Assembly (NCBI GenBank): GCA_014871385.1
Contig: CM026425.1
Location: 11,198,267 to 11,262,266 of the forward strand
From: Ceratodon purpureus
Taxonomy: Eukaryota; Streptophyta; Bryopsida; Pseudoditrichales; Ditrichaceae
DNA: 64,000 bases
Direction of reading: 5' to 3'
Position numbers and translations under genes: made by a program
The notes under the pieces: model-generated
The model's database searches: none
What the model was told of the DNA's origin: nothing
Seen by the model: only the letters and a program-made list of their open reading frames with translations
In this document: piece after piece, positions 1 to 64,000 of the stretch
Numbering within the stretch: position 1 is the first letter of the stretch
Layout: every line of letters begins with the position of its first letter

Positions 1-545
1 TGCCTTGTCTTCAAAACATCTTTGATTTAGTAAAGGATTCTACCACTAAAAATAGACTTGATTTGGAATCTTCCCAAAAAATAAAGTCCAAATCCAACGA
101 TGGATGAAGAAGATCTGGCTCCCAAAAAATTATCCATTTTTTCACTTTTTACATTATAGAAACATCATTGGAAATCTAATACTAAAAGTATTTGGATCAA
201 AAATCTTCCAACCAAAAAGTTTTTAGATTTCATCTTAAGATCATGATTATGTAAAAAATTCATAAAAATCTATATTTGATTTCATTTAATTGAACACCAA
301 TGGTAAAACATGCCCCATGTTTGAAAATTTAAAAACAAAAGCTGCCTTCACTAAAATGCATGCCAAAAGTTCATACTTCATTGAATGGGTGTGCAATTTT
401 TACCACACAAACTAGACCTGATTTAGGACCCAATCCAAGTGATTTCATCCTAAACGGAGTCCGGGTGAAGAAGCAATGGCTCTTCAAAGTTTCTGGAGTA
501 CATCCAAAATGTTGTTTTTCGACATTGTGGGCGTTTAAGGGTTAA
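1..545 (-). repeat. TTAA-ended TIR element, cut by window start
   Basis: The right end reads GGGCGTTTAAGGG then TTAA at 542-545. The body matches, in reverse complement, the first several hundred bases of the element at 30382-31377; for example, the stretches about facts such as a run near 8-55 and the block around 300-420 align by eye with 30590-30610 and 30890-30960. The other end lies before the window. It has no coding capacity of its own, and the short reading frame at 360-545 is not a gene. Confidence 0.75.
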
Positions 546-640
546 GGGAGGAGTACTTGTTCTTGCCAGAAATCCATTTTTGCCACCCATAAATTCACCT
601 TAAACCGATAGGGTTTATACCAAAATGCCTCGAATTCTTA

Positions 641-1576
641 TTAACCCCTAAGAATCCAGGAAAGCCAAAATGGTTTTTTGCAATTTTGGGCAGCCAAGAT
701 GAAGGGGTTAAAATTAATATTTTTGCCTAAGATTTTTACTGGATGCTCCCTATACTCCAAAGTGTATGTGGTAAAATTTGCAAAGCCAAATTCCAATTTT
801 AAGACCTTCATCTAGAAATTTTAGGTTTCAAGTCCAAAACGGGCAGCTTAAAATTAGGTTTTTTTAAATTTTTTTTTCTTGAACTATGTTCATAAGCAAA
901 TCACCACTCAAATTCCAAAGAGACCAAAGTCAAAAAATATACCAAATTTACAAGGGCAGCCTCCAAAAATTACGAAAACAAGCTTCACAATTTTCAGTAA
1001 TTTTTGAATTATTTCTTTCAAAATTTGTCAAAATTTAAGATTTTGGAATTTTTCAAAAATAATTTCGCAAAAAAATCAAAAACTTATAAAGGCACCTAAC
1101 CACCGTTTAGATTTTCCTAAAACCAAGTATACGTAACGTCATGCATGTTTTACTATATCAAGGTTTTTAGACCTGCTTCAAGAAAACAATTTTTATGAAG
1201 GTCCAAAAACAGGAATGAGTCTCTCAGATTTTGCATGGAGGTGCCCAACTTGATTACCTACATGGAAAAAATTGTCCCCAAAATGTTTGGGAAAACAAAC
1301 ATCAAGTCCCCCTTTGCACCATTTACCCTATGCCGTTCGGGCAATGCCCAAAAAACTTTTACTGCAACTTTGAACGTTATAATCTCACAAATGATAAACA
1401 TCCAACGGTTGAAAATTTTATCGGTTCTTCTACAGAGGGTAAAATTCAAGATCCTACGGTTGGATGTCCAAAAACACAAAAAAAAATTGGTCGGACCCGC
1501 CATTCTCACAAAGTGGTCAAAAATGGCAGTTTCTGCATTTGGAGCTTCCAAAAACGGCTGGATTTTTAGGGGTTAA
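641..1576. mobile_element. TTAA-CCCCTAA-ended non-autonomous TIR element
   Basis: The left end is TTAACCCCTAAGAATCCAGG at 641. The right end is GGATTTTTAGGGG followed by TTAA at 1573-1576. The termini are inverted repeats of each other. The interior is non-coding and is the inverted counterpart of the elements at 31374-32316, 48972-49907 and 52358-53281 (shared blocks about the T-rich ACCACCTTGTGGG-type stretch and the TGCAAAATTTGAGAGACTC stretch). No transposase is visible, so it is a MITE-like or deletion derivative. The overlapping reading frames on both strands at about 1231-1576 are chance. Confidence 0.82.
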
Positions 1577-1711
1577 GTTCTTGTCACTATCACTTGCATA
1601 AAATGGTTTCTACACCTCATTACTTGTTAGTTTTTATGTGAGTTTAGAGATACATTTACATGTTTATAGCACCAATGAAACTTCAAAAATATCTAAATAA
1701 GCTTCAAAAAA

Positions 1712-3182
1712 CTATTTCATTGAGATATCAATGTCTAACATAGGTACTTAAATTATCTTCTTTTGTTGAATGGGTTGAGAATATGCCAAAGGTCATGTAC
1801 CCTTTATTATCTTTCTCTTTATTTCATTATATGTTGAATGGCTATGGTAATTGAGATTTCAATGTCTAACATGGCTACTTAGATTATCATTTTTTGTTTG
1901 AATGGGTGTGAGAATATGCCAAAGGATATCTTTATTTCATTATTAACTAGCTTGACCCGTGCCGGCCACCGGCACATAAATTTCAAAATAATTATTAAAA
2001 GCTCTAAGGGCATCCTCAATGCAAACGGCAAAAGGGCCCTCTAAAACTAAATCTATCTATAGACTGGCATAAAATTAGAAATCAAAATTACCATCATCAA
2101 AAGCGCATTCAAGTAAAGGTGAGATATTTTTTATGAAAATAAAATTGTGAAATTAGCACATAGGTGAAATGTTCCATTGAAAATACCACATTTTCAAAAA
2201 TTAAAGGGAGTGCACCAAATTCCCTCTATATTTCTAAAATTCCATCTATATTTCTAAAATTTAGAGGGAGTGTGAGAGAATATTTCCATTTTTATTCAAA
2301 ATTTGGTGCACTCCCTTTATAATTTGAAAACGTGGTGTTTTCAATGAGAGATTTCACCTAGGTCCCAATTTCTCAAAAAAAATTTGTTGAGAAATATCTC
2401 AAGTTTGTTTTCATATGCTTTTAATGATGGTAATTTCAAATTCTAATTTTAAGGCAATCCAAAGATAACTTTTAATATAGAAGGCCCTTTTGTGGTGTGC
2501 ATTAAGGATGCCCTAAGGAGGCTTGGTAGTGAGATAGGATCACCAAAAAGAGAAATCATAACTTAGTTGGACTTTTAAAATTAATTCAAATGAAGTGGTG
2601 AAATGGTTCATCAATAAGTTCTAAAAGTAATTAAATGTTTGCTATTGTGGCTTCCGAAAAGGCAATATGAAGTTCAATGTGGCTAGATACATTTGTCAAC
2701 CCTCGAAAGGGTTTTGTGTTCAAACATTCACATGTTTCCCTTGTCCTTTCGGCTCCTCCAAGCAAGTTCCATGTGTAAAATGTCATGTGGGCACACACAA
2801 ACACACAAACACCGTTCTTCCTTATAATAGAGATTGAATGGCCCAAGGGTAATTGAGATTTCAATGTCTAACGTGGTTATTAAAATTAAGATTTTTTGTA
2901 TGAATGGGTATGAGAATGCCAAAGGTAATGTATTTTTTGGTTTATTTCAAAAAAGTGGAGACAAAAGGCCAAGACAAAAAGGAGACAATAAAAGCGACCA
3001 CGAAAAAAGTGATGACGAAAAAATCTTTGAAAAATCTGGTGTAAAACCCTCTCCGAGTTACCTCGTCGACAGAATAATAAAAATAATAAAGAGTACATGG
3101 CCTTTGGCATGCTTAGACCCATTTAGACAAAAAAATGATAATTTAAGTAGGAAAGTTAGACATTGAAATCTCAATGAAATAG
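1712..3182. mobile_element. Long-TIR element with internal TIR copies, split by a Helitron
   Basis: The left terminus CTATTTCATTGAGATATCAA at 1712 matches, inverted, the end at about 3182. The inverted match runs about 90-100 bases, through a GGGTTGAGAATATGCCAAAGG-like block on the left and its counterpart near 3095-3125 on the right. Two further direct copies of the left TIR block lie at about 1845-1930 and 2845-2930. A Helitron occupies 1947-2833. Without it the element is about 580 bp. No coding sequence is recognised, and no clear target duplication could be assigned. Long TIRs could suggest a Mutator-like (MULE-type) element, but I cannot show the 9-11 bp duplication. Confidence 0.65.
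1947..2833 (-). mobile_element. Non-autonomous Helitron, family 1, copy A
   Basis: Read on the minus strand the element starts TCTCTATTATAAGG at 2833. It ends with a GC-rich hairpin (GTGCCGG, loop TGG, CCGGCAC), then a short spacer and CTAG at 1950-1947. On the plus strand it sits between host A (1946) and host T (2834), the A|T insertion site expected of Helitrons. The other copies of the host repeat unit (around 1805-1850) lack the insert, which gives a natural empty site. At 887 bp with no Rep/helicase reading frame, it is a non-autonomous copy. A second copy lies at 4568-5486. Confidence 0.9.
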
Positions 3183-4567
3183 CCTTACAAGTGTTTGGCT
3201 AAAAATAATAAAAAATTTAATTATAATAATTCCTCCCTGGGTAAAGATTATGCTAGTTCTTATTTAGCCACAAGTGCTTAAGAGATGAGCAACATGTTAT
3301 TTGCCTAAAAAACTTTGAGGTACCAATACAACGAGGTTACAAAGCCTTCCATTGTAATTAAATAGACCAAAAAATAGTTCTTATACAAGGTCGTGCTCAA
3401 TGCTCTTTTATTGAATAAGGTTAATTTTGTGTTTTCCATCCCCATCATTATCTATTCCAGTTTCAAAAATGTAATGCATGCTTTATATAGAACCTACATA
3501 CTTTATATAGAACCCTAGTATTCAAAGTTAAAAGATTTTTCCGCCTAGGAAAATTTTGTTGAAGAGGAATGATGCTCATTGACAAGGGTGGGCACTATCT
3601 CTGATTTGATTGAGATTTATCTAATTTGAATACAATAAAGTGGTTTTCATACATTTAAAAAGTATCACATGATTTTCTTTCAAAAAGCTAGAGTAAGATC
3701 ATAGGGCTGAATATATGGCAGCTTGCCCTAAGGTGACGAGCACCACACCCCACCTATGAGAGTAACCAGTCAACAAGCATGCACAACCACGTACGGAGAC
3801 TCTTATACAAAGACTCTTACACAAAGATCTTTATCACAAACTCACTGTCATTGTATTAAGTCACAAAGAAAAGCACATGTATGCTTTTCGTCACAACAAC
3901 GATGTTCTACAAAAAGAAGGTGAAAGAAAAACGGTTCAATCTTGATTATTGTACTGAAGCTAGGGAGCGGGAAAGAAATAGCTCATGATGGTTTTCTATG
4001 TTGGATTCAAACCGTATGAACGGTAGCCTCGGCTGGCGAACCTCACTCGTACAACATATATTTTCTTATACTCCCACTCGGGGATGTTCACGAGTCTTGA
4101 CTTGTGTTCTCGCCAAGTTTTGTCACACATGAAGAATGGAACCCACATCTTCCTTGTTGGGAGCAATGAGCCCCAACCACCTATGCAAGGCTAGTGGTGC
4201 TACAACGATCCATCCTTTCATGTACATTGGAAAGAGAAGGCAAGTGACTAGAATAAGGGAGAGTGGTCAATAATGACTCAAAATTGAGCATGGAAAATTT
4301 GTAGTGAAGTTATGAGTGTAATTTAACATTTTAGTGCATGCATAGGGAAAGTAAATGGAAGGATAATCCAAGTGGATTGATTTTTTTTGAACTATTTTGT
4401 AATTTCCTATGATTTCTCAAAGGTGGACTTGTGGGTGTTTCTATACTAAACTGATGCCTTAATTTGATACCCTATACTGTAATGTTTACTATGAGTGAAT
4501 GACATTAATGGATTGCGAAGCTATTGTGTAACTCTTGATGAAGAAGCCTAGAGCTTTATTATTGGTA
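3183..4567. other. Gene-free stretch
   Basis: No reading frame with recognisable protein similarity was found. The part from 3700 to 4250 is less AT-rich and carries a TTTATATAGAACC repeat near 3482-3512, but I see no exon structure or RNA gene. Confidence 0.5.
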
Positions 4568-5486
4568 CTAGCTTGACCCGTGCCGGCCACCGGCACATAA
4601 ATTTCAAAATAATTATTAAAATCTCTAAGGGCATCCTCAATGCAAACGGCAAAAGGGCCCTCTAAAACTAAATCTATCTTTGGACTCGCTCAAAATTAGA
4701 AATCAAAATACCATCATTCAAAGCGCATTCAAGTAAAGGTGAGAATTTTTTTATGAAAAAAAATTGTGAAATTAGCACATAGGTGAAATGTTCCATGAAA
4801 ATACCACATTTTCAAAATTTAGAGGAAGTGCACCCAATTCCCTCTATATTTCTAAAATTACCTTTGTATTTCTAAATTTAGAGGGAGTGTGAGAGAATAT
4901 TTCTATGCAAATTATGGTGCACTCCCACTATAATTTGAAAACATGGTGTTATCAATGAGAGATTTCACCTAGGTTCCAATTTCACAAAAAAATTTCGTTG
5001 AGAAGTATCTCACGTTTGTTTACATACGCTTCTAATGATGGTAATTTCAAATTCTAATTTTAAGGCAGTCCAAAGATAACTTTTAATATAGAGGGCCCTT
5101 TTGCCATGTGCATCAAGGATGCCCTAAGGAGGCTTGGTAGTGAGATGGGATCACCAAAAGAGAAATCGTAACTTAGTTGGACTTTTTAGTTAATTCAAAT
5201 GAATAGGTGAAATGGTTCATCAATAAATTCTAAAAGTAATTAAATGTTTGCTATTGTGGCTTGCAAAAAGGCAATATGAAGTTCAATGTGGCTATATACA
5301 TTTGTTAAGCCTTAAAGGGTTTTGTGTTCAAGCATTCACATGTTTCCCTTGTCCTTTCAGCTCCTCCAAGGAGGTTCTACTTCGGAACTTAGTCAAATAA
5401 CCACTTATTCCATGTGTAAAATGTCATGTCCGGACACACACACACACAAACACACAAAAAAACACCCTTCTTCCTTATAATAGAGA
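4568..5486 (-). mobile_element. Non-autonomous Helitron, family 1, copy B
   Basis: It is the same family as 1947-2833 and collinear with it throughout. The minus-strand 5' end is TCTCTATTATAAGG at 5486. The 3' hairpin (GTGCCGG/CCGGCAC) is followed by CTAG at 4571-4568. The flanks are host A at 4567 and T at 5487. It differs from copy A by small indels, including a segment near 5375-5410 that copy A lacks, and by a longer CA-rich stretch near the 5' end. No Rep/helicase coding sequence is present. Confidence 0.9.
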
Positions 5487-6108
5487 TTTGGTACAACTCC
5501 ATCTCAGAGCACTCACTCTTAGATGCACATGAATAGGCTACCGGTAGTTGTGAATAACAATTTCAAGGAGTGCGGCCTTGGCAAGTAGTACCTGGGCTGA
5601 GACCACGGGGACGGAAGGAGGGTATGCAGCAAAACAAAATGAGATTAGAGAAGAAAAAGCCAATTCGGATTTGTTAACGAATGATGAAGAATTCTGGTTT
5701 TCTTTTAGAGTTTTAGTTGTAGGTTTGGAATTGGCTGCGATTATGATGGAGTGATAGAAGGATAGTGAAGTGGGGTTGGCTGGGTAAGTATAATTTGTCG
5801 ACAATTGTACGCAACAACACGTAGCCCTAGTTTAATTTAGACAGATTTTAAAATTTCAACTTTCAAAATTTATAACTAAATGTTGGTAATAGTATTACTG
5901 AATTGTACGGTGGAATCTAAAATTCAAAATCTAGATTTTTGTGCATATACCAATTCCAAAATATTCTTCTAAATAGTAGTTTATAATGTTTTTTCTCACA
6001 TTGTCAATTTAGGGACACCCTGATACGTATAGGGGTTAACAATGTGATGGTCATGGTTTTGCTCATTTTGTTTAAAGGACGACAAGAACTATGAATGTTA
6101 GAGGCTTC
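5487..6108. other. Gene-free stretch
   Basis: A serine-rich 88-codon reading frame lies on the minus strand at 5538-5804. It has no recognisable domain, no homologue elsewhere in the window and no splice context, so I do not call it a gene. Confidence 0.45.
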
Positions 6109-6732
6109 TTAACCCTTTATCCCTAGACGTCCCTACCTATTTCTTCTTAGAAAACACAACTTTTCTTAATGTGACAAATAGAAATGAAGGTAAGGCATTC
6201 AAATCCCAACGGTAGAATTTTGTCAAAACCTTATCAAAGATGATTTAGATAAAGTATAGAGTCATGAGGCCTCATAGTTGCGAGATCATGATGTATTTGT
6301 ACTCAAAAAAGATTTTAGAATTTTAGCATTCTCACTCTAAAGTGGAAATTTTAACAACAAACCAATTGCAATAGTAATATCACCAACTAGAAAGTTGTTC
6401 ATCTTCATCACAAAAACACTCGTGAACCAAAAATTAGTACTTGAATTTTTTTTTACTCAAAAATTGCAATGGTGAAAAGTGCCTAAACTTTTTGAGAGGA
6501 AAAATAGTCAAAAACTGAACCTCTTGCACTAAAATGCATGACATGACTTCAAACATCTTGGATTATACTAAGTTTTTTATTACATGATTTAGACTGGAAC
6601 TGAAATCCAACTCTACAAATAATATTTTAATCCACTTGTAGATAAAAGAGATACAACTCCCCAAGGACTATGCATTTTTGGACTTTAAGTTTTCAAGTGC
6701 AGTATTTGGATCTTACGACATTAAGGGGTTAA
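6109..6732. mobile_element. TTAA-ended TIR element, short form
   Basis: TTAACCCTTTATCCC lies at 6109 and the matching end TTAAGGGG then TTAA closes at 6729-6732. The interior (about 6260-6560) matches the reverse complement of 31020-31260, so it belongs to the same subfamily as 30382-31377 but is shortened to about 620 bp. It is non-coding. Confidence 0.72.
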
Positions 6733-7536
6733 TTGCTTATGCGTTTTTGGGACGAGTTTGTATTATCGTTGCCCCCTCCTCCAATCATTTTTATCATCCT
6801 TAAAGAATATGTGGAAATTTCTTTGTTGTGTGGAATGGACATACACTGAATTCCAATTGTATGATTAATTAATAAGTTGCTATTGTGAGTTGGCTTGTTG
6901 GAAGCCAAATTATTTATACTCATATGTCAAAAGGTGGACACGTTTGGTCACTCCTTCAAAGGTTTTCAAAAAACGATGTTGCTATCTTTAGAAGAGGCTT
7001 TATAACAAATCCAATTAGTTTCAAGGTTTTGATTTTGGTTGCATAAGTGTCGTTATACACTGTAAATTCACACACTTTTGGTTTGCAAATCATCAACAAT
7101 TGATTGATCACATTTAAAACTTGGGAAATGCAATCAATGTGTATTTTACATCAAGATGAAACAAGATGAAAGTCCATGTCAAGAGACAAGATGAAAGTCT
7201 ATCTATGTCTATTCATAAAGTTTACTTGAAGACAGGAGTTGAATCAGAAAGCGAACAATGACTTCACTCTTTTTCTTCAATCTCCTTGAAGTTTTTGAAC
7301 AAGGAAGTTCATTGTTCGGGGAGGAGTGTTGGAACATGATGAAAGTCCGTCTCTGTCCATCTATAAAGTTTACTTTAGGTTGACTTAGGTAACGTAAAAG
7401 GTTACAACTCTTCCATATAAATATGTGTTCATGAGACACTTCTAAAAAAAATATCATTAATATAGATCAATATTTAACTTCTATTATCTTACACTATCCT
7501 TTTTATCTCCATTGGTCTCATTATTCTTGTTCATAA
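6733..7536. other. Gene-free stretch with short duplicated segments
   Basis: A segment with GATGAAAGTC followed by ATAAAGTTTACTT occurs at about 7160-7230 and again at about 7335-7380. No gene or RNA is recognised. Confidence 0.5.
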
Positions 7537-7921
7537 TGATGATAACATTCACTTAACTCAAGTGAATTGATTTACTTTGGATAAAAGAAGCCCAATTAAT
7601 TTAACGACGATAACACTCACTTAACTCCAGGGAACTTTCTTACTTTGGATTTTAAAAAACTTAACTTTAATGATAACACTCACATCACTCCAATGAATTG
7701 ATGTACTTAAGGTAAAAAAGCTCAACTTTAACGATAACACTCGCTTAATTTAGTAACTTGATTTCCTTTGGATAAAAATAGCTCAACTCTAATGATAACA
7801 ATCACTTAACTTAGGGGAATTGATTTACTTTGGATTAACAAAGCTCAACTTTAACATTAGCACTCACTTAACTCTAGTGCATCGTTTTACTTTGGATAAA
7901 AATAACTCAACTTTCATTATT
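7537..7921. repeat. Minisatellite, about 62-bp unit, about six copies
   Basis: Tandem diverged units contain GATAACACTCACTTAACT, then GAATTGATTTACTTTGGAT, then AGCTCAACTTTAA. Unit starts are near 7544, 7606, 7668, 7731, 7792 and 7855. It lies just upstream of the F-box gene 1 5' module. Confidence 0.85.
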
Positions 7922-7964
7922 GACGAGAAATGATCTATTCTTTCTAACATTGGACCAATATAAA

Positions 7965-8390
7965 AATTGGCTGACTTCTCGTGACTCAATTTAGGAGTGC
8001 ATTCCACCTAGATAATGATGCTCTGACCGTGTGTGTCCCTTGTCTCTTACCGGTAGGTTGTTAGGCCGTGCAGGTGAAGAATTGTTACTAGATCATTGAG
8101 AACGCCAATGCCTTGACAGCAAAAAGACAAAATTTAAGGTGTGGAAATTATGTTAGTTTGCTTGTAAGACTTGAGCTCTCATAGCAAAACTTGCTGAGGT
8201 CAATATTTAACTTTAGGTTTGATCTTGTTATTGTGGGAGGCAACTAAGGATTCGAATCCAATACTGATAGATCATGAGCTGAAATCTATCTATGCAATAG
8301 TGGGACACCGAATAAGGAACCCTTTGCAAAACTGATGGTCCACGGATTGGAGTGGTTTGGAACTCATTATGTGAATTGTTATTGTGTAGG
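7965..8390 (+). promoter_or_regulatory. Duplicated 5' module of F-box gene 1
   Basis: This upstream sequence is shared with F-box gene 2 (21795-22330) and partly with the orphan copy at 11036-11265. Shared landmarks include CCGTGTGTGTCCCTTGTCTC, GTGCAGGTGAAGAATT, GAACGCCAATGCCTTGACAG, and TATTGTGTAGGATGGCG at the start codon. The pyrimidine-poor TTGTGTAG just before the ATG and the GTGCAG boundary near 8072 look like acceptor sites, so a non-coding first exon and a 5' UTR intron are plausible. I infer promoter and leader function from conservation alone. Confidence 0.55.
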
Positions 8391-9980
8391 ATGGCGTGTT
8401 CAGATAGTAAACCGAATTTAAGAGAATTCAAGAGTACGTCTCTGAAGAAACTTAGCGACACATTCCAAGGGTTTGTGGATTCCCTTGCGGACGAGACTTG
8501 TTTCAATTCAGTACATGATGTTGTTATGAACCGTGAGCATCAAAAAGAACTAACATACCGGTCAAAGATTGTGGAAAACCTAGTGAAAAGTATTAGAGAG
8601 CAAGTTCCGTACATTCAAGAAAATTTGACGGAATGTGATGATATCCTCAGTTTGGCATGTGACAATCCGCCCTCTGAAGAAGACGTGATGGACGCTACAA
8701 GAATGGATTCGATTGCGAATGTTAATGTTGATGTGGGAGGAGCAAGGAATCCAAATCCAATCGCAGAGTTTAAAGCAATGAATCAGGGACGAACATGTCG
8801 GCATCATTGTAGCCATCACCATGAGGTAATGGACAATACGCTATGGACAAAACTGCCAAGAGAGGTGGTACAACATGTTTGTTCATTCCTTCCTTTTTCC
8901 AAAACATTGGAATTGCAGAAGTTATGCAAGCCCTGGTCAAGGATGCCCATGGCCACAAATTTCAGACAATCTTGTGCCAAGGCTCATGACGATTTATTCG
9001 GTATGTTGATTTTAGACAGACGTAATGAATCATTTCGGATTGCTGTATCTAATTCCAAGCATACTGAGTGGTTCCATTTGGAACTCAAAGACATCCCTGC
9101 ATCTCGTTATCGTTATGGGTGGTCCGGTAACCGCATGAATCTTTTTGCACACGATGGAGGATTGATAAGCATTCTGCCATGTTCTTTCGGGGAGTACACG
9201 GAACCTCCCAACATTTTCATATTCAATCCATTAACTGGCGATAAGAAAAATATTCCTCTATCAAGTTTTACTTCAAGCAAGGATATTTGTGACACGGAGG
9301 CCATTCTCATGCAGTTGATAGTGGATTCAGAAACTGGATGTTACGAATTGGTTTTAGTGACTCAAAGTGGAAAGTTCAGTAGAGAAGGGAAAATATACTG
9401 TTCAGAAAGATATGATTCCAAGACCAAGCTTTGGAGTGCATTGGACTCTGGTTTTATATTTGGAGTTGGTGTTATAAATGAGTCGCGTCGTGATGTATAT
9501 TTTGACTGTTGCTCAAAGCAGTTATGTAAGGATGATAGAAAACCTATCGAAGACCAAAACCATGCACCTGAAGTTAGAAATCCTCAATTTCTGACATTTG
9601 TGAAAGATCATCGGTTTAAGATTGATTCCCCACCTCATAATCATATGGATGGCTATATTTTAGAGCTTTCAGAGAGTTATTGGTACAACGGCTGGGCCGC
9701 TTTGTCCACACGGAGGTTTCCAATGGCGGAGCTACAAAGAGACGTCAAAACAAGGTTATTTGCTTCTCAACGTTATGTACTTGTGGTTGCAGATGATAAA
9801 CCTTCAGAGGTGTTTGAGCATCGTCATCAACGCATGCTCCTATTCGACAGGAAAACTTGTAAAGCATCATACGACATTCCCAATTTTTGGGGAGAGGACG
9901 ATGTGATGTATAATAGCTCAACGTTTTTAGATGGTCATGTACATGTAATGTGTGATTTGAAATGGAATGTTATTCCTTGA
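8391..9980 (+). CDS. F-box protein with C-terminal kelch/β-propeller-like region (copy 1)
   Basis: Single-exon 529-codon reading frame. I chose the ATG at 8391 (MACSD) because the paralogue at 22331 has the same start in the same context; an in-frame upstream ATG at 8352 lies in the presumed leader. The N-terminal third (residues 10-90) is helical and charged. An F-box follows at about residues 152-190, with the signature LPREVVQHVCSFLPF. The C-terminal part, from about residue 210, resembles plant F-box associated/galactose-oxidase-like repeats (for example IFNPLTGDKKNIPL). Such proteins typically act as substrate receptors of SCF ubiquitin ligases through Skp1 binding; the target is unknown. 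The frame is uninterrupted, and conservation with copy 2 over more than 500 residues suggests it is functional. It is one of three local copies, all on this strand. Confidence 0.88.
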   Translation: MACSDSKPNLREFKSTSLKKLSDTFQGFVDSLADETCFNSVHDVVMNREHQKELTYRSKIVENLVKSIREQVPYIQENLTECDDILSLACDNPPSEEDVMDATRMDSIANVNVDVGGARNPNPIAEFKAMNQGRTCRHHCSHHHEVMDNTLWTKLPREVVQHVCSFLPFSKTLELQKLCKPWSRMPMATNFRQSCAKAHDDLFGMLILDRRNESFRIAVSNSKHTEWFHLELKDIPASRYRYGWSGNRMNLFAHDGGLISILPCSFGEYTEPPNIFIFNPLTGDKKNIPLSSFTSSKDICDTEAILMQLIVDSETGCYELVLVTQSGKFSREGKIYCSERYDSKTKLWSALDSGFIFGVGVINESRRDVYFDCCSKQLCKDDRKPIEDQNHAPEVRNPQFLTFVKDHRFKIDSPPHNHMDGYILELSESYWYNGWAALSTRRFPMAELQRDVKTRLFASQRYVLVVADDKPSEVFEHRHQRMLLFDRKTCKASYDIPNFWGEDDVMYNSSTFLDGHVHVMCDLKWNVIP

Positions 9981-10872
9981 TAGTTGGGCTTTTAGATCTT
10001 GATTGTGAGGCTCATCAATTAGAACTTCGTAAGAGATGGAATAGAGCAATCAAAAAATCGTGATGGGTCCATGCTTAGGAGATGTGATTGCCAATGTGTG
10101 GATATGAAATAGACTTCTAGTCGAATTTTGTTTGCTCAGAGATGTTGCAGTAACTTATGTTTCACTAATGCATACCATTTTCATAAAAAAGGCGAGAGAT
10201 TTTGGTAGTATGTTTTAGTAGTAGCTGCCATCTTCATAAGAGAAGTGAAATTATTTTCTTTGTCTATGTTGTGGAGATGTAAGTGTACAATACACCGTGT
10301 TTTTCTCTTTTGCTTGCTCTCCCATTAGTACAATGTGGTTTAATCCCTAAACGTCACAACGTCTACGACGACGAAGAGATTCAAATACTTCTCACGTTTT
10401 CCGCAATGCTTGGATGAAACGCACCCAATTTTTTGGAAATTCTTGACCGAGCTATTGTCCTATCTAATGGTTTGATAAACGTAGTCATACTTTATTATAT
10501 ATTTTTCTGAAATTACAAGTGTATTAGTATTTCTAGTTCTTGACCAAGCCAAAAATGCACTTCCAAATTGCATGCACCACATTCAATCAACTTTGCGGAA
10601 AACTCTAATTATCAGTCACTTCTTTTACCTTTTACCTCGTTCATGATGGAGTAGCGTGGTCCTACGGCCATCAAGGTGGCCTTCGTTCCGTGGAGCTTCT
10701 GCCATCAGAGCATTTGGGTTGCTTCACCAGCATGGGCGGTTTGATAGATGCACATTGCATACCGTAGTTGAAGCCTGCTTTTGCCATGCATTGCTCCGCC
10801 ACACCGAACGAGCTCCTACCTGTGCACTGATTCAACACGAGCCTCATGGGCTCCTGTAGCTTTCTCACCGAC
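9981..10872. other. F-box gene 1 3' flank and gene-free DNA
   Basis: The first 60-70 bases after the stop still match the 3' flank of F-box gene 2 (GATCTTGATTGTGAGGCTCAT versus the same region at 24660), so the duplication includes part of the 3' UTR. Nothing further is recognised. A moderately GC-rich patch at 10650-10870 has short frames on both strands without similarity. Confidence 0.5.
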
Positions 10873-10966
10873 CCGCAACTCACAAACAAACCAGGGAGCA
10901 GTATTTTAAGCGCAGTGCGTGTCAGGGTTTAGGTTTTAAGCAGGTTTCAGCGAGAGTTGCATGCGC
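10873..10966 (+). repeat. Direct repeat, copy 1 of 2
   Basis: About 90 bases containing AAGCGCAGTGCGTGTCAGGG and ending GAGAGTTGCATGCGC. They recur diverged at 11311-11397. The pair brackets the orphan F-box 5' module. Confidence 0.8.
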
Positions 10967-11035
10967 AAATTAGAATGTGCTGTAAATTTGCTGCTATCGA
11001 CTGTTCGACTGAATCCAGGACTTCAAATGTCGGAA

Positions 11036-11265
11036 TGTAGAGTGATAACTTTACGGACTGCGAACAATCAGCCACACGAGTTCGATCGGCTTGTCTTGAC
11101 TCAAACTAGGTATGCGTTGCACCTGGAAGGTGTCCTCTTCTTTTGTACTGATTTCTCGCCCGTTGCTAACCATGCAGTCGATGAAGATCTGACCTTCTGA
11201 GTCCCTTGTCTCATATCTGTACGTTATCAAATGTGCAGGTCGTTGAAATGTTTCTGGATCCACTC
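11036..11265 (+). repeat. Orphan copy of the F-box gene 5' module
   Basis: It starts AGAGTGATAACTTTACGGAC and runs through AGGTATGCGTTGCACCTGGA, AGTCCCTTGTCTCATATCTG and AAATGTGCAGGTCGTTGAA. This order matches 21795-21990 upstream of F-box gene 2. No F-box coding sequence follows, so it is a remnant of a further tandem copy, or the module has been moved on its own. Confidence 0.7.
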
Positions 11266-11310
11266 AGAACATCGAGACGTGGTATCCTGGCCGTTTTAGG
11301 GTGTCAGTGC

Positions 11311-11397
11311 CGCAATTGACAAACAAAGTGCGGAGTAGTATTATAAGCGCAGTGCATGCACAGGGTTTAAGCAGGTTCAAGCAAAAGTTGCATGCGC
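11311..11397 (+). repeat. Direct repeat, copy 2 of 2
   Basis: It matches 10873-10966: AAGCGCAGTGCATGCACAGG, AAGCAGGTTCAAGC and AGTTGCATGCGC. It abuts the ATG of the reading frame at 11399. Confidence 0.8.
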
Positions 11398-11398
11398 G

Positions 11399-11845
11399 AT
11401 GCACAGGGCGCCTTTAGCAGGTTCCCACTTGACGCAGGTGGGAATGTTGGAGGTTTCCCACATGCATGAACAGTGTCAAGAGGGAATTATCCCTGTTAAC
11501 ATCACCTTCCGCCACGACGGCGTGTCCCTCCCTGTCCGCGCCGTGGTGCCCATCTTCTACAACGTCAGGCGCCTCTTCACTCTCGTCGACTGGGTGAAGG
11601 TGGACATGAGCAAGGGCCAGGAGTCCGTCGGGATGCACGGCGCCCAGACGGGACCATTCTCTCCGGAGCAGTGGATCATGTTCGGGAGAATCCTCGCCGC
11701 TTCGAATTTGCTCATGTGGACGCTGAACTTGTTCTTCTTCCTCATCCCTGTCTACTTGCCCCGCGCGTTCCGGAAGCACTACGAGATGGAGTTTTCGGCC
11801 ACCGAGAGCCGGGCCAAGGATGCTCCGGACGCTTCACAGAGTTAA
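11399..11845 (+). CDS. Unidentified membrane-anchored protein, possibly a 3' exon or fragment
   Basis: A 148-codon frame, markedly more GC-rich than its surroundings from about 11500 on. That composition is typical of coding sequence here. Residues about 30-90 form a soluble part (FRHDGVSLPVRAVVPIFYNV). One long hydrophobic stretch at about residues 98-120 (LLMWTLNLFFFLIPVYLP) is followed by a basic then acidic tail ending DAPDASQS. The layout suits a single-pass C-terminally anchored protein. I do not recognise the family. The first 25 or so codons overlap repeat DNA and may not be real; an acceptor-like CAAG near 11480 suggests the frame could be a terminal exon whose upstream exons were lost or lie in the repeat-rich DNA upstream. 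It could be intact or a captured gene end. Confidence 0.5.
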   Translation: MHRAPLAGSHLTQVGMLEVSHMHEQCQEGIIPVNITFRHDGVSLPVRAVVPIFYNVRRLFTLVDWVKVDMSKGQESVGMHGAQTGPFSPEQWIMFGRILAASNLLMWTLNLFFFLIPVYLPRAFRKHYEMEFSATESRAKDAPDASQS

Positions 11846-12775
11846 CTTGCTGGGATTAGATCTGTACGTTTTGAGATTAGATCTAAGGTTTTTGTAGATT
11901 GTGGTTTTGAGATTAGATCTAAGAATTTTGTAGATGGTTTTGACAGAAGTTTGTGGATTAGAGGTTTAGAACAAATTCATGGTGATTTAAATTTTGCTCT
12001 TATTTTGAATGGGAGTATATGTATAGGATAAAATGGGTGAACGGTGTATATGTATATGATTTAAGGTGTGTTGAGTTTTTTTGTAAATTTAGTGTGATAG
12101 GAAAAGATTGAAAGATTTTTGGTAAATTTAGTGTGATAGAAAAAGATTGAAAGATTAGGAAAAGATTGAAAGTTTGTGGATTAGGATCTTTTTCTGTAAA
12201 TTTCTTCATTTTTGAAGGTGGTAAATGTTTTGTATTGTTTTTAGTTGTGAGATCAGCAAGTTCATGTTGAAACCGGTGGATTATATAAGTTCTTGAAGTT
12301 TTTTTTAAAATTATGTAAGTATTTTTTATGTTTTTACAAATAGAAGTAAAAAATATAGAAGATTGTTTTTTTTAAATGATTAGCTTTTTCATTTGTATGT
12401 TTATTGGAATGAACAAATATGGATGATATTTTAAGAAATTTAGAGACATATAAAAATTCATCTTTATGCAACTAATACAAATGATTTTATTACTTTATTT
12501 ATTTCATACAATACTATGTATTTGTAGACGGTTGATGATTATAATGTCTATAGTGTGCTTTACCTCTTCTTAAGCATGGGCAAGTCAAATTTGACATTAG
12601 AGAATTATCTTGAAAACTCAACGTGGAAAATACTTTTCCTAGCAAAATATAGTGCTCTCTCAGTTCAAGAAAAATGATTTTATGGTGCCTTTCACAGAAT
12701 ATAAGGAACTTGCATTAAAAAAAAAACACTTTAGATTTTATTCTCTTTGAATTAATTTTATTAATAACTCTTATG
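11846..12775. other. AT-rich gene-free DNA with short tandem repeats
   Basis: There is a pair of GAGATTAGATCTAAG repeats at about 11871-11925. At about 12080-12180 there are two to three copies of a unit with GTAAATTTAGTGTGATAG and AAAAGATTGAAAGATT. The first may lie in the 3' UTR of the preceding frame. No gene is seen. Confidence 0.6.
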
Positions 12776-12812
12776 TATGAACAGTGTCAAGAGGGAATTA
12801 ACCCTGTAATGA
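12776..12812 (+). repeat. Short direct duplicate of an exon segment
   Basis: ATGAACAGTGTCAAGAGGGA and the following AATTAACCCTGT match 11465-11496 inside the unidentified coding sequence, with about one mismatch in 30. The copy is not in a coding context here. Confidence 0.75.
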
Positions 12813-13333
12813 CGAGGGAGCCATTTTGTGGCGTTTGGACAAACAGAAGGTGAAGTACAGGGAAGCTACAGGAGCTTTTTCATCTGCTTTTTGCTTGTGT
12901 ACCTTGAATCGTGGGTTAGGAATAGTTTCAAATTGACTTTGGAATCTTCACAGCCTTTGTCTTCATGTGAGAGAGAACCGAAGAAAAATAACGGGAGGCA
13001 AAATTTGCCATTTTAGTGTGTTTTGCTCCTTTCTCAAAATCTGAAATTTCTCCTTGAAAATGATGTTTTGGGAGTTTGAGCCAAACCAACGAAACAAAGG
13101 TGAGCTAGTCTAGTTTCTACTGCAATTGGAATGTTGGAAAATTTTGCGAAATTAAATATTCTATAAGAATTTGAAGTTTGGGTGGATTTTTAATGTCCTC
13201 TAAATTCTAATTGTAGCCCCGGGTCAAGCCCTCCATCCAGTAACCATTTTCTGCAGGATAACCTTCCATTATAGATTTCGTATGGGAGTCGCACCATATC
13301 ATAGACTTGTTCACTACCTTCTAAGCTACAAAA
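12813..13333. other. Gene-free DNA
   Basis: No recognisable coding or RNA feature. It contains a CCCGGGTCAAGCC motif near 13216, where the left part of the next element seems to be missing. Confidence 0.45.
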
Positions 13334-13733
13334 TAGAATTTCAAAATCTCAAATTTTGACGAATTTTGAAAGAAATAATTCAAAAATTTGAAGCTTGTCT
13401 TTGTAAGTTTTGGAGGCTGCCCTAGTAAAATTGTTATATTTTTTGACTTGGGTCTCTTTGGAATTTGAATGGTGATTTGGTTATGAACATATTTCAAGAT
13501 TTTTTTTTAAAAAAGCCTAATTTTAAGCAGCCGTTTTGGACTTGAAACCTAAAATTTCTAGATGAAGGTCTTAAAATTGGAATTTGGCTTTGAAAATTTT
13601 ACCACATTCACTTTGCAATATAGGGAGCATCCAGTAAAAGTATTAGAAAAAAAATATTAATTTTAACCCCTTCATCTTGGCTGCCCGAAATCACAAAAAG
13701 TCGTTTTGGCTTTCCTGGATTTTTAGGGGTTAA
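13334..13733. mobile_element. TTAA-ended TIR element, left part truncated
   Basis: The right end GGATTTTTAGGGG plus TTAA lies at 13730-13733. The preceding 400 bases are collinear with the right half of 31374-32316, including the CATCTTGGCTGCCCGAAAT block and the GGGAGCATCCAGTAAAA block. The left terminus is absent. Confidence 0.75.
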
Positions 13734-14399
13734 CTAGAACTCCTTGTGGCATCATTTCTCTCTATTGGATACTAAGTGAGACACTTTATTGGAAGGAGTA
13801 GCAGAGTTTGTACAAAAAAAATACATAAAGGTTGGGCAAATATAATAAACATGAATAAAAAAAATCTTGTTTTGAAACGTGAATAAAAGAAAGTTCTGTT
13901 TTGTTGGAGTAGAATCCAACTTTATGCAAATCCTCAAAGGTCATAAAATTTAAGTTTTAATGTTAACACTAATTGCTTATAAGAATCGACACTAATAAGC
14001 TATTAAAAGAAAGAATGTTGAATTATTTTGTTGACCAATGAGGAGCCATTAATGCAATCTCAAATTTATGCAATCAATAACTTTTAATGTAAGTTCTGAA
14101 AGACACTTTTATTGGTCTTATTCCATTATTGGTGCCTTTACCCTACATATCATAGCAATCTTAGACAAAAGTAACAACATCAGAAAGCGACACTTTTGAA
14201 GCATGTTTGTAGATTAAATGATAAAGTAGGTGAAAAACTAAAAATGCAAAGGTAGAGAAAATATAAAGAACCTAAAAAGAAAAATCCCGATTTTTTGGAC
14301 TTATATTGATTTTTTTGTAAATTTTCAAAGGTTCAAAAGTTGAGATCGTATTAACAAACACTGGATATGTCTAAGTAGCTATTAAACCAGTAGTTCATA
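13734..14399. other. AT-rich gene-free DNA
   Basis: No exon-like or RNA-like sequence is recognised. Confidence 0.5.
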
Positions 14400-14560
14400 T
14401 GCTTCTCTGCACTCAATGCCGAGGTTACCTTAGTGTTTCTGTATTCAAAGGTCAAAGAACTTTATTATTCTTGTAGCTCCGAGAGAAAAGAACAACTCTC
14501 ATAGATTAGGGTTACAAATGGTGCAGAGTGTGTCTGTAACAAACCTCCCAACAGGTTTGC
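14400..14560 (-). repeat. LTR/TRIM-like repeat, fragment
   Basis: Read on the minus strand it contains CTAACCCTAATC-like and CTCGGCATTGAGTGCAGAG stretches, the latter matching 47875-47905. The second part of the same unit (CCCGCTTTACATACCCATAC, CGGTTTAAA) lies at 15303-15340. The two parts are separated by minisatellites. Related copies are at 37905-38085, 46915-47060 and 47720-47935. Confidence 0.55.
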
Positions 14561-14699
14561 CACCAACTCTCAACAAAAAGACAAATAAGACAAGGAAAAG
14601 ATAAAAACTCAATAGAACTACAAAGATCAAAATATATTGACTGAAGGCTCACCACCCAACCATAGAGAAGTGATCACCAGAGAAGTGTCTCACCATCTC

Positions 14700-15055
14700 A
14701 CCCCCGAGCCTTTATATATGAGTTCCTTCCCAAAAGGAACTACAGTCTATCTTAGGCTATGTCCCAGAGTCTAGCCTATTCATGGATCATTCTATCTCCT
14801 TTACTCCTATATCTAGAGTAAAGGTAATCCACAAATCCTTCTAGGTTCTTCTATCTCTTCAACTTAGAGACTCTTCTAGATCTTTCCATCTTCTTTACTC
14901 CTATATCTGGAGTAAAGATAATCCATAGATCATTCTAGATCCTTCTATCTCTTTAACTCAGAGACTCTTCTAGATCTTTACTCCTATATCTAGAGTAAAG
15001 ATAATTCACCACTATCTTTACTCCTATATTTAGAGTAAAGCTAATTCTAATTCTA
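14700..15055. repeat. Minisatellite with CTCCTATATCTAGAGTAAAG units
   Basis: Repeated units of roughly 110 bases, with shorter sub-units, contain TTTACTCCTATATCTAGAGT, AATCCACAAATCCTTCTAG, and CTTAGAGACTCTTCTAGATC. Copies start near 14800, 14895, 14975 and 15018. The units carry short internal palindromes (CTATATCTAGAG, CTAGATC). Confidence 0.85.
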
Positions 15056-15240
15056 GTGTACCTCATCTTGAGTTGTCTAACTCTTGTACACATGTTCTCA
15101 ATCTTGGAGTGGTCTAACTCCAATGCACTAAATATAGAGCTGTCTAACTCTAGTACACATGTTCTCAATCTGGAGTTGTCTAACTCCGGTCCATCCATCC
15201 TCAGCTGGGAGTTGTCTGACTCCTTTCATCCTCTGCTTAC
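15056..15240. repeat. Minisatellite with GAGTTGTCTAACTC units
   Basis: About four units of 35-55 bases contain GAGTTGTCTAACTC, GTACACATGTTCTCAATCT. GAGTT...AACTC is itself an inverted repeat. Open frames across the array on both strands follow from the repeat period and are not evidence of a protein. Confidence 0.85.
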
Positions 15241-15302
15241 ACACTGTCCAATGTGATTAGAAGATTTCATTCATCCATCTATCAATGTAAGTTACCTTAC
15301 AG

Positions 15303-15345
15303 TATCCCCGCTTTACATACCCATACCGCCGGTTTAAAAAGGAGT
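15303..15345 (-). repeat. LTR/TRIM-like repeat, second fragment
   Basis: CCCGCTTTACATACCCATAC and CGGTTTAAA match, in the same orientation, the end of the copy at 37905-38085. It completes the fragment at 14400-14560. Confidence 0.5.
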
Positions 15346-16049
15346 GTTGATTAACGAGTAGGCCTAAATGGAGCTATTGGGGCATTTAAAAAATAGTAGG
15401 GCATTTTGATGAGCTATTGGGGCATTTAGCTAATGGCATCATCAATATCAATTTTCATATCCTTCAAACTTGCCCACCTTATTAGATACGATCTATTTTT
15501 ACCTTATTATGCTAATAAACCTTTATTTCCATTTTCCTAAAAGCATTATTACTATGTTTTTAATAGCTAATAATAGCTAATAATAGCTAAAAAGGAAAAA
15601 AAATTACCTAGTAAATGTTGCACTTAATACAAAATTCACTCCACAGTCCAAATACATTTGAATTGGACAAACGTGTACTTTTAATTAAATCATAATAGAT
15701 GATAAATACCAAATTAAGTACTAATAAAATCCTTGTACAACTGAACAATATCATCACCATTACCAAACATTATAATAAAAATTTGAACCATAGAATTACT
15801 ACACCCCTTCCATACTCACCATCTCAATAACAAATAATTAATATACTCAAAAACAAGTGCTTTCATCTCAATGAATATTCCTAGAGAATGTTCCTTTGTA
15901 ATTTCTTTTCCAAAAGAACTCCCTAACAATTACATCACAATTCTGTTGTTTCATTCACCGAGAGTATGAGACACAGCCATGTCGTCGAAGCCAAGAGAAA
16001 GACGAACTTGTCTCCAAAACAACAAACTCGATGCAATTCGCATTCAGCG
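15346..16049. other. AT-rich gene-free DNA
   Basis: It includes three to four tandem copies of TAATAGC at 15570-15592. It leads into the mosaic of gene fragments and could hold a promoter, but no specific site is recognised. Confidence 0.5.
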
Positions 16050-16289
16050 ATGGCCACTCTCAACACGCTCTCCATCGCGAGTGCCGCGCCTCTGCATCGC
16101 CACTCCCCTCAACGGCACCGTCTCCGCACTGCATCCAAGCTCATGGTGAGTTACACCTCTCTTGCTCTCAATCCCAACTTCCCATACACAGACATGTTAC
16201 CAATTAGGGTTTGAGTTCTTCAGGTTAGGGTTTTTCAGACCATGAGCAAAGAGTTACTTCTTCGCCCAAAAGACATTCCTATTCCTCAG
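16050..16289 (+). pseudogene. Captured 5' exons of an unidentified gene with transit-peptide-like start
   Basis: The first exon-like segment, 16050-16145 (32 codons, donor ATG|GTGAGT), encodes a Ser/Ala/Arg/His-rich, acid-free start (MATLNTLSIASAAPLH) typical of plastid or mitochondrial presequences. The second segment, 16224-16289 (22 codons, acceptor TTCAG, donor CAG|GTAATT), is in phase with it and continues SKELLLRPKDIPIPQ. I do not recognise the protein. Joining it to the downstream CstF50 exon at 16638 would put that exon out of frame and reach TGA after two codons. So this is the beginning of a different gene that was placed next to CstF50 sequence, not the CstF50 N-terminus. GT-AG boundaries remain, which points to DNA-level capture. 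Confidence 0.5.
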
Positions 16290-18239
16290 GTAATTCCTCA
16301 CCACAGCGGTATTATAGCTCTTCATTCACCTACGGTCTGAAATGTTTTAGAATCTAAGGTCCTGTCTACCTTGTAGATTTAAATTCTGTGACTTGTAGAT
16401 TTAAATTCTTTGGCTTTCTCATGGCCCAGCTCACTCACCTTTTCCTGTGTCTCAGAGCGTTGTCGAGGAGTATTTATGTTTGGGTTATGACCATGGTGCA
16501 GAGATTGGGAGTTTTGTAAGAGTTTGGAGTTAGATAAGTGTTTGAATGGAGATGAGAATTTCTGTTTTGGAACCAAAGTAATCTAGCACTGCTATTTTTC
16601 TTGTAAGACATTTTCGTGATGTACATACTCTATGCAGGTTCTTTGATTTCGCCAAGTCAGCTGCAAGGCGTGCTGTGAGAGTTATTCAGGTTTGGATTTT
16701 TCCTCTTTCAGGCCAAAGCGTCAGCTCTTGCTATAAAAGATAGGTCCCGGGTGTAATACTTTTTGGCGGGTACAATTTACAAGTTCGCTTCTCTCAGTGC
16801 ACCTGCATCGTGGCTATGGCATAGCCATGGTCTGGCATAGTGCTAGATACTATATTTTTGAACATTTTGTTACGTGAGTCATTTAGTTTTGTTCATTGTA
16901 TTGACATGGCTGAGTAAGTGTATAATAACGTCATTCACAACTGATCTTTTTTGACTTAAGTCAACCAAGCAATTGTATACCAATATGTTCAAATGGGTGC
17001 AGGATACACACAATGTACGTTCAGTGGCGTTCCATCCCTGCGGTGATTATCTGCTTGCAGGTTCGTGAACAAATTAATTCTATGGGCTACTATAATGTGT
17101 CTGCTAATCGGCTTAGATTATCGATGGTTTTACGTCGTGGTTCTGTATTCTGTACCTATGACTTTGACTTTTTCATTATGCAATTTTTAATTTTTTTAAT
17201 TTTTTTTTCTTGATATAGTTTTATTAATACAAGACACTTCTTTGTAATAATTATGGATTTTTTCCAATTTTTAAAACCTACCTTATTTTCTAAAATTTTA
17301 AAAATAGATCAGGCAACAAGTTCAAGTTGAAGGCTTCTTTGACCATACCATGATTATTTATAAATATTTCAAGGTTCATTTATTGTCTATATAAATTAAG
17401 AATCAAAAGTTGAAAACGGTTCACTAAATATTCCTTTCTGAATTTGTTGTTTTCTTCATACAACAAATGAAAGAATAGTCATAAATGAGTTTAATGTCTT
17501 TAATGAGATAAATGAGTCAAATAGTTAATCACATATTATGTATTAATCACATAATTTGTATGAATATGTGATTATTAATAGATATTGTGTGATTATTTTC
17601 TTCAACAAATGAAATGTGAATTGAGTTTAAGAAGGCATCTTGAGTTTTTAAAACATACCATGAGTTTTAACTTTATTATGGTATTACTTGTTACTCCAAA
17701 AACTTGGAAAGAACTTTGTAATCATAATACATTTGATGTCTTTAAAATATTTATAAAAAAAAAAAAAAAAAAAAAAAACTATTGTAGCCGTCACTCCATC
17801 CTTGAAGACTACTTTTCTTGAGTTTAAAAACCACCAAGCTTTTACACACATGATACATCATTTTTTTCTATCTATGAAAATAGATTTATGTTTAATCGAA
17901 ACTCAATCATTTATAAAAACTTGATCGTTGATTTTTTTATAAAAATGAGATTTATTTAAAAAAGTAAGATTATACTGAATCAAAAATCATAGTATATAAA
18001 CATAATACCAAATAATCACAAATAAATATGATGTGCAAAAATGTGCACCGTATGTCGATAGCATGTTCATTCATAAATAATTTTGAAAGAAGAAATAGAA
18101 ATTTTAAGGATTGAAAAACTAAAATATGAGAAATTATTTTATATGATATTTGTCTATTTAAATTCTCCAAGGCTATTTTCATTGATTTTTTGGGTAGCTG
18201 GCAGAAAAGGATGTCTCCACCTTGCACGACTCTAAAGTA

Positions 18240-18626
18240 GAAGTAACCATTAACCAACCAGACCCGAGTGACGCAATGAGGTGCCCCTCCATGCAGTCGC
18301 ATTTGGGCTCCGCCAGGCGCACTCGGTGCTCGCCTTGCAACTCACTCTCGCCCCGCACAACGCACGACTCGTCGTCGCAACCCGACTCCACTTCATGCGA
18401 TCGTCGCCATAGCCACACCCATAGCCAATGCTCGCTACTGCCACCACTACCACGCTCTCCGCTTCGTCTCCGGCCCCGTCTCCTCTTCTCGACCAGATCG
18501 CCCGGAGTTTTACGCCGCGGACGGAGTTGGAATCAGTGCTGAGGGGTTTGTCTAGGGTTTGGGGGAGGGTTTGGTGGGGGGTTTTGCGCATTTTGTTTTG
18601 GATTGGGGTCGACACAGTAGGGCGCG
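18240..18626 (+). promoter_or_regulatory. GC-rich 5' region carried with the SRP54 fragment
   Basis: Sharp rise in GC content within an otherwise AT-rich CstF50 intron, directly upstream of the SRP54 ATG. It probably includes the donor gene's 5' UTR and core promoter. The left breakpoint lies somewhere around 18180-18250 and cannot be fixed without the source locus. Confidence 0.45.
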
Positions 18627-19136
18627 ATGGTGCTCGCGGAGATGGGCGGCCGGATTATCGGCGCGCTCCAGAACCTGAGTAATGCCACGATTATCGACGA
18701 GAAGGTGCTCACGGAGTGCCTGAATGAGATTTCCAGGGCGCTCATGTCGGCCGATGTGCAATTCAAGATGATCGGCACCATGCAGTCCAATATTAAGAAG
18801 ACTGTCAACCTTGATGATCGGGCTGCGGGGCACAACAAGCGGAAAATCATTCAGCAGGTGCGTTTGTCTGTTTGGGAGCTGACCTAATTGGTGATTGGCG
18901 GGGTTTTGTGTTTGCCTACTTCATGTGGATTTGAGGATTGCGAGATGATTGTCGATTATTGGATTTAGGTTTAGGGGGATCGTGATTTGACCCTGTCTTT
19001 GTTTCTGGGGATAGAAGACGGAATTTCGACGAGGCTTGATTTTTTCTAAATGTTGTTGTGGTTGGAAATTTGCAGGCTGTCTTCAATGAACTCTGCAACA
19101 TGCTTGACCCTGGGAAGCCAGCGTTTCTCACATGGA
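18627..19136 (+). pseudogene. SRP54-like: SRP54 5' gene fragment inside a CstF50 intron
   Basis: Exon 1 (18627-18857, 77 codons) begins [20 protein letters not shown] and encodes the N domain helices of the 54-kDa signal recognition particle GTPase. Its donor is CAG|GTGCGT. Exon 2 starts at 19076 (acceptor TTGCAG) with AVFNELCNMLDPGKPAF and loses similarity at 19136, before the expected TPKKGK and the G-domain P-loop. The full protein is about 500 residues, so only the first 94 or so are here. It binds signal peptides and SRP RNA in the cytosol; this piece lacks both the G and M domains. It sits on the same strand inside CstF50 intron 2, and the next 60 bases lead straight to the CstF50 acceptor at 19198. 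The retained intron excludes a processed retrocopy. Confidence 0.88.
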
Positions 19137-20444
19137 AATGCTTTTACTATGAGTGGTTATTTTTCAATGCTTGTGTCCTCTCTTTTGCCATTTTACAGGA
19201 ACAGACCACCCGATTGCTCATTTGTATGACGTGTCTACATTTCAATGCTATTTGTCTTCGTCTCTCCAAGACAACCATGTTGGTGGTGCCATTAACCAGG
19301 TAGCGCATTTGACTCAGTTCCTCAGACTGATCTTATTCGTTAGTCTCTTTTCATGTTTGATTGTGTTTTCCATATATCACTTAATGGCCCAGTCATTTGA
19401 ATGGTTAAGATGATGAGCAGCGTTAGAATGATGCCAAAATCTTGTCTCTAGAACATTTGCTCAAATTCTGTTCAGTAAGACCTGTGTATGGGGATTGTAG
19501 GTCCGATATTCTGCCAATGGAGGCTTATATGTTACTGCCAGCAAAGATGGGGGTGTTCGAATCTGGGATGGCTTGACTGCACGGTGTGTGCGAGCTATTA
19601 CTGGTGCTCATGGAACTGCAGAAGCAACTAGTGCTACATTTACAAAAGACCAGAGGTATGTTCAAGTCTGGACTTGGCCGTTGCTGATCTGGACTAAGGC
19701 TGATGATTTTTAGGTGTTCTGCAAATATTTATGTTTTCCTGAAAGGGATACCCACTTTCTCTTCGCACTTCTGATCTTCACTTTTGGAATTTGCCCCTTT
19801 ACCCAAACTGGAGGGACTTCAAGAAGCATTTTATACGGAATCAAACCATATCAATAACTTTTGTGAAGGTGTGGCTGCCTTGGTTACTTTATGCAGCGAC
19901 CTCAATGACATGAATGTGCTTTGCTTGCGCAGGTATGTTTTGTCATGTGGGAAGGATTCTCAAGTTAGGTTATGGGAAGTAGGCACTGGTCGGCAAGTGA
20001 AGTCTTACCAAGCTGCCCAACATCCTCAAATGCGTTGCCAGGTGTGTAATCCCCAGCCCTTTAAGAGGTTCTATTTTGACAATATGTGTTGTATTAAGTC
20101 TAAATAACAGGCACATAGGAACGGGCTTTCTATGTTTGAAGAATTGTGATTTATGTCAGTATTCTTTCTTTTAAATAACATTTTGAGGCTACGTGATTAC
20201 AGCAGTAACTGTTTCCATAACCTCGATTGTGGCTCTTTATGTTTGTGCTTTAAAGAGGTTTATATTGAAGGTCAGGGCTTAGTTTGTCTTTTTGGGCCTG
20301 CAAAGCAGTAACCACAAGCGCCCAAATGTGTGCTGCAATAAAGATTAATGGAAAGTTTTCACTGCAGGCAATTTTCAACCACACAGAGGAGTTCATACTT
20401 TGTGTTGATGAGTCTACAGATTGCATCATCTGGCACTCCCTTGA

Positions 20445-21168
20445 CAGTGGACAGCATTGAAGGATCTGAAATTTCTCCATGATCAGTGCAAGCTACTTCA
20501 TGAAAAGTATATTCAGTATGCTCATCGGGTAAGCCTTCAGTCCACTTCATTTGAAGAATTGAAATGTATAGATACGTACGTGAAGTAAAGCCTAATAATT
20601 TAGACCCTGAGTGCCTGCTTTCCTTCATATTGTACTAACCTTACAATTGTGTATCTTGATGTGACACTCACTTATCCTCGGTCTGCAGAGCTTTTTTCTC
20701 ATTTGGAAGTGTGTTATCTTGTTCTCATAGTTCCTACTTCTTCCAGGTACATCTGGAACTCACTTCATTTAGAACTCGACTTCATCGAAATGTGGAGGAT
20801 CAACATAAACGATTGCAGCTTCTCCAGGATGAACTGAAACAAGCTCAGCGAGGAACTGGTGCTCTCGGTGGACGTATTGAGAAGGACTCGGAAGAAACCT
20901 GGCAGCTGGAGCAGCAAATTAAAGCCTGTAGCAATCTGTCTGGTTTACGACACAAGCCTCTTACAGAAGCGGAGCTGGAATTTAAATCCGAGCTAGGTCA
21001 GTGAACCTTGTTGCCAGCTTCCAAAAACATCTTTATTTTTTCGTCTCTCGGGTAGTTTGATCTTGGCTTGACCTGGCGGCATTCTCGTCTGCTTTTACTT
21101 ATTGACAAATCTATGTCTTTGCTTTCTTTGCAGATGCAATGAGATTTCAAAACCAATTGAGGAGGTAG
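20445..21168 (+). pseudogene. Coiled-coil gene fragment, probably NUP88/MOS7 C-terminal region
   Basis: Three exon-like pieces with matching phases: about 20452-20528 (LKDLKFLHDQCKLLHEKYIQ), 20747-20996 (long heptad-rich part, then LSGLRHKPLTEAELEFKSEL) and 21134-about 21164 (DAMRFQNQLRR). The last piece ends either at TAG (21166-21168) or at a donor AG|GTAGCA. The basic LRHKPLTEAE...FKSEL motif after a coiled coil resembles the C-terminal region of the nuclear pore protein NUP88, which would tether nuclear export factors. This assignment is from memory of the family and only moderately sure. The piece follows the broken end of the CstF50 fragment directly and is in a different frame, so it is a separate captured fragment. 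Confidence 0.55.
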
Positions 21169-21794
21169 CATCAACGTGTACACCTGGAGATATAGAAATA
21201 TGTAGATAGTTGGTTGAAATAGAATAGATTCAATTATACCAAATCAACATTGTGGAAACTTCAAATCTACGGATTCTGAATTCTTCCAAACTCACTATTG
21301 GATATACAAATCCATGGTTTTTGAATACAAAATATACAGATTTTTCATACAACTCTATGGCTTCTAAAATCCACCAAAATCTATGTATATATGATGATTA
21401 TCTGAAATTTTAAAGATGGTGAAATGTACCACAAAGAAACATTTTCTACATGAGGATTTGTAGAAATGTGTATTTCTGTTTGGATTTTCCCGTGGATATG
21501 AAGATTTAATTCTTTCCTAAATCTACAACCGCTAAAGAAGCTTGGAAATCTCGCCATAGAGGAAATCATGTGGGAAATGCTCAATTCCCGCATGACATTC
21601 ATGTGGGAAATGGGTAATTTTTCCCACTTGAGACATTCCCACATGACATCTGACTCTTTGTTATTTTAGGTAGGAAATCATTACCTTTCCCATATGGGAA
21701 CATGCCCAAGGCTCCCTGTGATGTAGAATGTGCTCTATGAATGCCGCTATCTATCAATCTTTCAAATGATTTGGGTACTTTGAAATCAAGCAGT
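21169..21794. other. Gene-free DNA with imperfect hairpin
   Basis: AT-rich DNA. At about 21565-21700 there are several inverted copies of CATGTGGGAA and TTCCCACATG, a possible MITE remnant. No captured exon was seen here. Confidence 0.45.
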
Positions 21795-22330
21795 AGAGTG
21801 ATAACTACACGGAAAGCTCACAATTCGACAGAAGATTTTGGCTGGCTACTCGTGACTTAATCTAGGTATGCATTGCATCTAGAAGGTGTTCTTATCCTTT
21901 TATACTGCAAGATTTCTGCAAGTGCTCTCTGACCGTGTGTGTCCCTTGTCTCTTACCTGTGCGTTGTTAATATGTGCAGGTGAAGAATTCTTACTAGATC
22001 ATTGAGAACGCCAATGCCTTGACAGCAGAAAGACAGAATTTAAGGTGTGTTAATTATCGTGGTTTGCTTCGTATACTTGAGCTCTCATAGCAAAACTTGC
22101 TGTGGTCAATAATTAATATTTTAGGTATAATCTTAGTGGGAGGCAACTAAGGATTCGATTCAAATACTGATAGATACATGAACTGAAATCTATACATGCA
22201 ATAGTGGGACACCGAATAAGGAACCCTTTGCAAAACTGATGGGAGTGCGATAGGTTATTTTCTGTGTGAGTGATGATGAACTTCAGTTGGGGAGGTTTGG
22301 AACTCATTATGTGAATTGTTATTGTGTAGG
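21795..22330 (+). promoter_or_regulatory. Duplicated 5' module of F-box gene 2
   Basis: It is collinear with 7965-8390 and, in its first part, with 11036-11265. Shared blocks are AGAGTGATAACT, AGGTATGCATTGCATCTAGA, CCGTGTGTGTCCCTTGTCTC, ATGTGCAGGTGAAGAATT, GAACGCCAATGCCTTGACAG, and TATTGTGTAGGATGGCG at the start codon. An extra 50-60 bases at about 22240-22290 distinguish it from copy 1. Confidence 0.55.
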
Positions 22331-24642
22331 ATGGCGTGTTCAGATGGTAAACTGAAAAGAGAATTCAAGAGTAAGGCAATGAAGAAACTGAGCGACACAT
22401 TTCAAGGGTTTGTGGATTCGCTTGCGGACGAGACTTGTTTCAATTCAGTACTGGATGTTGTTGTGAACCGTGATCATAAAAGGGAACTTACAAACCGGTT
22501 GAAGATTGTGGAAAACCTGGTGAAAAGTATTAGAGAGCAAGTTCCATACATTCAAGAGAGTTTGACGGTATGTGATGAAATCCTCAGTTTGGCATGTGGC
22601 AACTCCGCTTCTCAGGAAGACGTGGTGTGTGCTCCGAGAACGGGCTTGGATGTTGGTGTGAGAGGAGCAAGCAATCCAAACGCAGAGTCCATAGCAGTGT
22701 ATCAGAGACGAGCCCGCCCACTGCGGCGAGGGAACACATGTCGGCATTATTGTAGCCATCATCGAGAGGTGATGGATCATACGTTGTGGAGGAAACTACC
22801 GAGAGAGATGGTGCAACATATTTGTGCATTCCTTCCATTTTCCAAAACGTTAAAGCTGCAGAAGTTATGCAAGCCCTCCTGGGCAAGGATGCCCATGGCC
22901 ACGAATTTCAGACAATCCTGCGATATGGCTCATGACGATTTGTTTGGTATATTGATGGCCAGCGGTTTTGATTCATATCGCATGGCCGTATCAAATTCTA
23001 TGCATACTGAGTGGTTCGATTTGGAATTGTACGACATCCATGCAGATTACTTTGCGGTGAACTACGATGACAAGGGGGTGTAAGCGTGGTAAAGTGGACC
23101 AAAAAAGTGCTTAACTATTTGTCAGTTTCAGCCCTTTTGCAAAAATTGCACAAAAGTGACGGAAAGATGTGATTGAAGTCAATTTTTTTTGCTAATATGG
23201 ATTCTCAACTTGTTTTTCTACAACTTGGAAAAGTTTCGTGCAAAGTAGACACTTTAAAGTTATTGTATGAAGGCTTTAAATCCAAGCAAAGTGAATGCAG
23301 TCATTTGGAAAAGTGAACATAACGGTTTAGGGTTTTGTCCGAAATCACTTTTAATTTTGCGGTGCCTTCTGTATATTTAAGAGGTATTCCAAAATAGTCA
23401 ATTCATATACTCATTAATTGGTTTAGCGTTCCAAAAGTACCGCAAGGATGTTATTTAAGAGGGTCACTTCCACGGTACTTTTTGTCACTTTTTTTTCACC
23501 GAACATTGTTTTTTAAATTGAAAAAAACATCCTCTAAAGACAACAGAGGGCACTAGATGAAGAAATCAAGACTTTGGAAAAGTTTATTTTCATGATTTAC
23601 AACTAGTGGTCAAATTTAGTTTCAATTCAGGATGTTTTTTTTATGAAGATGTGTGTAAGATACCTTGCGACACCCTGAAAAGTGACTAAAATGCTCAAAA
23701 ACTACACCAAAATGCTCAAAATCAACTTTGAGCTTTTAAAAACAGCACACTTCATATTCACTTGTTAGTGGTCACATGTTGCACTTTGTGGTCCACTTTA
23801 TTGTGCTTACACCCAAGGAACTTTTTGCACACGATGGAGGATTGGTGTGCATTCTACAAAGTTGCTTTGGAGGTTATGAACCTCCCAACATTTTCGTGTT
23901 TAATCCATTAACCAGGGATGAAAGGGCTATTCCTCTATCAAGTTTTACTTGTAGCAAGGATATGAATGATACGGATGCCATTCTATTGCAGCTGATAGTG
24001 GATTCAAAAACCGGATGCTACGAGTTGCTTTTGGTGACTCAAAGTGGAAAGTACAGTGGAGAAGGGAAAGTATATTGCTCAGAAAGATATGATTCCAAGA
24101 GCAAGCTCTGGAGTTCATTGGACTCTGGTTTCATATTTGGAGATGGTGTTGTTGATAACGAGCGATGTGAAGTTTACTTTGACTGCTGCTCAAAGCAGCT
24201 ATGTACGTTTGATGGTCAACCTTTTGACGGCAGAGCACTCGAGAGCAATCGTGAATCTCTCACATTTGTGAGAGATCATCGGTTTGAGATTGATTGGGAT
24301 GAATACCGGTATGACCGTTTGCTAAGGGTGTCAGAGAGTGTTTGGGACAACGGATGGATTACGAGATCTACAGAAATATTCCCAATGGAGGAGCCACCAG
24401 ATGGCCTCACAACAAGGTTACTTGCATGTCAACGGTATTTACTTGTGGCTTCAGATGATGCGCCTTCGGATGTGTTTGCGCATCGTCATCAACGCATGCT
24501 CTTGTTCGATAGGAAAACTCGTGAAGCAGCATACGACATTCCGAACTTTTGGAGAGAGTCCGATTTGGAGGATGGTGGCGCAGAGTTTCTACATCGTAGA
24601 GTTCATTTAATGTGTGATCTGAAATGGAATGTTGTTCCTTGA
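22331..24642 (+). CDS. F-box protein, copy 2, with a transposon-derived candidate intron
   Basis: Paralogue of 8391-9980. The proposed exons are 22331-23077 (249 codons) and 23818-24642 (274 codons plus stop), giving 523 residues against 529 in copy 1. The F-box (WRKLPREMVQHICAFLPF) is at about residues 154-190, and the C-terminal β-propeller-like region follows (IFVFNPLTRDERAIPL). Exon 2 codes without interruption down to the conserved CDLKWNVVP end. The two parts are separated by a TIR transposon. Without splicing, translation stops at TAA 23081-23083 after 250 residues. With splicing at GTGTAAG and CCCAAG the frame is restored as DDKG|ELFAHDGG. If the element is not spliced, this is a recent pseudogene with a functional F-box fragment lacking most of the substrate-binding region. 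Confidence 0.8.
23076..23814 (+). mobile_element. TIR element family 1, copy 1, acting as a candidate intron
   Basis: 739 bp, flanked by perfect 4-bp duplications AAGG (23072-23075 and 23815-23818). Both termini are GGGTGTAAGC followed by an inverted core ending AAAGTGGACC. Removing the element and one AAGG gives an open frame (GAC AAG GAA CTT), so the empty site is certain. There is no coding capacity. Copies 2 (25594-26333) and 3 (34987-35612) share the core TIR AGCACAATAAAGTGGACC and the interior. As an intron, the donor lies in the TIR (23078) and the acceptor AG is bases 2-3 of the host duplication (23816-23817). Confidence 0.92.
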
Positions 24643-25593
24643 CAGCGTGGGATTTTAGAGCTTGATCGTGAGGCTCATTATTACAACTACTTAACAGATC
24701 GATACAACAAGCAGCAAATCTTGATGAACATGAAACATGGAGCTAGCTGCAATTTTTGCCTCTGGAGCCGTAGTGGACCGATCCTATGTCACTTGCATGT
24801 AAATGCTTTCTACTTGACATTATAGGTAATGGCACAGACTCTGATGCTATTCGTTTTGTTTTTAACCATCTGCCGGGGTTCAAACTGGAGTATTGCGCAA
24901 TCATAGATGTTGAGAGCATCTTGCGAGGTCTTATTGCGCAACATTGATAGTACAGATGTTCATTTGTGTTTGAGATGTTCGAGAGGAGAAACTACAAACC
25001 TCAACAAATCATTGAAACAGATTGGACATCAATTTGGTTTTTGTAATGGACATCTGTGCGATGATTTCTTGACTGATTGGGTTCATGCATGTCGCAAGAG
25101 AAACTTACGTTCAGGTGTATTGCGATCAAGTTTGCAGATACATTCGAGTTTTAGGTGAAACTTTTAGTATGCAAAATATATGGGTAGTATGTTTCATCAG
25201 TGGATACCATTTGCAAAGAGCGGGTGAAATCATTCTCAATGTCTGTAGTCGTGGGTATGTATATGAACATTTCACAGCTTCTGAATTGGTTGACTCTTTG
25301 ACACATGTTACACAATTTTCGGAAAGACACTTGTTTGTTAATATTTGAAACATGCATCAGATTGTGTTTTGCTTTTTTATTTTTAAATATGAGATGTTGA
25401 TTGAATTGAAATGGTTTTACAATATTGACATCGTCATTCGATGTGGATTCCATAATTAGTTGCTAATATTTTATGCACCAATTACTTGGAATAATCATAT
25501 CACATGTTTGGTTATTGCTCCCAGTTGCTAATATTTTACGCACCGCGTAGAAAACAAAAGTGGATACTGAGAATGTTTGTTTGGGAGGGTAAA
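24643..25593. other. F-box gene 2 3' flank and gene-free DNA
   Basis: About 70 bases past the stop match the 3' flank of copy 1. The remainder shows no similarity; short frames at 24907-25348 lack recognisable domains. Confidence 0.5.
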
Positions 25594-26333
25594 GGGGGGA
25601 AGCACAATAAAGTGGACCACAAAAGTGGACGTCTCATTGTCAATTTCAGCCCTTTTGCAAAAATTGCACAAAAGTGATGGAAAGATGTAATTGAAGTCAA
25701 ATTTTTTTGCTAATATGGATTCTCAACTTGTTTTTCTACAACTTGAAAAAGTTTCGTGCAAAGTAGACACTTTTAAGTTATTGTATGAAGGCTTTAAATC
25801 CAAGCAAAGTGAATGCAGTCATTTGTAAAAGTGGCTGTAAAAGAATCAAAAACTATCTCAAAATCACTTTTGATGAAGTTCAGCCCTCTGTATGTTTAAG
25901 AGGTATTCTAAAATAGTAATTTCATATACTCATTAATTAGTTTAGAGTTCCTAAAGTACCGCCGGGATGTTTTTTAGGAGGGTCACTTTGGCGGTACTTT
26001 TTGTGTGTTTTTTTTTACCGAACATTGTTTTTTAAATTGGAAAAAACATCCTCTAAAGACAATAGAGGGCTGTAAATGAAGAAATCAAGACTTTGGAAAA
26101 GTTCATTTTCATGATTTAGAACTAGTGGTCAAATTTAGTTTCAATTGAGGATATTCTGTTTATGAAGATGTGTTTAAGATACCTTATGACACCTTAGAAA
26201 GTGACTAAAATGCTCAAAAACTACACCAAAATGCTCAAAATCGGCTTTGAGCCTTCAAAAACAGCACACTTCATATTCACTTGTTAGTGGTCACATTTTG
26301 CACTTTGTGGTCCACTTTATTGTGCTCTCCCCC
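25594..26333 (+). mobile_element. TIR element family 1, copy 2
   Basis: 740 bp, in the same orientation as copy 1 and collinear with it over nearly the whole length. The ends are GGGGGGAAGCACAATAAAGT and the inverse of GGGGGAGAGCACAATAAAGT. Flanking 4-bp duplication TAAA (25590-25593 and 26334-26337). Unlike copy 1, its termini lack the GT dinucleotide that serves as splice donor there. It is non-coding. Confidence 0.92.
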
Positions 26334-26349
26334 TAAACTATTATTTTCA

Positions 26350-26440
26350 ATATTTAGCTTCAAATATGGGATGAGAGGCATATTTAGCTTCAAATATGGG
26401 ATGAGAGGCATATTTAGCTTCAAATATGGGATGAGAGGCC
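26350..26440. repeat. 30-bp tandem repeat, three near-identical units
   Basis: The unit contains ATATTTAGCTTCAAATATGG followed by GATGAGAGGC. It lies a few bases after TIR element copy 2. Its multiple-of-three length keeps a chance frame open. Confidence 0.92.
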
Positions 26441-26459
26441 TCGAGTTATTTCATATTGA

Positions 26460-27708
26460 AACCAAATTAAAGTCCCAGAAATTCAAGAAAGTCAGAAGGG
26501 CTTTTTGATAGTTCAGCCTATATGGAGGGGTTAAATTCAACAATTTTGCGTAAGATTTTTATTGGGTGTTCCTTACAGTACAAAGTGTATTTGGTAAAAT
26601 TTACAAAGTCAAATTTCAATTTTTGAGTTCGCTAACACAAATTTTAGTTTTCAAACCCAAATCGGGCAAAAAAAAAACCTTTTTATTATTGACGTTTTTT
26701 TGAGGTATTTTTTTGAAAAATCTGTTCATAATAAAACTCCTATTTATTTATTTTATAGAAACTCCGATCCCTATGTAAGGACCGGCGTAAATGAAGTGTC
26801 CGTTTGTAATGCTAATGACCCGATGCCCATCGGTACAAGGGGAAATTGGAACATTACCACTCACCCCTTTCGAGGATGGACACTATAACTACGCTAGTTT
26901 CTAGTGCCTTGAAGATACCGGATGTGGTATCTCCCCAAAGGGCTTTAAGGTACCCATACAACAAGGTCCAAGGACCCCCCACCATAGTTGGGTGGACTAT
27001 GGTGGTGAGCACCACATGCCGGCGTGTAGATAAAAACTCCTACTCATAATTTCAAGTGACATGTGACCTGAATTGAGACTTATACAAACTGCGCAAGTAC
27101 CATAATTTACAAGGCCAAGCTTCCATTTTCTTCGTAATTTTAGATTTTTTCCTTCCAAAAATTGTAAGTATTTGCGATTTTGCAAATTTTTCAAAAATAG
27201 TTTCTCTTGAAATTCAAAAACTTATAGAGGTACTTACTCATTGTTCATGAATTTGTGAGTTTTATACGATTGACATAATTCATGTTTTATCGAATCTTCA
27301 TTTTTGTATCTTGTTCTAAAAAAAAAAATTGCATGAAGGTTCAAAAAGTCAAACAAGTCATCAACATTTTGCATGGGCATACTCAACTTAGGTTAACGTG
27401 CAAAATGAATGAGAAAATGTTTTGGGTAACAATCATCAAATCCCCGATGTACAAAATAGACTATGTCTTTCAAAAAATGCCCAAATACTTTTGCATCAAC
27501 TCAAAATGTAATAATCTCACTGACGGTGCATATTAAATGGCTCAAATTTTATATGGTGATTCTGATAGTAGGTAGGTTCAAGATCCCATGGTTGAAAGAA
27601 TTAAAAAAACGATAAATAAAGTCACCATGCCTCAATTCCAACAAGGTGGTAGACCCATGCCTTTATTGGTTTTGGAGGTCAAAAAAACGCTTGGATTTTT
27701 AGGGTTAA
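26460..27708. mobile_element. TTAA-ended TIR element carrying an insertion
   Basis: The left half (26520-26690) matches the left half of 641-1576 (GTAAGATTTTTATTGGGTG, CAAAGTGTATTTGGTAAAAT). The right half (27065-27708) matches its right half and ends GGATTTTTAGGG plus TTAA at 27705-27708. About 26745-27055 is unrelated and more GC-rich (CTATGTAAGGACCGGCG, ACCATAGTTGGGTGGACTAT) and is probably a later insertion. The left terminus is not clear. Confidence 0.65.
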
Positions 27709-28062
27709 GGAGGAATTCCAATAACTAAACTCTTCATCTATTTAACCCCACTTGTGTGGATGCAATGAGATCTTGCGCCAAAACACCCCCTTTTACCTTG
27801 TACAAATCAAAACGAATCCAAAGGGTGATTAAATGTTTTGATATGATTAAAGGAATTTGGCATTTATATTTGTTTAGTGCACTGGGATGGAATATGGATA
27901 GTTCACTACACTGATGAGTGTAATTAGTATTTATGATAGTTATCGTAAATAATTATTATCCATGTAAGTACCAAAGTAGATTTATGGTAAAAATCTAATG
28001 TAAAGTAGGACAAATATTGTGACTCACACTGACCAAGTGGTGTACATTCATTTATTTTCTTA
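27709..28062. other. AT-rich gene-free DNA
   Basis: No feature is recognised. Confidence 0.45.
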
Positions 28063-28802
28063 CTAGTAAGGTCCCCGTCGCCCAGACGGGGAAGCACTTT
28101 TTATGGTACTTTAAAAAAATTATCCCATTTCTCTCGTTTCCTCGGGCGATATTATGTTTTTTATTTTTATATATGCCCGTTTTTTTAGTATGTACATAGT
28201 CACAAAAACATAAAAGGTATGTAGGTAGGTAGGTAGGTAGGTAGGTAGGTAGGTAGGTAGGTAGGTAGGTAGGTAGGTATAAATTAGGTAGGTAGGTGGA
28301 AGGATCCCCAGACGGACACTATTCTTTTATACTAGTAAGATCCCCGTTGCCCTGACAGGGAAACTCTTTAATATTTATATGGTATTTAAAAAAAAAATTA
28401 TCCCATGTCCCCCGTTTCCTCAGACACTACCGTACGTCATAGGCCAGTTTGACACCGTGCTGTCGAATAATTAATTCTTTTTTGAGATTTTCAATTTGAC
28501 AGTTCAATTTCCGTGCCAATTTCGGGTAATTTGAGTACCAATATCGTTTTCTACAAATAGAAATTTCCGGATTTTTCGGCACCGGCCGGTGAGGTCGCTC
28601 GACCTAATCACCGGCAAAGGATCGCCGGACAGACAATATTCTTTCATCATATAAATATATAACATAGATATATAGATATATAATATAGATATATAGAAAA
28701 ATATATAGATGACACTAATAGTGAATAGTTGATATCTATGCAAGTAGTGGGTAGGATCGTGGTATTGTACCGATATCAAAAGCATTCTGTTATAGAGGGA
28801 GA
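28063..28802 (-). mobile_element. Helitron family 2: two overlapping or nested minus-strand copies
   Basis: Two Helitron-like 3' ends, read on the minus strand: hairpin CCCCGTC...GACGGGG then ACCTTA then CTAG (28066-28063), and a diverged copy (CCCTGTC...GCAACGGGG) with CTAG at 28335-28332. Each is followed by host T (plus-strand A at 28062 and 28331). The downstream copy probably starts at TCTCCCTCTATAACAG on the minus strand (28802, host A opposite 28803), giving about 470 bp. The upstream copy shares the next 60 bases and the GGATC...GACGGACACTATTCTTTTA-type block, and is interrupted or truncated by the second copy. The hairpins and CTAG are clear; the 5' end is an inference. Confidence 0.6.
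28215..28301. repeat. (AGGT)n microsatellite
   Basis: About 15 uninterrupted GTAG units, then TATAAATT, then three more. It lies inside the upstream Helitron-like copy. Confidence 0.97.
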
Positions 28803-29179
28803 TTAGTACGTACTTGTAAGTTGTGTCCTCGGGACACATACAAAAGGTAGCTAGTCTCAACTTAAAATGATTTCATACCATACCCACTTAAGTTGAGTTT
28901 TAAAATCGTATGTAACAATATGTGTAAAACCTAGTGGCACGTGTTGGACTAATGGGCAAAAGTTTAAGTTCAAATCAAGCATTTTCCTAAAAACAACGTC
29001 TCCTCGTCTCCCTCGTCCCCTTGACTTCCTCCGTCCCTTCGACTCTCCTTGTCTCCTCGGCTCCCTTTTCCCCTCATCCAAATGAGCAAAGAACTAATAT
29101 ATGTATTTTAATATATATTTTTATCTAATATATGTATATAGTACATGAAAAAAATACCCATATCTATATCTATACCATG

Positions 29180-29243
<64 letters not shown>

Positions 29244-29468
29244 TATCTATGTCCGTACCTATGTCCACATCTATACCTATAACCCTATATCTATACACAT
29301 AACCATGTATCAATACTTGTATCTTACCTATATCTATACCTATGCCTATATATATACGATGGGCCTACTTCTCCTCTATCTATATATATAAACTTCCCCT
29401 CGCACTTCTCTACCACTTCTCCTCGCACACACCTGGTCATGCTTCTGAACTGGTTTGCTGGACTTCCC
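28803..29468. other. Gene-free DNA with simple repeats
   Basis: It includes a TC/CCT-rich stretch at 28995-29080 and (AT)n plus TATC-rich tracts at 29090-29400. No gene is recognised. Confidence 0.6.
29183..29239. repeat. (AT)n microsatellite
   Basis: Almost perfect alternating AT run of about 55 bases. Confidence 0.97.
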
Positions 29469-29694
29469 TTAACCTTTAAAGGTCCCTTGGGGATAGTACA
29501 TACGTTGTCGTATAATTGAGATTTGCTACAAACAAGAAACACTATATTCTGATCTTAAAAGCTAACTGCATGGACTTAAATGTCACTTCTCCTTTGAACT
29601 CAAATCTACTAAAGGTGTACACTCATTCCAATACAATCAAAATACGTCGTATTCTAGCAACCAAAATCTGGTTGTTCAAACCTTTAAGGGTTAA
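29469..29694. mobile_element. Small TTAA-ended TIR element
   Basis: TTAACCTTTAAAGGTCCC at the left and the inverse of TTAACCCTTAAAGGTTTG at the right, 226 bp in total. A related right-like end (CGTTTAAGGG) occurs at 29921-29931. Confidence 0.6.
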
Positions 29695-30381
29695 ACGGAT
29701 GACCTTCTTATTGAAAAGGAATGTCACTTGACTGATATTGAGTGACTTCCCATAAACGGTTACAAGGCTTGTACTTCGTAATCCAAAAATATCCGTGTAG
29801 ATACACTCGCATTGATGTAAATTTCAACTTTTGTGTTGAACTTAAACCTAGAAAAGGTCTAAATCCATTACAAATACTAGAAAAATACATTGTTTTGTAT
29901 TGGCGGCAAGGCGCTTTCAGACGTTTAAGGGTAAATATTTAAATCAGATCAATGTGGATATATTTCTTAAATTAAAAACCGTTTATTTTATAGTAAATTA
30001 AAGAGACTAAAACTTTATAATTCAATAGAAAATATATTATCTATTATTGGTAGTTGGAAATGATATGATTTGCTAAAATTACATATTATGTGAAAATATA
30101 GAGAAAGGCCATTATTAATCTAATAGGAACACCATTAGTTTTCCAAAATAGTAAGTTTTCTAACATTAAGAAAACCTTGCCTCGTTTGTGTTTGAAGGCT
30201 TGTTGTGAACAATCTATAATGGGTTCTCTAAATTCGATGTGGTTCCCAACTCACCAAACTTTTGGGCAAAAATGAAAAGTTTCAAATTTATTTTTTATTT
30301 TTTTAATTTTTTTTAATAGTCTCTTACATAGCTCCTCAAATTCAGAATCGACCATAAATTGGTTGATTGGGCTCTTAGAGG
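29695..30381. other. AT-rich gene-free DNA
   Basis: No feature beyond the lone TTTAAGGG end near 29925. Confidence 0.45.
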
Positions 30382-31377
30382 TTAACCCCTAAACATCCTT
30401 GATGCCATCAAGTTGAAAAACGACATTTCGGATGAAGAGCTGAAACTTTGAAGAGCTATAAATTCTATATCTAAAGTCATATTTTGACGAAATCACTTGG
30501 GTTGGGTCCCACGTCAAGTCTACTATTGTGCGGTAAAAATTTCAGACCCAAAAAATGAAGTATGAATTAATGGTATACATTTTAGTGAAGGCAGCATTTG
30601 CTTTTGGGTTTTCAAACATGGGGCTTGTTTTACCATTGCAAGCCAATCAAGTGAAATCCAAAATAGTTTTCATGACTTTTTTTTTTTACATACTAACTCA
30701 CGAACTTAAGATGCATCCCAAAAACTTTCTAGCTGGAAGAGTTTTGATCCAAATACTTTTGGTATTAGATTTGTAATGATGTTTAGAATTAATAATGAAA
30801 AAAAGTAAAAAATTGGATGATTTTTGAGGAGCTATATCTCCTTCCTCCACCGTTGGATTTCAACTTTATTTGGGATAAATTCCAATTAGAGTCTAGTTAT
30901 AGTGGTAGAAACCTTTAGTAAATTGAAGATGTTTTGAAGATATGGCATAGATTTGCGTGCAAAGGGTCTAGTTTTGGACTATTAATCCTTACTAAATAGT
31001 TTAGCAAGAATTACTATTGCAAGACTCTTATTTGAGCAAATATATTTTTTTGATGATATTTTTTGGTTCAAGGGTATTATTGAGATGAAAGTGAACAACT
31101 TTCTATTTGAAAATGCTTTCATTGCAATAGGTCTATTAGTAGCATTTACACTCTTAAGTGAAAATCTTGAGCTTTTGTAGTCCGGTTTGAGGGTACTTTA
31201 TGATCTCGCAATCTATGAGGCTTCATGACTAAAATTTTGATCCACTTGACCTACAATAAGTCTACTACAAGATTGAACAGTTGAGATCTAAATATCTTAT
31301 ATTCTTTTCCATCTATGATGTCTTTTTTTGTAGATGTGTTTTTTGGCTAAATATACCTAAGGACGTTCCGGGGTTAA
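30382..31377. mobile_element. TTAA-ended TIR element, full-length copy of subfamily 2
   Basis: The left end is TTAACCCCTAAACATCC at 30382. The right end is the inverse of TTAACCCCGGAACGTCC, closing at 31374-31377. About 996 bp, non-coding. Related in inverted orientation to 1-545 and 6109-6732. Its right TTAA is shared with the next element. Confidence 0.8.
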
Positions 31378-32316
31378 CCCCTAAAAATCCAGCCGGTTTT
31401 GGAGATTCCAAAACCCGAAACTATCATTTTTGACCACCTTGTGGGAACGACGGTTTGGACCAAAAAACTTTGCTTTTTTTAGACATCCAACCGTAAGATC
31501 TTGTACTTTAACTTCTTTAGAAAATCTGATAAAATTTTCAGCCGTTGGATGTTTATCATCTTAGAGATTGTAACGCTCAAAGTTGCAGCAAAACTTTTTT
31601 TGGACATGGCCCAAATGACATAGTCAAAGTGGTGCAAAGGGGGAGTTGAAGATTGTTACCCCAAACATTTTGCCCATATTATTTTCCATGTAGGTAATCA
31701 AGTTGGGCACCTTCATGCAAAATTTGAGAGACTCATTCCTTTTTTTGGACCTTCATAATTTATTTTTTTCTAAAAGCAGGTCTAAAAACGTTGATATAGT
31801 AAAACATGCATGACGTTACGTATACTTGGTTTTAGAAAAATCTAAACGGTGGTTAGGTGCCTTTATAATGTTTTTATTTTTGGGCGAAATTATTTTTGAA
31901 AAATTCAAAAATCTCAAATTTTGAAAAATTTTGAAAAAAATAATTCAAAAATTACTTAAAACGTTGAAGCTTGTTTTTGTAATTTTTGGAGGTTGCCCTT
32001 GTAAAATTGGTATATTTTTTGACTTGGGTCTCTTTGGAATTTTAGTGGTGATTTTCTTATGAACATAGTTCAAGAAAAAAAAAAAAAAAAAAAAAAAAAT
32101 CTTAAAAACCTAATTTTAAGCTGCCCGTTTTGGACTTGAAACCTAAAATTTCTCTTAAAATTAGAATTTGGCTTTTCAAATTTTACCACATACAATTTGC
32201 AGTACATGGAGCATCCAGTAAAAATATTGGGAAAATATATTAATTTAAACTCTTTCATCTTGGCTGCCCGAAATTGCAAAAAGCGGTTTTGGCTTTCCTG
32301 GATTTTTAGGGGTTAA
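31374..32316. mobile_element. TTAA-ended TIR element, full-length copy of subfamily 1
   Basis: TTAACCCCTAAAAATCCAG at the left and the inverse GGATTTTTAGGGG-TTAA at 32313-32316, 943 bp. Interior as in 641-1576 but inverted. It contains an A-run of about 25 at 32075-32099 and no coding sequence. It abuts the preceding element with only one TTAA between them. Confidence 0.85.
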
Positions 32317-32886
32317 AGGGGCTCTCCAACAACATTCAACAAAGCGTTTAAATAGACATGTATTCGATATTGAGGTGGCTTCACCCATAATTGTCTTTTT
32401 AAGCTCTTGGAGGAAATTGTGAGAGTTAGATGAACTTGAAATAAATATTAATATATAAATCTCAAAGAGAAAATTTTGGGAAAAAAAATGGAAGTGCAAA
32501 TCACAAACATGTTTTCATGAGAATGTTTGAAGTAGATAATGAGTATGGTTCTCATGTTGTTCCTAAGTAGTTAGAGAATTTTTTTTGCTAGATTTACTCT
32601 TTGGGAGCTTTTTGATTGGTTGGATTGCCTTTATTTTAGAATCTGTAACTTTAGGGGGTTTTATGTCAATTTATAAGGGATAGCATTGGATAGAGGTACA
32701 CCATGGGTGAGGCCACAAGTCCTAGAAAAATACTCAAAATCATTAAGTTAACTTTTGATGTCAACTCCACAATTTTTCAAAAGACACTTGTAAGACCATT
32801 CCTAAGCAAAAGGGGTTGGAGGCTACATTCAGGGGAAAATGTTCATTTTCCTTTTCCAACATACTACATTCCGACCTCCTACCTTT
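32317..32886. other. Gene-free DNA with a short inverted repeat
   Basis: GTGGCTTCACCCAT near 32374 is repeated inverted (ATGGGTGAGGCCAC) at 32703-32716, about 330 bases apart. This could mark an uncharacterised MITE. The small frames starting MGEATS on both strands are a product of this inverted repeat. Confidence 0.5.
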
Positions 32887-33944
32887 GGTTTGCTTGTAAG
32901 ACTTGAACTAGAGAAGTTATGCAAGCCCTGTTGAAAGATGCCCATGGCCATGAACAATCATATGCAAAGGCCTTTAAGGATTTGTTTGGAATATTGATGA
33001 GTGAGAATGGTTATGGATTATCTCGGATTGCCATATCAAATTATAAGTATGCTGAGTGTCTTCAGTTGAAACTCAAGGACCTTCCTTTAGATCCTTTTGG
33101 GTGAATCAATGCGCACAAGGAACTTCTGAGACAAATGCCCTATTCTGAACCCCGGCCATGGTCACCTCTCAAATGTTCATTCATATCCAGTACATTTGAC
33201 ACGACTCATATATGCGCATGAGTGACTTGCATTAGGGTGGGACCTGAGTGCAATATTCTACTCAGAACGTTTTGCACATGATCGAGGATTGGTATGCATT
33301 GTGCCAAGTTATTTTAAGGTTTTGAGGCGTTGAAGGAACCTCCGAACATTTTCATATTCAATCCCTTAACCGGCGATAAAAGGGATATTCCTATATCAAG
33401 TTTTACTTGTAGCAAGGATAAGAATGACACGGAGGTCATTCTACTGCAGTTGATAGTGGATTCAAAAACAAGATGTTAACCCTTAAACGCCCAAGAGAGC
33501 CCAAGAGGCTCTTTCCCAACAAAATCTTATCTGTAGAATCTTCTCTTCTGTACTCAACTTTTCACTTGTATTTTGATATCAAACTCGTCATTTGTTATGA
33601 TGTATTCAAAAAGTGAAATGTTTCAATCCAAATCACAATTCGTATGATTGATTTTGTGCTTTGAAAGGATTTTGGTAGGTAGGTTGGGGTTGCACATAAC
33701 CTTGTAGGAGGTTGCAAGCTCATCATTGTTTGGTTCATTCATGATGCCAAGTTGAAAAAATGCACCGTTCATGATGCCCAAGTTCAAAAGATGTTATGAT
33801 CCAATTTTGGGTTGCCCGTTTCAGACCTCATGGGCGTTTAAGAGTTACAAATTAGTTTTGGTGACTCAAAGTAACAAGAAGTTCGGCAACGGTGCGGAAG
33901 TGTATTGCTCAAAAAGATATGACTCGAAGAGTAAGCTTTGGAGT
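32887..33944 (+). pseudogene. F-box gene, copy 3, decayed
   Basis: It opens with GTTTGCTTGTAAGACTTGA, matching the leader of copy 1 at 8157, then jumps at about 32910 to mid-coding sequence (GAAGTTATGCAAGCCCTG, as at 8918), so the start and F-box are deleted. Collinear coding remnants follow: 32919-33104 (FKDLFGILMSENGY..., stop), 33270-33476 (FAHDRGLVCI; NPLTGDKRDIPISSF-like with frameshifts), and 33848-33944 (LVLVTQSNKKFG...VYCSKRYDSKSKLWS). Unrelated DNA sits at about 33105-33265, and a TIR element at 33477-33847. Similarity ends at about 33945. It is clearly non-functional. Confidence 0.88.
33477..33847. mobile_element. TTAA-family TIR element inserted in the F-box pseudogene
   Basis: Left flank and end: GATGT-TA-ACCCTTAAACGCCCA. 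Right end and flank: TGGGCGTTTAAGAGT-TA-CAAATT. The intact F-box copies read GATGTTACGAATT and GATGCTACGAGTT at this point, so the pre-insertion site was GATGTTACAAATT. This fits a TA (or TTA) duplication, with 15-base TIRs. The interior is non-coding and includes a GATGCCCAAGTT-type duplication near 33742-33785. Confidence 0.85.
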
Positions 33945-34986
33945 ACAGTACCCACCAACAAGTTTACGTTCATTCAACTTTTCAAAGAAATGCCAAGATG
34001 GATTCGGTTTTAGCATGATTGTGGGCATTGTGACCGTCCCGATTTCTCAATCTCACTGCCTAGGTTACCTAAATCAGGCTCAGATTTTCGAGGGTGAATC
34101 GTACAGTTCAGGCTCTCTCCGGCACTAAGAATTCAATAACAATTATGATAAAAATATTTTTGAAGTCTCTTTTATTGCAGTCGTTCCTTCTTTGAGTTAG
34201 CTTCGCCGTCCAAGTAAGAGCATGATTTTTACATTTTTTCCCACATGTGCATTTCTGGATTCCAGGCTCACCTCTAAACCATATGCCCATTTTTGCCTCC
34301 AATTTCATGCTCAAATACACATCCATTTCTGTCAATATTGATGCAATCAGTGCCAATATTCTCAACCATCTGCGAGAATCTTCAGTTGGGAACAACTTAA
34401 ACCGATCAGATTTACAAAAGCACTTCTCTCTGTGATGCCACAAGTCGATTCAAACGCCAGGGTCACGAAAAACCAGTTTCCTCCAGAAACGGCCCGGGCA
34501 CTAAAGAGTTAAGGTTTACCACGCAACCATATCCAAAATATGGAATAGACGTTACCCCTTTTACATCGCAATGGTCCATGAGAGCGACGCTTTCCCACTT
34601 CTTCTTGTGATCCATAGTTGGTGCATCAAAGTTCCTTCGAACGGAATGGTTATTGCGGAGCGTAGGGTGCGCATTTGGGTTTGTTGTATCCTTGAAGTCG
34701 AATTTCGGAAGTGGCCACTAGGAAGCTCCTTGGAATTGACGTCGTGGTAACAATTCTCCTCGTTGTTGCAATTCAAACCTAGCCTCCTTAACAGATAGAA
34801 CTTCATGACGAGTGAGATTAGTTCCAATCTTCACCAGCCACACCATAGGAAAAGCCAGCCAATCCAATACCCAAAACTTCGGCCCCCCTTTCACGCAAGT
34901 TGCAACGGCTAATATCATCATGGCAGAACCCTAACTCTGCAAGGACAATACGTTTGGTGTGAAAGTCCTTCTTTCTACCGGTATAC
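33945..34986. other. Gene-free DNA with transposon ends
   Basis: One TTAA-type right end (GGGCACTAAAGAG plus TTAA) lies at 34496-34512, and a similar GGCACTAAGAATTC at about 34121. Minus-strand frames between 34560 and 34985 (including a stretch with RIVLAELGFCHDDIS) look protein-like but shift frame and match no family I know; they could be a degraded coding sequence. Confidence 0.45.
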
Positions 34987-35612
34987 GGAGAAGAGCACAA
35001 TAAAGTGGACCACAAAGTGCAACATGTGATCACTAGGAAGTGAATATGAAGTGTGCTGTTTTTTAAAGCTCAAAGCTGATTTTGAGCATTTTGGTGTAGT
35101 TTTTGAGCATTTTAGTCACTTCTTAGTCACTTGAAATTGACAAATAGCATTAGGGGAAAAATCAGGTCTCCAATGGGCCTTGTAAGACAGCCCGGATTAG
35201 GTGAGCATCCTGTCCGCTGACACTTCTCTTCGAAATCTCATTGGTCGATATCCAGCCCGCTGACAACAAAATTCGCCCCGCTGACAACAGGATTCGCTGA
35301 CAATAGGATCCGGTACTGTCCAATGGGGTGACAGCAGTGGGCACACGGTCGGTGACAGTGTCATTACTGCTTGTATTGTCCAATGGGGGGGTGGGGTGGG
35401 GAAAGGAAGCGATTGGCTGGACCCCCCAAATGCCAACTGCTGGCACTGCTGGCAGCATCTGGCGACCTGCTGGCACCATTGGTGCCAGCAGGTAAAGTGC
35501 ACGGGCATGGCCTAATTTTCAGGCACGGATTCCGACCAAAGGCCCATAGGAGACCCCAATCTTCCCCTAATGGATAAGCACTTTTTTACTCCTCTTTATT
35601 GTGCTTCTCTCC
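34987..35612 (-). mobile_element. TIR element family 1, copy 3, internally deleted and carrying a nested element
   Basis: Flanking 4-bp duplication ATAC (34983-34986 and 35613-35616). Ends: GGAGAAGAGCACAATAAAGT and the inverse of GGAGAGAAGCACAATAAAG. The first 160 bases are the reverse complement of the right end of copies 1 and 2 (GTGATCACTAGGAAGTGAAT). The last 40 match their left end (AAAAAAGTGCTTA). The element proper is only about 200 bp because the middle is deleted; the rest is a nested family 2 element. It interrupts the 5' end of the GNAT frame that follows. Confidence 0.88.
35149..35571. mobile_element. TIR element family 2, nested in copy 3 of family 1
   Basis: Ends CATTAGGGGAAAAATC and the inverse of CATTAGGGGAAGATTGGGG, with inverted blocks GGTCTCC and GGGCCTT. 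The GC-rich interior has repeated CCGCTGACA, TGCTGGCA and ATTGGTGCCAGCA motifs. A second copy is at 43780-44095. The target duplication is ambiguous. It is non-coding. Confidence 0.8.
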
Positions 35613-36242
35613 ATACGTGGACGCGAGCGTGCCTCTTGCTCCCCTAAAATTACCATCACTGGCTCAAGGTTGAGGAGTCATTGTTTGATTGACTCCAAGC
35701 GATGCAAAGTTATCTTTGCAACCGATTCTCAGGGTTCTTTTGTAGCGTATTGCTTCTATGTGAAGTTTCATCTAACTCTTGAGCACGATGTCGCTCTTCA
35801 ACACCCTCCACCACGGTCTCGACCGTTAATGTGGGTCACTAAGCTTATCGTCAAGTCTGATTGTAGAGGCCGTGGAGTGGCGACGCAACTCTTATGGTGC
35901 AGTTGGCAGGATGGGACAAACATAGGCATTTGCTTAGTTACATCCCATCCCCATGCGATCTTGGCTTTGCAAAGAGCCATACATTCTATTGTCAATCTAG
36001 ATGTGATCTCCTCTTGGGCGAAAGTTCTACTCAGAGCATGTAGAGTCCCTTGCTTACATGGATTCGTTATAGGACCGCAGGGCCGGCCATCATCGATTGC
36101 TCAAAGTGGCTTCTACGCGGATCACAAAGAAGTCATTGCATCCAAGAATTCTTTAGATTCTTGGCAACTGAGAGACTTAGAGGAAGGCGAGGAGTACGTG
36201 ACAGTGGTGATGGAGGGCACAAGCCCACATCTTGGAGAATAG
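35613..36242 (+). CDS. GNAT-family acetyltransferase-like frame, 5' end disrupted by a transposon
   Basis: The open frame continues without a stop to TAG-adjacent TTGGAGAATAG at 36242. About 210 residues are similar to the complete GNAT at 37033-37704. The acetyl-CoA binding motif A is WVTKLIVKSDCRGRGVATQL, with R-x-x-G-x-A (RGRGVA), and the distinctive C-terminal SWQLRDLEEGEEYV block is kept. The 5' end was cut by TIR element copy 3. Joining the flanks over the ATAC duplication keeps the frame open upstream to a TAA, but I find no ATG there, and the first internal ATG is at MWVTKL just before motif A. It is therefore either a broken gene or one whose first exon is elsewhere. Intronless over its visible length. 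Confidence 0.6.
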   Translation: MRGRERASCSPKITITGSRLRSHCLIDSKRCKVIFATDSQGSFVAYCFYVKFHLTLEHDVALQHPPPRSRPLMWVTKLIVKSDCRGRGVATQLLWCSWQDGTNIGICLVTSHPHAILALQRAIHSIVNLDVISSWAKVLLRACRVPCLHGFVIGPQGRPSSIAQSGFYADHKEVIASKNSLDSWQLRDLEEGEEYVTVVMEGTSPHLGE

Positions 36243-36574
36243 TTGACTTCTGAGATCTTGGTTAGTCATTGATCACGGTCACTGCTGTAAGCTCTAGGTT
36301 ACTTGAATTCTTGCATGGATTGAATGATGATGGAGTTTTGTGTGCAGAACGTGGAGCGGCTGGCTTGGAAGGAGTCCGGGGCGGCCAGGGTATTGGTCTA
36401 TACCGTATTGCCTAGCCAACTAGGCCGAATTTGTTCCATGCCCCACTTGCTCCGTCAAAATCCCCTTACCTCGTCACTACCCCGGCCTTCGACATTCTAG
36501 AATCCCCCGCCTCCTGAACAATTATTTATTTTTACTTTACTTTTGGTTTTTGTTTTCAAAGCAACATTTTATTT
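36243..36574. other. Spacer, no gene seen
   Basis: No feature is recognised. A GC-richer patch at 36340-36510 lacks an open frame of note. Confidence 0.45.
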
Positions 36575-36777
36575 TAATCCCTTTGTCTCACTAAAAGACC
36601 TTTGTTTGCTCAAAAAATTTGTTCTCTAAATAAGATCGTTGTTATTAAATTTGGTCAAATTATTTCTAAATTTGGCAACTTGTTTCTAAATTTGGCCAAT
36701 GTATTTCTAAATTTAGAATTCTCCTTAAATCTGATATTATTAGCAAACAACGGTCTTTTAGTGAGACGAAGGGAGTA
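36575..36777. mobile_element. Stowaway-type MITE
   Basis: TA target duplications at 36575-36576 and 36776-36777. TIRs: ATCCCTTTGTCTCACTAAAA and the inverse of CTCCCTTCGTCTCACTAAAA, continuing through AGACC and GTTTGCT. About 200 bp, AT-rich, with four TTTCTAAATTTGG sub-repeats. The CTCCCTYYGTCTCAC end is characteristic of plant Stowaway elements, mobilised by mariner-like transposases. Confidence 0.85.
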
Positions 36778-37032
36778 TAATTTTACTTTGCTTTTACTTA
36801 TTGAGTTCAATTATTAGTGTACAAGTAGTTCTTTTGCTTTATAATATTTTATTTCAAGTAGCTAATCAATATATTATACGGGAGAAAGAATTCTTATAAT
36901 TTTTTATTTAGATTCCACTCGTCCAAGGTTTGTTGAAGTTGGCTTTGTCTCCACACAAGGCTTTCTTAAAAACATATTTTTCATAGGAACGCAATCAAAC
37001 TTACTATATAGATTAGACTTAGTTCCAACAAA

Positions 37033-37704
37033 ATGGATTCTTTGAGCATATATACATTTTTTGATTATTATGGCCTTGAGGTGACATCTCATCAAGTAAA
37101 ACATTGTCAAGGTTTATATAACGCTTCATATGGGATCTGGAGCTCTAAAGGCCCTCAACCTGGTAACCATGTGACACTTAGCGTGAAAAAGTATAAAGAC
37201 CAATTCTTATTTGATCCCCATACATGTGGCATAGCCATGGCTCAAGATTCAAACCAAAATCATATTGCACAAGCAGTGTATGTGAAATTTCAATGCCGTG
37301 ATGGCAAACAAGTGCTCTGGATAACACAACTTGTTGTGCGGGAAGATCATCGCAACAAAGGTGTAGCCACACGCTTACTTCAATCACTTTGGACTAAAAA
37401 TGATCTATGGGCTTGCGGTTTGGTTTCCTGTCACCCCTATGCCGTCAAGTCATTAGAAGCAGCAACAAGCAAGAAATGCAACAAGGATTTAAGTATTCAA
37501 TATGCTAATGAATTCATTCAATGTAGTCACATTCCTTATGTACAAAATTGTGAGACCAAATTCAGTCTTACAAAATGTGCTATTCAAACACATTTTTATG
37601 TAGAACATGGTATGGTTGATACAATCCGCTCGAGTTTGGTTGATTGGCAACTTGGAAGCTTAGATGCCGGAGAGGAATACTTTGCTTTCACATTCAAGGA
37701 ATAA
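37033..37704 (+). CDS. GNAT-family acetyltransferase (intronless)
   Basis: Complete 223-codon single-exon frame from ATG 37033 (MDSLSIYTFF) to TAA 37704. The Gcn5-related N-acetyltransferase fold is indicated by β4/α3 motif A at residues about 96-118 (WITQLVVREDHRNKGVATRL), with the acetyl-CoA pyrophosphate-binding R-x-x-G-x-A (RNKGVA, 107-112). The HPYAVKSLEAAT segment then corresponds to motif B. The C-terminal block WQLGSLDAGEEYFAFTF is shared with the frame at 35613-36242. The substrate is unknown. From memory, this subgroup layout (GL/VSCHPYAV... FYVEH... LG.LDAGEEYFAF) is well represented in fungi, so transfer or a patchy ancient family is possible. No N-terminal targeting sequence is evident. 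Confidence 0.82.
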   Translation: MDSLSIYTFFDYYGLEVTSHQVKHCQGLYNASYGIWSSKGPQPGNHVTLSVKKYKDQFLFDPHTCGIAMAQDSNQNHIAQAVYVKFQCRDGKQVLWITQLVVREDHRNKGVATRLLQSLWTKNDLWACGLVSCHPYAVKSLEAATSKKCNKDLSIQYANEFIQCSHIPYVQNCETKFSLTKCAIQTHFYVEHGMVDTIRSSLVDWQLGSLDAGEEYFAFTFKE

Positions 37705-38935
37705 AACTTAATTTATAAAGGATAGATATTTTTTTTGATTTGATACATGTATTACATTTTGAGTAAATGAATATAGTTGCAATTTGAGTGAATATTATTG
37801 TGATTGTCATTTTCAAAGTTGGATTGTCGTCGCCTTCAATGAATGAATTGTCAATATAAGAATATCTTTTTTTTTAGAATCTTTTAAGATTAACAAGTCC
37901 AAACTGGGGCCAAACATTAAACTCGCAGTCCCCGCACTCACTGCCGAAGTTATCTCGGCAATTTTATATTCGGAGTCAATCAAACTTGACTGTTCTTATG
38001 ATTCGCAGAGAGCTCACAAGATTAGGGTTCCAAATGGTGCAAAATCTGTCCCCGCTTTATATATCCGGACTCCCGGTTTAAACTAGGAACCAGACTTGGG
38101 CACCAAGTCAAATTGAGGGGTATGAAACGCCCCCTAAATAATGTTGTAAAAACACTCCAGCCATGAACAAAGGGCTTGAACATCATTCCAACCATGAAGG
38201 AACGAGAAATCCACACATAATTAGCAACAATAAAATTGCAACCAAATTCCGCACCACATCCACAATAGAACAATGAAACCAAGTGAAGTGCGCATGTGCA
38301 GCTGCAACTTCCACATGACCATCACCAGGCTCATCTTCAAGCCCAAATCATCATCCACCAGCGAAAAAAACCTCCCACAACTTACGTTGAATGCACCGCC
38401 ATTGCCATCGCCAAATTCTTTTCGATTCCGCACCGTCTCCCGATCCTCTGCCTTTTGTACCACTCTTGGAGTTTGGATCCTCTCATTAGTGTGCTGGGTT
38501 TTGGAGGATTTCCTGGGTTTTTTGGAGATTGCTACTCCTAGGATTTAGGGTTTTAGGGTTTATGGTGCCTTTCTTGCGAAATTTACTTTGTTTTTCTGTG
38601 TTCTGGGGATAGAGGGGCATTTGGATGACTGTGGATTTTCGCTAGGATTTCGGTTCCGTTGAAGAGTTTGGTGGGTTCTGGAGGATTTGGTGGGTTTCTT
38701 GGAGTGTTGGAGATTAGGGTTTAGGGTTTAAGCTATAATTTTGTGCTAAATTTGGTTTGTTTTTGTGAGTTCTTGGGGATTTGTGGTGTTTGTGGGGGTG
38801 AGATTGTTTACTTGGAGTTGGGATTGAGGTTTTGGTGGATTTGGAGGATTGGTGGTGGGTTTCGTGGGATTCTTGAGATTGTTGGGGTTTCGGGGTTGTG
38901 GGGGGATTGTGGGTTTTCATGGTGTAGGGAGAGGA
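37705..38935. other. Intergenic and SCO1 5' region
   Basis: It contains the LTR/TRIM-like repeat at 37905-38085. From about 38380 the sequence becomes G/T-rich with several AGGGTTTAGGGTTT stretches (38550, 38715), typical of telo-box-containing promoters and leaders of plant housekeeping genes. The SCO1 transcription start is probably between 38400 and 38900; it cannot be fixed from sequence. Confidence 0.5.
37905..38085 (-). repeat. LTR/TRIM-like repeat, copy
   Basis: Minus-strand order: GTTTAAACCGGGAGTCCGGA, TATATAAAGCGGGGACAG, TTTGGAACCCTAATC, then AGTGCGGGGACTG. The same order is found at 47720-47935 (+). It has a TATA-like box about 15 bases before the GGGGACA block, like an LTR promoter. 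Confidence 0.6.
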
Positions 38936-41826
38936 ATGTCAGGAATTCGAGCGAAGAGGGGCCTGGTTGGGGCACTGGGACGAGCGCTCTTGGAGCTACG
39001 AGTTACACCGCAATGTAGTACTCGTGGGTTTCTTGGTACCCCTGCGACGGAGGAGGTGTTCCGTTGTTTCGAGGCCGTGCCATCGCGCTCGTTCGGGTCC
39101 ATTGTGAGGGACAGGCTTTCCCGGCAGTATGGTGTTGTGCAGGTTAAGGATTCTGGGAAGGTGATTGAGAGGCAGTTGGTCGAGTCCAAGACTGTGTTGC
39201 CTCAGGTATGTGTGTGCTCTAATTTGGCTCGTAATTTTGCTGCGAGTGTTCATCGATGGTTTTGGTTGTGTGTGTTGTAGATTCCTGGAGTATCCGTTCT
39301 GAAAGTAGAGTTGTAGGTCTAGTGCTCCGGGTTATTGTACAGTTGAGGCAATTGGAGGATAGCTTCGACGTATTAGAATTTTCACGATATTCACATTTCC
39401 TCGTTGTTTGGGACATCGTAAAATGAGCAGTGTACAGAAATGCTCTTCACGATCTTGTGTAGTTCAGCAATTGGTGGATGGGACGTATCAATTTCTAGGG
39501 TTGATAAATGTATATTAGGATTTAGGGTTTTAGAGCCCTATTACTGATTCCAGTAGCTACTCGAATTTCCTATTATTGTTTAGAGAAATGAAGTTTGATT
39601 TGCTTAATCCCCTGCAAGTGATAGTTGCTTTAGTAAGTTCTATCCTTCGCGTCATGGCCTGCATCATGATAGAATGGCGAGAGAAGCTTTCGTTTCGCTT
39701 GGCATGGGTATGGACTGATGACCTTATGCTGGCAACAATAGAGTCTAGGATTTCATGTAGGAGTTACTGCGTTTAATTTTTGTTGCTCGGTTGGTGATGT
39801 TATGCTGCCTCTTTGATTGTTTCAGGGTGTTCGTGTCTTCAACAGGACCTATCATCCATCTCGGCCAACCCTGGTTGCTAACGCAGGCAGCAAGGGTGAA
39901 GCCATATCAAAGGTTGCTGGAGAAAATGCAAAGACAGCTGGAGAAGGTGCGAAGGTCGTACGGGGAGGCGTAAGTCCGTTCATCCTTCCTAATATAACCT
40001 TTTTATTTTATTCTGAAAATTCTCTACACTGAGATCACAATATACTGTGGCTCACGGTATTTCTGAACGGCATTTCTACTAATCGTTTTTTCAAAATATT
40101 GTGGTAAAGTTCACATCGATGAGGATTCGTTCAAATGTATGAACTTACGCACAACAATTATCCACCCACAGCATGTGGTGATTTTAGTGTAGTAAACTCG
40201 TGATTTCATGCTCTTTGTTTTTTTGGAGGATCAATCCCTGAGAAAGCCCTCAGCTGCTAGTTAACAACTGCTTATGACGACTGAGGGCTATTTCTCAAAT
40301 GAGATTGTTCATGTTTGTGTGCTGCAGCCAGTATCTTGGGCCAGCCTCGGACTCCTGGTGTTGACTGGAGTGGGCCTGATCTTGTTATGGGAGCAAGAAA
40401 AGAAGCGGCAGCTATTAGGTGGGTTGTTATTTTTAAGCCTGGTCTTGGTCTTTGTTCAAACTGGTTACTTTCTTAATTGTGCCAAGAGGACATGTGGAGT
40501 GTCCTGAAACTTGCACCCTCTTTTTAGATTTCATGTTTTGCTTCTTAACAGAAGCTTATGTTCGTTGACATATGCATTGCTGCAGCACTTCGCTCTGAGA
40601 AGGGAGCAGTTGCTAAGACGGGCCCTGGAGTTGGGAAGGCAGCTATTGGGGGTCCTTTCAAGTTGTTGAATCAAGACGGGAAAGTCGTTACAGATCGTGA
40701 CTTCGTTGGCAACTGGTCCCTCATCTACTTCGGATTCACTTATTGCCCAGACATATGCCCTGATGAACTTACAAAACTGGCCGAAGCTATTGATACAATT
40801 GGTTGGTCTTCTCACAATACATTGGGTTCTATCTTGTGAACTTACTCATCATTGTATGGTTTCAGTGACGTTGATGTGTAGTTTTTGGGCCACATTAATT
40901 GCAACTTGATTTCTATAGTTTATAATTTAATCAGTGCCTATGCTTGTCTCAAAAAATGGCTACTTCTCAACCTCACTCTTGGTCTTTTTGAAATGCAGAA
41001 AAGAAAGCTGGATTGCAGGTTCTTCCCGTTTTCATTTCCATCGACCCAGAGCGTGATACTGTTGAACAGATTCGAGAGTATTTGAAAGGTAAGCTCCACC
41101 TTGATGGTATTGAAAAATATTATTTCTGTACCTTTTATTATTCTCGAATGGTGTATATTTAATGAGTTTTCGTTGCTCATATTCCTGGTTCTCACAGAAA
41201 TCTCAAATTTACAAGGCACCATAATTTAGGGCCTTGGGTAACGCATTGATTATGGACCGTTCTAAACTGAGATTATCATGGAAGCTGTTACTAGTGAGTT
41301 GTAATCTGTCTATCTAATACGAACTCAGTGTTGGCTCTGAATAATTAAGTTTGTCGTATGTTTGTAATCTGCAGAATACCACCCCAGGTTTGTGGGTTTG
41401 ACTGGCACTGTGGAAGACATCCGGCAGGTTGCACGAGAGTATAGAGTCTATTATATGAAAACTGAGGATGAAGGCACCGATTACCTTGTTGACCACTCCA
41501 TTATCACGTACAGATTTTAATCCTCTCGCCTCGTGGTTTCCTCAATTTAGCTTACCAAAGGAGTAATATATGTCAAAACATCGTCATGTGAGAATGCACT
41601 TTTCATCAGTTTTTAGTACATTATTGGCGTGTCATAGTGTACATGTGAGTTGAGCACTTTATGTTGTGGTAGGCATGTTCACAGGTGGACGTTGATTTAC
41701 TATGGTTGCAGGTACCTCATGGATCCTGACATGAACTTTGTGAAATTTTTCGGGAAGAATTATGATGCCGAATCTCTTGCCGATGGAGTTATTACAGAGA
41801 TTAAAAGCATGACGAAGGGAAAGTAA
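38936..41826 (+). CDS. SCO1: SCO1 copper chaperone for cytochrome c oxidase, mitochondrial (7 exons)
   Basis: Exons: 38936-39205, 39826-39969, 40328-40418, 40586-40801, 40999-41088, 41375-41507, 41712-41826. They total 1059 nt, 352 residues, with all junctions GT-AG and phases consistent. The N-terminus is basic and acid-poor ([19 protein letters not shown]), as expected of a mitochondrial presequence. One membrane span follows ([18 protein letters not shown]), then a thioredoxin-like domain with the copper-binding CxxxC ([11 protein letters not shown]) and the distal histidine in [12 protein letters not shown]. The protein sits in the inner membrane, facing the intermembrane space, and passes copper to the CuA site of COX2. 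The length is normal and all key residues are present. An upstream in-frame ATG at 38849 would add 29 hydrophobic residues; I prefer 38936. Confidence 0.95.
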
Positions 41827-42999
41827 TCTCGAAACCACAGCCAATATGCTAGACAACAGTTTACAGTTCCAGCAAGTGACTGACTTGGCGTTCCAGGAAT
41901 CTTTGAAGTTCTCTTTCGAAAAAGTTAAGGTTTACTCCAAGAGTTTTATCATTACTGTCTCTGGAGTAGAATCGTTCTCGACATGATCCATTCGGAGCTC
42001 GAATTAATCAACGACACGTTTCTCATACTTGGTGAGTTACACTGGACACGTTTCATTTAACACTTGATACATGAACAGTAGCATATCCTTCCTAGAAACA
42101 CATCAGATTAGTTTGCAGCGTGAATAATTTTAGTTTAAGCAATTTTTAACTTTATTACGTTGGGTAGAAAGCCCAATAAATGTCAGCACCTTGTCAAGAG
42201 CAATACAATCAATAATGCAGAAACACCTGTCTGATGGTGATTTTCCATCGGAGTCTTTACATTGGGTGGGAACATTCAACAAATTTGTAGCGTTTAAAAG
42301 CGTCAATGTCAAGCAGTTTAGTTTGCCACCTTGTTGCATTCTTGTAATCCAAATCAGGTCTTCTGAATAGAGTGAAATACTTAACAAGGTCTAGTCGGTA
42401 AGCACTTAAAAAAAATGGCCAGTACATCTCCTGTTTGAAATTGACGAAGATTTTTGCCTTGCTTCAATTCAGGCTATTGAAGGACTAATTATCTATAGTA
42501 CTGTCCAATTGTTTGTTAAAAAGGTCATGTTATATTGCCCAAGTGCAAAGGACTATTTCCGCCTTCAATTCAGGCAACTGTCTTTTATTGGTTGCTGGTG
42601 AAGGAGTTGGAACTTGGATATCTTTACTTCTACTGTGATAGGTAGCCATACACATTGAGTCTGAATTTTCACTGTATTCTGCGATGTGTGAACTATGTCG
42701 TCCTCTGCATCATTCAGCAGTGTTAAAATTGTAGGCAGATAAAGAATACACACCCATAACTGATAACGCACCCATCACATATAAGTACACCTCCTGCTCG
42801 CTGAGCATTGGAAAACCAGAAGCAAGTATTTAAGATCCAACACATTGAGGATGTGTCCTCTTATAGAACGTGTTTGTGACTATTATGGAATTAAATAGTC
42901 TTATGTTTGTTCAGTACTCTTGTTGTTGCCGGTCATGGGTGAAGCTATATGTTGGTTATGGGCTCTGACCAACTTTTTAACAAAAAAATTTGTAGTAAT
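41827..42999. other. SCO1 3' flank and gene-free DNA
   Basis: The first few hundred bases probably contain the 3' UTR. Nothing else is recognised. Confidence 0.5.
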
Positions 43000-43105
43000 T
43001 CTAATTTTGGGGTTCTAATAAGGCTAATTTGGGGTTCCAATAAGATTAATTTGGGGTTCCAGTAAGACTAATTTGGGGTTCCAGTAAGACTAATTTGGGG
43101 TTCAT
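43000..43105. repeat. About 21-bp tandem repeat, four to five units
   Basis: The unit is TTTGGGGTTCCAGTAAGACTAA with small variations. Confidence 0.92.
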
Positions 43106-43779
43106 GTTTCTATTAAAAAAATCAAAATTACTAGAAAGGATGTAAAGGCCTTCTAAAATTAAATCAAAGAAGGAGAAAAGAAAGGGAGGGTCAGCTTTGT
43201 CATTAAAACAAGAGCGAGGTTTATTGTCAAAGATCCTAATTTAAGCCAGGTGAGACAATTTCACAACTTAAACCTGTAATTTTCAATATAGTGGCGTCAG
43301 AGTAGAAAAGTTACTCCAAATACTTGATTAAAGTTTGGCATGAATTTGATAGGAAAAATAGGCGTAGAGAGAGCAAAGAGAGGCAGAGAAGATTCATACA
43401 ATTAGAGTTTCCAATGAATAGAAGTTATTTCCGCTTTGTATAAGTGAAAATCCACTTTAATCCTTTAACGCCTATGACTTTGGAATCGGGCTATATATGA
43501 CCAAAAATATCAATATTCACATTTAATTATTGGAAGGATGTGTCTATTATGAATTGGAAGACTTTCATAAGTTTTTTGAAAATTTGAAATCATTTAAAAA
43601 AAAATTTAGGTAATTGAAATAAAATATTTCATTAAGCACAGAATACATCTTAGAATTTCAATACTTTTTCACATACAAATCATAGTAAAGAACATCATGG
43701 TAAATGAAAATCATCCATTTTCTAAAATTAATAAATGTAATCTTTCCATAACAACAAATATCCATCAATAATTGGTATA
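43106..43779. other. AT-rich gene-free DNA
   Basis: A lone TTAATCCTTTAACGCC at 43457 resembles a left end of the TTAA family, but no matching right end was found. Confidence 0.45.
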
Positions 43780-44095
43780 CATTAGGAGAAATGTGGGGTC
43801 TCCAAAAGGCCTTATAAGACAACCCGAAGTAGGTGAACGTGTTGCCCACGCATCTTTCTCCATGTAATCCCATTTGTAGATGTCCTCCCCGCTGACATCG
43901 TCAGTAGCCACAGTGTTGGCAGTGACATTAGTGTTGGCATTGTTTGCTGCACTGACAGCTTTCGCACACGTCGGTGCTGGCAGCGATTGGCTGGACCCAC
44001 ATAATTTACTGTTGGCAGCCTGGTGGCACTATTGGTGCCATGATGATAATACCCAAAATCCAAAGGCCTTTAGAGACCCCAGATTTCCCCTAATG
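43780..44095. mobile_element. TIR element family 2, second copy
   Basis: Ends CATTAGGAGAAATGTGGGGT and the inverse of CATTAGGGGAAATCTGGGGT, then GGTCTC and AAGGCCTT. The interior shares GCGATTGGCTGGACCC and ATTGGTGCCA with 35149-35571. 316 bp, non-coding, more GC-rich than its surroundings. Confidence 0.82.
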
Positions 44096-46914
44096 AAATA
44101 CCCAAGTTTGAAAGAAACCAAATTTCAATTGGAATAAATTTGCAATTTATAAGTTTCATTTTCTTAATTTGGGTCTAGTACCAGATAACATATGTGAATA
44201 TGTGATTTGCCATGGGCTGTTGCTGCTGGTTTTTCTACTAGTGTTCTATAAAGTTTAAATGAAATTATATTAGTGTTGCAATTTGGTCATCAATTACCAC
44301 GTTTTCATGCATAGAAACCATATTTTCTACTAAAAGGTACAAAGATACTTATGATAATGTGACACAATTATTACTCTTGTTTTTGTGAATGTTAGAAAAC
44401 TTGTATGGTTAATGAATTGAAGCATTCAAGAAGTATTTTTAAGACAATGTGTTTTTTGTATTTTTGTATTTTCAAAATATGTCATTTGTGAAGTGCCATA
44501 GACTATAGATTTTGAATCAATGTGGATTTTTCTAATAATAAATATGTACTTCATAATAGAGAGGAATTCCAAGTAGGTGAAGATAGAGAGACAACTTGAT
44601 TCGTTTGAACAAATCATTTGGAGGTGGGGGTGTATATTTAATATAAAGACATGTATACATTTGAAGTAAAATATATTTTTAGCCTTAAAAAGTGTAAATT
44701 TATCAAATTTTCATCACAGGAATATTTTAATAAAAATTGAAGAATATTTTGATATCACTTAAAAAAATTTGATGGTATTTAGAGTTTTCAATTCTTTAAA
44801 ATAAATGTGTGATTAACCCCTAACTCTTTTTTCTTTTTTTTTTTAATTCAAATCGGATAATGGATACTGAGGAGCTTAGATGAAGTAGGAAAATTTAATA
44901 TTTTGGCGTGAATCTTTTTGTAAAGCAAAATTTTACTATAACCTAATTGTGAGATTTTTAAGGTGAATTTCTGATTTTTTGGAAATTTTTATTGAAGAAC
45001 GTTTTTTCTCTTTAATTTTGGGTAGCTAACAAAACTTTTCATTTTTATGATATTTTTGAATTTTTTATTAGATTTTATTCTTAATCAAATTCCTACTCAA
45101 AGTACCAATTTGCCCAAGTTGTAGTATATATGTGTTTTAGAAGGATGGACTTCAAAGTTTGATCCAAAAAGGAGTTTCACACTTGTTTTTAATAAAACAA
45201 TTTTAACCTACTTTGATTTTACAATCTCACAATCAAAGAAAAATCAATGGTCCAATTTTGGTATATGAATACCAAACCAAGTTAATCTTAAGAGTTTACA
45301 ACTGAATCTACTAAAAGTTATTTAGGTTGAGATTTATTAGGCATGAAGTAGGAAAGAGTCTAGTTTGATCATTTTGGCCTATTTTCAATAAGAATCTTTA
45401 GATATTAAAATGTTTTGGATTTTGTCAAAGTATCTTCATGTTGAATTAGATGAATAATGTACTTGAATGTTATAAGGTTTATGAAACTTGTTATAAGGAG
45501 GCACCCATATGAATTATATGGAGGCTTATCCATAAATTACAACATGCTTATTTTTTGTCCATGAGATTGTTCTTATCATGATTTAGTCTCTACCATGATT
45601 TACTTGAAAACAATCAAACTTACTAAAATTCATGATATAAAATAAAGACCTTATATTGCTTTTCATACATTTTGACTACATTTTGACCTAGTGTTTTTGA
45701 ATTTTATGGATGAACTAAAATAAGTAGCTTATTTTTGAAGCCTTTTCTACATCAAGGCATCTGTAGAGAGGCTTCTACATTTCTTATACATAAAATAATA
45801 TTATTCTACCTTGTTTTATTATATCTTTTATTAGATTTATTTGATTGTGTAATTTTTATGATCATTTTACAATAAAATTAAATATATATGAATATATATA
45901 TAAACTAGTCCCAATTTGATCAATAGTCTTCAAATCAAATTTACAACAATGATTTTTATAACTTGCAATTTTTTCATGTTTTATACAAAAAAAAATTTGG
46001 TTGCTAATGAATCACATGAATTGACAAATTGTTTGCTTTTGAGTTGTTGGAGGTCATGCCAAATTGAAAAAATGGTCATGGTGGACCATAACAGTTTGAT
46101 TGTTTAATACTTTAAAAAACACGGCTGAGTCATAATTTATCCAGACTACTGATGACTTGGGATTTGAAACCAAGTTGTTGTATTCCATTGCTGGCCGCCT
46201 CAACAGATCTGTTAGAATGCCAAGTACTTTAGGAATTGGTCCGAAGTCTGAGTCATAGATGGGACTCGGTGTGGCATCTTTTCATGTCAGGAGGATGATC
46301 ATTTCGCACATGAGACGGTGGTCAGACAAGCAGACCATGTCTTTAAAAATTCATAACGTCTAAGTTAGCCCGTAGCCCAGAAACCGCCCTGGTTGTAACT
46401 TATACTGCGAGGACATGCTCACTAGGCAGAAGTCATCCAATTGGGGCCATTCTCTGTGTTGAAGCGGTCCTTCCTTGCTCCCAGAAGATTGATCAAGCAA
46501 TGGTTGGCACCTAGAAGTTGGGAGCTGGGAGCTCGAAGCAGTGACTTGTCAATAAATAGCACAAAAGCATACGCAAAGCTGTCCCTTACATGGTTTGTGT
46601 GTTTTTGGGGGAATGAGGCACCCTTCCCATTGTTTACAGGATTGACTGCTTAAATTGCACGCGAAAGCCTTGCAAAAAGCTCACTTACTTGAAATGCCAA
46701 AAAGGCTGCCTAGCCTAACTTACTTGGTTGATAGAAATGAAATGCAGCACTCTATGGAAAAGCTCTTGATTGGAGGACACGAGTGAATCAAGGCCATTCT
46801 ACAGTGCTCTCAGAACATGCCGGTGGCTCAGGATAGCAATTCTAGAAGTAACACCCTCCTGCATCTAATGCTTATGCTTCACGCAGTTATCTTGAATTGC
46901 ATTTGAGTTCATTG
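44096..46914. other. AT-rich gene-free DNA
   Basis: A TTAACCCCTAACTC left end occurs at about 44815, and the following 300 bases loosely match the TTAA family, but no right end was found. The part 46130-46900 has higher GC content without a recognisable gene. Confidence 0.45.
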
Positions 46915-47060
46915 ATTTCAAGCTGTGCGTGCTTAAACCGGGAGTCCCCCTATGTAAAGCCGGGATAGACTCTGACCCATTTGGAACCCTAATTCCATGC
47001 TTTTTCTCCACCTCTCTTGGACCTCTCTTCCAAGAGTACAAGCCAAGCAACTTTTGAATT
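46915..47060 (+). repeat. LTR/TRIM-like repeat, partial copy
   Basis: CTTAAACCGGGAGTCCCCC, AAAGCCGGGATAGACTCTG, TTTGGAACCCTAAT and CTCCACCTCTC, in the same order as 47720-47935. Confidence 0.55.
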
Positions 47061-47719
47061 GTGAATGGAGTAACTTAATGTCTTCAACCGGACTTCCTCT
47101 TTAAATGAGTGAAGTTGCAAGCACACATCAATATTTTTCAAAGATTGAACACCACTTCCCTCCTCAATTGTATGGTCTTGGTTTGTGACATGCAGGTGCT
47201 TACTGTATCATGGCATGTGTCTTTCTTTGCGGTGTGATCTAGGTTGGAAAAGCGGTGACATAAATCACAGTAGACAGACACTGGAACAGAAGTTCTGAAA
47301 TGCGATTTATTCATCATCTGAAGGAACATCCTCTAAGTTGACGTCACAAGAGGCTATCAAACTCTGATGAGATGAGATCATCTATGTTCAAATGACGTCT
47401 TGCCTTGTGATGATCGCCCTGCTGCAACCATATGCAAACTGCAAGTGGCTACCTGCATTGCTTTTGCTGTTGGGTCAAATACCACAAGCGTAATTCCTCG
47501 CCACCAGTTAATCATTTAAAAGAAACAATTCCCCCACATGCATGGTATGTGATCATATCTGCTCCACAACACCTCTGGCTACACCGACTATGGTAGTTAT
47601 TTAGATCCCTTGTTGCCTGAGTGACCCAATGTCAGCAGAAAGTTAAAGTTTCAATATCATCTCTAACGATCCGTAGCTTCACTAACACTTAGTCTTAACT
47701 GATTATTTCTTTTAAAATG
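47061..47719. other. Gene-free DNA between two repeat copies
   Basis: Moderate GC content, no open frame with similarity. It could be the interior of a small LTR/TRIM element, since similar repeats flank it in the same orientation, but I see no primer-binding or polypurine site. Confidence 0.4.
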
Positions 47720-47935
47720 TCATGGGCTTAAACGAGGAGTCTGGGTATATAAATCAGGGACACACTCTGCATCATTTGGAACCCTAATCCTCTGAAATCT
47801 CTCCACCTCTCTATGAGCTCTCTGCAAATCACAGGAGTAGTCAAGCTTGTTTGACTCCAAATATAGAATTGCCGAGGTAACCTTGGCATTGAGTGCGGGG
47901 ACTACCGGTATAAATGGAGTGAGGCATGGGCATTT
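47720..47935 (+). repeat. LTR/TRIM-like repeat, best-preserved copy
   Basis: GGGCTTAAACGAGGAGTCTG, GTATATAAATCAGGGACACA, TTTGGAACCCTAATCC, then GCCGAGGTAACCTTGGCATT and GAGTGCGGGGACTACC. TATATAAA looks like a core promoter; GCCGAGGTAACCTTGGC is a near-perfect palindrome. Confidence 0.6.
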
Positions 47936-48110
47936 TAAGAGTATGGTTGTATGGTAGAATTGTTGTTGATGGCTTAAATCAAATATAAAATTAAAGATAC
48001 AAGAAGAAGATGGTTTTAATTCAAGGAAAGAAATGTCAAATATATAAATTGAAGTTGAAAGACTTTCATTTTAGATTTCCGATTAAAAAAGCTTTTAACT
48101 AGTATGTTGT

Positions 48111-48938
48111 TTAATCCCTAAAGCATCACCTCAACAAAAATGATATGATTTACGGTCCGGTCATGTTCCCCATTAGTCAATTTTTTTAGGATGAAGCTGT
48201 AATTTTGGCACAATATAAACAATTACCGTATCTTTATAATAAGACCATTTATGCTTCAAAATTTGTCATACTTTAAGAGATGTTCTTAGTCAAATTACTA
48301 TTAGGGCATGCTGAAATCTGCCTAAAACTGGAGTATATGCTCAAAATCTGCCCTATATTAATTAGATCATAGAAACTTCAAAATTCATCAGAAATTGAGA
48401 AATTACTTATTTTCAAGTTTTGTTTTTTGAACATGTAAATACAATTTGAAGGCATGATCTCACTGCTCAGATTCTCAATCCAATATTTTTCCATATGTCT
48501 TTTTACTATCATAGACCGGCCTTTGTCTTTGAATTTCAGCATACTTCCATGTGAAAAATCAAGCATTTCTTTAGGTTTTATAGGTCGTATGAGGGTAAAA
48601 AGTGCATGGACATATTCCTAATATACCTCAGAACAAGAATTTGAAGAGCCTTGCATCAAATTTACTTTTAAAATTGGTTTTTTTGGCTCACGAAACACTT
48701 GAAACCCACTTTTTAACAAGGAAATTTTTTTTTTCCAACTTTGAACATTACGATCTCACAAATGGTAAGGAGTTTGAATCTAAGATTTGGAGTACATATA
48801 CATGTACAAGTAAGGTACTAGATCCTATGGTTATTCCTCCTAAAATACATCAAAATTTTAAAACTTACATCTTATATTGAAAGAGTCTAGTTTTGAGGGT
48901 TTTTGGCAGTTTTGAGGCCTTTCAACTTTAGGGGTTAA
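48111..48938. mobile_element. TTAA-ended TIR element
   Basis: TTAATCCCTAAAG at 48111 and the inverse of TTAACCCCTAAAG at 48935. About 830 bp, non-coding, separated by only 33 bases from the next element. Confidence 0.7.
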
Positions 48939-48971
48939 GAAGGACCAACAATTAGAAAAACTAAAGCTCTA

Positions 48972-49907
48972 TTAACCCCTAAGTGCCTAAGCATGTTTTG
49001 GGTCTCAAAACCTCAAAAACAATGATTTTTGACCACCTTGTTGGGATTGAGGTATGGTCAAATGTTTTATTGATTTTTTCTACTTTTGACCGTAAGATCT
49101 TAAATCTAAGTAATGTCAGTACTTCCATTAAAAAAATTCAACCGTTGGATCTTTAACCAATAGTGAAATTATAACGTTCAAAGTTGATGCAGAATTTTTT
49201 TTGCCTTGCCCGAAAGACATACTCAACTTTGTGCCAAGGGGGACTTGGTGATTATTACTCCAAACATTTTGGTCATATTTTTTTCCATGTAGGTAACTAA
49301 GTTAGGCACCTCCATGCAAAATTTTAGAGACTCATTTTGATTTTTTGGCCTTCATGAAAATTATTTTCCAAAAAGAAGTATAAAATCCACAATATGGTCA
49401 AACTTAAATAACGTTAAAGATTTTTGGTTTGCAAAAAAAGTGAACGGTAAAAAGTCACATCTATGAGTTTTTGAATTTTAGAAAAACAAATTATGAAAAA
49501 TTCCTAAATCTCAAATTTTGACAATTTTTAAAAGGAAAAAATGTAAAATTACAAAAAACTTTGAACCTTGTTCATGTAATTTTTGGAGGGTGCCCTTCTA
49601 AAATTGGTAAACTTTTTGACTTGGGTCACTTTGGATTTTGAGTAGTAATTTGGTTATAAAGATATTATTTTTTTTATTTTTTTTAAAAACTTTTTTTAAA
49701 CTGCCCAAAGTTGACTTGAGATCTAAAATTTCTAGTTGAAGGTTCTAAAATTGGAATTTGACTTTGAAAATTTTACCACGTACACATTGCGGTAAAGGGA
49801 GCATCTAATAAAAAATTTAGGCCAATATATTACTTTTAACCTCTTCATCTAGGCTGCCTGAAACAGCAAAAAGCCATTTCGGCTTTCTTGGGCACTTAGA
49901 GGTTAAC
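48972..49907. mobile_element. TTAA-ended TIR element
   Basis: TTAACCCCTAAGTGCC and the inverse of TTAACCTCTAAGTGCCC at 49904-49907. The interior is collinear with 31374-32316 (GACCACCTTGTTGGG; TGCAAAATTTTAGAGACTC; GTAATTTTTGGAGG). Confidence 0.82.
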
Positions 49908-52357
49908 TTATCATGATGGTATGAATTTTTCACTCCTCATTTTAATGTCAATATTTCGTCATTGGCCTATTAATGCTTGAACACTCATTATTTTTTGGAC
50001 CTAGCGATAATCTCATAAACAGTTCTTCATTAATTGTTCGTACCCATAGTTTTTGGACCTCAAAAATTCATTACAACTCCCAAAAATATATTTTTCTAAT
50101 TATTATTTTTTGGTTCATATTCTCTATGTTTGCCCAACCTTTGTGTATTTTTAATCACACCTTATGGACCATTTAATCAGTAGTAAAAAAACCAATTTTG
50201 TAAGTTTCTGATCCTTCTATCTTATGTATCAATGAAAAAATAGACATGGCTTCTTAAAATAAAAACACACACAAAATAACTTATCTCAGTAGTATCTTCT
50301 ATTGTGATTTGCTACAGTTGTACGCGGCCACCCTGGCACTGGTTCTAGAATGTCGCGGTGATCAAGGGTCTGTAAAATCCCCCTCAATCACCGTATCATT
50401 CTAGACCAAGTTGTTATTACAGAGTTCTTGTTGAGCTTGTACTTGCAAAGCATGACTAAAAGCAGCTGCTAGCTAGGCAAAGTGTAGCCACTTAGGCTGC
50501 AAGCTAAGGAAACCACCCCAAACATACGGATGGACCCCGTTTGAAATCTTTTTGTATGATTTGTAAACTCATATATTGTACCTAAGCAGCGAGCACGTGA
50601 AGCCAGTTGTTGAGTTACAGACAAAATCCAGTGTCGCACACAGAAATCCGTAGCATGGGGCATGACAGATGATATTTTTAGAGTATCACTGCAAGTGCCG
50701 GTTGTGCTGATGAAATTGTGTACCGTGCAGGCAGACACTGCGTGACAAGAGTAAGCTCCTCAGCTTGACTTCCAGTTGGACATAACCTTACATTGCACAG
50801 GCCGGGCCGGGCACTCCTCCTGAGCACAGATTTATGCCCTGACAGCAAAAGCCTGTTGTGTCCCTGCATACCAGCAATACACCTGCAAAATCATGCAAAA
50901 GCTGCTCGAGATTTGATAGAGAACATTTCATGAAATGATGAAAGGCGTTCTATGAATCAGTCTCGTACTACAGAGTCCAGTCCGGGCAGTGTGACTTCCA
51001 TGAGGGAGAGCTAGCTGTGCCTTTATCCAATTTGCGCTTTCCTAGTCACTGGCTCGTACCAGACTTTGATGCGGTCGAGTTCCTACCTAATGTCCACATG
51101 GACATAGCTCTGGGACAAAGCGCAAAGCGATGCTTTATCTACAATGGGTTCCTCTGAACTAACATTGTTCTTTACTCTTATCTCCATCGGATATAAAAAT
51201 GAGAATAGTAATAATGATACTGATACTAAAAAATTTAAAGTAGTGAAAGCGTTATTATCATAGTTAAATGCATTGGGTATGAAGATTTTAAATTATTTGT
51301 GTCCATACAGAAGTTGAAAATTGATTGTTAAGAAAATTTGCATGTTGAATGGGCAAAGAAAAAAGTTGCGATTCTGATATCAAAAAACAAAGTAAAATAA
51401 GTGGGTTCTTAAAATGAGACAAATACGCTAAAAGAGGAAAGACACGGGTTTAAGTGCGCAAATACAATGCTGTACAAGTCAACAGTTCCATCTGCTCTGG
51501 AGGAACAAAACATTTCCCAGCAATCCTGTTGATGGCTTTATATAGAAGGAAGTCAAGTTGTAAACCTTGACCCCTTGGGCCCTTGTGACAGAGAATCGTG
51601 AAATAATGGGTTCCTTGTGCAGAGTTTGTATAATTGTCAATTTGTCACCGCACTCCCTGTGGCAACTCTAATCTTGGCAAATTGGTTGGAAACTTGGGGG
51701 GTGGAGAGAAGTTGGACAAAATAGGGAATGGAATCTAGAATAAAGGAAAAGTAACTCAAGAATAATGAAAAAGTGGGCAAGACTTACATTCAAGAAGTAA
51801 TATGAATCAGAGGAGCACAAACTCCACATGTGGTATTGAGAGTTGTGCCCGGCCTCTAACTTTCGTCTCTTGTTTGTGTCGTAAATAAAAACGCTCATCA
51901 TCTAAAAAAATTAGATTCTTGAAGTTGTACACAAAGGGCCCTCTCATACCAAAAACCTTGAGCTGCAGACCAAAAGTGCAAGTTGTACACTCCATGAAGG
52001 AAAATTGACCATTTGAACGTAGATACCTGACTTAAAAACATACGTTGTGGTCCAAAGTTTTGTTGAAAAGTTTTAGTGGAAGTAATTCCGTGTTTTGTGA
52101 ACCATGTTATGAAGTACCAATAATGTCCTCAACAAATTAGGTTTTGTGATTTTTTTGGATTTCAGCTCTTTAAAAATTAAGTTGTATAAAGTGGCACCAG
52201 AAATTATAATTAGTATATTTTTTCAAAAAAAACCAACAATTATTTATGCAACAAGTAATTGTTCTTCTTATTGATGTAAGGGGTCTTTGAGGACATGGTC
52301 ATTAAAAGCTACAGTGATTATTGTATAACCTAGTTCATCTAAGACTTATAGCATTTA
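49908..52357. other. Gene-free DNA
   Basis: The part 50310-51130 is GC-richer and mostly unique, but no exon series could be assembled. The rest is AT-rich. Confidence 0.45.
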
Positions 52358-53281
52358 TTAACCCCCTAAAAATCAAGCAATTTTTGGAGCTTGAAACCTC
52401 AAAACTACAATTTTCTACCTCTATGTATTCTCGGGGGTATGCACCAATTTTATTTATTTATTTAAGACTTTCAACCATTAGATCTTGTACATAAGCCTAT
52501 TTCGAGTTACTATTTCAAAAATTGACCGTTGGACGTTTATCATTTGCGAGATCGTAACATCCAAAGTATGCTTAAAGGTTTTTTCGAGCCTCGCTCGAGA
52601 GGCATTGTTTCCATAGTGCAAAGGAGGAGTTGAAGATTGTTACCCCAAACATTTTGCTCATATTTTCGATGTAGGCAATCAAATTGAATACATCCATGCA
52701 AAATTTGAGAGACTCATTCTCTCTTTTTTTGACCTTCATCCAATTATTTTCTAGAAGATGGTCTGAAAACAATAATACAGTAAAACATGCATGACGTTTT
52801 GTATATTTTGTTTTAGAAAAGAATAAGCGGTGGGTAGGTGCCTAAATTAGTTTGTGATTTTTGAGTGGAAAATTCCAAAATCTCAAATTTCCACAAATTT
52901 TCAAAGAAATGATTCAAAAATTGCTAAAAACGTTGAAGCTTGTCTTTGTAATTTTTGGAGGCTACCCTTGTAAAGTTGGTATAATTTTTTACTTAGGTCT
53001 CTTTAGAATTTGAGTAGTGATTTGGTTATGAACATATTTCAAGAAGAAATAAATATAAAAAAACCTAATTTAAACTACCCGTTTTGGAATTGAAACCTAC
53101 AATTTCTAGATGAAGGTTTTAAAATTGAAATTTTGCTTTGCAAAAATTTACTACACACACCTTGCAGTATAGGGAGCATCTAGTAAAAATCTTAGGCAAA
53201 AATATTGCTTTTAATCCCTCCATTGAGGCTGCCCGATATTTCAAAAAGCCGTTTTGGCTATCTTGGATTCTTAGGGGTTAA
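52358..53281. mobile_element. TTAA-ended TIR element
   Basis: TTAACCCCCTAAAAATC at 52358 and the inverse GGATTCTTAGGGG-TTAA at 53278-53281. Collinear with 31374-32316. Non-coding. Confidence 0.82.
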
Positions 53282-53416
53282 TGTAAATATATTACATACC
53301 AAAATGTTTCTACAATCATAGACTTAAAGAAAGTAATAAGTTTGCAATGTAGTCAAAATGAGTATTTATTACCATCACTTTGAAATATTATAATGATTTC
53401 AAATGTCTGCCTTTGT

Positions 53417-53418
53417 AA

Positions 53419-53473
<55 letters not shown>

Positions 53474-53500
53474 GTATATGTATATATGTATGTATGTGTA
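53417..53500. repeat. (TA)n / (TATG)n microsatellite
   Basis: Alternating TA run that passes into GTATATGTATATG and TATGTATG units. Confidence 0.97.
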
Positions 53501-54314
53501 TTCCCATTAAGCGAAAAGGATGTGGCTAGAAGTGTGTGTAGATAGTATTGACAGTGGCCAACAACACTCTGCACACGATCATGGAATCTTTGTGTGGCAA
53601 GTTCTTCAGTTATCAACTTGTCCAGTATCCAAAACTCTCAGAAATGACATGACTCCGCAGATTTCAGAAACAACTTCCTCTGGTCCCAATAACTCAACTT
53701 GCAAGTTCTCTTTGTGGTCACTCTGCTATCATTCAGCCAAATGATAGAGTACGTTTCATATTACAGTACTAGTATAAGTCAATCCCAAAATTAGCAATTG
53801 TATTACCAGTTTTATCTATCACATTTGACTCATGAAATTTATTTGAGTATCTTAAATTAATAAACATCATTAGCCCATGGCAATAGGTGCTAATTTTTAT
53901 TTACAAGAAACCATTAATTTTTGGTAAATTCCAAAATTGGAAAATCAAGAAAAATGTTATCAATGATAAATCCACAGAATAATTTGACTTTGATTTTTCT
54001 TTTTCTTATTTTGAAGTGTGGCAAATGAATTTTTTTATCACTTGGTCTCAAATTTATCTTTGGAGGCTTTGTCGTTTAAGTGTGATAGAGTAAATTAATT
54101 GTAAAATTGCATGACATACTTTGTTGCTATTGGAACAAAATCATTCTAACAAAAAAACCTTCAAAGATAATACGATGGTGAAAATGACCCCTATTATGAA
54201 AAAAAGGCAAGGACTGGTCTGCATTTGATATGTTTGATTTATTTGTAAGTCTCATAACATTCTCCAGCACATTCTCCAGCAGAATAACTGGTCACCCTCT
54301 AACACCATAGTACC
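53501..54314. other. AT-rich gene-free DNA
   Basis: No feature is recognised. Confidence 0.45.
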
Positions 54315-54566
54315 TTAACCCTTAATTGACATCCTTGTTTTGGAGAAAAATGCAACCTCATTGGCTTTTTGCCATATTTCTGCATATATAATAAAATAAT
54401 TTTGAAAATCCGAAACGGTGAATGTTGAGGTAACTTGGTTACGTACCCAACACAAAAACAATCAACTACATCTGATAAAATCTCAAAAAATGCCACCGTT
54501 GAGATCAAAAGCAGCGAAAGGCTCCCTCGAGGACCATATTGGTCCGCTGTGGCAATTAAGGATTAA
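54315..54566. mobile_element. Small TTAA-ended TIR element
   Basis: TTAACCCTTAATTGACATCC and the inverse of TTAATCCTTAATTGCCAC at 54563-54566; 252 bp, non-coding. Confidence 0.7.
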
Positions 54567-57500
54567 CATGTTTACCCAAAAATCATTCTCAAATTAAGAA
54601 GCTCAAAAATTAGAAATTCATGAAGACAAAAAAATAAATAATAATTTTTTTAAAAAAAATTAGACTAAATAATCTTTTGCAATATTTTGTTATTTCTAAG
54701 TCTTTTAACGTCATTTTTACTAATTATTTTTTACAATTATTATTTTTTGAAAAGTTCACTATTTGAAAGATTGCTATGGTGTTACAATACAAGGTTAACT
54801 CTTTTATTCCTTGTTCAACCAATGTAAGAATACCATAAATTGCTAATCTTTAAAGGATTTTACCATTTTTAGCAATTCTAGAAGATTTGTAATGAAACAT
54901 ATATGAAAAAAAATTAATTGATGTTGAAATTAAAGATTAAGATCAAGAATTACACATCACATCTACATTGTTAGATCTAAATTGCTATCACTTTTTTATC
55001 ATTTAAAATTTTTGAAACCTAAAGTTCATAATTTTTCTTAGATTCTGTAAAAAAAATGATATTGACAATCAATTGGTGGAATTTGTTAACATAGATTGAA
55101 ATGTGACACTCTAATGGTGTTGATTTTTGACACTTTCTAATTACGTAATTTTGTGAATTGAATTTTTTATAACATTTTTAATGAACCACTTTAACATGAA
55201 TCAAAGCTTAGAAATTTTACTTATCACCATAGTTCCATAAATTTTATATACCTACAAAATTAAGTACATTTTAAAGATTTAAAGAATGTCATCTTAGATT
55301 ATTTTTTTAGTAGTCAAATGTCAAAATTTTCAACACATACATCATATTGAAATGAATAATTAATAACTCTTTTGCGGTGTTCCAAAATGCCATTAAAATG
55401 GACAAAAATATGACCTCAAATAGTTTTCAACTTGAAATTCATAAAAGTATCCACAATAACTAAAAACATGAAAATCACTTTGTTTGTTTTTTGTGATTTC
55501 TTGTCTTTATCTAAGAAAATGAAACCCTTGTACAAACTCCATATTTTCACAATTTATGATATCTCTATTTTAAGTACATCCAATTTGAAGTCAAAGTCAT
55601 GTGCAAGCTTCATAAAGAAAAATATACATTGCACCATTTAATAGGTTTCACATTTCTTGTAATAATTTTATTTCACTACTCAATCAAGCTTTCTTTAAAA
55701 GAAACGTCTTATCATTTAGCCATAAATTGCACTAAATAGACTATGTAGGGTCAAAATCATCAATGAAAAGTTTGATTTATTTGTGACAAAACTAGTGAAG
55801 GGAGGCCCAATAATCTCCATGGTTCATTATGGACAACCTGGATTAAATTCTAGAGCATTGGATGAACTTATATCAAAAGATGCTTCAATCATCATCAAGC
55901 CTTTCCAATGGACTTTAGAATTTTCTAAGGCAATATTTTAATACAAATAAACCGATTTGGAGAGATGTTGCGGTTGCAAGGAGCGAAAGCCATTACTTTA
56001 GGAATGAAGCGACATAGCCTTCATGCTAATACAATTTCCGCCAGATGACTAGAGAAGTTTTAAAATTATTAATATCCTAAATGGATGAAGAGGTACATGG
56101 CAGAGGGAGGTCTGTGTTTGCAAAACATTCATTTGCCCATAACCCAAATGCAACATGGGCCTCCCAAGCCATGTATCCTCTCCTCTAGAACCTTCTAAAA
56201 AATAAATTGTTAATCCATTCATTGTATTCTCGATCCTCCGTATTGGACGATAAGGATTTGCAGTACGGGAAGGCCACTTAGTGTGCAAGTTGGAACCTAC
56301 GTGAGACCGGATGGTATTCAATAAGGGGGTATTTACTTGGGTATTTTGATTAATATGTACCTTATTGTTAGATCTATTTCTAACACTTGGTATTTTTTGA
56401 CACCCTATACATATTTATAATACCTTGTTGGAGTGCATTAGTGAACCCATATTGTAATTATAAAAAAGTTTCATCTAAGAGTCTTACTCGCCGAAGAAAA
56501 ATATAATTTCATACCCATCGCATACAAAAATACAACTTTCAAGCATACAAGCAAAATATACAAGCATGCATTTATAATACCAAGACTTCATACAAATACA
56601 AACATACAAGCAATCGCATTTGATTACAAGCATACAAGCAAATGTTAAAAATTCAAGCATACAACAGAACATACAAGAATGAAAAAGGGCATACACATGT
56701 ATGAATGACACCACAAACAATACTATTACCCCCTATAGGTGCCAAATACACCATATTTTCTATATAAAAAAACTAAAATCTATTTTTAATAATAGCCTTA
56801 TTTTATTTACAAAGGTAGATTGATCCCATACCAATGTTATGTTAAATTGAAAAAAAATTAAAAATATACCTAGATTCATTATAATGGACCCTATTTTTTT
56901 CTTACGTTGTTCCTACCGCGACAAGGAGTGGCCGCCCCGTGATTCGCAGGCCTTTCCTTGACACTTAAATTCTATTGCAACCGGTGTCAATGACATGTAT
57001 GTCTAATACTTGTATGAGTGTCTACGTGATACAAATCAAAAAGACAATATTATTGCTATTCTAGAAGATGTAGACATCAAAATTCCTTGACATGGACAAA
57101 TTTGGATTCTACTCCAAAGACATAAGCTATAGTTTCTTTTCAAACAAGAATCTAATAAGCGAGGTACCATCATAAAAATTAGAAAGTTATATATGAGTTT
57201 TGATGAAAACCCGAAAAGAAAGGTCATTGTCTATAGTAAAGCACTAATAAAAACACTAATGTCCAAAAAAATATTTTTTAAAAATGAATTCCATGAGTTT
57301 TGATTATCTAAGTTCATTTTTTTAAATGATTAATTTTGTAGAAACAATACATTTTTAGGCTCTAACTAAATATACATTCATCCTTTTTCTCAAGGTAGTA
57401 TGATTTTTCTTCTTCTTCAACATTAGTTGCTCCATTTATTTGACAATCATCAAGACCTAATGCTTTTTTTATTACTCCTTTGAGAAATTACAAAGAGAAA

Positions 57501-60500
57501 TAAATATATCAAAACATAAAATAACTTTTATAAATAAACTATATATCTATCATGAAATTATGTGAGCAACATAAGGCTTTTCAAATCCATTGAATTGAGC
57601 AAGAAGGGTTTGACTTAAGGCAATGGGTTTGGTAGGATATATTGCCCGTTAAGCCTTAAGATTCATTCAAAAAAACAATTGCAGAATAGCTTGAGTTGAT
57701 CTCATTGAATTTTGGATTTTATAGTCCTTATATTTTTCCAAATAATGTTAAAAATAAATAAAGCTCAAACTTATCAAAATCAAAGACATTAGATGTACAA
57801 AACCATATTTACAAATTCATAATCAATAAATATTTATTTGATCCAATTAATCAAATTAATTTGTTTTTTAGGAAATCATAAAATATAACAATTGAACTTT
57901 CAAAAATTTGATGTGCAAATATGTTTGTTATAAAATTTAGAATAAATCTTATCTAACGAAATATCAACTATATAAAATAAAAATAAAAATAAAAATGAGT
58001 GGAATCTAGGGTTCTGGTTCCATGGCAGTTTTATTTCTAGTCCATCTAGTCACTAAAGTCAATTCTTTTATGCATGAGATGGGCAAGCTATTTTCCTACG
58101 AGTTTGTCTATATTCCGCCATGGTTAAGTTGTGTGCATCCCATATGGTGCACTCCAAAATTTGTGTTTAACAATAGCGATGCTGCGCTCGTATTACTTCA
58201 GAAGCTTCTTAGCTGCTAGTGATGCTAGTTTTTGAACATCTTAGTAGTTGTTGTCAACCCAATGCTCTTGATAGTGCAATGTCAAGGATTAAGTGGTTCT
58301 CAGTTAATTCCTTTTGCAAGAAGTATTATTGTCTCCGTTCAGTTACGTGCGCATTTAGCTCTACATGTGTGTCACTGATTCAACTCATACAAGGGAGGTA
58401 TGATTAGAATCATCCTCGATCTAAAGTAAGGTGGAGGCACCTATAACCGACCAGTTAAGAGATTTGCCACTAAGATTGGAGGTGTATAAGTTGAGGGAGA
58501 TTTTTCCTTGAAGGGGAAATAGGTTTAAGGAGGAATGCAACTTTAAATGTCATGTTTACTTCAATATTTAATTTACTATGAATTTTGAAAGACATTTTTT
58601 TGGTAATATATATAACTGATATGTAGGCCCACCTAAAAACCGACCACCATGACACCAAAACTTGATCACTCTTCTATTACCAAAATATTCCCGCATGATT
58701 CCCTTTGATTCCCTTTCTACCAATCATGCTTGATACTTTCTTCTAGATCTCCCAACATTTTGAACAGTAAGTGGTTGGAAATGGAGGTCGGAAATGGAGA
58801 AGCCTACTGATTAGTTATGGGTACCTAGTCGGCTATGGGTGCCTCTACCTTATGTGTGGTCTAATTTCTAGCATCGGTTGCTTTAAGACCTTTTGCTTCA
58901 ACATCAACGGCTACCCGACTTGAGGACACACATCCTTCTTTCGTTTGATTTTGTTGACAGGGATATGGTTTTTTTGCTCAAAGAGTGGATATAGCCTAAG
59001 TCTTGAAGGTCCTTGAGATCTTATGCGACAACCATGGTGGAGGTGGATGCTTCTAGGGTGTGTCCATTTCTTGTTTTTCCCTCACCTCTAGTCCATTCCT
59101 TCATTGTAGCATCGTGTAGGTTGATCATGTGTGCAGTTTGAAGGTCTCATGTACTTCAGTTTTACATGCCATGTATGATCTTGGTGTGATTGTAGGTAAA
59201 TTAGGTTTAGTGGAGCAACAACATTCTCACGATGACATCATGAGTTGCTATTTCTTCAACGGCTTGTAGCCTTTGGTGCATGTGTTGTGCTGCTAGCAAT
59301 AGATAGAATATCTCTTAGTGGCTTTGCCTAGCTCTCGAACCTGAGCTTGTTGGTAGGACACAACGACTACGAGCTTTTTGGCTCGTAGCCTTGCATATCG
59401 ACGATGTCTAACTTTTTTTGTGTTTTAACCCCACTAGAAATTTGAAGGTGCACTCTTCTTTGTTGAAGCTTAAAGAAAACATGATCCACTTCTACGATGT
59501 GGGAATTCCATCTACATTTTCATCCATAAAAAAACATGGGCTTCAACCTTTAACTTTCCATTGAGAAAGGTGGGTACCAAGGCTATCTAACAATGAGAAC
59601 TCTCCCTTTTTATTGGATCCAACCCAATGTTTTCAGACTTTGAGTTGGTAATTTTGGGTAAATTGGCAAGTGTGGATGTTAACACCGGATACTTTAGATA
59701 CTGGAAAATCTACAATCTTAATGATTAATTATGCAAAAATACGCTATTTCGATGAAAACTATTTTCCCGCAAGAAAGAAATTTTAATTTAAAGATAAATT
59801 TATTATAAATCAGTCAGATTTCTCAAGAGGGTAGTTGTGGCACAATTAACCTTCCTGCAACTGAGGTGCATAAAAAGAGACAGCAACTCTCCTGTACTCC
59901 TGGCCATTCCCTGATACGCTGATTCTTATTATTATTATCCTTATTTTGGCTTGGGCAATAGCAAACTTACCGATTTTAAAATATTTAATTGAATTGTGAT
60001 AATTGTGTTCCTTTTGGCAGAAGTGGGTTGTTTTTATTTCCGAAAGTTATTGCAGCAGCCACTTCTCACACAGGTAAAGGACATGAACCTGTAAAAGTCC
60101 ATTTGGGAATATGTAGGGATTTTAAATTATGCCGACTTCATTTAATGTGCAGCTGGACTTCAACCACAGCACATGATACATAGTGATGGGTACATCTATG
60201 TTAGTCTACGTGGCATCACTGTTTCACTATTACTAGATCAACATCTTGAATATGTTGTATTCTGCTATAAACCCAAATCCCAGACAACTAAAAACAGGAA
60301 CCAAAATAACACTGTTTAGTTTATCTTACAACTCAAGGATTGGATGTTTGTTTTTAAATACCTAATGTTAATTTCATCTTGGAAAATTGAACTTTTTCTT
60401 TCACCACATGACTTTTTCTATTTTGTACTATTTTAACAAAGGTTTTGATGGCTGTCAACCAATAAATTGTCCAGCCCATGTAGGCGTGGAGTACTGTATT

Positions 60501-60802
60501 AACTTGACCTTACAGTAAGAAGGTTTAATAAATTGTTTTGGGAATGGTAGGTTACTCAAGTGGAGCTTTATGTGTAGGTTGTTGATAACACACCTTCTTT
60601 GGTAAAGCATGTATAATTCTCAATGATAGCCTTCCTGATAATGTACATTCCCCAGATATTGTACTCATGTCCACCTAGTTAGTGGTGCTTTTTATAATGA
60701 TTTTTTTGTGAACCATTGTTCTCATCCAGCTTGTGAACAGAGGCCCATCGCTGGTATAACAGCCAATGAAGGCCAGATAATGGAGGATGGAGGTTTCGCA
60801 AC
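54567..60802. other. Long gene-free stretch
   Basis: Very AT-rich to about 58000. The part 58000-59650 has more balanced composition and short frames, but no domain or exon series is recognised; it may be a decayed transposon. An exon-like segment between TTTTGGCAG and CAG|GTAAAGG at 60021-60073 cannot be assigned. Confidence 0.45.
56528..56690. repeat. Irregular CATACAAGCA-type repeat
   Basis: Around ten copies of CATACAAGCA, ACATACAAGC and TACAAGCAT are spread over about 160 bases, in an array of irregular period. Confidence 0.75.
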
Positions 60803-61759
60803 TTAACCCTTTAGTGCCCAGGGAACCATAATGTGGTTGCGAAACTCAGTTGGAGATGTATATCTTGAAATCCAAAATGAATTTGCTCTCAATTATCCCC
60901 TAAAGTTCTGAGGGTATTTTTCATCAAAACTGCCTGAAAACAGCCCCTCTTCAAATCAAGGTGGATTTTGCTAAGTTGGGGTCATAATTAGTACATCTAA
61001 CCATAAGATCTTGTAGCTAACTTCTATGTCTACATGTCCACCAAATCTTACACACTCATTCCTCACCAATTGCAAGATCATAACGTTCAAAGTTGAAAAT
61101 CAAGTTTTTTTTCCCTACGCAAAAAAGGAACAGCAGAGTTTTGAAGGCCCAAAAAATCATTTTTTTGCATTATGGATTTTGGCGGATTTGATGCACATCA
61201 AAGAAGATTGAGTTAGCTATTTGTATTGAAAAAATCATATTCAAAAAAGTTGTGGAAGGTTTCCAAAAAAATCATTTTTTGCTAGGGGGTATACTGAAAT
61301 TCACAAACAAATGCCTTTTTTTGACAATAAAAATAGCATATGAAAAAATTTTGGATTAAAATCCGAACGGTGGGAACATGCTCTACTGCCTTATTTATAC
61401 ATAGAAATTTTATTTTTGAAAAATATCAAAATCTCAATTTTTGGTGGAATTTCAAAGTTTCGTCTTTGGGCAGATTTTCGCAGATTTTCGCAATTTTGGG
61501 CAGTTTTGGGCAGTTTTGGGCAGAATTTGCTGCATTCACAGTGGTTCAGCAGCTGCCCTACGAGCAGCGTTTGACACTTAAACCTTCATAACTTTTGATC
61601 CTGATGTCAGAATTGAAAAATAAAAATACCCACACGAAGATCTCCGAACGGCCCACCTTCAATAAAAATTTCAGAAAATCCCGATGTAAATGGCATTCAT
61701 AGGTACATGCCCAAATTCCAAAAAAGCCCAAATGTGGATGATTGTCCTTTAGGGGTTAT
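60803..61759. mobile_element. TTAA-family TIR element with TTAT right flank
   Basis: Left TTAACCCTTTAGTGCCCAGG; right end CCTTTAGGGG followed by TTAT (61756-61759). About 950 bp, non-coding. Around 61480-61525 it has short tandem units (TTTTGGGCAG three times and GCAGATTTTC twice). The TTAT flank argues against a strict TTAA duplication. Confidence 0.7.
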
Positions 61760-64000
61760 ACCTGTTCAGATTTACGTTCTTCTGAGGGGCTCACAATGCA
61801 ACAATCAGATCTCAATTTGGAGTACTGTAGAGGGTCTAAATCGATAAGAATACATCACTGTAGCAATATACGGCAACAAAAAGAAAGGCGGACTTGAAGA
61901 AAATACGGAGATGAGAGTACAAAAGATAAGGGTCTTGGTGGGATGAACTTTGCTCATGAAGAAAGTTTTAGTCCATGAGTGGTTGTTTTCCGTTGACATT
62001 GTAAATGTAGATGATGATTCTCTAGAAAAAGAAGTGATGTGTCATTGGAGTAAGGCTAAAGATGATTCTCATAACGATACACATCCTTGTCGATACGGTA
62101 TTACAATAATATTGTACATGTAGTGTATTTAGAGGAAAATACAGTAGAATTTGAGGTTTTTATTTACTTTTTTTCTTTTATGCCTACATTCTAATTCTTC
62201 AACCGTTGTGGATTGCATTACATTTGAGTCATGTCAATGAGGCCTAGTGTACAAAAAACATGCTAAACCGTATACTATTCTCATGCCTAAACCTTAAAAA
62301 TCCTCTAAATCTTTTACTAATTTAGCACATATATATTTTTTTATTATCCTAAAGATGTTAACATGGGACATAGCTGAACCGCTCTTTTACTAAATTTAGA
62401 AATTTATTCCGAGATTTATGGGGTTCCAAACTTACACCCCCTGAAAAAATTACACAAATTGCAATCTAATTGTCCTCCATATTCGGATTATATACTTCAA
62501 GTTCCCACGGTTGGATTAGGTCGATGTTTGGTCATAGTATTCTACTTACCTTAGCTACAATACTATAAGGTTAGATACGGAGTAGTACAAACCTATTTTT
62601 GTTTTTTGCCAAGAATAGCGCAGAAAGCCAGAAAAAACAGAGTTGCTGGAAAAAAAACCCTGGGCACTAAAGGATTAACCCAATTTGTAGTAACTTCGGT
62701 CCATCTAAATCCAAGCTTGGGGGTTAGGGTTTCTTCTTCCATGTCATCATCACATCCTTTTGTCATCCTCTCCTTTTGTAGATGTGTCTGTTGCATTGGC
62801 AGAGAAAAACACAAGAGGAAAGAACGAAGAGAATTTCCGATCGCCGAAGATCACCCGACCGTGAAGGAAGGTGTTTGTTTGTTCTACCTCTAAACCCGTG
62901 TGTTTAGAGGCAGAACCCACTCCCCTTGTTGTTGTATTGACACTTCTATCCCCATACCTAGCGTAACATTCTTCGGAACAACGGCTACATGGTAGCTCCT
63001 CCACTTCAACTTACATTGCCACACTTGTTCTAAGCTCATATATCTTACTTCATTTCTTGTACCTCTTAACTTTTTGTTCTTGTTTCTTCTCCCTTGATTT
63101 AGTACATCTTTTGATTTTATTGTAGTTCTTGAAGGTGTATAATTAAGGAATAAAACTTGGTTAATTTAGAAAAACAAATTGTATGTTTAACTAGGAAATT
63201 GAAAGAATGAAAGATATACAGAAGGTGTTGCAATGCATACTAGTACAAATTTATGCTTGCAAAATAACAAGGTTCTCTATTAGGTTGTTATATGTTATTT
63301 TCAATTACTGCTTCCATGTTTCACTCCTCAAGACATTTATGTATTTTTAATCCCTAAAGTTCTAAAAACCATATTTTGATTGCACGTATTTAGAGCTTCT
63401 TATTTAAGTTCAATAATTATGGAATTTTATGAATTTTCAATGAGTTAATTCTTGAGGAAATTGAAATTACAATGCAAAAGTTATGGATTTTGGAAGAATT
63501 TGACAAAATCCTATATAGGCTGCAGCTATTTATAATTCAAATTTGTCATACTACTCATCATACACAGAGGTAGAAGGAACCAAATTTATTTTGGTGGAAC
63601 AATTGCCTCCAAAAATCATCAAAATTGAATTCTTTCAACCTCATAAATGTCAAAAAAAAAATTAAAAAATCTTTAATTAGACTAAAATTCTTGATTTGTT
63701 TTTATTCATGGAAAAAACCATATTTACCATTTAGATTTTCAATTGGACATGAAAAGTCATTCTTTTTCGATGTTTTTAAATTGAAGGATTATAAGGAACT
63801 TCGGCACACTTTCATTGACCAAAATGACAATTTCTCATCCATTCCAAGCTCAAACACAACTCAATCTAGATATAGTCTAGGTTGAGTCAATGACCCTCCA
63901 TTGACTGAATGTCTTTGGAAAGTAAAGTTTTATGGCATCAATACTTAAGTACACTGCTTTAACTATAATAAAAATAAATTTAACAAGACTTTAAACCTTA
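61760..64000. other. Gene-free DNA to window end
   Basis: A lone TTAA-family right-like end (GGGCACTAAAGGATTAA) lies at about 62660-62676, and TTAATCCCTAAAGTTC at about 63347. The part 62640-63000 has slightly raised GC and a GGGGGTTAGGGTTTCTTC stretch like a plant 5' leader, but no following coding exon could be recognised. Confidence 0.45.

Follow-up and report, generated by a model that had tools for sequence, protein, structure and literature searches.

A recent non-autonomous TIR transposon insertion that probably truncates an F-box-like gene of the moss Ceratodon purpureus and carries introner-like candidate splice sites

The stretch of Ceratodon purpureus DNA analyzed here (64,000 nt, hereafter the window) contains an F-box-like gene, gene 2, whose coding sequence is interrupted by a DNA transposon. 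The initial annotation read this interruption as a recent intron gain, with a donor supplied by the TIR and an acceptor supplied by the duplicated target. Is the element removed in frame by the spliceosome, or does the insertion simply truncate the gene? We put at about 0.7 the probability that gene 2 is cut short by a recent non-autonomous TIR insertion, some weak or mixed splicing being possible. The recent insertion is strongly supported by the related copies, their duplications, the uninterrupted paralogues and the lack of private changes, whereas the intron gain is unproven, since the splice sites are weak, the frame rescue could well arise by chance and the targets of the family show no AG bias.

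The element (copy A, 739 bp, 23076-23814, forward strand) splits an otherwise open frame into a 5′ coding part, which runs from the ATG to the AAGG site (22331-23075), and a 3′ coding part up to the stop codon (23819-24642), both on the forward strand. It is flanked by a perfect AAGG target duplication (23072-23075 and 23815-23818). The 30-bp TIR arms are 83% complementary, and their outer 10 bp, GGGTGTAAGC on the left (23076-23085) and GCTTACACCC on the right (23805-23814; both as read on the forward strand), are perfect. Copy A was classified as a non-autonomous TIR transposon from these arms, from its relatives in the genome and from the lack of a long frame, the longest stop-free run inside it being 52 codons. 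Without splicing, the frame at the left junction reads AAG GGG GTG TAA. The left outer TIR is the origin of two candidate donors, GG/GTGTAAG (23078) and GT/GTAAGC (23080), and the right AAGG copy is the origin of the proposed acceptor AAG/G, from which exon 2 would start at 23818. If GGG/GTGTAAG is joined to CCCAAG/G, the product is the 522-residue empty-site protein plus one glycine. Hence, the element with its duplication, the TAA within two codons and the in-frame rejoining with one extra glycine are all as the initial annotation had described them.

The joined frame of gene 2 was compared with its relatives. Gene 1 (8391-9980, forward strand; 65% identical to gene 2) is uninterrupted at the site, as had been claimed, and so are the closest paralogue, which lies on another contig (C10), is 79% identical and forms one open frame across the whole query, and the relative P0001, whose sequence across the site is DKELFAHDGG. 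The paralogues differ in length at the insertion point, which lies in a variable loop. The empty site is ancestral, and the insertion is derived and very young. A genome search found no exact match to either the empty or the spliced junction of gene 2, hence no processed copy. The F-box matches of genes 1 and 2 are weak and below the Pfam curated cut-off (the gene 2 match covers 153-181); two distant relatives among the Ceratodon purpureus proteins, P0002 and P0003, are named F-box domain proteins.

That this is a transposon insertion is far beyond chance, as copy A is one of a large family and most of the fetched copies carry a perfect 4-bp duplication. A search of the 362.5-Mb genome with the element, in which the best 40 of 2552 first-look candidates were scored, gave at least 41 matches, i.e., the window copy, 39 copies at 96-98% identity and one at 84%. 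The TIR pattern with four free bases had 224 matches, of which one element can give up to two, and none in the reversed control. The duplication was perfect in 36 of the 40 fetched copies, which are the best matches to copy A and not a random draw; the exceptions were L016, L028, L035 and L048, the last being the 84-85% relative, and two pairs of fetched copies share their flanks and are later duplicates. Among the 39 close relatives, the motif GTGTAAGC is carried by 34 on the left, by 38 on the right and by 33 on both sides; the full GGGTGTAAGC was found at 26 left and 36 right ends, and the eight inner letters of the right outer TIR recur unchanged in 38 relatives. The TIRs, the fixed 4-bp duplication and the many dispersed similar copies are MITE-like features. 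Copy A resembles plant MITEs in being short, with no stop-free stretch above 52 codons, and in its TIRs, fixed-length duplication and near-identical copies; it differs from them in that its 4-bp duplication and TIR GGGTGTAAGC were matched here to no named family. No match was obtained in Rfam at the gathering threshold or in a comparison of the element with plasmids, and the exact inner-TIR pattern had no match in viral contigs.

Two further copies, of related types, lie in the window. Copy B (740 bp, 25594-26333, forward strand) is 88.6% identical to copy A over 719 bp and is flanked by TAAA, and copy C (626 bp, 34987-35612, reverse strand) has a different interior and is flanked by ATAC; each of the three copies has a perfect 4-bp duplication. 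The outer TIRs of copies B and C lack a GT, so that the donor could seem peculiar to copy A, yet this was rejected by the presence of GTGTAAGC at both ends in 33 relatives. At the very tips of the TIRs, roughly five bases are specific to each copy (GGGTG, GGGGG and GGAGA in copies A, B and C) but match between its two ends, as if these were evolving together. A 30-bp unit is repeated three times in perfect tandem at 26350-26439, beginning about 16 bp beyond the end of copy B. At 37012-37704 lies a GNAT acetyltransferase-like frame that exceeds the Pfam cut-off, and a weaker GNAT-similar frame (35571-36242) starts inside the end of copy C.

The age of the insertion was estimated from an alignment of copy A with its 39 relatives, L048 being left out. 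Copy A differs from the majority at 11 positions, all of them shared with another copy, and has no private change in its 739 bp, so that the insertion is very recent; the Poisson bound would place its divergence below about 0.4% at 95%. Hence, the survival of the frames on either side of the element carries no information on splicing. They are open on both sides, as had been noted, but their use as a sign of splicing fails, since youth explains them. Selection for splicing as the cause of the intact frames was rejected: with the upper bound of 3/739, about 1.57 kb of coding sequence and an assumed one in seven changes disabling, fewer than about one disabling change is expected even without constraint.

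In the reading that we prefer, the coding exon of gene 2 has very recently received a copy from a non-autonomous TIR family that is young and present in high copy number (~739 bp, TIR GGGTGTAAGC, 4-bp duplication). The frame of an unspliced transcript would then end at the TAA two codons after the target site, and the outcome would be either a shortened product of about 250 residues that lacks its C-terminal half or degradation of the mRNA. Such a loss is the default expectation, whereas efficient excision in frame from precisely the positions given in the initial annotation is not. Because the element is AT-rich and has a donor-like TIR and an AG-free end, some weak or mixed splicing is plausible.

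A rather unlikely alternative is that gene 2 had ceased to be expressed or needed before the element arrived, in which case copy A would be neutral and carried by a duplicate that was decaying anyway. The third copy of the cluster (32940-33950, forward strand; identified by tblastn and sequence) is indeed broken and carries two other TIR-like inserts, and no match to gene 1 or gene 2 was found among the annotated Ceratodon proteins searched, where the two other relatives were found, although that collection may lack them. The branch dN/dS of the 5′ part of gene 2 is 1.13, which also points in this direction. However, the value for the whole gene is 0.51 (dN 0.067, dS 0.131), like the 0.54 of the closest paralogue, and that of the 3′ part is 0.35; these values probably describe mostly the time before the insertion. 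Furthermore, the residues unique to gene 2 are outnumbered by those unique to gene 1 when P0001 (40 versus 73) or P0002 (22 versus 27) is the reference, and about equal them with P0003 (28 versus 27).

The broken third copy carries AAGGAACTT at 33117-33125 without the element. A 140-bp insert of the form CTGAG...CTCAG (33126-33265, flanks AACTT/AACGT) sits, on the 3′ side, five bases away from the point that corresponds to the gene 2 insertion, so that two unrelated inserts occupy a nearly identical spot in F-box-like paralogues. The second insert (33479-33845) has the TIR AC(C/T)CTTAAACGCCC and a TA or TTA duplication, and is presumably Tc1/mariner- or PIF-like.

How strong are the candidate splice sites? 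They were scored with Arabidopsis-like weights; these were used because a numeric moss splice table was not found in the portions of the literature consulted, and moss sites are described as resembling those of Arabidopsis in the accessible text of PMC1079823. On this scale the donor at 23078 reached -0.9 of a possible 8.3 bits, and 24% of the GTs of the window score equally or better, whereas the acceptor at 23818 reached -4.6 of a possible 12.2, and 67% of the AGs of the window score equally or better. By the same weights, the donor at 23080 slightly outscores the one at 23078, and with the acceptor at 23818 it shifts the frame. We then combined donors from 22901-23850 with acceptors from 23101-23990; of the 2989 pairs, 43 keep the frame and are free of stops, and among these the pair 23078/23818 ranks 32nd with the Arabidopsis-like weights. 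Both proposed sites are thus present where the initial annotation had placed them, but they are weak, and a slightly better, out-of-frame donor lies 2 nt away.

Other properties of the element are intron-like. Its GC content is 34%, versus 45% in the coding sequence, and moss introns have a lower GC content than coding sequence, as far as the available text of PMC1079823 goes. The last AG of the element lies 46 nt before its 3′ end, so that the AAG of the target would be the first AG met. According to the part of PMC8361020 at hand, Physcomitrium patens treats stretches of a foreign cDNA as introns and splices them out, one such stretch having about 40% GC, which makes splicing of the gene 2 element plausible. 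The cryptic moss donors described there are CAG/GT, and three of the four acceptors are CAG, unlike the GGG/GT donor and AAG acceptor of gene 2.

Partial or aberrant splicing at better sites, beside a retained message, is judged unlikely. The 23080 donor could be used with a CAG or TAG in exon 2, e.g., with exon starts at 23916 or 23955, and the resulting proteins would be in frame and lack 31 or 44 residues relative to the empty-site protein. These pairs rank 4th (exon from 23916) and 2nd (exon from 23955) of the 43 frame-keeping pairs, but the ranking depends on the Arabidopsis-like weights. In the extracts consulted, alternative splicing is described for maize Ds1 elements located in exons, and for moss the use of cryptic splice sites inside coding sequence is reported (PMC8361020).

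The intron gain proper, in which the spliceosome removes the element in frame with the TIR donor GG/GTGTAAG and the duplication acceptor CCCAAG/G and leaves one glycine in the variable loop, is quite unlikely. It is favored by the exact restoration of the frame, by a donor motif that is a family trait, by the lack of AG in the last 46 nt and by an insertion point at which the paralogues vary in length. In addition, the same division of labor is described, in the available part of PMC9860276, for the Introners of Chrysochromulina, although these lack TIRs. Against it stand the weak sites with the slightly better out-of-frame donor, the insertion age, which accounts for the intact frames, a rescue of the frame that is not improbable by chance, and targets devoid of AG bias; the last two points were quantified.

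When copy A was placed at 3019 positions of two coding sequences, some terminal frame-keeping, stop-free GT-AG pair was found at 384 of them (12.7%), and the same simulation with copies B and C gave 8 rescues each (0.3%). The exact rule, which requires an NAGN target, was satisfied at 195 of 2913 positions (6.7%), and under a first-AG rule a stop-free frame was kept at 969 of 2913 (33%). An NAGN target together with TIR position 3 always adds three bases, so that the single extra glycine follows from the architecture. The rescue of the frame at gene 2 is not beyond chance.

The targets of the family were analyzed in 51 distinct sites with a perfect duplication, namely copy A, 34 fetched copies, 12 of 30 loci found with the pattern and 4 of 5 later loci. 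The remaining pattern loci were already known (11), lacked a matching far end (5) or were second ends (2), and one later locus was dropped for lack of a matching far end; the 16 added sites were selected for matching far-end 4 bases (with at most 3 TIR mismatches) and are uninformative on the rate of perfect duplications. A preference for AG was not seen in these sites: NAGN on either strand was present in 6 of 51, versus 11.6% of background 4-mers, and AG on either strand in 17 of 51 duplications, versus 33% of the background. Copies in coding frames, to which the initial annotation had looked for a general pattern, do exist: seven of the 51 sites, one of them gene 2, fall within frames of at least 200 aa, a count from which short exons would escape and for which there is no genome baseline. 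Three of the seven are in or beside transposase frames, i.e., L034 interrupts an HTH_psq frame beside a DDE_1 frame, L046 adjoins a hAT-type frame, and the copy at L065 (1501-2239) splits a frame of 760 aa that encodes a DDE_Tnp_1_7 transposase domain, presumably of piggyBac type. Pfam gave no match for the frames at L032, L047 and L075. Two host-gene exons were recognized, in gene 2 and in an NB-ARC-like gene (L009), the Pfam scores of which are below the cut-off and the rest of which was read by eye; L009 has a 99.7% duplicate (L010/L054). A copy at L049 (3604-4342, G000 C8) lies in the P-loop frame of an NB-ARC-like gene, with a 99.7% segmental duplication about 150 kb away.

At L009 the TIR donor and the first AG would keep the frame with the loss of one codon. 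The first-AG rule keeps the frame at 4 of the 7 sites in frames of at least 200 aa, and at 5 of 8 if L009 is included, versus about one third expected, an excess that is not significant (binomial 0.09); moreover, several of the frames behind this count resemble transposase genes, and the rule would cost L032, L065 and L075 between 12 and 36 bases. Since most relatives have a donor-like TIR at both ends, the architecture is a repeatable property of the family and not a one-off. With GTGTAAGC at both TIRs and no AG in the last 34-46 nt of the ends, an exon insertion in either orientation would provide a donor and use the first AG of the target as the acceptor. That Ceratodon purpureus harbors the first Introner-like family of a land plant, in which a fixed share of exon insertions, gene 2 included, become in-frame introns at once, is very unlikely.

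The truncating insertion that we favor can be set beside two known systems. Maize Ds/Ds1 and other plant DNA transposons are reported to be spliced from exons. Like the gene 2 element, Ds/Ds1 is a plant cut-and-paste element in an exon that has potential splice sites near its ends and may be removed as an intron; it differs in its TIR and in the length of its duplication (8 bp for Ds), and its splicing is reported, whereas that of the gene 2 element is only predicted. For Introners, a survey of 3,325 eukaryote genomes reports none in land plants in its accessible text (PMC9860276, Gozashti et al.), and no title on a moss Introner was found among the open-licence papers listed. The same text describes 4-bp duplications in Symbiodinium and Chrysochromulina, TIRs in many families, Introners whose own sequence contains the 5′ splice site while the target provides the 3′ one, and the insertion of extra codons in Aureococcus (PMC9860276). 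To judge from this text, the gene 2 element is like Introners in its short duplication, its TIRs and the placing of its candidate splice sites, one in the element and one in the target. The Ceratodon family differs in that its sampled targets show no AG preference and that few copies were recognized in host-gene exons.

How new introns arise in land plants is the wider question, and the gene 2 site offers a clean test case for it: the insertion is of near-zero age, the paralogues are uninterrupted, the host is a moss, haploid for most of its life, and a single junction is predicted. If the element is spliced, the site would document the birth of a land-plant intron as it happens; if it is not, the site would show how often an ordinary transposon yields an introner-like architecture by chance, which would be a useful null.
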